A DNA stretch of 36,683 nt from positions 1-36,683 of the forward strand of contig JAUXGM010000002.1 in the NCBI GenBank assembly GCA_030622125.1, read 5' to 3'. Numbering within the stretch: position 1 is the first letter of the stretch; each line of letters starts with the position of its first letter. The position numbers were made by a program, and so were the translations under genes. Source of the stretch: a bacterium. Its GTDB lineage: Bacteria > AUK180. Positions 1-36,683 of the stretch are shown here, piece after piece. The notes under the pieces are model-generated. The model was given only the letters and a program-made list of their open reading frames with translations, searched no databases and was not told the origin of the DNA.

Positions 1-5
1 AAATA

Positions 6-34
6 TTGAAAAATTTTGCATAATAATTTATAAT
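6..34 (+). promoter_or_regulatory. Sigma70-like promoter TTGAAA-N17-TATAAT, 7 nt upstream of the ATG at 42
   Basis: TTGAAA at 6-11, TATAAT at 29-34, 17-nt spacer; ATG at 42 leaves essentially no 5' UTR. Confidence 0.6.
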
Positions 35-41
35 AAATAAT

Positions 42-914
42 ATGAGAAGAATAATTATCATTTTGTTTACTTTATTATTGCTTATTTTTTCCCTAATTCT
101 CGGATGCAGTAAAAATGAAGGTGAAAAAGAAAAAATTATAATTGCAAAAATAAATGGGAACAATATATACAGAAGGGATTTTATAGATTATTACGCTGAT
201 GATAAGATACCTGAATATCCACCTAATGTAAAAAGAAAGCTCTTAATAAATATGATAATTGATAAGCTCATTGCCGAAAAAATAACTTCCGATAGTAAAG
301 TAGATGATGATAAAATTAAAGAGACGATATCGGCGCATTATAAAGGACCTGTATCGGATGATGTTTATGAAAAATTAAAGAAGATTATTTTACTTAAAGG
401 ATATATAAAGGAGAGTATTTCGTTTGATATACCCGAAAAAGAAATTAAAGATTATTATGATAGTCATTCGGATAAATTTTTTACAAAAGAATCCGTTCTG
501 GTATCTCAATTATTCTTTAAAGATGAATCTGTTGCAAAAAAGATATACAAGCTCATCCGCTCTGATCATTCAAAATTCTCCGAATATGCAAACATATACA
601 ATGAAGAGCCATATAAATCAAAAAATGGAAATATGGGATGGATGGAAAGAGGGGAACTACCAACTGCTTTAGAGAATGTTGTTTTTAAAATGAGGAAGGG
701 TACTGTTTCCAAGCCGACGTGCTCGGATTATGGGTATCATATTTTTTGGTTAAAGAAAAAAGTTTATTCAAAGAGTATTCCTTTTGAAAACGCCAAAGAG
801 CGAATAAAGAGGAAGATACTGGAAAATAAATTGAATTTAAGGTATGATGAAATGATCAAGAACCTCATTAAAGATAATGAGATATATGTTGATGAGGAGT
901 ATATATACAAATGA
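42..914 (+). CDS. Lipoprotein with PpiC/parvulin-type peptidyl-prolyl isomerase domain (SurA/PrsA-like)
   Basis: Signal peptide with lipobox LILG|C; C-terminal parvulin-like block 'VLVSQLFFKDESVAKKIYKLI...GNMGWMERGELPTALENVVFKMRKGTVSKPTCSDYGYHIFWLK'. Confidence 0.85.
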   Translation: MRRIIIILFTLLLLIFSLILGCSKNEGEKEKIIIAKINGNNIYRRDFIDYYADDKIPEYPPNVKRKLLINMIIDKLIAEKITSDSKVDDDKIKETISAHYKGPVSDDVYEKLKKIILLKGYIKESISFDIPEKEIKDYYDSHSDKFFTKESVLVSQLFFKDESVAKKIYKLIRSDHSKFSEYANIYNEEPYKSKNGNMGWMERGELPTALENVVFKMRKGTVSKPTCSDYGYHIFWLKKKVYSKSIPFENAKERIKRKILENKLNLRYDEMIKNLIKDNEIYVDEEYIYK

Positions 915-1330
915 AATTGATTGCAAAATGTTTAGTTACTAAACTTTCTTATGGTTGTAAGTATTGTAAAACCAATGAAAGGCTAAAAGATAGATATTTA
1001 AAGCATTTATTAATACCGGTTTGCCTTAAAGAATATGCTTACAATCGTAAGGAATTATATTTCTTAGCAGGCGAACTTTTCGGTGGGGATGGTAAGGCAT
1101 TTGTTGAAGGAAAGGCAAAATACTATCTTGAAAACGGAATAGAAACGGCATCCTTGATCGCAGACGGATTAAATAAAATTGAAAAACTAATGGATTCAAT
1201 GGGAGTTTATGAAATTATATTGCCGAGAATAAGCAGTTTATGTGGTACGGAATATATTTCAGATGGAACATTTCAAGCAGGTTTTATAAAAGGAAAAGGT
1301 ATCCTCCCTGCTTTTTTAGAAAATATATAG
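911..1330 (+). CDS. Hypothetical protein with N-terminal Cys cluster (GCKYCKTNE)
   Basis: ORF overlaps the preceding stop by 4 nt (ATGA), same strand; no family recognised. Confidence 0.6.
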   Translation: MKLIAKCLVTKLSYGCKYCKTNERLKDRYLKHLLIPVCLKEYAYNRKELYFLAGELFGGDGKAFVEGKAKYYLENGIETASLIADGLNKIEKLMDSMGVYEIILPRISSLCGTEYISDGTFQAGFIKGKGILPAFLENI

Positions 1331-1342
1331 GAGTTTTTATAT

Positions 1343-4327
1343 ATGAAGAGACACTTTAAAATTATTTTAATAATAGCAATACTCTTTCAAATCGTAGTTT
1401 GCTTTACAGGGGAAATAGTTTTTACAACAGGAAACAAAATTGGAAATATGCCCGCTTTGGGAGATATAGATTACGATGAAAAATATGAATTTATTATTAT
1501 GAAGGAAACCGGAGATCTATTAATTCTTAATCCTGAGACATTGGAAAAATTTAAGGATTATATGATTAGTAATTTTATCAAAAAAGGGGATATATTAGTA
1601 AATAAAAAAGATGACACTATCTATGCAGTAAAAATCCCATTTGATGATACCTCCACTATAACGCCATTTATTTTTGACATAAATGAAGATGGAATCGAAG
1701 ATATTATAATGATATTTAATAAAAGCGGAAAGATCATAGGACTTGATTATTACAACTTATATAAGAATTATCAAAAAACGGGAAAAGATATAATTAAGAA
1801 CAATTATATAATATGGAGTAATCAGATTGAAAATGATGAGATAACAAGTGGAGTATCATTATTTAAGAAACATGGGAAATATTATATTGTCTTCGGCAGT
1901 AAACAGGAGCATCTCTATATAATCAATCTAAAAACAGGTGTATTTGCAAATAATATTGATATACACAAATTCGTTTCTACTCCGGATAGAAGAATGATCC
2001 GGGATTCTCCTCTTATTTACGATATTAACGGAGATAATTTCAATGATATTATTGTCGGCAGTAATAGTGGAACAATTGTGGCATTAAATGGAAAAACAAA
2101 GACAAAACTCTGGACATTTTCAAAAAAAAATTCTCCGGTTCTATTTGCTCCTTCCGTTGTAAAAAATAATAAAACCATTAATCTTATTGTTCCGTTCAAT
2201 GAATATAAGGTCGTATGTCTCAATGCTAAAACGGGGCGTGAAATATGGTATTATAATACCGATGCTTCATTGTTTGGTGCTGTTACAGTTGCCGATCTGA
2301 ATAACGATAATACCGAAGAAGTGCTTTTTGCTACTGTGGACGGTTTTCTTACCTGTTTAAATAGTTTAAATGGAGAGAAATTGTGGACATTTAAAACGAG
2401 CAAAGTGGTTGCCACTCCCATCGTTTACGATTTTAATCAAGATCTATTTGGAGATATTGTTCTTTGTGATAATAACGGTATTATTCAGATTATTAATAGT
2501 AAAACCCATCTGCCAATGGATAACTACAAATTCATTACCAAAGGTTTACAGGAAATTGCTTCTCAGCCCCTAATAGGTGATTTCACGGGAAATGGGATCA
2601 TAGATATTGCTCTAAATTCAACAGATAAGAATTTTTATATGTTCACAGATCGCGAAAAAATTGAAATTGAGCAATGGAAGATCATAAATGTTACCGAAAA
2701 AGGTGATCTTTATAGAACAGGCAATATTAGTGAAAATAAGATAAATAATGCAAAGTTAAAATTTTATTTAAATAACATTAGAAAGAAAAATTTTTATAAA
2801 GCTGCAAATGATTATCTTAGTGAGGGGAATATTAATCTTGCAGCATTTAATTTTAAAAAAGTATTGGATATTGATCCGGAATACAAGGATACAGCAGAAC
2901 AATTTGGAAAGATCGTGGATAAATTTTTAAATTATGAGTATAAGTCATTTCAAGAAGCATTAAATCAAGAAAATCTCGCCACAGCAAAAAAAATTCTAAA
3001 CGATGTTGAAAAAGTTTCAGCCAGCTATGAAAAATTGGATGAAATGAGAACATTACTGGGCAAAAAGTTAAAGGATCATAAAGAAGCAAGACGGTTATTG
3101 GAGGATGGAAAGAAGGATATTGCAGCTCATTTAATGATAGTTGGTTATAAGAAACTACAGCAGGCAAAAAAATTAGCACCAAAAAACAATTTAATAAACG
3201 CAGAGATCCAGAAATATATTTATGAAATGAATCTTTATAATGAAATGCTTCAAGACATCTCTGATCATAAATGGGGAAAAGCCGCTGAAAAATACAATAA
3301 GCTTTTTGCAAAAGATCCGAATTTCCCCGGGCTCACTGGATATAAAGCAAAAATAACATTCAATAAGAATAAATTTTTAATTCTTGGAGGTGTATTACTG
3401 TTTGTTGCTTTGCTTATGATTATGTTTTTTATGTTGAAGAAAAATAAGAAAAAGAAAGAAGAACTGATGAAACAACATATTATTGAGAATAAGGAGGTAA
3501 TTGCAGCAAAATCCGTATCATTTGAAGGAGAGCAATCTGATGAGGTACCCACCGAAATGGTTTCCGAAGTTATAGAAAAAAATGAAGAATCCACCGTTAC
3601 AGCGGAACATTCCGTTGATGTGTCCCAAGAAGAACAGGAGGAAGAAGAAGTTATTCAAGAAACTACTCCAATAGAAGATTATGACGAAAGTAGTATCGAG
3701 CTTGGCGGTATAGATTTGGGAGTTTCGACTGAAAATACGGAACCAGCTGTTTCGGAGTATGAAAATATTTCCGAAGATGAAGAAATACTTTCTACCTCAA
3801 AAGATGTAAACCTTTCCGAAGAGCCTGAGGAAAGGAGCATGCAGGAGGAAAATCTTGAAGTAAGGATGACAATGGCAATACAACTTTATGAGGATGAAGA
3901 TTACAGTAGAGCAAAAGATGAGTTTAAAAAAATACTGAATACGGATTCTTCCTACAAGTATAAAACATTATCGTATTTAGGGTTATGTTATTATGCCCTT
4001 GGAGAAACGGAGCTTTCAATGAAAACAATAAAAAAAATTCCATATCAGGACAACGAACTTCCGACAGATGAGGAAAGAGAAATTTTAACAATTCTCGGCA
4101 ATGGTTTTGTAAAAAATAATTTAATTAAACCGGCAATTCAAGTTTTTAAAAAACTTGTTGGTTTGATTGATGGACTTGAAAAGAAAAAAATTCTTTATAC
4201 AATAGCCAATATTTATCTTGATAACGGAGACAAAGAAGAGGCATCAAAATACTATAAAGAATTATTTTTGATTGACCCGAATTATAAAGATGTGGGGGAT
4301 AAACTCGATGAACTTGGTTTTTCCTGA
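1343..4327 (+). CDS. PQQ-like/VCBS beta-propeller protein with TPRs, one internal TM helix, acidic linker and C-terminal TPR domain
   Basis: AGGAG RBS upstream; signal peptide; repeats such as 'DINGDNFNDIIVGSNSGTIVALNGKTKTKLWTF' and 'DLNNDNTEEVLFATVDGFLTCLNSLNGEKLWTF'; TM 'FLILGGVLLFVALLMIMFFML'; TPR-like C-terminus. Confidence 0.8.
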   Translation: MKRHFKIILIIAILFQIVVCFTGEIVFTTGNKIGNMPALGDIDYDEKYEFIIMKETGDLLILNPETLEKFKDYMISNFIKKGDILVNKKDDTIYAVKIPFDDTSTITPFIFDINEDGIEDIIMIFNKSGKIIGLDYYNLYKNYQKTGKDIIKNNYIIWSNQIENDEITSGVSLFKKHGKYYIVFGSKQEHLYIINLKTGVFANNIDIHKFVSTPDRRMIRDSPLIYDINGDNFNDIIVGSNSGTIVALNGKTKTKLWTFSKKNSPVLFAPSVVKNNKTINLIVPFNEYKVVCLNAKTGREIWYYNTDASLFGAVTVADLNNDNTEEVLFATVDGFLTCLNSLNGEKLWTFKTSKVVATPIVYDFNQDLFGDIVLCDNNGIIQIINSKTHLPMDNYKFITKGLQEIASQPLIGDFTGNGIIDIALNSTDKNFYMFTDREKIEIEQWKIINVTEKGDLYRTGNISENKINNAKLKFYLNNIRKKNFYKAANDYLSEGNINLAAFNFKKVLDIDPEYKDTAEQFGKIVDKFLNYEYKSFQEALNQENLATAKKILNDVEKVSASYEKLDEMRTLLGKKLKDHKEARRLLEDGKKDIAAHLMIVGYKKLQQAKKLAPKNNLINAEIQKYIYEMNLYNEMLQDISDHKWGKAAEKYNKLFAKDPNFPGLTGYKAKITFNKNKFLILGGVLLFVALLMIMFFMLKKNKKKKEELMKQHIIENKEVIAAKSVSFEGEQSDEVPTEMVSEVIEKNEESTVTAEHSVDVSQEEQEEEEVIQETTPIEDYDESSIELGGIDLGVSTENTEPAVSEYENISEDEEILSTSKDVNLSEEPEERSMQEENLEVRMTMAIQLYEDEDYSRAKDEFKKILNTDSSYKYKTLSYLGLCYYALGETELSMKTIKKIPYQDNELPTDEEREILTILGNGFVKNNLIKPAIQVFKKLVGLIDGLEKKKILYTIANIYLDNGDKEEASKYYKELFLIDPNYKDVGDKLDELGFS

Positions 4328-5060
4328 TAATTTTTTACTTATAATATCTTATGATGGCAGCGATTATTTCGGGTGGGCTATACAAAAAGATAAGATAACG
4401 ATCCAGGGTGTTTTCAAAAAGTGTTTTGATGATCTCTTCGGCAAATATGAATGGTCGGTTGCAGGAAGAACAGATCGGGGGGTTCATGCTTATGGACAGA
4501 TACTCTCTATCTCTACGGTACTTAAAATGCCTCGGAATAAACTTTTATACCTGATCAATGATCATTTACCCGCATCTATTCAAGTTAAAAAAATTAAGTT
4601 TACAAATAAATATATCGATATAAGAAGAACGGCAAAAAAGCGAACTTATAAATATTTTATGGATGATATTTCTATATTTACCCCGTTCAAAAGTCGATAC
4701 CGTAATTACATTGATTTTACGGGAATAGATTGGGAAATTTTTAAAGAAGAAATGGAAAGTTTTATTGGCAGACATAACTTTTTTAATTTTTCTTCCGCAA
4801 ATACTAATGTAAAAAATTATGAAAGAACGGTATTCAATTTTGACATAAGATTATCAAAAAAGAGTGCTTTAATTACAATAAGTGCCGACGGTTTTTTATA
4901 TAATATGGTGCGTCGTATAATTGGAAGTTTATTGGATCTTAGTCGTGGAAAATTAAATAAAACAGATTATCAAGAATTATTTAATTTTGGAATTGATATG
5001 AGGAATAAAACTTCTCTTGTAGCTCCGAATGGGTTATATTTGTGGCGGGTGAATTATTAG
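4308..5060 (+). CDS. truA: tRNA pseudouridine(38-40) synthase TruA
   Basis: Motifs 'YDGSDYFGWAIQ', 'VAGRTDRGVHAYGQ', 'FLYNMVRRIIGSLLDLSRGK'; start chosen at MNLVFPDN (the ORF opens at 4272). Confidence 0.92.
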   Translation: MNLVFPDNFLLIISYDGSDYFGWAIQKDKITIQGVFKKCFDDLFGKYEWSVAGRTDRGVHAYGQILSISTVLKMPRNKLLYLINDHLPASIQVKKIKFTNKYIDIRRTAKKRTYKYFMDDISIFTPFKSRYRNYIDFTGIDWEIFKEEMESFIGRHNFFNFSSANTNVKNYERTVFNFDIRLSKKSALITISADGFLYNMVRRIIGSLLDLSRGKLNKTDYQELFNFGIDMRNKTSLVAPNGLYLWRVNY

Positions 5061-5127
5061 AACTAAACTATTAAAACTACTCAAAAATTGGAAAAATACA
5101 AAATATTATATCATCGGGAGTATTCTT

Positions 5128-6201
5128 TTGATCTTTATTTTAAATTTATTCCAGGGATTACCATTTAGGATATTAATAGCATTGTTGCTGGTCTTTTTGG
5201 TCATTCCAATCTTCTCTGAAATAATTAAAAAAAGAAAATATAAAGAACTTCTTTCGGACTATAAAAAAGAGATTAACCTAATTATTGATAATTTGACGAC
5301 AGGGAAAGAGTCAGGTGAAACACAATTGAAATTTTTGAAAGAACTCATTAAAGAAATAGAAAAAATCAGAACAAAGTATAAAATTGATGTAAAAAACCAC
5401 AATGCAAAAACAGAGCGAATTCTGAAAGAAGCAAATGACTTTATCAACAATATAGAAGAAAAACTCCGAATGATGACACCGAAAAATTGGGATTGTAGAT
5501 TACCCGAACTTCGTATTGACTTTTTTAACAAAGAACAAACATCTTATACAAAAATAAATATAATCACACTTGACGAAAAAATAAACACTGTTACAGATCA
5601 ATTTAAAATTTATTATGATAGTTTTGATCAAATTTTTAATTTTATTAATATAATATTCGAGAAGATCATAAAACTTGATCAGATAAATAAAGAATTTCAA
5701 GTGGTCTTCGATAATATTAAATTGCTTTACTTGAATATTCAATTGGAAGCAATAAAAAAAGGAGATATTGCCAACGAATTTATCGTTATTGGTAATGAGA
5801 TGAATCAATTATATGATGATAGTAGAAATAATGTTAATAAAGTTGAGGAGATATTGAATTTTATAAAAACGCAACAAAATTTAATCGAAACCGGTGGCGA
5901 GATAAGGATCAATTTTGAAAATTTATCACAGGATCTTACATCCCTTGCATCTGATATTAAGGAAATTCAAAAGAAAATGGAGGCAAATAATATCAATAGT
6001 GAAATGAAAGATAAATTTTATAGCGATGCCGAAACAGAATATCAGGAATTTATAAAAAAGTGGTATGCACTTCAAGATAACCTTACTGAAATCAAAGAAT
6101 TTATTGAAAAAAATAATAATAGAGTAAATATAACTGTTTTAGAGTTTAAAAATGCTTTAAAGTGGCTGGAACATATTAAAGAAATATTAAAGGAGAAATA
6201 G
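5128..6201 (+). CDS. N-terminally membrane-anchored coiled-coil protein with degenerate methyl-accepting chemotaxis protein signalling-tip motif
   Basis: TTG start with upstream GGGAG; hydrophobic N-terminus; 'LLYLNIQLEAIKKGDIANEFIVIGNEMNQLYDDS' aligns without gaps to the MCP tip '[34 protein letters not shown]'. Confidence 0.65.
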   Translation: MIFILNLFQGLPFRILIALLLVFLVIPIFSEIIKKRKYKELLSDYKKEINLIIDNLTTGKESGETQLKFLKELIKEIEKIRTKYKIDVKNHNAKTERILKEANDFINNIEEKLRMMTPKNWDCRLPELRIDFFNKEQTSYTKINIITLDEKINTVTDQFKIYYDSFDQIFNFINIIFEKIIKLDQINKEFQVVFDNIKLLYLNIQLEAIKKGDIANEFIVIGNEMNQLYDDSRNNVNKVEEILNFIKTQQNLIETGGEIRINFENLSQDLTSLASDIKEIQKKMEANNINSEMKDKFYSDAETEYQEFIKKWYALQDNLTEIKEFIEKNNNRVNITVLEFKNALKWLEHIKEILKEK

Positions 6202-7308
6202 ATGAAAAAAAATCTAATTATCTTTACAATTATATTGATTACGATAAATATTGCAGCTAAAACGGAAATATATTTTTGGCATGTTTTTGACGGCTCACTT
6301 AGGATAAGTTTGGAAGGCATCATAAATGAATTTAACAGTTCCCAACGAGACATTGAAATAAAACTTGTAAGTCAAAAAAAATATTCAACTATATTTCAAA
6401 AATTGAAATCACTTATAAAATATAAAGGTAAAATGCCGGATATTTTTTTGGGATATTCATCATGGCTTTCACAGTTCCCTATTGATAAACTATATAAATG
6501 CAACGATCTTTTATCAAAAGAAAAAATAAACAGAATTCATCCGCAGCTTTTAAAAGATGCTTCATTTAACGATATACAGTATGGACTTCCATTTAATAAA
6601 AGTATAATGCTCCTCTATGTGAATGATAGTATTATCTCTAAGGCGAAAATCAATATAAAAGATTATAAAGCAGCAGATCTAATGAAGTTATTAAGAGAGA
6701 TAAAAAAGAGAACAGGGAAAACATCAATGGCTTACAACGGAAGTGTTTGGGCTTATGAAAATCTACTTTTAAATATCGGTGGAAACCTTTCTGATCTTTC
6801 TTCTTCAAAATCCGCAGCAGTCCTTGAAATGATAAGAACCGGATTTAAAGAAAAAATGATCATTTTTAAAAGTGGTTTTTCATTTCAAAAATATTGGACG
6901 GATCAAACGGTGCCAATTATGTTTTCCTCTATTGTTTCTCTAAATTATATGAAGGATATAAACTTTTCGTACAAGAGATATAATGTTTTGGGTGGTGATA
7001 CAACTACATATTCTATTATTTCCGGCAGCAATTTGTATGTTTCCAAAAAGGATAACAATCATGCTGCAATCGCTAAATTTTTGAACTGGTTTTATCAAAA
7101 GAAGATATTGGAAAAGTGGTGCAATAAAAGCGGTTATCTTCCATTATCCAAAGAGCAAAGAGGTGGGGATATATTAAAGGATATTACAATTATTTTAGAA
7201 CCCAATAGTGATGAGTGGTATAAAGTGAGAAAAGAATTAAGTGGAATAATAAAAACTTCGTTAATTTCAGGAGAAAGTTCTGAAAAATTACTGCAAACAC
7301 TTAAATAA
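6202..7308 (+). CDS. Extracellular solute-binding protein, family 1 (sugar ABC-type SBP)
   Basis: Signal peptide then 'TEIYFWHVFDGSLRISLEGIINEFN...MPDIFLGYSSWLSQF...YGLPFNKSIMLLYVNDSII'; directly abuts the preceding stop. Confidence 0.82.
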   Translation: MKKNLIIFTIILITINIAAKTEIYFWHVFDGSLRISLEGIINEFNSSQRDIEIKLVSQKKYSTIFQKLKSLIKYKGKMPDIFLGYSSWLSQFPIDKLYKCNDLLSKEKINRIHPQLLKDASFNDIQYGLPFNKSIMLLYVNDSIISKAKINIKDYKAADLMKLLREIKKRTGKTSMAYNGSVWAYENLLLNIGGNLSDLSSSKSAAVLEMIRTGFKEKMIIFKSGFSFQKYWTDQTVPIMFSSIVSLNYMKDINFSYKRYNVLGGDTTTYSIISGSNLYVSKKDNNHAAIAKFLNWFYQKKILEKWCNKSGYLPLSKEQRGGDILKDITIILEPNSDEWYKVRKELSGIIKTSLISGESSEKLLQTLK

Positions 7309-8683
7309 ATTTTTATACTATTTTTTATTTTTTCTTCTTTATTTTTTTTCTTTCCCAAATGAGATTATTAAAGATACATCTATAATACAAATTGTGTTAC
7401 CATTTTCTTTTTTTGTGATACTGATCAACTACAAAGACAAGATAAAAAAACTCTATTTTTATATAACAATGGTCATTGTCAATTATTTCCTTTATGTGTG
7501 GCTTATCTATACATTGCATAGATTCGGAGGGCTTCACTCACTTCTTGCCGCTTTTTTTATTTTATTTCTTTCTCTCTATCTTGCTTTATATCCATTAATT
7601 TTTCTTATACTTATCAGAAAATACAAAAGATATCCTTTCTTTTTCCCGGTATTCTGGTTGATATTAGAGATCATTAGAGGGTGGTTTCTGTCGGGATTTA
7701 CCTTTAATTTAATAGGTTATTCTCTTTATAAAGCTCGATTTTTAATTATGCCCGCCCGATTTTATACCGTATATGGTGTCGGTTTTTTTATAGTTCTACT
7801 CTCCACTTTGATTGTGAATATTAAAAGAAAGAATATGAAATTTATTCTTATATTTGCTCTTGTTGTTTATTTCATTCCACTTTTGGCTTTTCTAAGTCCC
7901 TATGAAAAGCCGAATATAAATATTGCAATGCTTGAAACATCATTTGAACCGGAGGATAAACGAATAAATAACTATGATGTTTTTTGGAAATACCATTATC
8001 AAAATACAAAAAAATTCTTGACAAGTGATCATAAAATTGACCTTATGATCTGGTCTGAAACCTCGTTTCCATTTACGATTAAAAGGAATTCCTATGAATT
8101 TATGCGGCTTCGGGATTTAGTAACAAAAAACGATATTAATCTTGTATTCGGTGCAATGAATTATTCTAATGGGAAATACTATAATTCCTCTATTTTTTTG
8201 AATAAAAACGGTATAATTGAAGATATCTATAGTAAAAATCACCTTGTTCTTTTCGGCGAATATTTTCCTTTAAGAAATTTTCCGATCTTGAAAAATATAT
8301 ATGGACAATTTCTCGATTTTACACCAGGGGAAGAAATTAAGGTATTTTCAATCGGAAAAACAAAGATCTACACACCGATCTGTTACGAAATCGCTTTTGG
8401 ATCACTTATAAGAAAAGCGGTAAAGCATGGAGCAAAAATAATAATTAATACATCAAATGATGGTTGGTACGGATACAGTTCGGGACCTATTCAGGAAGTA
8501 CCATTTGCGGTATTCAGAGCGATTGAAGGGAATGTGTGGGTTGGCAGAGCGATAAATCGGGGCTATGGTGTAATCGTGAGACCGGATGGAAAGATAATAT
8601 ATACCAACGACCCTAAAACATGGGGGGTTATAACCCTTGACCAAGAAGGTAAAGTAGATTTTTATAAATTATATATGAAGTAA
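7280..8683 (+). CDS. lnt: Apolipoprotein N-acyltransferase; proposed CTG start at 7280 (ORF track uses GTG at 7394)
   Basis: Polytopic N-terminus and nitrilase-like domain with 'WSETSFPF', 'KNHLVLFGEYFPLR', 'CYEIAFGSLIRKA', 'NTSNDGWYG'; frame open upstream to a stop at 7262. Confidence 0.85.
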   Translation: MKNYCKHLNKFLYYFLFFLLYFFSFPNEIIKDTSIIQIVLPFSFFVILINYKDKIKKLYFYITMVIVNYFLYVWLIYTLHRFGGLHSLLAAFFILFLSLYLALYPLIFLILIRKYKRYPFFFPVFWLILEIIRGWFLSGFTFNLIGYSLYKARFLIMPARFYTVYGVGFFIVLLSTLIVNIKRKNMKFILIFALVVYFIPLLAFLSPYEKPNINIAMLETSFEPEDKRINNYDVFWKYHYQNTKKFLTSDHKIDLMIWSETSFPFTIKRNSYEFMRLRDLVTKNDINLVFGAMNYSNGKYYNSSIFLNKNGIIEDIYSKNHLVLFGEYFPLRNFPILKNIYGQFLDFTPGEEIKVFSIGKTKIYTPICYEIAFGSLIRKAVKHGAKIIINTSNDGWYGYSSGPIQEVPFAVFRAIEGNVWVGRAINRGYGVIVRPDGKIIYTNDPKTWGVITLDQEGKVDFYKLYMK

Positions 8684-9446
8684 TCGTTCCGACACCACCT
8701 GGAACGGGTGTGATACTACAATCAATATCCTCTAATAAATCCGTATTTACATCTCCTACGATCTTATTACCTAATTTATTAATACCGACATCAATGATAA
8801 ATTGATCGTCTCTGAAATATGATGGTCCGAAAAAATCAGCCTTTCCAATAGCACAAACAACAATATCTGCGGTTTTTGTTATTTGCGACAGCTCCAATGT
8901 TCTTGAATGGCATATTGTTACGGTGCAATTTTCGGATAAAAAAAGTGGAACAAGTGGTTTTCCAACACGAACAGATCGTCCTACAATAACAATATTCTTT
9001 CCTTCCAATTTTCCCTCGAAATATTTTTTTGCAATAACAAGAACGCTTTCTGCGGTTGCCGGCGCCAAAAGGGAGCTTCCGGCAAATAATTTACCAAAAT
9101 TATTTGTATTGATACAGTCAACATCCTTTTCTGCCGGTATTTTTTGCAAATATTCACTTTTCAGATCATTGGGATAAGGAGCAAGTGCAAGTATGCCATC
9201 GGATAATTTGATCTCATCCGAATCCAATAATGTCAAAAATTGTGAACTATTTGTATAGTTGAATATCTTTGCTTTGATATGAAATTGAACAGCTTTTTTT
9301 ATCAGGGATTCTGCGTAGTACTCCGCATCCCCGCCTTTTTCACCAAGAAATATGGCAAGCTTGATTTCGTTTTCATATTGTAATCTTTTTTGAATAATCT
9401 TTTCCCTCAGGATCTTACCAAGAGATTTTGTCTTATATATTTTCAT
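8628..9446 (-). CDS. folD: FolD-family methylenetetrahydrofolate dehydrogenase/cyclohydrolase (atypical cyclohydrolase residues)
   Basis: 'PAEKDVDC', 'IVIVGRSVRVGKPLVPLF', 'TPVPGGVGTITSYIIYKN'; ATG at 9446 (MKIYKT) preceded by GAGG; the ORF extends to 9518. Confidence 0.85.
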   Translation of the reverse strand: MKIYKTKSLGKILREKIIQKRLQYENEIKLAIFLGEKGGDAEYYAESLIKKAVQFHIKAKIFNYTNSSQFLTLLDSDEIKLSDGILALAPYPNDLKSEYLQKIPAEKDVDCINTNNFGKLFAGSSLLAPATAESVLVIAKKYFEGKLEGKNIVIVGRSVRVGKPLVPLFLSENCTVTICHSRTLELSQITKTADIVVCAIGKADFFGPSYFRDDQFIIDVGINKLGNKIVGDVNTDLLEDIDCSITPVPGGVGTITSYIIYKNLLYLLGQGL

Positions 9447-9465
9447 TGTCAACCTCAAATAATTT

Positions 9466-9494
9466 ATTATAACAATATTGAAATAATTTTTCAA
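9466..9494 (-). promoter_or_regulatory. Sigma70-like promoter for folD: TTGAAA-N17-TATAAT
   Basis: On the minus strand TTGAAA (9494-9489), 17 nt, TATAAT (9471-9466), then a 19-nt gap containing GAGG before ATG at 9446. Confidence 0.55.
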
Positions 9495-9526
9495 GTGTTT
9501 AAAAATAGTTTTTTGCAATTTTTTCC

Positions 9527-9560
9527 GTCATTCTGATTAAGTGAAACGATTGAAGAATCT
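9527..9560. repeat. Probable dispersed intergenic element 'GTCATTCTGATTAAGTGAAACGATTGAAGAATCT' with ATTCT/AGAAT ends
   Basis: Inverted terminal ATTCT...AGAAT in a non-coding mosaic region. Confidence 0.4.
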
Positions 9561-9637
9561 ATCTTTTGATTTTGCTTCTATTGTTTCTTTGTTTTCTGAA
9601 TTTGCAACTGGATTCCCTTGCTAACTGGGTTCACTCT

Positions 9638-9664
9638 TTTTCGCTTTGCGAAAAGGGGTGCCCC
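9638..9664. repeat. Two tandem short palindromes: TTTTCGC-ttt-GCGAAAA and GGGG-tg-CCCC
   Basis: Exact inverted repeats 9638-9644/9648-9654 and 9655-9658/9661-9664. Confidence 0.55.
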
Positions 9665-9723
9665 ACTTGACGCCGATGCTATTGTTTTTTTTGTTTTTGG
9701 AGTTTAATATTATTTTTCTTACC

Positions 9724-9751
9724 AACCTCTAACCTCCAACCTCTAACCTCT
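9724..9751. repeat. Heptamer tandem array: AACCTCT AACCTCC AACCTCT AACCTCT
   Basis: Four contiguous 7-nt units, one mismatch. Confidence 0.9.
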
Positions 9752-9758
9752 TTGATGA

Positions 9759-9801
9759 GGTATGTCCCTCTTTTATTAGTTACGGAATTTTTAATATTGT
9801 T
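9759..9801 (+). repeat. Dispersed intergenic box, copy A (TGTCCCTCTTTT...TACGGAATTT...AATATTGTT)
   Basis: Matches the reverse complement of 36541-36583 with a short spacer difference and a 2-nt indel. Confidence 0.75.
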
Positions 9802-9813
9802 TTCCGTATCAAT

Positions 9814-9839
9814 GGGTAGACACACAGGTCTACCCCTAC
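9814..9839 (-). repeat. REP-like palindrome, GTAG-flanked on the minus strand
   Basis: GGGTAGAC-acacag-GTCTACCC perfect 8-bp stem followed by CTAC (GTAG on the minus strand). Confidence 0.65.
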
Positions 9840-9863
9840 AAATAACTGGTGCTTTTGCATTTT

Positions 9864-9898
9864 AATTCTCAATTCTCAATTGTTAACTCTCAACTATT
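9864..9898. repeat. Heptamer tandem array: AATTCTC AATTCTC AATTGTT AACTCTC AACTATT
   Basis: Five contiguous degenerate 7-nt units. Confidence 0.85.
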
Positions 9899-10002
9899 TT
9901 GTACTCTGTGGTTAATATTTTTACTTAAATTCTGGATTCTTCTTGTGGGCAGTTGTCGTCATTCCAGGTGTAAATACCGAAAACAATAGGGACATCCCTT
10001 AA

Positions 10003-10037
10003 GAGTTGTGAGTTGCGAGTTATGAGTTTCGAGTTCA
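10003..10037. repeat. Heptamer tandem array: GAGTTGT GAGTTGC GAGTTAT GAGTTTC GAGTTCA
   Basis: Five contiguous degenerate 7-nt units. Confidence 0.88.
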
Positions 10038-10061
10038 AAAGAAAATCCTCCGCTAACAAGC

Positions 10062-10092
10062 GGGACATACTTCGGATATTCAGGTGTGTCCC
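10062..10092 (+). repeat. Hairpin box copy A: GGGACATACTT-cggatattc-AGGTGTGTCCC
   Basis: 11-bp stem including two T-G wobbles; related copy at 36656-36683 with a compensatory change. Confidence 0.75.
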
Positions 10093-10212
10093 AAGATAAA
10101 GAGTGTCCCGTCTAATGAAAGAAAATTCCCGTCATTTTAAATTTTGTATTATTAGGGGTTTAGAATTTCGCAAATGGTTCTTTTGGTATTTGCATTTTAA
10201 CATTAAAAATCC

Positions 10213-10218
10213 TATAAT
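10213..10218 (+). promoter_or_regulatory. -10 element TATAAT, 5 nt before the ATG at 10224
   Basis: CCTATAATTTACTATG; no Shine-Dalgarno. Confidence 0.5.
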
Positions 10219-10223
10219 TTACT

Positions 10224-12122
10224 ATGAAAAAAAAGAAATGGATCGTATTTACAATAATTGCAGTTATTTACTTGATAACCCTCCCCGGAACCGTTCAAAT
10301 AGGGGATTCCGCAGAATTGATAACAGCATCGCTGACAGATTCATTATCCCATCCCCCAGGTTATAATCTTTACCTTGTTCTGACAAGGACATTATCAATA
10401 CTGATTCCTATTGCAAATAAGGGCTTGCTCTTTAATTTTTTCTCCCTATTATTTACTCTGTTCGGTCTTTTATTTCTTTTGAAAACGGTAGAATTGCTTT
10501 TTAAAAAGGAGGAACTGCTATTCGCTGCGATCCCTATTTTCTTCATTGCCCCTTTTTGGGAAAATTCAACAGTGGCGGAGGTCTACCCCCTCTATTTCGC
10601 TTTACTTTCATTGGGATTTTATCTTTTTGTATCTATAATTAAAGGAAAAAAGAAATTTTTACCGCTTTATTTCTTTATTTCCGGACTTGGAATGATTGCT
10701 CATCAAATGTATATTTTCTTCTTTCTGCCGTCTTTTATTATACTACTTTTAAGGAAGGATCGTTTTAAAATTACATATTTATTGCTGTTATTATTTCCAT
10801 TTTTACTTCACCTTTATCCAATTTTCAGAGCGGAGCATGCTTCTACTTATGTTTGGTCAAGTCCGAATAATTTACGGAAATTTCTCTTTTATTTTTTCAG
10901 AGGACAGTATGAACCAATTTACGGGAATTTTCATCTTATTTTAGATAAAATGAGATATCTTTATAAAATTTTTATTGTAAATTGGGGAATTATTTTCACA
11001 CTGTTATTAACATTCTTTCTTCTATTTATTAAAAGAAAAAAGGATCAGATAATAAATTATACATTTATATTTTTCATTTTTTCCTTTCCATTTATAATTC
11101 TTTTAATACCGGCTGATTATACCTTTAGAAAGGTTGAAATCTTTTTTCAATATATTCCCTCTATTATTCCTTTTGGATTGATACTATTTATTTACCTTCT
11201 GGATCTTTTAAAAAGGAAGGTATATATAATAATTGTTTCATTTATCAGCATTCTTTTTTTTATTCTTTCCGGACCGAATATGCTATTTAGAGATAGTGGA
11301 TTTTATGAGAAATATGGATACGATCTTCTATCAAACCTTCCTAAAAATTCTACACTCATTGTTAAAGGTGATAATCCAACCTTTTCTACCGTCTATTTAA
11401 AATATGTTAAGCACCTTAGAGAAGATATTACAATAATTTCAAGAAATGATATATTAAAGCAATCTATAAAGTTAAAGAAAAATCCACAAAAAGAAATAGA
11501 ACTTTTTGACACTACCGAAAATATCTACTATTCATCTCTAACGGAGATAGATCATATCAATACTAATCTAATCCCTTGCAATCTTTATTATGCAAAGAAT
11601 GGAAGTGAATGTAAAAAAGTAAATATTACCTTAAAAAAATATTATTATGGAACTGCCCTTTCAGCCCTGATATCGACTTATTACTACTTCCTTTATTTAA
11701 GAAACGAAAAAAATGATCATCTGAAAGCCGCTATGAAATTTGGAAAGCATAATGCAGGACTTTTTTACAATCTCGGCTATTTTTCTTATAGAAAAGGTGC
11801 TTTTAAAGATGCGGTAAAATATACGGAACAGGGTTATAGGATAGAAAAAAATCCTTATGGCAGAATAAACCTATTCGGGATATATATTTTTTATTCTCAA
11901 ACACTTTTCAAAGATAAAAAATATCAAGAGGCACTGATCTGTATTGATAAAGCAGAGAAAATAATGGATAATCCCAGTATCTATTTTTACAGGGGAGTTA
12001 TCTATGACCGGATGGGGTATGTTGAAATGTCGAGAGAAAATCTTGAAAAATTTATTTCATCGGACTATCGGGATAATAAAAAAATGAAAGTAGCAAGGTC
12101 AATACTTGAAAATAAAGAATGA
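10224..12122 (+). CDS. DUF2723-type polytopic membrane protein (GT-C, O-mannosyltransferase-like) with C-terminal TPR
   Basis: 'GDSAELITASLTDSLSHPPGYNLYLVLTRTLSIL' signature; many TM helices; TPR-like 'GLFYNLGYFSYRKGAFKDAVKYTEQGYRIEKNPYGRINL'. Confidence 0.85.
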   Translation: MKKKKWIVFTIIAVIYLITLPGTVQIGDSAELITASLTDSLSHPPGYNLYLVLTRTLSILIPIANKGLLFNFFSLLFTLFGLLFLLKTVELLFKKEELLFAAIPIFFIAPFWENSTVAEVYPLYFALLSLGFYLFVSIIKGKKKFLPLYFFISGLGMIAHQMYIFFFLPSFIILLLRKDRFKITYLLLLLFPFLLHLYPIFRAEHASTYVWSSPNNLRKFLFYFFRGQYEPIYGNFHLILDKMRYLYKIFIVNWGIIFTLLLTFFLLFIKRKKDQIINYTFIFFIFSFPFIILLIPADYTFRKVEIFFQYIPSIIPFGLILFIYLLDLLKRKVYIIIVSFISILFFILSGPNMLFRDSGFYEKYGYDLLSNLPKNSTLIVKGDNPTFSTVYLKYVKHLREDITIISRNDILKQSIKLKKNPQKEIELFDTTENIYYSSLTEIDHINTNLIPCNLYYAKNGSECKKVNITLKKYYYGTALSALISTYYYFLYLRNEKNDHLKAAMKFGKHNAGLFYNLGYFSYRKGAFKDAVKYTEQGYRIEKNPYGRINLFGIYIFYSQTLFKDKKYQEALICIDKAEKIMDNPSIYFYRGVIYDRMGYVEMSRENLEKFISSDYRDNKKMKVARSILENKE

Positions 12123-13607
12123 TCCGTTTATCGTTTTTATCGGTTTTTTCTCTTTCAAGTAATCAAAATAAGGATAATATTTTCCACTTAGATTTGTTGC
12201 CGAGACCATAAGATAGTTGTTCCTATATTTAATGTTATTTATAGAGTTAGTAAATCTTTTTCCATAAGAGACCGAATATAAATTTTTACAATTAAAAAAT
12301 CGTGTTGGTTCATCCGTTCCGAAATAGGAAATAGTATAATTTCCAGGATGCCTTTTTGTCCATTTTTCTAAAAATTTTAACTCTTGTCCCCAATTAAGAT
12401 CACTGTCAACACTAATTCTGTATCGTTTGTTTACAGGAATTATTTCATTGAAATAAGAAAGTAAATTAGGAAGATCACGCACAACAAAGAGAAACATTAT
12501 GCCCAAAATGATATAAATTAAAATTTTGGATTTTAAAAATATTTTTTCTATTCCAGATAGCGCCCATATTAAAAAAATGGTATAACCGGGTAAAAGGTAT
12601 CTTATACCAAGTTGTTTTTTTGAGATTGCAAAAAGAAAAACATTCAAAAGAAGATATATTATTAAAGAACTGTTCTTTTTATTAAAGAATTTTCTGCCAA
12701 ATATAAAAAATGGAATATAGAAGATAGAGAGTTTGAAAAATAGATCAAAGATAAAAAGAGGGCTGCCCTGTTTAAAATTGTGTCCTAAAAAATAAAGTGA
12801 TTTCCCTTCTGATATCTGTTCCATCTGATAAAAAACTGATGAATAAAGATAATGCGGTTTAAATTGATAGGCTAAAAGTATCACAAAAAAACCGATTAAA
12901 ATTGAAATAAGTAGCGCTTTTAATTTATTTTTCAGCTTGAAAAATTGAATCAAAGAAAAGAGGTAAAGTGTAATTCCGGAGAACTTTGACATAAAGCCAA
13001 GGGTTGAAAATAAGATGAGAAGATAGAGTTTTTTTTCATCTCTCATCGGTTTGATAAATATGTAAATTGTTATTAGAGAAAAAAAGTATAACAGATAATC
13101 GCTATTTGCAATTGCAAAAGGGGTTATAAATATCGGTGTAATGGAAAAAAAGAATATACCGAGAACAGCTGTGGATCTCTTCTTAAAATAAACAATAAAA
13201 AGTTTAAAAAGAAAGATAAAAAACAGTATTCCGACAAGAAGAGACGGTAATCTGCCAAGTATTAAAATAGTATCGGAAGAAAATTTATTATGCAAAAAGA
13301 AATCATTTCCGATCTCCCAATCTCTTTTTTTAGAGTAATCAATTTCTCTTTTGCTGAATAAGGATAGGATAGATCCTGAAATATATTTTGAAAGCGGCGG
13401 ATGCCCTTCGTTGATATCAAGCCGACCGTCTTGTATATAAGAAACTCCTGCTGTAAGATGTAATGGCTCATCAAATGTAGCGGAATAATTAAATATCTGC
13501 AGTAATGTAAATAGCACGAAAACCAAAAAAATCAGAGAGATTACTATTTCTTTAGTCTTAAATTTGATTTTTGCTTTCAGTTTTTCCAATTTGTTATTCA
13601 TATTCAT
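12099..13607 (-). CDS. GT39-like (ArnT/PMT family) membrane glycosyltransferase
   Basis: 'SATFDEPLHLTAGVSYIQDGRLDINEGHPPLSKYI'; many TM helices; start set to ATG (MNMNNK) because the TTG at 13634 overlaps the likely -10. Confidence 0.8.
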   Translation of the reverse strand: MNMNNKLEKLKAKIKFKTKEIVISLIFLVFVLFTLLQIFNYSATFDEPLHLTAGVSYIQDGRLDINEGHPPLSKYISGSILSLFSKREIDYSKKRDWEIGNDFFLHNKFSSDTILILGRLPSLLVGILFFIFLFKLFIVYFKKRSTAVLGIFFFSITPIFITPFAIANSDYLLYFFSLITIYIFIKPMRDEKKLYLLILFSTLGFMSKFSGITLYLFSLIQFFKLKNKLKALLISILIGFFVILLAYQFKPHYLYSSVFYQMEQISEGKSLYFLGHNFKQGSPLFIFDLFFKLSIFYIPFFIFGRKFFNKKNSSLIIYLLLNVFLFAISKKQLGIRYLLPGYTIFLIWALSGIEKIFLKSKILIYIILGIMFLFVVRDLPNLLSYFNEIIPVNKRYRISVDSDLNWGQELKFLEKWTKRHPGNYTISYFGTDEPTRFFNCKNLYSVSYGKRFTNSINNIKYRNNYLMVSATNLSGKYYPYFDYLKEKKPIKTINGSFFIFKY

Positions 13608-13688
13608 TTTATCTATAATATGATAATCTATCAACAGGTTTTTGTCAAGAATTGTATTTGACTGATGACTGGTGCTTTTTCCGTATTC

Positions 13689-13720
13689 CCTTATTACCTT
13701 ATTTCCTTATTTCCGTGTTT
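13689..13720. repeat. Octamer tandem array: CCTTATTA CCTTATTT CCTTATTT CCGTGTTT
   Basis: Four 8-nt units running into the 3' end of the 13707-15236 CDS; preceded by GACTGAT GACTGGT at 13660-13673. Confidence 0.65.
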
Positions 13721-15236
13721 TCTGGTGTTCTCGCAATAATTGCTTAAACAATATTGGATTGGTTTTCTTTAAGATATTCATTTCTGAAAGAAAACTGTTT
13801 TTGTATGAAAAATTATTTTTCCCCTGGATCATTTTAACCATTTCTTTCATCGTCATCTCATAATTGTAAATATCACCGTTTTCCCTATAAATCATTGCTT
13901 CAAAAAGTTCCGGTCCAATATTATACCTGTTTTTTCTATACTTTTTGGAACGTTTTATCGTTTGAAAAGCTAAATTTTTCTTTCCGTTATTGTATTCTAT
14001 CTCGGCAATCTGGATGAACTTCCCCGTAAAACCATATTGATATGAAAACGGTTTCGGAATGATATGTAATAATAAAAAAAAGAGGGAAAAGATAAGAAAA
14101 TTTTTCTTATTTACTTTAAACAGAGATGTAAAAAGTATCGGAACGATAAGTAAAAGCAATTTATATCTCATTGAAAGGAAAAATGGGAGGATTGATATTA
14201 CCAAAAATAATTCAAGAAGGTAAAATTTGAGATGCCTTTTTCTTGCGTTTAAGAGTACAATAAAAAAGATTGAAAAAATAAATGCAAAACCCGGAAGAAA
14301 AAAGAGAAATTTCAGCCGATCCTTTATAAAATAATAGTTAAGATTAAGCGGTGGAGAGTATTCGGATATGGAAAGGTAAAATTTTTTCAAATAAAGAAAA
14401 AATCCTTTTATCGGATGGTAAAAAAGAAAATGGAGTCCTTTTTTAACAAAAAGATGACTTTTTAATTGGTTCAGATTCTCCATATCAGAGGAAAATCCTA
14501 TTATTGGAGTAAATCCGCCGTTACTTGCCTTATTGTTGCCTATAAAAAAGTTAATACCCCCTTGTGAAGAGGTAAGAACGAATCTCTTTTCTATGATAAG
14601 ATTTTTTAAAAAAAAGGGAAAAATTATAATTATTATTCCTAATAGTAACGGTAAGAACCGCTTTTTTCGCAGGATTAAATAAAGAATATAGAGAAATATT
14701 ACGATCAAAAGATTTCCCCGTCCGAGAAAAGAAAGACCCAGGAAAATACCTCCTAATAATGGCTTTCTCTCATTATATAATAAAAATAACAAAAAAAATG
14801 TAATAACAATGATCTCAGGGAGCGGGTAATTTGAGTAAATGATAAATGGAACTGATAATGCATATATTAAAGCCGGAATGATAGGTTTTCCTTTTTCAAA
14901 ATTCTTTTTTGAAATAGAAAAAATAAGATAGATATTCAAAAGATCAAGTCCTATCAAAAAAACTTTTGCGATAATAGAAGCATCAGAAAATAGCGAAAAC
15001 GGAAGACAGAATAGAACACCTAACGGATTTACATAAATCGGAAATTGAAATGAGCGTGCATATTCTATATAATATCTTACATCTAAAGAAGCGGAATAGT
15101 TCCAAAAATAGGGCAGTTTTTTACTAACAATAAAAAAAAGTGCCCTTAAAATGAATCCCAAAAGTAATACTGATATTATCTCATAGCGGGATTTTGAAAG
15201 AGTGTGTATCCATTTTTTTGATAGATTTTTTTCCAA
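13707..15236 (-). CDS. Polytopic membrane protein, GT-C-like glycosyltransferase
   Basis: Multi-TM ORF, 'SASLDVRYYIEYARSFQFPIYVNPLGVLFCLP'; overlaps the upstream gene by 61 nt. Confidence 0.7.
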   Translation of the reverse strand: MEKNLSKKWIHTLSKSRYEIISVLLLGFILRALFFIVSKKLPYFWNYSASLDVRYYIEYARSFQFPIYVNPLGVLFCLPFSLFSDASIIAKVFLIGLDLLNIYLIFSISKKNFEKGKPIIPALIYALSVPFIIYSNYPLPEIIVITFFLLFLLYNERKPLLGGIFLGLSFLGRGNLLIVIFLYILYLILRKKRFLPLLLGIIIIIFPFFLKNLIIEKRFVLTSSQGGINFFIGNNKASNGGFTPIIGFSSDMENLNQLKSHLFVKKGLHFLFYHPIKGFFLYLKKFYLSISEYSPPLNLNYYFIKDRLKFLFFLPGFAFIFSIFFIVLLNARKRHLKFYLLELFLVISILPFFLSMRYKLLLLIVPILFTSLFKVNKKNFLIFSLFFLLLHIIPKPFSYQYGFTGKFIQIAEIEYNNGKKNLAFQTIKRSKKYRKNRYNIGPELFEAMIYRENGDIYNYEMTMKEMVKMIQGKNNFSYKNSFLSEMNILKKTNPILFKQLLREHQKTRK

Positions 15237-16642
15237 TTTCCAAACTCCAATCGGCTTTTAACCGATGTAAATACTGATTTCGCGGAAGGATTATCCAATA
15301 GGTAATCTTTGATAAATAAAAATTTTGTTTTCATTAAAAGATTGGAATTTTTTTCTTCCGATACAAATGTATTTATACTGATTACATTCCCTTTTATAAG
15401 TCCGTATATACTGGGGTCCGTAATAACAACTTGATCTACGATCCTCTCATTTATAAAATCGGCGATCTCTGCAAGAAAATAGTTCGGATTGTAAAAAAGA
15501 ATTATCGAATCAAATCTTTTTTTCTCCCTCCACGATGAAAGACTCAGAAATTTACTTGGATGTGTTTTAAGCAGCAACTTTAAAAAATCGTCAAACAGTA
15601 AATATTTATATCCGGCACTTTTTCCATTTTCAATCACACTATCGAATTCCTTCCAATTATCTTTCTTTAAAAAAGCAAGTTCTCTGGAAATTATAGTTGG
15701 TTCCTTTAATTCCGGCAGATCTTTGATATCTTGAAAATTAACTGATGGAAACGGCAATTTGATGTACCTTCTTTTTGAGTAATCGAATTGATATTTGAGA
15801 TGAAAATTATTAACAAAACCACCGACAAGATTAAATACGGCAAGGACCAAGAAAAGACAGTAAACCCATTTTTTATGATCGAATCTATAAAAACCGTAAA
15901 GTAAAATGAAAAATGAGAGAGAAAAAGGCAGTTCATAAGAATTATTAAGAAAAAACAATATAAATGAGAGTAAAAACAAAATTAAAAGTGATTTCAAATT
16001 TTTGTTCTCAATGAATATTAAAATAAACAAAAGCGGAATAAATATCCCCGTTAGATAAAGTGACTGTAATTTTAATAATGAAAGATCAAAAAAAAGATTC
16101 TTATAAAATATTCCGATAAATACTATATTTAATCCTGCACCGATAATCTTATATATTTTGTTTGCTCTTATAAATAGCAAAAAAAATGGTAAAAATGGAG
16201 AAATGAATGGAGAGAAAACAGCTATAATTCCCCGCACATATTTATTTTTAATAATATCAAAAAGAAAAAAGAAAAGGATACCCAGATGAACAGGGGAGAA
16301 GACCTTTATATACTGATTGATCTGAGGGATTGAAAGGATCACGGCAAGAAAAATAAGTGGTTTTACAGGGTTTTTCTTTTTAAAATACAACAAAAAAAAG
16401 ATGGCAATCAATGATAAAAGTGATAATATTCTCAGCGAATAGAATGAAAAGAAGATCGCGAATAATTTTACCAAAAGAAAATAGAAAAAAGAAAAAGGAA
16501 AAGCAATTTTAAATGAAATGGAAAGAGAAACTCCTTCGGTTGGTGTTATTCCCGGATGTGAAAACCAAAAGATAAGATGAAATATAATCATTAATAAAGA
16601 TAAAGCGATCGCAATTTTTTCTATTATTTGTTTTTTATCCAT
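15176..16642 (-). CDS. Polytopic membrane protein, possible GT-C fold
   Basis: Multi-TM N-terminal half plus soluble C-terminal region; overlaps neighbours. Confidence 0.6.
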   Translation of the reverse strand: MDKKQIIEKIAIALSLLMIIFHLIFWFSHPGITPTEGVSLSISFKIAFPFSFFYFLLVKLFAIFFSFYSLRILSLLSLIAIFFLLYFKKKNPVKPLIFLAVILSIPQINQYIKVFSPVHLGILFFFLFDIIKNKYVRGIIAVFSPFISPFLPFFLLFIRANKIYKIIGAGLNIVFIGIFYKNLFFDLSLLKLQSLYLTGIFIPLLFILIFIENKNLKSLLILFLLSFILFFLNNSYELPFSLSFFILLYGFYRFDHKKWVYCLFLVLAVFNLVGGFVNNFHLKYQFDYSKRRYIKLPFPSVNFQDIKDLPELKEPTIISRELAFLKKDNWKEFDSVIENGKSAGYKYLLFDDFLKLLLKTHPSKFLSLSSWREKKRFDSIILFYNPNYFLAEIADFINERIVDQVVITDPSIYGLIKGNVISINTFVSEEKNSNLLMKTKFLFIKDYLLDNPSAKSVFTSVKSRLEFGNWKKIYQKNGYTLFQNPAMR

Positions 16643-18012
16643 ATATTATACCTCATTCTTTCTCCTATATATGCCCATTCATTCTCAACAAGATATTTTT
16701 TTATATTCTTACCGCCCGGATATTGAGAAAATGATCTTAATATCACTATTTCAATATTATATTTTTTAAAGATCTCTTGGATCTTATTGCCCTGTGCGAC
16801 ATCAATGTAATCAAAAAGTTTCTCTTTGTTGAGATTTATTCCATAGATAAATACCTTTCTTTTCAATTTATAACTTAAAAAACCACCGAGAGAGTAATCA
16901 TTAAAAATGTTTCCCTTTAGATTCAATTCATAAAAAAGTGATCCTATCTTTCCGTCATAAAATTTTGAAATCCCAATTCCCGGATCAACATTTAATCGAT
17001 AGTAGGGGGAAAAAATATTTATTGTATATAGGATAATTAACATTATTATGAGTCCGTATCTTTTTATTTTAGTTGCATTTTTTAAGAATCTATCAATTAC
17101 AAAGATCAGAGATATACCGAAGAACGGAATAAATCTTCTCGCAAATAAGACAGCAATTCCTAAAAATAGAGGGAGAATTATTGTTCTATCCTTTTTATCA
17201 AAATGAAAAATGATCTGAAAAAGGAAAATCATACCAAAAAAGAGAAATAGTATCTTTACAAAGGTTGGTAGAGGTCTGACATTAGAAAAAAGAGGCAGCC
17301 ATTCTCCGATCATAACAGTAAAATCCTTGTTAATAAATGAATTCAAATACTGTTCAATATTTCTAAAAGACGATGGATTAAGCAGTAAGGCAATTATGAT
17401 AATGATTAATTCAAATATCCTGTTCTTATCAAATTTTTTTTCAAAAATAAGCTCTGAAATCAAAATAGAAAGGGGAAAAAATAAGAGAAGCAAGACACCC
17501 TGATGTAACTGATTCCAAACAAGTGTCGTAAAAAAAAGGTATATAAATCTCTTTTTACCGGACAATTTTGTGAATATGTAGTATGAAAATGTAAAAAAGA
17601 ACAGGGAAAATATTTCAGGTTTTGCAAAGATACGGATAGAAATAAGTAGCAATATCAAAGGAAAAACCAAATAGTGAAGATTTAATTTTTTTCTAATAAT
17701 ATAAAAAATAAGAAATAAAACAAGTATTTTTAGTAAAAAGATGCCGATTGCTCCGGAAATTAAATAGATAATATAAAGAATTATATCGGATAAAAAAGAT
17801 TGAAAATAGGGCTTGCCGGGTAATGCGAAAGAAAAAGGATCAAACTTTGGAAAACCATTTTGTAAAAAATATCTTCCATAATCAATATGCCACCAAAAAT
17901 CCGGTGAAACGATCTTAAAAAAAGAAACAGAGAAAATAGTAAACATAGAAAAAATAAGATCCGAGTACTTTTTGAAAAAATTAACCATCTTTCTGCCAAT
18001 AGATATCTTCAT
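16624..18012 (-). CDS. Polytopic membrane protein, GT-C-like
   Basis: 'VSPDFWWHIDYGRYFLQNGFPKFDPFSFALPGKPYFQSFLSD' pattern; start may be the internal ATG at 17988 (MVNFFKK). Confidence 0.7.
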   Translation of the reverse strand: MKISIGRKMVNFFKKYSDLIFSMFTIFSVSFFKIVSPDFWWHIDYGRYFLQNGFPKFDPFSFALPGKPYFQSFLSDIILYIIYLISGAIGIFLLKILVLFLIFYIIRKKLNLHYLVFPLILLLISIRIFAKPEIFSLFFFTFSYYIFTKLSGKKRFIYLFFTTLVWNQLHQGVLLLLFFPLSILISELIFEKKFDKNRIFELIIIIIALLLNPSSFRNIEQYLNSFINKDFTVMIGEWLPLFSNVRPLPTFVKILFLFFGMIFLFQIIFHFDKKDRTIILPLFLGIAVLFARRFIPFFGISLIFVIDRFLKNATKIKRYGLIIMLIILYTINIFSPYYRLNVDPGIGISKFYDGKIGSLFYELNLKGNIFNDYSLGGFLSYKLKRKVFIYGINLNKEKLFDYIDVAQGNKIQEIFKKYNIEIVILRSFSQYPGGKNIKKYLVENEWAYIGERMRYNIWIKNK

Positions 18013-18646
18013 CCACTATTCTAAAAACATTTAATGTTTTTCCCTTTCCCTTAACATTAAGTTTATCATAGTAAACTACCATTCCATACGGAACAATGAG
18101 TTTATTTAAATCCGATTTAAATACAACATCGGGAATAAATGGAAGTATGATCTCATTTTCTCGTGCTTCCTTTTGTAGCCGCGCTGCAACATTAACAGGA
18201 TCCCCGATCACTGAAACTTCTTTACTTTTATCGTCTAAGGAAGAAAATCCCATAAAAACATCTCCCATCCATATACCTGTGGAAACCCTCAGCGGGATCT
18301 TTAAATTTCTTCCTAATACCGTTATGTAAGTAGCAATCTTAAGACTGCTTGAAATTGCTTTAATAAGATATTGCTTGTTGTCAATATTATATTTATTTGA
18401 AAAGATCGCCCCGTAGAGAGCCATTATCCCATCGCCCAAGAATTTATCTATAACACCGTCATAAGAATAGATAACATCCGATGCATGCGCATAAAATTTG
18501 TTTAATATTTTAATAACCTTATCCTCACTTTGATTATTTATTGCTTTGTCCACCATTTTTGTGAATCCGCAAAGATCGACAAAGCTTATTATTACATTAT
18601 CGCCATGGATAAAATCAACTATTTCAAATTTTTTTTTGTTATTCAC
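17981..18646 (-). CDS. Class III adenylate/guanylate cyclase catalytic domain protein
   Basis: 'IISFVDLCGFTKMVDKA', 'VIDKFLGDGIMALYG', 'VIGDPVNVAARLQ'; both metal-binding Asp motifs present. Confidence 0.9.
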   Translation of the reverse strand: MNNKKKFEIVDFIHGDNVIISFVDLCGFTKMVDKAINNQSEDKVIKILNKFYAHASDVIYSYDGVIDKFLGDGIMALYGAIFSNKYNIDNKQYLIKAISSSLKIATYITVLGRNLKIPLRVSTGIWMGDVFMGFSSLDDKSKEVSVIGDPVNVAARLQKEARENEIILPFIPDVVFKSDLNKLIVPYGMVVYYDKLNVKGKGKTLNVFRIVDEDIYWQKDG

Positions 18647-19434
18647 TTTAAAAAGGAGAGGATCAGTCCGGTAAAATATAATTGATTCAGTTCTTCTTTT
18701 TTAATTTCTCTTTGAACGAATCTTCCGAGTATCCAAACAAAAAATTTATCCTTTCTTTTTAAAGGATACATTACAAGATATTCCTGTAAATTTAAGGATT
18801 TTACCGATCTATAAAGGGTAACAATATTTCCCTCATCCAATAAAGTCAGGGTTTTTTCATCTATCTCAGGGATCTTATCATAAAAAGAGGTAGAGATATC
18901 CGTCCTTCTTAATTTATTATTTTTACCAATCTCGGCAAGAAGAAAATTTTCAATATTGAAACGATAGACAATGTTTTTTAAATTTTTCCAGAATTTTTCA
19001 CCATCATTAAATTGAAGATAGGGCGATAGCACCCTGTAAAAAATTTGAAGATAATCTTCGTGTTGCTCTGCTTCTTTTAAAAGGGTTACTCGGACACTAT
19101 CTTTATCTACATAAGAAAAAAGATTGTATTTTCTTTGAAAAATATCCTCCTCACCTTCAAAATAGATAAAAACATTTTTTCCGATCTTCACCCTATCGGA
19201 GGGATGCAGTCGTTTAAGACGATACCTGATATTGTTAATAAAAAGCCCATTATGTGAATTATTATCAATGATATATAGATCGCCTTTATGATCAAAAAAT
19301 GTTGTGTGAAGCTTTGAAACATAACTATCATTTATAGTAATATCATTATCAACCGCTCTTCCTATTGTTACTCCATTTTTTAATGGATAACAATTGCCTT
19401 CAAGTTTTCCGGATGTTGCATATATAAGTTTCAT
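18643..19434 (-). CDS. FHA-domain protein with C-terminal uncharacterised (GAF-like?) region
   Basis: 'VTIGRAVDNDITINDSYVSKLHTTFFDHKGDLYIIDNNSHNGLFINN' FHA core (GR, SxxH, NG). Confidence 0.88.
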   Translation of the reverse strand: MKLIYATSGKLEGNCYPLKNGVTIGRAVDNDITINDSYVSKLHTTFFDHKGDLYIIDNNSHNGLFINNIRYRLKRLHPSDRVKIGKNVFIYFEGEEDIFQRKYNLFSYVDKDSVRVTLLKEAEQHEDYLQIFYRVLSPYLQFNDGEKFWKNLKNIVYRFNIENFLLAEIGKNNKLRRTDISTSFYDKIPEIDEKTLTLLDEGNIVTLYRSVKSLNLQEYLVMYPLKRKDKFFVWILGRFVQREIKKEELNQLYFTGLILSFLK

Positions 19435-20285
19435 CTTATGCTCTCCATATATTTTTTTAGTTTTTTATCCATTTTAGTTCCTATAATTACATCTTCTAAT
19501 CCAAATTCCTCATTATTCGGTTTATCGTGAAATCCGATCTGCCAAAATAATTTTCCGTCTTCAGGCAGGGTTAAGATCTTTATTTTATCTTTTGCTTTCG
19601 GTATTTCACCTTTTTTGATCTTATCAAGATGGTAGATGTATTTTATTTTTTTTATTTTATATTCTTTTATTTTATCATCTATTTCAGGATAATCGGTTAT
19701 TAAAAATACCTGATCGTATTTTTTAATAAGTAGTTTCAATTCCTTCAAAGAATTTTCCAATGAAAGCAAATTGATATCGGCATAATAGTTCGGTAGGTTT
19801 GTATGTCCCGTAATAGAAATAAAAATAAATTTCTCCCCGTTTATATTTCTTTCGATATAGGGATGAAACAATCTCTTGCCATTCTTGGCAAGAAGAGTAA
19901 ATGATGAAAAAAGAAGAGTGGAACCATCTATCTCCTGTGAATAAAATTTCGGAAGCTCTTTATAATCATACGCAGTTACAAAATAAGCGTCATAACCCAT
20001 AAATTCCATCAATCTCAAGAGTTTCACTCTTCCTATCTGTAAAGAAGAGATGGAATTACCGCCATCAAAGATAAATGTTTCGTTAGATATATTCCTGATC
20101 TTATTGATCAGATAACTCCTTTCAAATATTCGTCCTCTCTTTACCTTACAGACGCAATGTTCAATAAATCCTCCTGTATTTCCGGTAAAAATTATAGAGT
20201 AATTATAGATTATTTTTTGTTTATTGCAATTTAAAAATGCAAAAATTAGAAAAATAAGAAGAAAAAATTTGTAAAATTTTAACAT
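19431..20285 (-). CDS. Exported lipoprotein, 5'-nucleotidase/metallophosphoesterase-like
   Basis: Signal peptide ending FLN|C; 'IIFTGNTGGFIEHCVCKVKRGRIFERSYLINKIRN...FIFDGGNS'. Confidence 0.6.
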   Translation of the reverse strand: MLKFYKFFLLIFLIFAFLNCNKQKIIYNYSIIFTGNTGGFIEHCVCKVKRGRIFERSYLINKIRNISNETFIFDGGNSISSLQIGRVKLLRLMEFMGYDAYFVTAYDYKELPKFYSQEIDGSTLLFSSFTLLAKNGKRLFHPYIERNINGEKFIFISITGHTNLPNYYADINLLSLENSLKELKLLIKKYDQVFLITDYPEIDDKIKEYKIKKIKYIYHLDKIKKGEIPKAKDKIKILTLPEDGKLFWQIGFHDKPNNEEFGLEDVIIGTKMDKKLKKYMESIR

Positions 20286-20290
20286 TTTGT

Positions 20291-20305
20291 TATAATATTA
20301 TATAA
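20291..20305. promoter_or_regulatory. Compact divergent -10 region serving the lipoprotein operon (-) and the SprA-like gene (+)
   Basis: Only 20 nt (20286-20305) separate the two start codons; TATAATATTATATAA reads as -10-like on both strands; no SD on either. Confidence 0.5.
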
Positions 20306-23300
20306 ATGTTTGCAAAAAAATTCAAGTCTTTATTGTTTTTTTTGTTTTTCTCCATTACTATCTTTATTCAAAGTGCTGTTATTGAGGAATCTCCCGATCA
20401 GATAAATCCATTTTTGGAATCACCGAAGACAGTATTGGTAGAAAAGAAAAAAAGACCGTTTTTAAAAAGAAAGAAATCATTTCTTCCCAAACCGGCATTC
20501 ATACTTAAAGGCGGGAAAGGAGGGCTGCTTCCGGAACTTGAAATATCGGCGATCAAAAGTAATATCTCATTGAGTATCTTTAAAAATCTCTCTTTTTCCT
20601 TTTCAAATAAGGTTTATCCCAATGACCCGAATAGAGCAGCAACGTATCAGCCGAATTTAAATCAAAGTATGAAATTAAATCTGAAAGGAATAGTTGGTGA
20701 CAGATTGAATATATTGATCAAATACGACGATACGCAAAAAACATTTAATATAGATCAAAATATTTCTTTAAAATATATCGGCAAGAAGGATGAGATATTG
20801 AGTTATTTGGAAGCGGGGAATATCAATCTTTCCCTTCCGAATACACAATTCGTTTCATACAATAAAAATTTCTTTGGAATAAAAGGAAAACTTATATTTG
20901 AAGATATTCCGATAATCCCAGGAAAATTACAATTATTTCCGATCATAGGTGTATCCGAAAATAAAACAATATCTGCGACCTATAGCGGAAATACATCAAA
21001 TACAAAGAAAACCATATCCGACTGCGGATACGCAAAGAACAGTGTCTTTGTTCTTTATAGAAATGTACCGGAAGGAACTCATTCCAAATATGCTTATAAC
21101 GATCTTATCAATAATTTTTTGGGTGACTACAAGGTTATAGGGAATTCCGAGGTTATCTATTATGACAACCGTATTGGCACAGATAATACCGAGGCAACGG
21201 TAGCAGCAGGACCCAAACAGGGAGAAACGCAGATATGGAATTTTGATCAGCTTTTGCGAGGAACGGATTATTATATAGATACGGTCAGTGGGCTGCTTTA
21301 TTTGCAAAAAAGTATTAAGGACAACGGGCTCTTGATCGGAGCTTTTCAGGTCCAGAACAATACAACCGCTGAAATAATTGATATAGGAAATAATTTAACA
21401 CCCTTTATTGATGATAATGATTCCGGTTTTTTTGATGATGATCCTGCTCCCGGTATGGATAATGATAATGATGGGGATACCCGCGAGGATACTATTGACG
21501 GAATTGACAATGACGGCGACGGGCAGATAGATGAAGACCCCGATGATATCTGGATCGATGGCGGTTCTGCTCAAACAGGAACCGATCCCTATCAAAGCGG
21601 ATATATCTTTTTAAAGGCGGAGCAGAACCGTTATATGGGGAATGCCCTTGTAAATGTTTATAAAACAGGCATTACCGGAATATCTCCCGGTGATGTTACG
21701 GTCAATATAATAAATAAGAATGATCCTGATGGTGATAATGATCCGACGGTATTTACAACCTCTTCCGGAAAGAAAATATCGTATCTTGCTATATTCGGAC
21801 TTGATATGGAGCCGATTGACGGGAGAATAGATATAAGATTTCTTGATACGGATAACGGCTATCTGATATTTTCGGATGCGACTCCTTTTGATCTTACGGA
21901 TAACGATACTTCTTCAAGTAGTTATTTTGAGAAACTTAGACTTGAAAAGGGACTTGATGATACCGACATAAATGAAATTATAGAAAAATGTTCAAATAAA
22001 TATATATACGCAGTAAATGATTCTTTAATCGATCCATTTAATATCTCTCAAACAAAGTTTGACATTTCATTGGAATATGCGGCACCGCAAAAAAGCTATA
22101 ATCTTCATTGGGATATTAAAGAGGGTTCGGAGGTTGTCAAGGTGGACGGTATTATAACACGCCGCGGCACGGATTATACGATTGACTATAATACGGGAAA
22201 TTTGACATTTATAAATGAAGAGATATTAAGAGGGAATGCAAAGGTGGAGATCGCTTATGAATATGTTCCTTTCGGGGTAACAGAACAAAAATATGTATTG
22301 GGAAATCGGTTTGAATGGAATGTAAGCAAGAATTTTTTCATCGGTTCCACTATAATAAGTGAAAGATTCTTAAAGAAACAGACCGAGATACCGCAACCGG
22401 GAAATGAGCCGGAAAGTAAATTTGTATTTGATGTTGACGGTTCTCTTAATATTACAAAGGACTTTCTGAAAAGGACACTATTTTCTCTTCCCATATTAAA
22501 AAAATCCGAACCTTACGATATCAAATTATCGGGTGAATACGCATATTCATACAACAACCCCAATACATATAAGAAGACCGCAATTGAAACAATGGAGGCA
22601 ACAAAGACCACAGAAAGCCCGAGCACATCCTATAAATTATGGAATCTTTCATCAAAACCCGCCGTTCTTTCTTCTGCTGATACAAGGGCAAAGACAACTA
22701 AGATTCAATTTAAGGATATCGATGATTTTAATAATTTCGGTGAATTCGGATTTTATTCCTGTAAGGATGATGATAGTCATCCCTATACGCCATCGGAAGA
22801 GGAGGGTCTGCAGTCCGGTCATATTGAGGACTCCTTATTCTTTAAATTATCGAAAGGAAATAGCTGGGCTGGTATTCAAAATGTATTTTCCACGAATTTT
22901 ATAGATATGTCACGGAAAACCTCACTTGATTTTTGGATTAAAAATCTAAAAAGCCTTCCGAAAAATGCAATTATTCACATCGATATCGGATTGATCTCGG
23001 AAGATAGTGACGGAGATATTTTTCTTGATACGGAGGATACGAACAGTAACGGTAGTTTAAATCTTGATGAGGACACGGGAATTACATTTGATTACGATAC
23101 CGCTACAACATCTATATTGGGAAAGGATGACGGTAGTTTACAAAGTGAGGACCTTGATAAAGATGGACTTTTAGATACCGCCGAGAGATATTATACATAT
23201 ACATCGGATATCTTAAATTCTATTTCGGAAGGGGATGGATGGCAATTCGTTTCGATACCTCTAAATCTTGAAAATGATGAAAAGCAGGGAAATCCTTCCC

Positions 23301-25606
23301 CAAACAATGTCAAATATGTTAGAATATGGATTGAAAACTTGGCGGTCAACGATCTATACTTTAAGATACAAAATTTTTCACTGTCGGGAAATAATTGGGA
23401 AAAGGGGATCGTTGAAAATGGCATTGCTCCCGAATATCTCTCCATATCGGCAATATCAATGGATGACCCCAATTTCAGCCGATTTTTTGATAGCGATGAA
23501 AAGAGCGATAGAGAAGCACTATGTTTGGATTTTCTTATAGATGGAACAGCAGCAAACACAAAGACGGCATATACAAAATTAGTAAGCCAGCGAGGTATAA
23601 ATATATCCAACTACAATAATGTGGAGATATCAACATTGGGGTATGAAATGCCGCAGGATACAGCAGTATATACACTTTATCTTAAGATGGGAATAGATGA
23701 GAACAACTATTGGAGGATACCGCTTTCAATAAAAAAAGGAGTTGATATTTCACAATGGGTTGTAAATAAGATGAATATAAAAAATATTGCTCAATACGAA
23801 AAGACAGGTAATCCCTCTCTATTAAATGTAAAATATCTATCGTTGGAGATAATAACCGGTAGTTCGATACAGGGAAAATTCTTTATAAACAATATTATCT
23901 TAACGGATCCGGATATTCTCAAAGATAGTGCATACAGAGCATCTATCTCAACTACCTTACCCGGGATTGGTCCAATTTCCGTTAATTATAGTAATGTCGG
24001 CGGACGGTTCAGTGCGCTCGGAAGTAGTAGGACAGGTTCAAATGTAAGGGGGTTCGCTTCAAGTTTAACCGTAAATACATTAAAATGGCTGCCCGTCAGT
24101 TTAGGATACACAAATACCACCTCTACATTAAGGGATATCCTTCAACTCTCTCAATCATCTTCAAATTATCAAACAAAAAATGAGAGTTTTAGAATGTCTA
24201 CAAGTTTAAATTTAGGACGATATATATGGAAATATTTACCGTCCATTTCATATTCGTATTCAAATGGAACAAATGCGGGATACGCATTGGAAGATAATCA
24301 CTCAGTAGAAAGATCAAAGAGTATAAATGAGGTTCATACCATTTCCTTGAAATTAACAAGGCTTCTTTTTTTATTGGAGAATCTTAATATAAGCAGTGGT
24401 AAAAATGTAAATTTAAGTAAATACAACAAACATTATGACTCGACAAAGGAAAACAGTTCAACGATCAGAAATAATATATCTCTCAATTTTAAAATTCGGT
24501 TTTTTAATATTCAAAATTCATTTCTATACAATAACAGTATCCTGAACGGATTTAAACAAAATGATGCCCTTACATACAATTTGTCAACGAATATATCTAT
24601 CTTGAAATCGGTCATTGAACCGAGAATTTCTCTTAAGGCATCACTTGGCAGGCTCTATTATAAAGATACTCTTTCGGAAGATGTTGACGCTACCAATGTT
24701 AAATTCGGCACAACTGCTTCGATTACCAATAGATTATCATTGCGGTCGCTTTTACGAAATCTTCACCTCCTTTCACTGAATACGATCAACCTGAATGGAT
24801 CTTATACAAAAACCAATTCATCCAATATTACAGCTTATGAAGGTATATTCCCTATTAAAAACAGTCTGGATATTCTTCGGAAAAAATTTGATAAGGAGAT
24901 CTATGCCAATCTTACCGATCAACAGAAAATAAACATTTCCCTCAGCTATATCCCTATTAGCTTTATGAATTTTTCGGGATCGTATAATTATCTAATTATG
25001 GATACGGTCATATCGGGAACGGAGGTTGTCGATACAACACACACAATAAGCTCCAATCTTACCTTGACAAAACTTGATAAATTATTCAAATTCTTAAAAA
25101 AGACATCGCTTTTAATTGGTTTTCAATATTCTCTGAATGAAAAATCCGGATCGGATTATATTACAGAAACATATACTCCATCCCTTTCATTCCCGATAAA
25201 TTTTTCACCAAAATTAAATCAGTCATTTCGTCTATCCTATTCTAAAAAGGTAAATACTCGCTTTGATATAGATAAAACCACTTCAAATACATTGACATTT
25301 TCTTCCAATTGGAATTATCGGTTGGATCTTAAATATGGAATAAAATTACCGTTTTTAAAGAACAAGATCAAGGCAAGTAGTCCTATAAACACAAAATTAG
25401 GAATTTCTTACTCAATATTAAGAAGTGATCAAATAAATACAACCGAATCCAATAGTTTGAATGTAAACGGAGGATTTGATTATAGATTTTCAAAGAACTT
25501 TGTTTTCAACTCAAATCTTTCATATTCCCTCTATAAGAATATAACGGAAAGAAGATTGGATTATAGAGAATTTAAGTTTACAATAGGGGGGAATATTGTT
25601 TTTTAA
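20306..25606 (+). CDS. SprA/Sov-like outer-membrane translocon protein (type IX secretion family), 1766 aa
   Basis: 'ISLKYIGKKDEILSYLEAGNINLSLPNTQFVSYNKNFFGIKGKL' and 'ITRRGTDYTIDYNTGNLTFINEEILRGNAKVEIAYEY...EQKYVLGNRFEWNVSKNFFIGSTIISE' match remembered SprA signatures; beta-rich C-terminus ending in Phe. Confidence 0.8.
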   Translation: MFAKKFKSLLFFLFFSITIFIQSAVIEESPDQINPFLESPKTVLVEKKKRPFLKRKKSFLPKPAFILKGGKGGLLPELEISAIKSNISLSIFKNLSFSFSNKVYPNDPNRAATYQPNLNQSMKLNLKGIVGDRLNILIKYDDTQKTFNIDQNISLKYIGKKDEILSYLEAGNINLSLPNTQFVSYNKNFFGIKGKLIFEDIPIIPGKLQLFPIIGVSENKTISATYSGNTSNTKKTISDCGYAKNSVFVLYRNVPEGTHSKYAYNDLINNFLGDYKVIGNSEVIYYDNRIGTDNTEATVAAGPKQGETQIWNFDQLLRGTDYYIDTVSGLLYLQKSIKDNGLLIGAFQVQNNTTAEIIDIGNNLTPFIDDNDSGFFDDDPAPGMDNDNDGDTREDTIDGIDNDGDGQIDEDPDDIWIDGGSAQTGTDPYQSGYIFLKAEQNRYMGNALVNVYKTGITGISPGDVTVNIINKNDPDGDNDPTVFTTSSGKKISYLAIFGLDMEPIDGRIDIRFLDTDNGYLIFSDATPFDLTDNDTSSSSYFEKLRLEKGLDDTDINEIIEKCSNKYIYAVNDSLIDPFNISQTKFDISLEYAAPQKSYNLHWDIKEGSEVVKVDGIITRRGTDYTIDYNTGNLTFINEEILRGNAKVEIAYEYVPFGVTEQKYVLGNRFEWNVSKNFFIGSTIISERFLKKQTEIPQPGNEPESKFVFDVDGSLNITKDFLKRTLFSLPILKKSEPYDIKLSGEYAYSYNNPNTYKKTAIETMEATKTTESPSTSYKLWNLSSKPAVLSSADTRAKTTKIQFKDIDDFNNFGEFGFYSCKDDDSHPYTPSEEEGLQSGHIEDSLFFKLSKGNSWAGIQNVFSTNFIDMSRKTSLDFWIKNLKSLPKNAIIHIDIGLISEDSDGDIFLDTEDTNSNGSLNLDEDTGITFDYDTATTSILGKDDGSLQSEDLDKDGLLDTAERYYTYTSDILNSISEGDGWQFVSIPLNLENDEKQGNPSPNNVKYVRIWIENLAVNDLYFKIQNFSLSGNNWEKGIVENGIAPEYLSISAISMDDPNFSRFFDSDEKSDREALCLDFLIDGTAANTKTAYTKLVSQRGINISNYNNVEISTLGYEMPQDTAVYTLYLKMGIDENNYWRIPLSIKKGVDISQWVVNKMNIKNIAQYEKTGNPSLLNVKYLSLEIITGSSIQGKFFINNIILTDPDILKDSAYRASISTTLPGIGPISVNYSNVGGRFSALGSSRTGSNVRGFASSLTVNTLKWLPVSLGYTNTTSTLRDILQLSQSSSNYQTKNESFRMSTSLNLGRYIWKYLPSISYSYSNGTNAGYALEDNHSVERSKSINEVHTISLKLTRLLFLLENLNISSGKNVNLSKYNKHYDSTKENSSTIRNNISLNFKIRFFNIQNSFLYNNSILNGFKQNDALTYNLSTNISILKSVIEPRISLKASLGRLYYKDTLSEDVDATNVKFGTTASITNRLSLRSLLRNLHLLSLNTINLNGSYTKTNSSNITAYEGIFPIKNSLDILRKKFDKEIYANLTDQQKINISLSYIPISFMNFSGSYNYLIMDTVISGTEVVDTTHTISSNLTLTKLDKLFKFLKKTSLLIGFQYSLNEKSGSDYITETYTPSLSFPINFSPKLNQSFRLSYSKKVNTRFDIDKTTSNTLTFSSNWNYRLDLKYGIKLPFLKNKIKASSPINTKLGISYSILRSDQINTTESNSLNVNGGFDYRFSKNFVFNSNLSYSLYKNITERRLDYREFKFTIGGNIVF

Positions 25607-25624
25607 TTTATATTTGAAGTTCTA

Positions 25625-26218
25625 ATGTCTAAATCACAAAATCTTGGTGCACCTGATTCGTTTGCTCTTTTTTTTAAAAGAAAAAGCATAAGAAATTATG
25701 CGGATACTTTTGTTGAACGGGAAAAGATCATGAAGATAATGGAAGCGGTCAGATGGTCACCTTCTGCACAAAACTCTCAGCCATGGGAATTTCTCATCAT
25801 AGATGATCAAGAACGAAAAAAAGATACCGTAGATCATTGCGGATTGAATACCAACCGTTCTATTCTTAATTCCGCACCTGTTTTGATCATTGGTCTTGCA
25901 AATTCTAAGTCAAGCGTCAAAATGCATGGAATAGATTACTATCTCATAGATTTTGCAATTGCAATGGAACACCTGATATTAGCAGCAGCAGCGTTGGATT
26001 TAGGTACCTGTTGGATGGCATGGTATAATGAGAAAAAATTAAAAAAATTTCTGAATATTCCGGAAAAAATGAGGATCGTTGCAATTTCACCACTTGGCTA
26101 TCCAAAGAATAAAAAAACATTTTTGGATTTTGTTTCCTCAAAGATCGTGGCAAAAAGTGGAAAAAGAAAAAAAATAGAAAAATTTCTATTTTTTAATGAA
26201 TATGGAAGAACCGATTAA
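25625..26218 (+). CDS. Nitroreductase family protein
   Basis: 'FFKRKSIRNYADTFVEREKIMKIMEAVRWSPSAQNSQPWEFLIID', 'AALDLGTCWMAW'. Confidence 0.88.
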   Translation: MSKSQNLGAPDSFALFFKRKSIRNYADTFVEREKIMKIMEAVRWSPSAQNSQPWEFLIIDDQERKKDTVDHCGLNTNRSILNSAPVLIIGLANSKSSVKMHGIDYYLIDFAIAMEHLILAAAALDLGTCWMAWYNEKKLKKFLNIPEKMRIVAISPLGYPKNKKTFLDFVSSKIVAKSGKRKKIEKFLFFNEYGRTD

Positions 26219-26897
26219 ATATTATTTAAAAAAATATGGAGTAATAACATCAAATATTACAAAAATCGCTACCGGCTATAAGTATTCGCTTGTTATGTTA
26301 AAAAACGGCAATATCGGTGTCTGTGCGAATCTATTAAGAAACATCAATGTAAGTATAAGAGATCTGATCCATCCCGATCTTGATAATATTGAACATAGAA
26401 TAATTCTAAATGCCTATTTTAATGCACTTCTTAACTATTCACAAAACTATGATAAGAAGGTAGACATCTACAATGGGATAAATTTTGGGAAATATAAAAA
26501 TATCGTTATGATAGGGCTTTTTAAGCCACTTTTAAAAAAGTTTAAAAATGATAATATAAATATCTCAATTTTTGATATGATGAAAAAAGACGGTGTTATA
26601 CATATATCAAAAGAAAGTGAATATGTTGGACAAGCAGATGCAATTATTCTTTCCGGAACAACAATTTTTAATAAGACATTTATTAATATCACTGAAAATA
26701 CAAATCCCGACTGTGAAGTATTTTTATTGGGACCCTCCGTTATTATGGATCAGGATATGTTCAAATACAGAAATATCAAAGGACTTTTCGGTTCAATATT
26801 CGGAAAATATGATCAGCGGGTCATCAAGGTAATCGAAGAAAATGGCGGCACACCGCAATTTTCCCCTTATGCACAAAAATGTGCCGAGATACACTAA
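26196..26897 (+). CDS. DUF364/DUF4213-like protein (putative heavy-metal chelation family)
   Basis: 'IVMIGLFKPLLKKF...ADAIILSGTTIFNKTFINI...EVFLLGPSVIMDQDMFKYRNIKGLFGSIF'; overlaps the nitroreductase end. Confidence 0.7.
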   Translation: MNMEEPIKYYLKKYGVITSNITKIATGYKYSLVMLKNGNIGVCANLLRNINVSIRDLIHPDLDNIEHRIILNAYFNALLNYSQNYDKKVDIYNGINFGKYKNIVMIGLFKPLLKKFKNDNINISIFDMMKKDGVIHISKESEYVGQADAIILSGTTIFNKTFINITENTNPDCEVFLLGPSVIMDQDMFKYRNIKGLFGSIFGKYDQRVIKVIEENGGTPQFSPYAQKCAEIH

Positions 26898-27499
26898 TAA
26901 TCTAATTCTTTCTTGATCTTTTCTATAAGTTCACCTATTTCAAGTACTTTTTTATTTTCAGGAAGATCCAGTTTCTGTTTGTTTTCTTCCAATTCCTTTT
27001 TTGTTTTTGCCAATTTTACTTTAAATTCTTCTTTCTGTGCAACGGTATATGTTGAGGTGTCTGTTTTTGAAAGAGATTCCAATGCTTTTTCGGAACTTCC
27101 GATGATATATTTAATTCCCGTCAATCCTCCGAATTTTTGTTGTGTCATAAATAGTTCGTTGCCTATCTGACTATATTTTTCATAAGTCATATCAGTATTT
27201 TCTTTAATAATAGCATCAAGTTTTTTGCCTTTTACGCCGGCAAGTGTTGCTGCAACGGTCGGAACTTCAAAATTAATTTCATCACTTGAATACTTTTCAT
27301 TTAATTTTTTTACATCGGTATAATATTTTTTTAACATTTCCTCTGTAAATTCGATCTTCTTTTTAGTTGCCGTTTTTGCAGTAACCTCAACCTGTTTTTT
27401 TACACTCTTAGCTGCTTCTACATACCTTTTTGCCGATTTAAGTTTGGAACAACCCATAAACAGAACCAGCAATGCCATAATAATTGCTACTTTTTTCAT
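26894..27499 (-). CDS. Lipoprotein, helical, unknown function
   Basis: Lipobox LFMG|C; GGAGG upstream of ATG; helical Lys/Glu-rich body. Confidence 0.75.
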   Translation of the reverse strand: MKKVAIIMALLVLFMGCSKLKSAKRYVEAAKSVKKQVEVTAKTATKKKIEFTEEMLKKYYTDVKKLNEKYSSDEINFEVPTVAATLAGVKGKKLDAIIKENTDMTYEKYSQIGNELFMTQQKFGGLTGIKYIIGSSEKALESLSKTDTSTYTVAQKEEFKVKLAKTKKELEENKQKLDLPENKKVLEIGELIEKIKKELDY

Positions 27500-27511
27500 A
27501 GTAACCTCCGA

Positions 27512-28342
27512 TTAATTTAGTTTAACTAATTTTCCATTTTTTGTCAAGTAGATTTTCACTTTTAATCGGATTCCTTTATCTTTACTGTCTTCATAGTTTT
27601 TAAAAAGATCATAGAATATCTTATTCTCATCCTTTGTTTCAAAAAAGGTATCTATCAATACCTTCGGATATTTTTTGATATGATCATTAAATTTCTCCAA
27701 TGGAAAATTTCTTAATGCCTTTATACATCCGTAATAGATCAATGGCGAACTTTTCCTTTTTGCTTTTTTTAAGAGAAAGGGAAGTAATTTTATCTCTTTT
27801 GTCTTTCCAATAATATGGATCAGATTGATCCTCTTTCTTTCATTCGTTCTTTTATAATTATCTATAAATATCTCTTGGGAATAGATCTCACCATAATTTG
27901 AAAATGAGAGAATTGCACTGTAGCAAAGTTTGATATTATTATGAAAATCAATCAAATATTTCTTAAATTCAATATCTTTTTTCTTTCCCGCAAGATAGAT
28001 CAGCGGTTTTAATTTATCAATATCTTTCTCCATTTTAAATTTATCAATAATAAAATCCCTTGCATCTTTTGAATGGACAAAGATATATTCAATTGCCCTC
28101 ATATCAAGTGTGTCGATGTTTTTTGTGAATTTATTTTCATAGACCCATTTGAGTGCCGGTATTCCGATACTTACTAATTCCTGCCTTGCCTCTTTTACAA
28201 TTTCTTTATTTTCCCCGACCTGCCATAAAGATGCGGTCTTAAAAAGTTCCTCAATATCGGTATCTGCTGATATCGACATACCAAAAATCAAAAAAAACAA
28301 AATAAAAAAAGGCAAGCAGTTTATAGCTTTTAATCTTTTCAC
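27512..28342 (-). CDS. Exported HEAT-repeat-like protein (GTG start)
   Basis: Signal peptide; tandem alpha-helical repeats; short gap to the downstream lipoprotein gene. Confidence 0.65.
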   Translation of the reverse strand: MKRLKAINCLPFFILFFLIFGMSISADTDIEELFKTASLWQVGENKEIVKEARQELVSIGIPALKWVYENKFTKNIDTLDMRAIEYIFVHSKDARDFIIDKFKMEKDIDKLKPLIYLAGKKKDIEFKKYLIDFHNNIKLCYSAILSFSNYGEIYSQEIFIDNYKRTNERKRINLIHIIGKTKEIKLLPFLLKKAKRKSSPLIYYGCIKALRNFPLEKFNDHIKKYPKVLIDTFFETKDENKIFYDLFKNYEDSKDKGIRLKVKIYLTKNGKLVKLN

Positions 28343-28415
28343 TTTTCAATCCGTTTCATTATACTAAATTTTCAAATATTTTTCAAAAATTTTGAATTTA
28401 AAAAATGTAATATTT

Positions 28416-28444
28416 TTGAATTTTTTTGAATAAAATGGTAAAAT
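28416..28444 (+). promoter_or_regulatory. Promoter TTGAAT-N17-TAAAAT, 6 nt before the ATG at 28451
   Basis: TTGAAT 28416-28421, TAAAAT 28439-28444, no SD. Confidence 0.55.
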
Positions 28445-28450
28445 AAAACT

Positions 28451-29827
28451 ATGATAAAAATTGTGGGTGTTAATCCTATTTATTCAAGTGAAGAGATATT
28501 AGAAATAGATAAAGTAGGTATCACTTTAAAAAATACAGACAAAAAAGGTACCGATGCAACGATTATTCTTGTTATCAGAGAGAAAAACGGACAGGATGTA
28601 TTAACACAGGATTTTGATTTATTTTTGGCTTCAAATAAGGTTAATGAATTTATTATTCCACTGGATATTCCCATCAATAGTAATTGGTCATGTGAAATCC
28701 GAATAATGATCCAGGTAAGTGGTAAGATCGTCGCCGAAAGTGAGTGGTATGATCTGATCCAGGGAGAGGAAACCGAAAAAGAGGAAGAAACAAAGCCATA
28801 TACGAGTGAGTTTTTAAAAGAAGAAGATACCGAAACCGAACTGGCAGCAGATGTAACTCCGGAGAGCTCCGAAAAAGAAGATTCTAAAAAAAGTTTTGAT
28901 GAGAAAGAGGATACCGAGGTTACAATTGTCGAGGATGAAAAAGAAAAAAAAATAACGTCATCATGGGGTATTTTGATTGAAGATGGTAAAAATGCAACTT
29001 TCGGGATAGAAGTAGAAAGTGATATAGTTCCGGAAGAGGAAGAAAAGATAGAGGATAGAGGCTCGAGGTTAGAGGTTAGTGAAGAAAAAGAAAAGAAAAA
29101 AGAGGATAGAGGCAATAAAAAGACAATGAATAGTGAAGAGTTAATAGTGAATAGTGAAGAGAAAAAAGAAAAAGAGGTTAAAAGCATGCCCAGCACCAAG
29201 ATGGTGCAGGGTGAAAGGTTAACGGTTAGTAAAGAAAAAGAAAAGAAAACAGAGGATAAAGGCTCAAGGTTAGAGGTTAGTGAAGAAAAGAAAAGGAAAA
29301 AAAAGAAAATAGAAATCGCTGAGAAAGTTGAGGAGGAGTTTACACAAACAGAAGCAGAAATTATAGTCAAAGATGCAAGCGAGAATGTTGTTTCGGATTT
29401 GAAACAAGATCAACAAAAGATGTTCCGTCAAAAGAAAAAACGATTTCCGGTTCTATTGATATTGATCTCAATCGTTGTAATCGGTGCTGTTGGGTATTAT
29501 TTTTTTATTGTAAAGGGAATTAAAATTCCATTTATCAACCGTGAAAAAACGGTCGATAAAACAAAAGAAACAGATATTAATGATCTACTTTCAACGGGAA
29601 AAGATGATCTACTGGTCATTGAAAAAAATTATATTGTTGAAACAGAAAAACTATCCGAAGATCAGCTTGGAAAGATAGAAAATCTTATAGAGAAATACAA
29701 TGGAAATCTTTTAGAAGTTGATGGGGGTTATAAAATGACCTTTAATTTCAAAAAGAAGGATAATGCAAATGAATTAAAAACTTTATTAGAGGAAAAAGAA
29801 ATAAAATGTACGATAAAGGAACAGTAA
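28451..29827 (+). CDS. Type II-like membrane protein: N-terminal beta domain, long charged linker, one TM, short C-terminal domain
   Basis: TM 'FPVLLILISIVVIGAVGYYFFIV'; low-complexity Glu/Lys linker containing nucleotide heptamer arrays. Confidence 0.75.
   Translation: MIKIVGVNPIYSSEEILEIDKVGITLKNTDKKGTDATIILVIREKNGQDVLTQDFDLFLASNKVNEFIIPLDIPINSNWSCEIRIMIQVSGKIVAESEWYDLIQGEETEKEEETKPYTSEFLKEEDTETELAADVTPESSEKEDSKKSFDEKEDTEVTIVEDEKEKKITSSWGILIEDGKNATFGIEVESDIVPEEEEKIEDRGSRLEVSEEKEKKKEDRGNKKTMNSEELIVNSEEKKEKEVKSMPSTKMVQGERLTVSKEKEKKTEDKGSRLEVSEEKKRKKKKIEIAEKVEEEFTQTEAEIIVKDASENVVSDLKQDQQKMFRQKKKRFPVLLILISIVVIGAVGYYFFIVKGIKIPFINREKTVDKTKETDINDLLSTGKDDLLVIEKNYIVETEKLSEDQLGKIENLIEKYNGNLLEVDGGYKMTFNFKKKDNANELKTLLEEKEIKCTIKEQ
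29065..29286 (+). repeat. Heptamer arrays and hairpin inside the CDS linker
   Basis: GAGGTTA GAGGTTA (29065-29078); GAATAGT GAAGAGT TAATAGT GAATAGT GAAGAGA (29128-29162); CCCaGCACC-aagat-GGTGCaGGG (29189-29211); second AGGTTAGAGGTTAGTGAAG (29267-29285). Confidence 0.85.
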
Positions 29828-29842
29828 TTTTTGGAGGATCAA

Positions 29843-30898
29843 ATGTTAAGATTTGGACTTGTCGGATGTGGTAGAATCGGGATTAGACACGCCCGCTTAT
29901 TGAAAGAAATTAAAAATGTTGAACTCACAGCTGTTTGTGACATCAATGAAAAAAAAGCGAAAGATTTTTCAGATAAGTTTAAAATTCCGTACTACACCGA
30001 TTATATTAAGATGGTAAGAAGTGAAAAGATTGATGTAGTTAATATTTGTACACCCTCCGGATTACATTCTGAACACACAATCGATATTGCCCCTTTTGTA
30101 AACAATATTATTGTAGAAAAGCCGATTGCACTTACTGTTGCCGGTGCCGATAAAATGATAGAAGTATGCGATTTGAAAGGGACACGGCTTTTCGTTGTAA
30201 AACAAAACAGGTTCAATTTACCCATAATTAAGCTTCGCGAGGCGATAGATCAAGACCGTTTTGGAAGTATCTATCTTGTAACGGTACGAGTTCACTGGCG
30301 AAGAACACAGAAATACTATGATATGGATGATTGGCATGGAACATGGGCAATGGACGGCGGTGTTTTGACCAATCAGGCATCACATCATATAGATATGTTG
30401 CAATGGATACTGGGACCAATCAAAAGTGTATCTGCAATGACCGATACTTTTCTGCACAATATTGAGGTAGAAGATACCGGTGTTGCTATATTAAGAGCGA
30501 GATCGGGTGCGTTGGGAATTATTGAAGCAACTACCAATACATCACCTGAGGATCTTGAGGGATCAGTAAATGTTTACGGTTCAAATGGAACAGTGGAGAT
30601 CGGCGGTTTTGCAATGAATAGGATCGTTACCTGGAAATTTGACAAAATGAGGGAAAGTGATAATGATGTAATTGAAAAATATTCGGAAAATCCGGCTGAT
30701 GTATATGGTTTCGGTCATCATGCTTATCTGAAAAATGTAATTGAAAACATTGAAAATAATGGATCTCCTCTTATAGATGGAATTGAGGGTAGAAAAACAG
30801 TGAAGATCATTCAAGCAATATATGAATCCGCAGAAACCGGGAAACAAATAAATCTAAGTTTTGATTCTACAAAAAGTAAATTAGGGGAAAAAAAATGA
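29843..30898 (+). CDS. Gfo/Idh/MocA oxidoreductase, WbpB/WlbA-like UDP-sugar acid dehydrogenase
   Basis: 'FGLVGCGRIGIRHARLLKEI', 'IIVEKPIALTVAGADKMIEVC', 'MDGGVLTNQASHHIDMLQWILGPIKSV'; GGAGG before ATG at 29843. Confidence 0.85.
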   Translation: MLRFGLVGCGRIGIRHARLLKEIKNVELTAVCDINEKKAKDFSDKFKIPYYTDYIKMVRSEKIDVVNICTPSGLHSEHTIDIAPFVNNIIVEKPIALTVAGADKMIEVCDLKGTRLFVVKQNRFNLPIIKLREAIDQDRFGSIYLVTVRVHWRRTQKYYDMDDWHGTWAMDGGVLTNQASHHIDMLQWILGPIKSVSAMTDTFLHNIEVEDTGVAILRARSGALGIIEATTNTSPEDLEGSVNVYGSNGTVEIGGFAMNRIVTWKFDKMRESDNDVIEKYSENPADVYGFGHHAYLKNVIENIENNGSPLIDGIEGRKTVKIIQAIYESAETGKQINLSFDSTKSKLGEKK

Positions 30899-32016
30899 AG
30901 GTTCCGCTTTTGGATCTAAAAAGACAATACAAATATATCAAAAATGATATTCTTCCTGATATTGGTGAATTAATGGAAAATCAAACCTTTATACTGGGTG
31001 ATCAAGTCGGAAGATTTGAACAAGCTGTTGCTTCGTATTGTAATTGTGAGTATTGCATCGGAGTTGCTTCGGGAACGGATGCACTTATCCTTGCACTTGA
31101 TGAAGCCGGTGTTAAAAATGGAGATGAGGTAATAACAACTCCATTTACCTTTTTTTCATCGGCAAGTTCAATAGCAAGGGTTGGAGCGACACCTGTCTTT
31201 GTAGATATAGATGAAAGAACATTTAATATTGACATAAATAAGATTCATAAAAAAATTACCGATAAAACAAAAGCAATTCTTCCCGTTCATATCTTTGGTC
31301 AGGCAGCGGATATGGATTTTATCCTTTCACTTGCGAAGGAATACAATCTGAAGGTAATTGAAGATGCAGCTCAAGCAATTGGGACGACATATAAGGGAAA
31401 GAAAGTAGGTAGTTTAGGAAATTTCGGCTGTCTCTCTTTTTTTCCATCAAAAAATTTAGGAGCTTTCGGCGACGGTGGAATGATCCTTACGAAAACACTT
31501 GGAGATTATGAAAGATTAAGAGCAATGCGAATGCATGGTGAAACGAAAAAATACCATCATAATTTTATCGGCTATAATTCACGACTTGATGCAATACAAG
31601 CACTTGTATTGAGTAAAAAACTTAAATACCTTAATAATTGGCATGAGATGAGACGAGAACATGCACATAGATACAATGAACTTTTTGAAAAAAAGGAGTT
31701 ATTGGAATTTGTAACACCGCCTTATGAAACAACGGTAAGTTACCATATTTATAATCAATATACGATAAAAGCAAAAAAAAGAGATGAGCTAAAGCAATTT
31801 CTTGATGAAAATAATATTGGTAATGCAATTTACTATCCCTTACCATTGCATTTACAAAATTGTTTTGAATATCTTGGATACAAAAAGGGTGATCTGCCAA
31901 TTGCTGAAATGGTTTCAAAAGAGGTCTTATCTTTGCCTGTTTTCCCCGAATTAACCGAAGAGGAACAGAACTTTGTTGTTGATAAGATAGAAGAATTTTA
32001 TAAGGGAAAAATATGA
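30895..32016 (+). CDS. DegT/DnrJ/EryC1/StrS aminotransferase (WbpE/PorR-like)
   Basis: 'GTDALILALDEAGVKNGDEVITTPFTFFSSASSI', 'VIEDAAQAIGTTYKGKKVGSLGNFGCLSFFPSKNLGAFGDGGMI', 'GYNSRLDAIQALVLSKKL'. Confidence 0.92.
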   Translation: MKVPLLDLKRQYKYIKNDILPDIGELMENQTFILGDQVGRFEQAVASYCNCEYCIGVASGTDALILALDEAGVKNGDEVITTPFTFFSSASSIARVGATPVFVDIDERTFNIDINKIHKKITDKTKAILPVHIFGQAADMDFILSLAKEYNLKVIEDAAQAIGTTYKGKKVGSLGNFGCLSFFPSKNLGAFGDGGMILTKTLGDYERLRAMRMHGETKKYHHNFIGYNSRLDAIQALVLSKKLKYLNNWHEMRREHAHRYNELFEKKELLEFVTPPYETTVSYHIYNQYTIKAKKRDELKQFLDENNIGNAIYYPLPLHLQNCFEYLGYKKGDLPIAEMVSKEVLSLPVFPELTEEEQNFVVDKIEEFYKGKI

Positions 32017-32945
32017 AGTTTTTAGTAACAGGTGCCGCTGGATTTATCGGCTCATCGCTATGTTTGGAGCTTGAAAAAAGATTTCCGGATGTGAATATCT
32101 ATGCCGTTGATAATTTTTGGTCGGGACATTTTAAGAATCTTAAAGGATTTAAGGGTATATTCCTTTCGTATGATATTTCATCAAAGGAGTTTTTTGAGTT
32201 TTTAAATTCAATGAAATTTGATGCCGTATTCGATATAGGTGCAATATCCGATACCACTGTTGAAGATCAATACAAAATGCTGGCGGTAAATACAAATAGT
32301 TTTCATAAGATGGTAGAATATGCTTTAAATAATCGCATTCCTTTGGTATACGCTTCATCTGCCTCTGTTTATGGTAAAAAGCCGGGACCGAATCATTTGG
32401 AAGACGGTGATTCGCCGGAAAATGCCTATGCTTTTTCAAAACTAATGATGGATAACTATACAAAAGAGGTTATAAAAAAATATCTCGATTTTCCAATTGT
32501 CGGTCTAAGATTCTTTAATGTTTATGGTGCAAAAGAAAGATACAAAGGTAAATTTGCGTCGATGATCTATCAACTTTGTGCCAAAATGTTAAAGGGAGAA
32601 AAAGTTAGATTATTCAAATATGGAAAGCAAAAGAGGGATTTCGTCTTTATAGAGGATGTTTTGGAGGGGATCATAAGTGCTTATCAGTCCGGTAAAAATG
32701 GAATCTATAATCTTGGTTCCGGAAGAGCAATTACCTTTAATAAGGTAGTAGAGATAATAAATAAATGCCTTGGTAGTAATCATCCGATAGAGTATTTTGA
32801 TAATCCTTATAAATTTTATCAGGATCATACGGAAGCGGATCTAACGGAGTCAAAAAAAATCGGATATGAACCCAAATGGCAAATTGAAAACGGCATCAAA
32901 AAATTACTTACTTTATTAAAAAAAGATAGAGATCTATATGAGTGA
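32013..32945 (+). CDS. NAD-dependent epimerase, HldD (ADP-glyceromanno-heptose 6-epimerase)-like
   Basis: 'FLVTGAAGFIGSSLCLELEKR', 'GAISDTTVEDQYKMLAVN', 'YASSASVYG', 'RFFNVYGAKERYKGKFASM', 'RDFVFIEDV'. Confidence 0.8.
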   Translation: MKFLVTGAAGFIGSSLCLELEKRFPDVNIYAVDNFWSGHFKNLKGFKGIFLSYDISSKEFFEFLNSMKFDAVFDIGAISDTTVEDQYKMLAVNTNSFHKMVEYALNNRIPLVYASSASVYGKKPGPNHLEDGDSPENAYAFSKLMMDNYTKEVIKKYLDFPIVGLRFFNVYGAKERYKGKFASMIYQLCAKMLKGEKVRLFKYGKQKRDFVFIEDVLEGIISAYQSGKNGIYNLGSGRAITFNKVVEIINKCLGSNHPIEYFDNPYKFYQDHTEADLTESKKIGYEPKWQIENGIKKLLTLLKKDRDLYE

Positions 32946-34389
32946 TATCAGAGTAAGATTTGCCCCAAGCCCGACAGGTTATCTTCATATCGGCGGTGCA
33001 AGGACCGCTTTGTTTAATTATTTGTTTGCCCGACATACCGGTGGGAAATATATATTAAGGATAGAGGACACGGATAAAAAGAGATCTACCAAAGAATCGG
33101 TAAACAATTTGATAAGCAGCTTAAAATGGCTGGGACTTGATTGGGACGAAGGTCCCGGTATTGATGGTCCCTTTGCACCATATTTTCAAACGGAAAGATT
33201 TGGTATATACAATGAGTATATTGAGAAGCTCTTAATGAATGGATCGGCATATAAGTGTTTTTGTACGGAAGATGAATTAAAAACAGAGAGGGATCGGCAA
33301 CTCAAAGCTCACTTGCCTGTAAAATATTCAGGGAAATGCAAGAATTTGACAAAAGAAGAGATTGGAAAATATGAAGATGAAGGTAGATCCTTTGTGATTA
33401 GATTTAAGGTACCGGAAAATAGAAAGATCAAATTTTGCGATATAGTACACAAAGAGACGGAATTTAATTCAAATATATTGAGTGATTTTGTTATAAAAAG
33501 AGCAGACGGTTATCCTACTTACAATTTTACCGTCGTTATAGATGATGCGAAGATGCGGATCACCCATGTTCTGAGAGGAGATGATCATCTTTCAAATACA
33601 CCGAAACAGATACTACTTTATGAAGCATTGGATTTTCCAATTCCGCAATTCGGCCATCTTTCTATGATACTTGGTAAGGATGGTTCGCGATTGTCAAAAA
33701 GACATGGTGCCACATCGGTAGAAGAATTTCAAAAGCAAGGATACCTTTCCGAAGCACTTATTAATTTCCTTGCCTTACTTGGTTGGTCCCCGCCTGAAAA
33801 GAATGGAAAAACCCGGGAATTTATGACAAAAGAAGAACTTATCAGGTATTTTGATATTAATAGTGTCTCAAAAACTTCCGCAATAATGAATATAGAAAAA
33901 TTAAAATGGATGAATGGATGCTATATTAGAAATTTAGATACTCAAAAAATGATGGAATATTTTCCGAACCTAAAAAGTGATCCCTTTTTTCAAGGGGATG
34001 AAAAAAGGGCAATTAATTATATCAAGGCATCAAGGAGTTATTACGATACATTGAACGATGCCGTTGTTTATTTGGATAACTTTAAGAAATGGTCATTAAA
34101 TACGGATATATTAAAAGATTTCAAAAATCCGGAATATATAGAACTTATTTCAAATCTTGTCGATATGTTAAAAAAAACATCGGTCATTAACCCCGATATG
34201 GTCGGAAATATATTTAAAGAAGTTTCGCAGAAAACAGGTTTAAAGGGCAAAAATCTTTATCATCCTATAAGATTTATCCTATCGGGAAAAATAGAAGGTC
34301 CGGAACTTCAGCATTTTTTCACGGTAGTTCCCAAAGAAGAAATTATATTAAGATTAAAAAAGGGTCTTGAATTTTTAAGGAAGAAATGA
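32938..34389 (+). CDS. gltX: Glutamyl-tRNA synthetase
   Basis: 'VRFAPSPTGYLHIGGARTALFNYLFAR', 'LSKRHGATSVEEF'. Confidence 0.97.
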   Translation: MSDIRVRFAPSPTGYLHIGGARTALFNYLFARHTGGKYILRIEDTDKKRSTKESVNNLISSLKWLGLDWDEGPGIDGPFAPYFQTERFGIYNEYIEKLLMNGSAYKCFCTEDELKTERDRQLKAHLPVKYSGKCKNLTKEEIGKYEDEGRSFVIRFKVPENRKIKFCDIVHKETEFNSNILSDFVIKRADGYPTYNFTVVIDDAKMRITHVLRGDDHLSNTPKQILLYEALDFPIPQFGHLSMILGKDGSRLSKRHGATSVEEFQKQGYLSEALINFLALLGWSPPEKNGKTREFMTKEELIRYFDINSVSKTSAIMNIEKLKWMNGCYIRNLDTQKMMEYFPNLKSDPFFQGDEKRAINYIKASRSYYDTLNDAVVYLDNFKKWSLNTDILKDFKNPEYIELISNLVDMLKKTSVINPDMVGNIFKEVSQKTGLKGKNLYHPIRFILSGKIEGPELQHFFTVVPKEEIILRLKKGLEFLRKK

Positions 34390-35123
34390 TGCAAAAGGTT
34401 ATAGGAAGAAACGCAGTTTTGGAATCATTAAGAAGTAATGAAAGAGAGTTCATACGATTGTATATAAGAGAACATACATTTGGTGAGAAAGTACAGGAAA
34501 TAATGGATATGGCGGCATCAAAGAATGTTCCGACTGAATTCGTTTCACAAAAACGATTTGATTCTCATTATAATCCGAGATCGCAAGGTGTTGTTTTAGT
34601 CGTTGGAAAGCGAGTATTTTTTCCCGTATTGGAGATGATAAAAAATGCACGATCCAATCATGAACCCCCATTTATCTTACTTTTAGATAGAATTCAAGAT
34701 GTTCATAATCTTGGATCTATTATAAGAACTGCTGCTGCTATGGGTGTTCACGGAATAGTTATTCCAAGGCACAATTCCGCTCAGATCACATCAGATGTGG
34801 AAAGAATATCGGAAGGAATGATTAACAGATTGATGATATGTGAATCCTCAAACCTGAAAAATGAGATCAAGGTATTAAAAGAAAAGGATGTTGAAATTGT
34901 CGGGCTGAAGATGGATGGGAAAGAGGATCTAAGGGATTTTTCTATCGATGAAAACGGGATTGCCTTGATACTTGGCAATGAAGCGGAAGGAATAAGGCAT
35001 GGGCTTTTAAATGAATGTGATACAACTCTTAAAATTCCTATGTCGGAAGGCGTTGAATCGCTAAATGTTGCGGTTTCATTCGGCATAGCGGTATTTAAGA
35101 TAAAATTTTTAAATAGGGGGTAA
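34386..35123 (+). CDS. rlmB: TrmH-family 23S rRNA (guanosine-2'-O)-methyltransferase, RlmB-type
   Basis: 'IGRNAVLESLRS', 'LLDRIQDVHNLGSIIRTAAAMGVHGIVIP', 'LILGNEAEGIRHGLLNECDTTLKIPMSEGVESLNVAVSFGIAVF'. Confidence 0.9.
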   Translation: MMQKVIGRNAVLESLRSNEREFIRLYIREHTFGEKVQEIMDMAASKNVPTEFVSQKRFDSHYNPRSQGVVLVVGKRVFFPVLEMIKNARSNHEPPFILLLDRIQDVHNLGSIIRTAAAMGVHGIVIPRHNSAQITSDVERISEGMINRLMICESSNLKNEIKVLKEKDVEIVGLKMDGKEDLRDFSIDENGIALILGNEAEGIRHGLLNECDTTLKIPMSEGVESLNVAVSFGIAVFKIKFLNRG

Positions 35124-35126
35124 AAA

Positions 35127-36458
35127 ATGTTTGGAATGACTTCACCATCTAAAATAAATGATGAGATAATTATTAAAGCTGTGGATGACTATAATTTTGT
35201 TATAATGCAATTTATCATTCCTCTGATCGCCGGTATTGGATTTATTCTAAGTATTTTGGATATTTTCTTTTATAAGTTTATGAATTTTCCCGATATGTTT
35301 ATAATTGTCTCACATTGGTTTCTTTTTTTACCATTTATTATTATGACCTTTTTAGTACAAAAGAGAAAACATACATATCTTTTTACATTTCTTTCGCTCT
35401 TTTTTGCGATGTTTGCAGTATTTACAGCACTTATATATGATCTTGCCGCATTCGGTCATATTGTGGTATATGCTTATGGAAGTATGGCTCTTTTTATGAT
35501 ATATGTTTATCGTCCGAGAGATCTTATAAAATTGATATTGTTTTTTACCGTGATTTTTGCTATTATATTATCTGTATTTTGCAAGAGGGATGTTCCCGGA
35601 TTATTGCGGTCGGATATAATCAATGCAGTATTTATTTTTATTCTTTCGTTGATGCTTTCAATGGGAAAATTTCATCATTTGATGAGTAATATTATCAGTA
35701 ATGAAACAATTGAGAAAAAAAATAAGGAAATTGAAATAAAAAATAAGATGCTCAATGAAACTCTTTCCAAGGTAAAAAACATAGATAGAGAAAAGGATAC
35801 ATTTATAGCAAATATTTCACATGAGTTAAAAACACCTATAGCGGTTATCAGCGGGTATATATCAATATTTAAAAGGAAAAATATTTTTAAAGGAGAAGAC
35901 AAAACACGGTTTGAATCAATGGATAGGAATGTTAAACGCCTTTTGAACACAGTGAATGAACTATTGGATATTGTCGGGCTTGAAAGTGGTGAAAAACCGT
36001 TTGAGATGAAAAATATAAGCATAAAAACATTTTTTAAAGAAATCGCCGATGATTATAAGGAATTAATGGAAGAAAAGGGAATTAATTTTTCAACTGAGAT
36101 AAAAAAGGCATCAACAATTATTGGAGATAAGAAGGAATTAAGGGTAGCACTCGATAATATTATTACGAATGCTTATAAATTTACTTCAAAGAGCGGAAAG
36201 ATAAATATTACAGCGGAACAAATTAATGATAAAGTTAAAATAAGTATTAGTGATTCAGGTACCGGAATTTCTTCGGAATCAATAAGCCATGTTTTCGAAA
36301 AATTTTATCAATCATCAAGCGGTACAAAGAGAAAATTCGGGGGAATTGGTTTGGGATTAACCATTGCAAAAGGAATAATTGAGAAACATAATAGTAAATT
36401 GGAACTGGTGAGTGAGGAAGGCAAAGGCACCACTTTTTATTTTACAATAGGAAGTTAA
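35127..36458 (+). CDS. Membrane sensor histidine kinase
   Basis: Six or so N-terminal TMs, HisKA 'FIANISHELKTPIAVISGY', HATPase 'DNIITNAYKFTSKSG', 'ISDSGTGIS', 'KFGGIGLGLTIAKGIIEKH'. Confidence 0.95.
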   Translation: MFGMTSPSKINDEIIIKAVDDYNFVIMQFIIPLIAGIGFILSILDIFFYKFMNFPDMFIIVSHWFLFLPFIIMTFLVQKRKHTYLFTFLSLFFAMFAVFTALIYDLAAFGHIVVYAYGSMALFMIYVYRPRDLIKLILFFTVIFAIILSVFCKRDVPGLLRSDIINAVFIFILSLMLSMGKFHHLMSNIISNETIEKKNKEIEIKNKMLNETLSKVKNIDREKDTFIANISHELKTPIAVISGYISIFKRKNIFKGEDKTRFESMDRNVKRLLNTVNELLDIVGLESGEKPFEMKNISIKTFFKEIADDYKELMEEKGINFSTEIKKASTIIGDKKELRVALDNIITNAYKFTSKSGKINITAEQINDKVKISISDSGTGISSESISHVFEKFYQSSSGTKRKFGGIGLGLTIAKGIIEKHNSKLELVSEEGKGTTFYFTIGS

Positions 36459-36475
36459 TAGGAAAAGAAGAAAAA

Positions 36476-36500
36476 TGTAGGGGTCGTTCGTGAACGACCC
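36476..36500 (+). repeat. REP-like palindrome with GTAG tetranucleotide
   Basis: TGTAGG GGTCGTTC-gt-GAACGACC core; perfect stem GGGTCGTTC/GAACGACCC, 2-nt loop, no T-run. Confidence 0.65.
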
Positions 36501-36507
36501 ATTTAAA

Positions 36508-36531
36508 GTTTGGAGTTTGGGGTTTGAGGTT
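36508..36531. repeat. Heptamer tandem array: GTTTGGA GTTTGGG GTTTGAG GTT
   Basis: Three contiguous 7-nt units plus a partial. Confidence 0.8.
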
Positions 36532-36540
36532 AATAAGAAA

Positions 36541-36583
36541 AACAATATTAAATTCCGTACCCCCACAAAAGAGGGACATTACC
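36541..36583 (-). repeat. Dispersed intergenic box, copy B (inverted relative to copy A)
   Basis: Reverse complement GGTAATGTCCCTCTTTTGTGGGGGTACGGAATTTAATATTGTT matches 9759-9801. Confidence 0.75.
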
Positions 36584-36591
36584 GAATACAA

Positions 36592-36622
36592 TTGATAATG
36601 GACAATGGACAATTGACAATGA
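36592..36622. repeat. Heptamer tandem array: TTGATAA TGGACAA TGGACAA TTGACAA TGA
   Basis: Four contiguous degenerate 7-nt units plus a partial. Confidence 0.85.
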
Positions 36623-36655
36623 AAAAAAAGACAAATACAAACTCCGAAAACAGGC

Positions 36656-36683
36656 GGGACGTACCTCGGATGTTCAGGTGCGT
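36656..36683 (+). repeat. Hairpin box copy B: GGGACGTACCT-cggatgttc-AGGTGCGT (cut by window end)
   Basis: Aligned to 10062-10092; terminal CCC expected just beyond the window. Confidence 0.7.

Follow-up and report, generated by a model that had tools for sequence, protein, structure and literature searches.

Dispersed heptamer and palindromic repeats make up part of the disordered linker of a 458-residue protein and of the charged tails of other proteins in an AUK180 bacterium

The window (the whole stretch of DNA analysed, 36,683 nucleotides from a genome of the GTDB lineage Bacteria; AUK180) carries on its plus strand, at 28451 to 29827, a gene for a protein of 458 amino acids, whose orthologues in four genomes of the same family (G001 to G004; the genome of the window is G000) cover both ends. 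A single-sequence AF2 model predicts an N-terminal beta-sandwich (residues 1 to 103), a disordered charged linker (approximately 104 to 288, with pLDDT below 50 across residues 138 to 283), a transmembrane helix (approximately 331 to 354), and a C-terminal domain (392 to 457) in beta-alpha-beta-beta-alpha-beta order, which by this topology we take to be SPOR-like. A Pfam search with the protein gave no match. In Foldseek, its N-terminal part matched beta-sandwich domains of GH2 enzymes; we judged this match to be one of fold class only and set kinship with GH2 enzymes aside.

When positions 28940 to 29400 were compared by BLAST with other stretches of the same genome, nearly all of 29049 to 29290 (residues 198 to 285, approximately) turned out to be a mosaic, pieced together from three dispersed repeats of which one occurs twice; all four pieces are on the plus strand, and each is 86 to 97% identical over 37 to 72 nt to loci elsewhere in the genome. 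The first copy of repeat E1 (29049 to 29094) is an array of AGGTTAG-type heptamers (GAGGATA GAGGCTC GAGGTTA GAGGTTA GTGAAGA) read as EDRGSRLEVSEE, and it is 93% identical over 46 nt to contig C47, 97% over 37 nt to the gene for ribosomal protein bL17 in C110, and 97% over 36 nt to a non-coding site in C84. It includes GAGGTTAGAGGTTAG at 29065 to 29079, the 13-nt prefix of which is the exact reverse complement of 9739 to 9751, within a non-coding E1 copy in the same window (9722 to 9751, GAGGTTAGAGGTTGGAGGTTAGAGGTTGG on the minus strand). E2 (29096 to 29160, read as EDRGNKKTMNSEELIVNSEE) has a fixed leader, AGAGGATAGAGGCAATAAAAAGAC, and an ordered block of heptamers that begins at 29127 (TGAATAG, TGAAGAG, TTAATAG, TGAATAG, TGAAGAG). 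It is 94% identical over 65 nt to a copy within the bS16 gene of C49, and its 38-nt core has four copies in the genome at up to 3 mismatches. E3 (29167 to 29238, read as EVKSMPSTKMVQGERLTVS) is a palindromic element lying between AGGTTAG units, with 91% identity over 64 nt to a non-coding site in C136 and 86% over 72 nt to an open reading frame (ORF) of C44. Inside it, at 29189 to 29211, is the hairpin CCCAGCACCAAGATGGTGCAGGG (CCCAGCACC-AAGAT-GGTGCAGGG), and the 74-nt region around it folds as RNA at -19 kcal/mol (z = -4.7 against 200 shuffles). The second copy of E1 (29246 to 29289, read as EDKGSRLEVSEEK) contains a second AGGTTAGAGGTTAGTGAAG that begins at 29267, and it is 93% identical over 41 nt to the bL17 tail in C110, 100% over 22 nt to C136, and 100% over 21 nt to C49.

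A sequence-only reading of this DNA had named the 13-nt match, the heptamer run, the second AGGTTAGAGGTTAGTGAAG, and the hairpin, all of which are present, and had seen repeat material in a disordered linker whose frame was kept open, which is borne out over a wider extent (29049 to 29290). It had also taken EDRGSRLEVSEE to be partly duplicated as EDKGSRLEVSEE; both sequences are there, but a local duplication is not required, as these are two dispersed copies of E1. Elsewhere in the window, a fourth repeat, E4 (TIDNGQLTIDNE in other ORFs), has a non-coding copy of GACAATT/GACAATG heptamers on the plus strand at 36601 to 36622, and there are non-coding heptamer arrays of ATTCTCA (9864 to 9893), GAGTTAT/GAGTTGT (10003 to 10035), and ACAATGG (36588 to 36622).

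E1 and E2 are imperfect tandem heptamers with a period of 7, dispersed over the genome (2.08 Mb) and mostly non-coding. Genome-wide there are 150 matches to GAGGTTAGAGGTTAG at up to 1 mismatch and 52 to the TGAATAG pattern at up to 2 mismatches, with 0 for the reversed, composition-matched control in both cases, and the 23-nt hairpin core of E3 has 16 matches at up to 3 mismatches (reversed control, 0). Chance is excluded as the source of these matches. Even with 12 repeat-bearing ORFs masked, genomic stretches match 204 nt of the window gene, all in residues 198 to 280, while the reversed window gene matches 0 nt of them. The AGGTTAG family is common to the genomes of the family, with 150 copies in G000, 87 in G004, 76 in G001, 12 in G003, and 5 in G002; it is absent from two genomes of the same class and practically absent from about 90 others. 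An exact scan of a named genome collection for the E3 hairpin gave 0 matches, and no loci related to the host gene were found in that collection. Many contigs of G000 end within approximately 200 bases of a repeat copy (for example, C33, C36, C44, C52, C62, C67, C88, C92, C96, and C116), so the repeats probably fragment the assembly.

The four orthologous genes contain 0 nt of repeat DNA against the 204 nt of the window gene. Their proteins are 60 to 63% identical to that of the window over residues 1 to 100 and 35 to 53% over residues 326 to 458, but only 16 to 27% over residues 198 to 285, so that the outcome which the sequence-only reading had named against itself, orthologues conserving the amino acids of the linker, is absent. 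Counted from the SWG motif to the KKK before the transmembrane helix, the linker of the window protein has 157 aa, while those of its four orthologues have 119, 119, 179, and 188 aa. The expectation of repeat-free linkers of different length thus held. These linkers are not systematically shorter than that of the window protein, which speaks for turnover or replacement within an existing disordered linker rather than simple lengthening. The bL17 and bS16 proteins of G001, G002, and G004 likewise have C-terminal tails rich in K, E, A, and P, either charged or, as in bS16, rich in A, P, and E, with 0 nt of repeat DNA, so the tails are old and their repeat content is special to this genome. Among approximately 40 repeat sites sampled in G001 to G004, there is one convincing in-gene case, the few other long open frames being upstream or spurious. 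In this case (C71 of G001, L232:417-1937), an AGGTTAG array between the YDEFGN and YKYTGK motifs of an RHS-type core is read in its antisense frame, as LTSNLQPPTS. Another observation concerns G002, which belongs to another genus: the E2 core recurs in its non-coding DNA (C122, L204:1500-1540) with 1 mismatch in 38. Proteins of the two genomes are only 40 to 60% identical, so a match this close was not expected, and it may reflect recent exchange or strong conservation.

The sequence-only reading had proposed a search for other ORFs with such segments, and we found about 10 to 12 genes. The census covered 212 kb of G000 chosen around repeat sites, and ORFs were scored with a simple home-made codon model trained on the genes of the window. 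Out of 128 sites, 99 were non-coding by codon score and 29 fell in 11 ORFs; an ORF in C170 is the twelfth, with one further site. As C1/C47 and C36/C44 meet contig ends within repeats and each pair may be two parts of one gene, we infer 10 to 12 genes. All 29 in-ORF repeats are in sense orientation (two-sided p = 0.0005 for 12 of 12 ORFs and 0.002 for 10 of 10), although the antisense frames are likewise open at most of these sites. Each repeat family gives the same peptide at every occurrence (RLEVS, NSE(E/Q)LIVNSE, PSTNLV/PSTKMV, and DNGQLTID), and the encoded pieces are single, charged copies without a 25-residue period.

The hosts identified with Pfam are bL17, bS16, a protein with four S1 domains, a Roadblock/LC7 (Robl_LC7) protein, two TPR proteins, and a SPOR protein, and in all of them the repeats sit outside the Pfam domains. 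In bL17 (291 aa; L088:1354-2226 in C110), the Ribosomal_L17 domain occupies residues 19 to 115 and the repeats residues 128 to 250, the tail past residue 128 holding in frame E1, E3, E4, another repeat (TPSSHSEDLADYSNPDLKREES), and E3 again. In bS16 (250 aa; L090:739-1488 in C49), Ribosomal_S16 spans residues 9 to 67 and the tail holds E2, E4, and E1-like blocks (143 to 222). The ribosomal-S1-like protein (L101:3-2009 in C50) carries repeats after residue 509, past its four S1 domains. Last, a tail at L088:7757-8245 in C110 lies directly upstream of a gene with a SecY-like start and is, by gene order, probably that of uL15. As the contig ends within repeats, the tail lacks its uL15 domain. No uL15 turned up in the assembly, and it was presumably lost at a repeat-associated break. 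Palindromes lie inside heptamer arrays: E3 within E1, and a further one, CAGCACCTTTCCAAAGTGCTG (read as ITAPFQSAGQVV), which is nested within E2 in the S1-domain protein and in the probable uL15 tail.

Pure arrays of at least three AGGTTAG or TGAATAG units contain a stop in every frame. In the linker, every unit that would put a stop in frame is altered at that place, with GGCTCG or GGCTCA for GGTTAG, and TGAAGAG or TTAATAG for TGAATAG. These variants are also found in other repeat copies, so they need not have arisen in the host gene. Over stretches of 60 nt, all 6 E2 copies scored as coding had an open sense frame, as did 1 of the 13 scored as non-coding. The one exception is C170, whose short ORF is packed tightly between two others, and its copy is better read as coding, in a probable operon gene, which makes the counts 7 of 7 and 0 of 12 (Fisher p = 2e-5). 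As a location in an ORF demands an open frame, this comparison reveals a distinguishable subset and not by itself selection. The 3' flank of E1 is TGAAGA (the GTGAAGA unit) in 7 of 7 ORF copies and in 10 of 62 others (Fisher p = 2e-5); most non-coding E1 copies run on into another conserved sequence, such as TTAAAAACAATATT. The in-ORF copies are thus a distinguishable subset of the repeats. E4 was dropped as a marker of coding and non-coding copies, since a register shift of the same array yields the same peptide.

We consider it most likely, at roughly 80%, that the dispersed repeats spread through this genome by a duplicative process and are retained in disordered, charged protein segments where they are in sense orientation and free of stops. 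The linker is built from copies of the heptamer arrays E1 and E2 and of the E3 palindrome lodged between E1 units, and these copies would have arisen through recombination, through template switching, or as products of non-autonomous transposition. A copy that fell in a folded domain or out of frame would be lost, and those in linkers or C-terminal tails that were already disordered and charged would survive if they lay in sense without in-frame stops. Unit variants that form stops are missing from the ORF copies, and K/E-rich flanks join one copy to the next. The outcome would be that repeat DNA, presumably translated and close to neutral, turns over the sequence of the linker with little effect on the folded domains.

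The syntenic stretch C40/C35 of G001 and G004 offered no clean empty site (one E1 site is shared, and one stretch could not be aligned), and the C39/C34 pair of these genomes did not align; as no pair of empty and filled sites was found, insertion as an event is something that we infer. No terminal inverted repeats were seen by eye across the repeat blocks, and neither a mobilizing enzyme nor a target duplication was identified for the repeats. The genome has four Y1-transposase (IS200/REP-type) genes (L253, L254, L255, and L256, in C73, C140, C141, and C172), apparently single, amid housekeeping genes, and possibly domesticated or REP associated. The loci of approximately 3.3 kb around them contain no repeat copy, bar isolated matches to short motifs, and because no copy adjoins them, we do not assign RAYT mobilization of the repeats to these enzymes.

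The direction of spread, from non-coding to coding DNA or from one coding site to another, is unproven. The sequence-only reading had non-coding repeats colonizing the linker; the repeats are indeed there, but their non-coding origin is unproven, as the in-ORF copies can be told apart from the rest and may have been copied from one ORF to another. With odds somewhat short of even, a coding-adapted sub-lineage could copy itself mainly between K/E-rich linkers, with low-complexity AAAGAAAAG tracts as the partners in gene conversion or recombination, the non-coding copies being separate or derived. The E2 core argues for such a route, as it is identical in bS16 (C49) and C170 and 1 to 2 nt off in C1 and C58, and all four of its own-genome matches are in ORFs; the GTGAAGA flank shared by the ORF copies of E1 and a longer flanking segment that C44 and C47 have in common point the same way. 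However, units of the ORF type also occur in non-coding copies, namely, GAGGATAGAGGCTCGAGGTTAGAGGTTAGTAAAGAG in C84, E3 in C136, and E2 in G002 with 1 of 38 positions mismatched. Since gene-to-gene copying of the stop-free subset, a serious alternative, is compatible with the duplicative spread proposed above, the two are not exclusive. A bolder version, which we hold more tentatively still, would have two forms of the repeats, one containing stops and non-coding, the other stop free, compatible in charge, and multiplying from gene to gene via disordered tails, including ribosomal ones. If true, this stop-free form would remodel many proteins at once, essential ribosomal proteins among them.

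The remaining alternatives would do without a spread of this kind or give the repeats another role. Codon-level expansion of K/E-rich linkers, with the repeat match as a by-product of A/G-rich composition, would agree with the repeat-free tails and linkers of the same kind in all orthologues, and the short AAAGAAAAG tracts are driven by composition; but the reversed window gene gives 0 nt, as do orthologue linkers of similar composition. Matches of up to 65 nt at 94% identity occur, and the hairpin, which is not of low complexity, recurs in 16 places. Such an origin is already refuted for the blocks E1 to E3, is left only for the AAAGAAAAG joints, and is the least probable of the readings. Hardly more probable is that draft contigs were misjoined at dispersed repeats, which would place repeats in genes as an artifact. 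The assembly does have 192 contigs, with many repeat copies at their ends and uL15 lost at such a break, yet in each of four genomes the two halves of the window gene align, in order and in frame, with a single orthologous gene, and random chimeras would break frames rather than leave approximately 10 to 12 genes open with all copies in sense. It is unlikely, if less so, that the repeats are kept in ORFs for a function in DNA or RNA (mRNA structure, a protein-binding site, or DNA architecture) with the peptide incidental. The hairpin folds better than its shuffles, and for heptamer repeats elsewhere a role as regulatory or quadruplex sites has been suggested (PMC4679880, PMC4692102). Against this, the copies have no constant position, some lying far within unrelated genes and others at gene ends, and their units deviate exactly at would-be in-frame stops.

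With the duplicative spread of repeats into disordered segments as the preferred reading, this genome offers a clear bacterial example of disordered regions whose sequence, in many unrelated genes, comes from short dispersed repeats; the genes of core ribosomal proteins are among them. Sister genera have these tails in repeat-free form, which allows a direct comparison of raw material and outcome. The case bears on the turnover of disordered linkers, on the survival of small repeats in gene-dense genomes, and on the reasons for the abundance of heptamer repeats, and gene callers will take such repeat-derived segments for ordinary protein.

Several known systems share parts of this picture. In concept, the closest are the Rickettsia palindromic elements (RPEs), single stem-loop elements of 105 to 146 bp that are dispersed and mostly intergenic but also occur in conserved protein genes, in frame, at solvent-exposed sites and without breaking the protein; a count from 2000 gives 19 reading frames (PMC2229807, PMC3767692). 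The copies described here are also both intergenic and in frame (99 of 128 sites non-coding, 29 in 11 ORFs, some with Pfam domains and some without). They are, however, 37 to 72 nt long, heptamer based, and composite, with a hairpin (23 nt) only in E3; a single linker holds several families one after another, and the host sites are disordered, charged tails, those of ribosomal proteins among them. The likeness to RPEs drawn by the sequence-only reading therefore stands as a concept, but given their different size and structure, these elements are not RPEs.

In unit length and stop-avoiding orientation, the nearest parallel is the TAACTGA heptamers of Beggiatoaceae, cyanobacteria, and some Bacteroidetes, which form abundant dispersed arrays, most of them upstream of start codons (PMC4679880). 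Some of these lie in ORFs, mostly at protein edges and oriented so as to avoid stops, pure arrays reading LSVISYQ (PMC4679880). The units here are instead AGGTTAG-, TGAATAG-, and GACAATT-like, and TAACTGA arrays have no nested palindrome. The STRR and heptamer SSRs of cyanobacteria and other bacteria (GGGGA(C/T)T in Nostoc, GGGAATC in Xanthomonas) are under-represented in coding DNA (PMC4692102); they resemble ours as imperfect heptanucleotide arrays found over the whole genome, chiefly in non-coding DNA, but here a distinct stop-free subset forms part of several genes. The enterobacterial RU-1, RU-2, and RU-3 and the Correia elements of 107 and 155 bp are small repeats whose open frames have been fused into genes (PMC2759123, PMC2229807), and the Correia pair has a stop-free intragenic form and a stop-rich intergenic one (PMC2229807), a split that parallels the one seen here. 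Those elements, however, are MITEs of 100 to 170 bp that carry terminal inverted repeats and target duplications, and neither turned up for the repeats of this genome. A limited literature search gave no description of composite heptamer-palindrome repeats as tails of ribosomal proteins. The palindromic amphipathic repeat coding elements (PARCELs), a mobile repeat DNA, encode protein segments in the form of 25-residue tandem domains of surface proteins (PMC2996958). The repeats of this genome likewise include palindromic DNA that codes for protein segments, but as single copies of mixed families in disordered tails.
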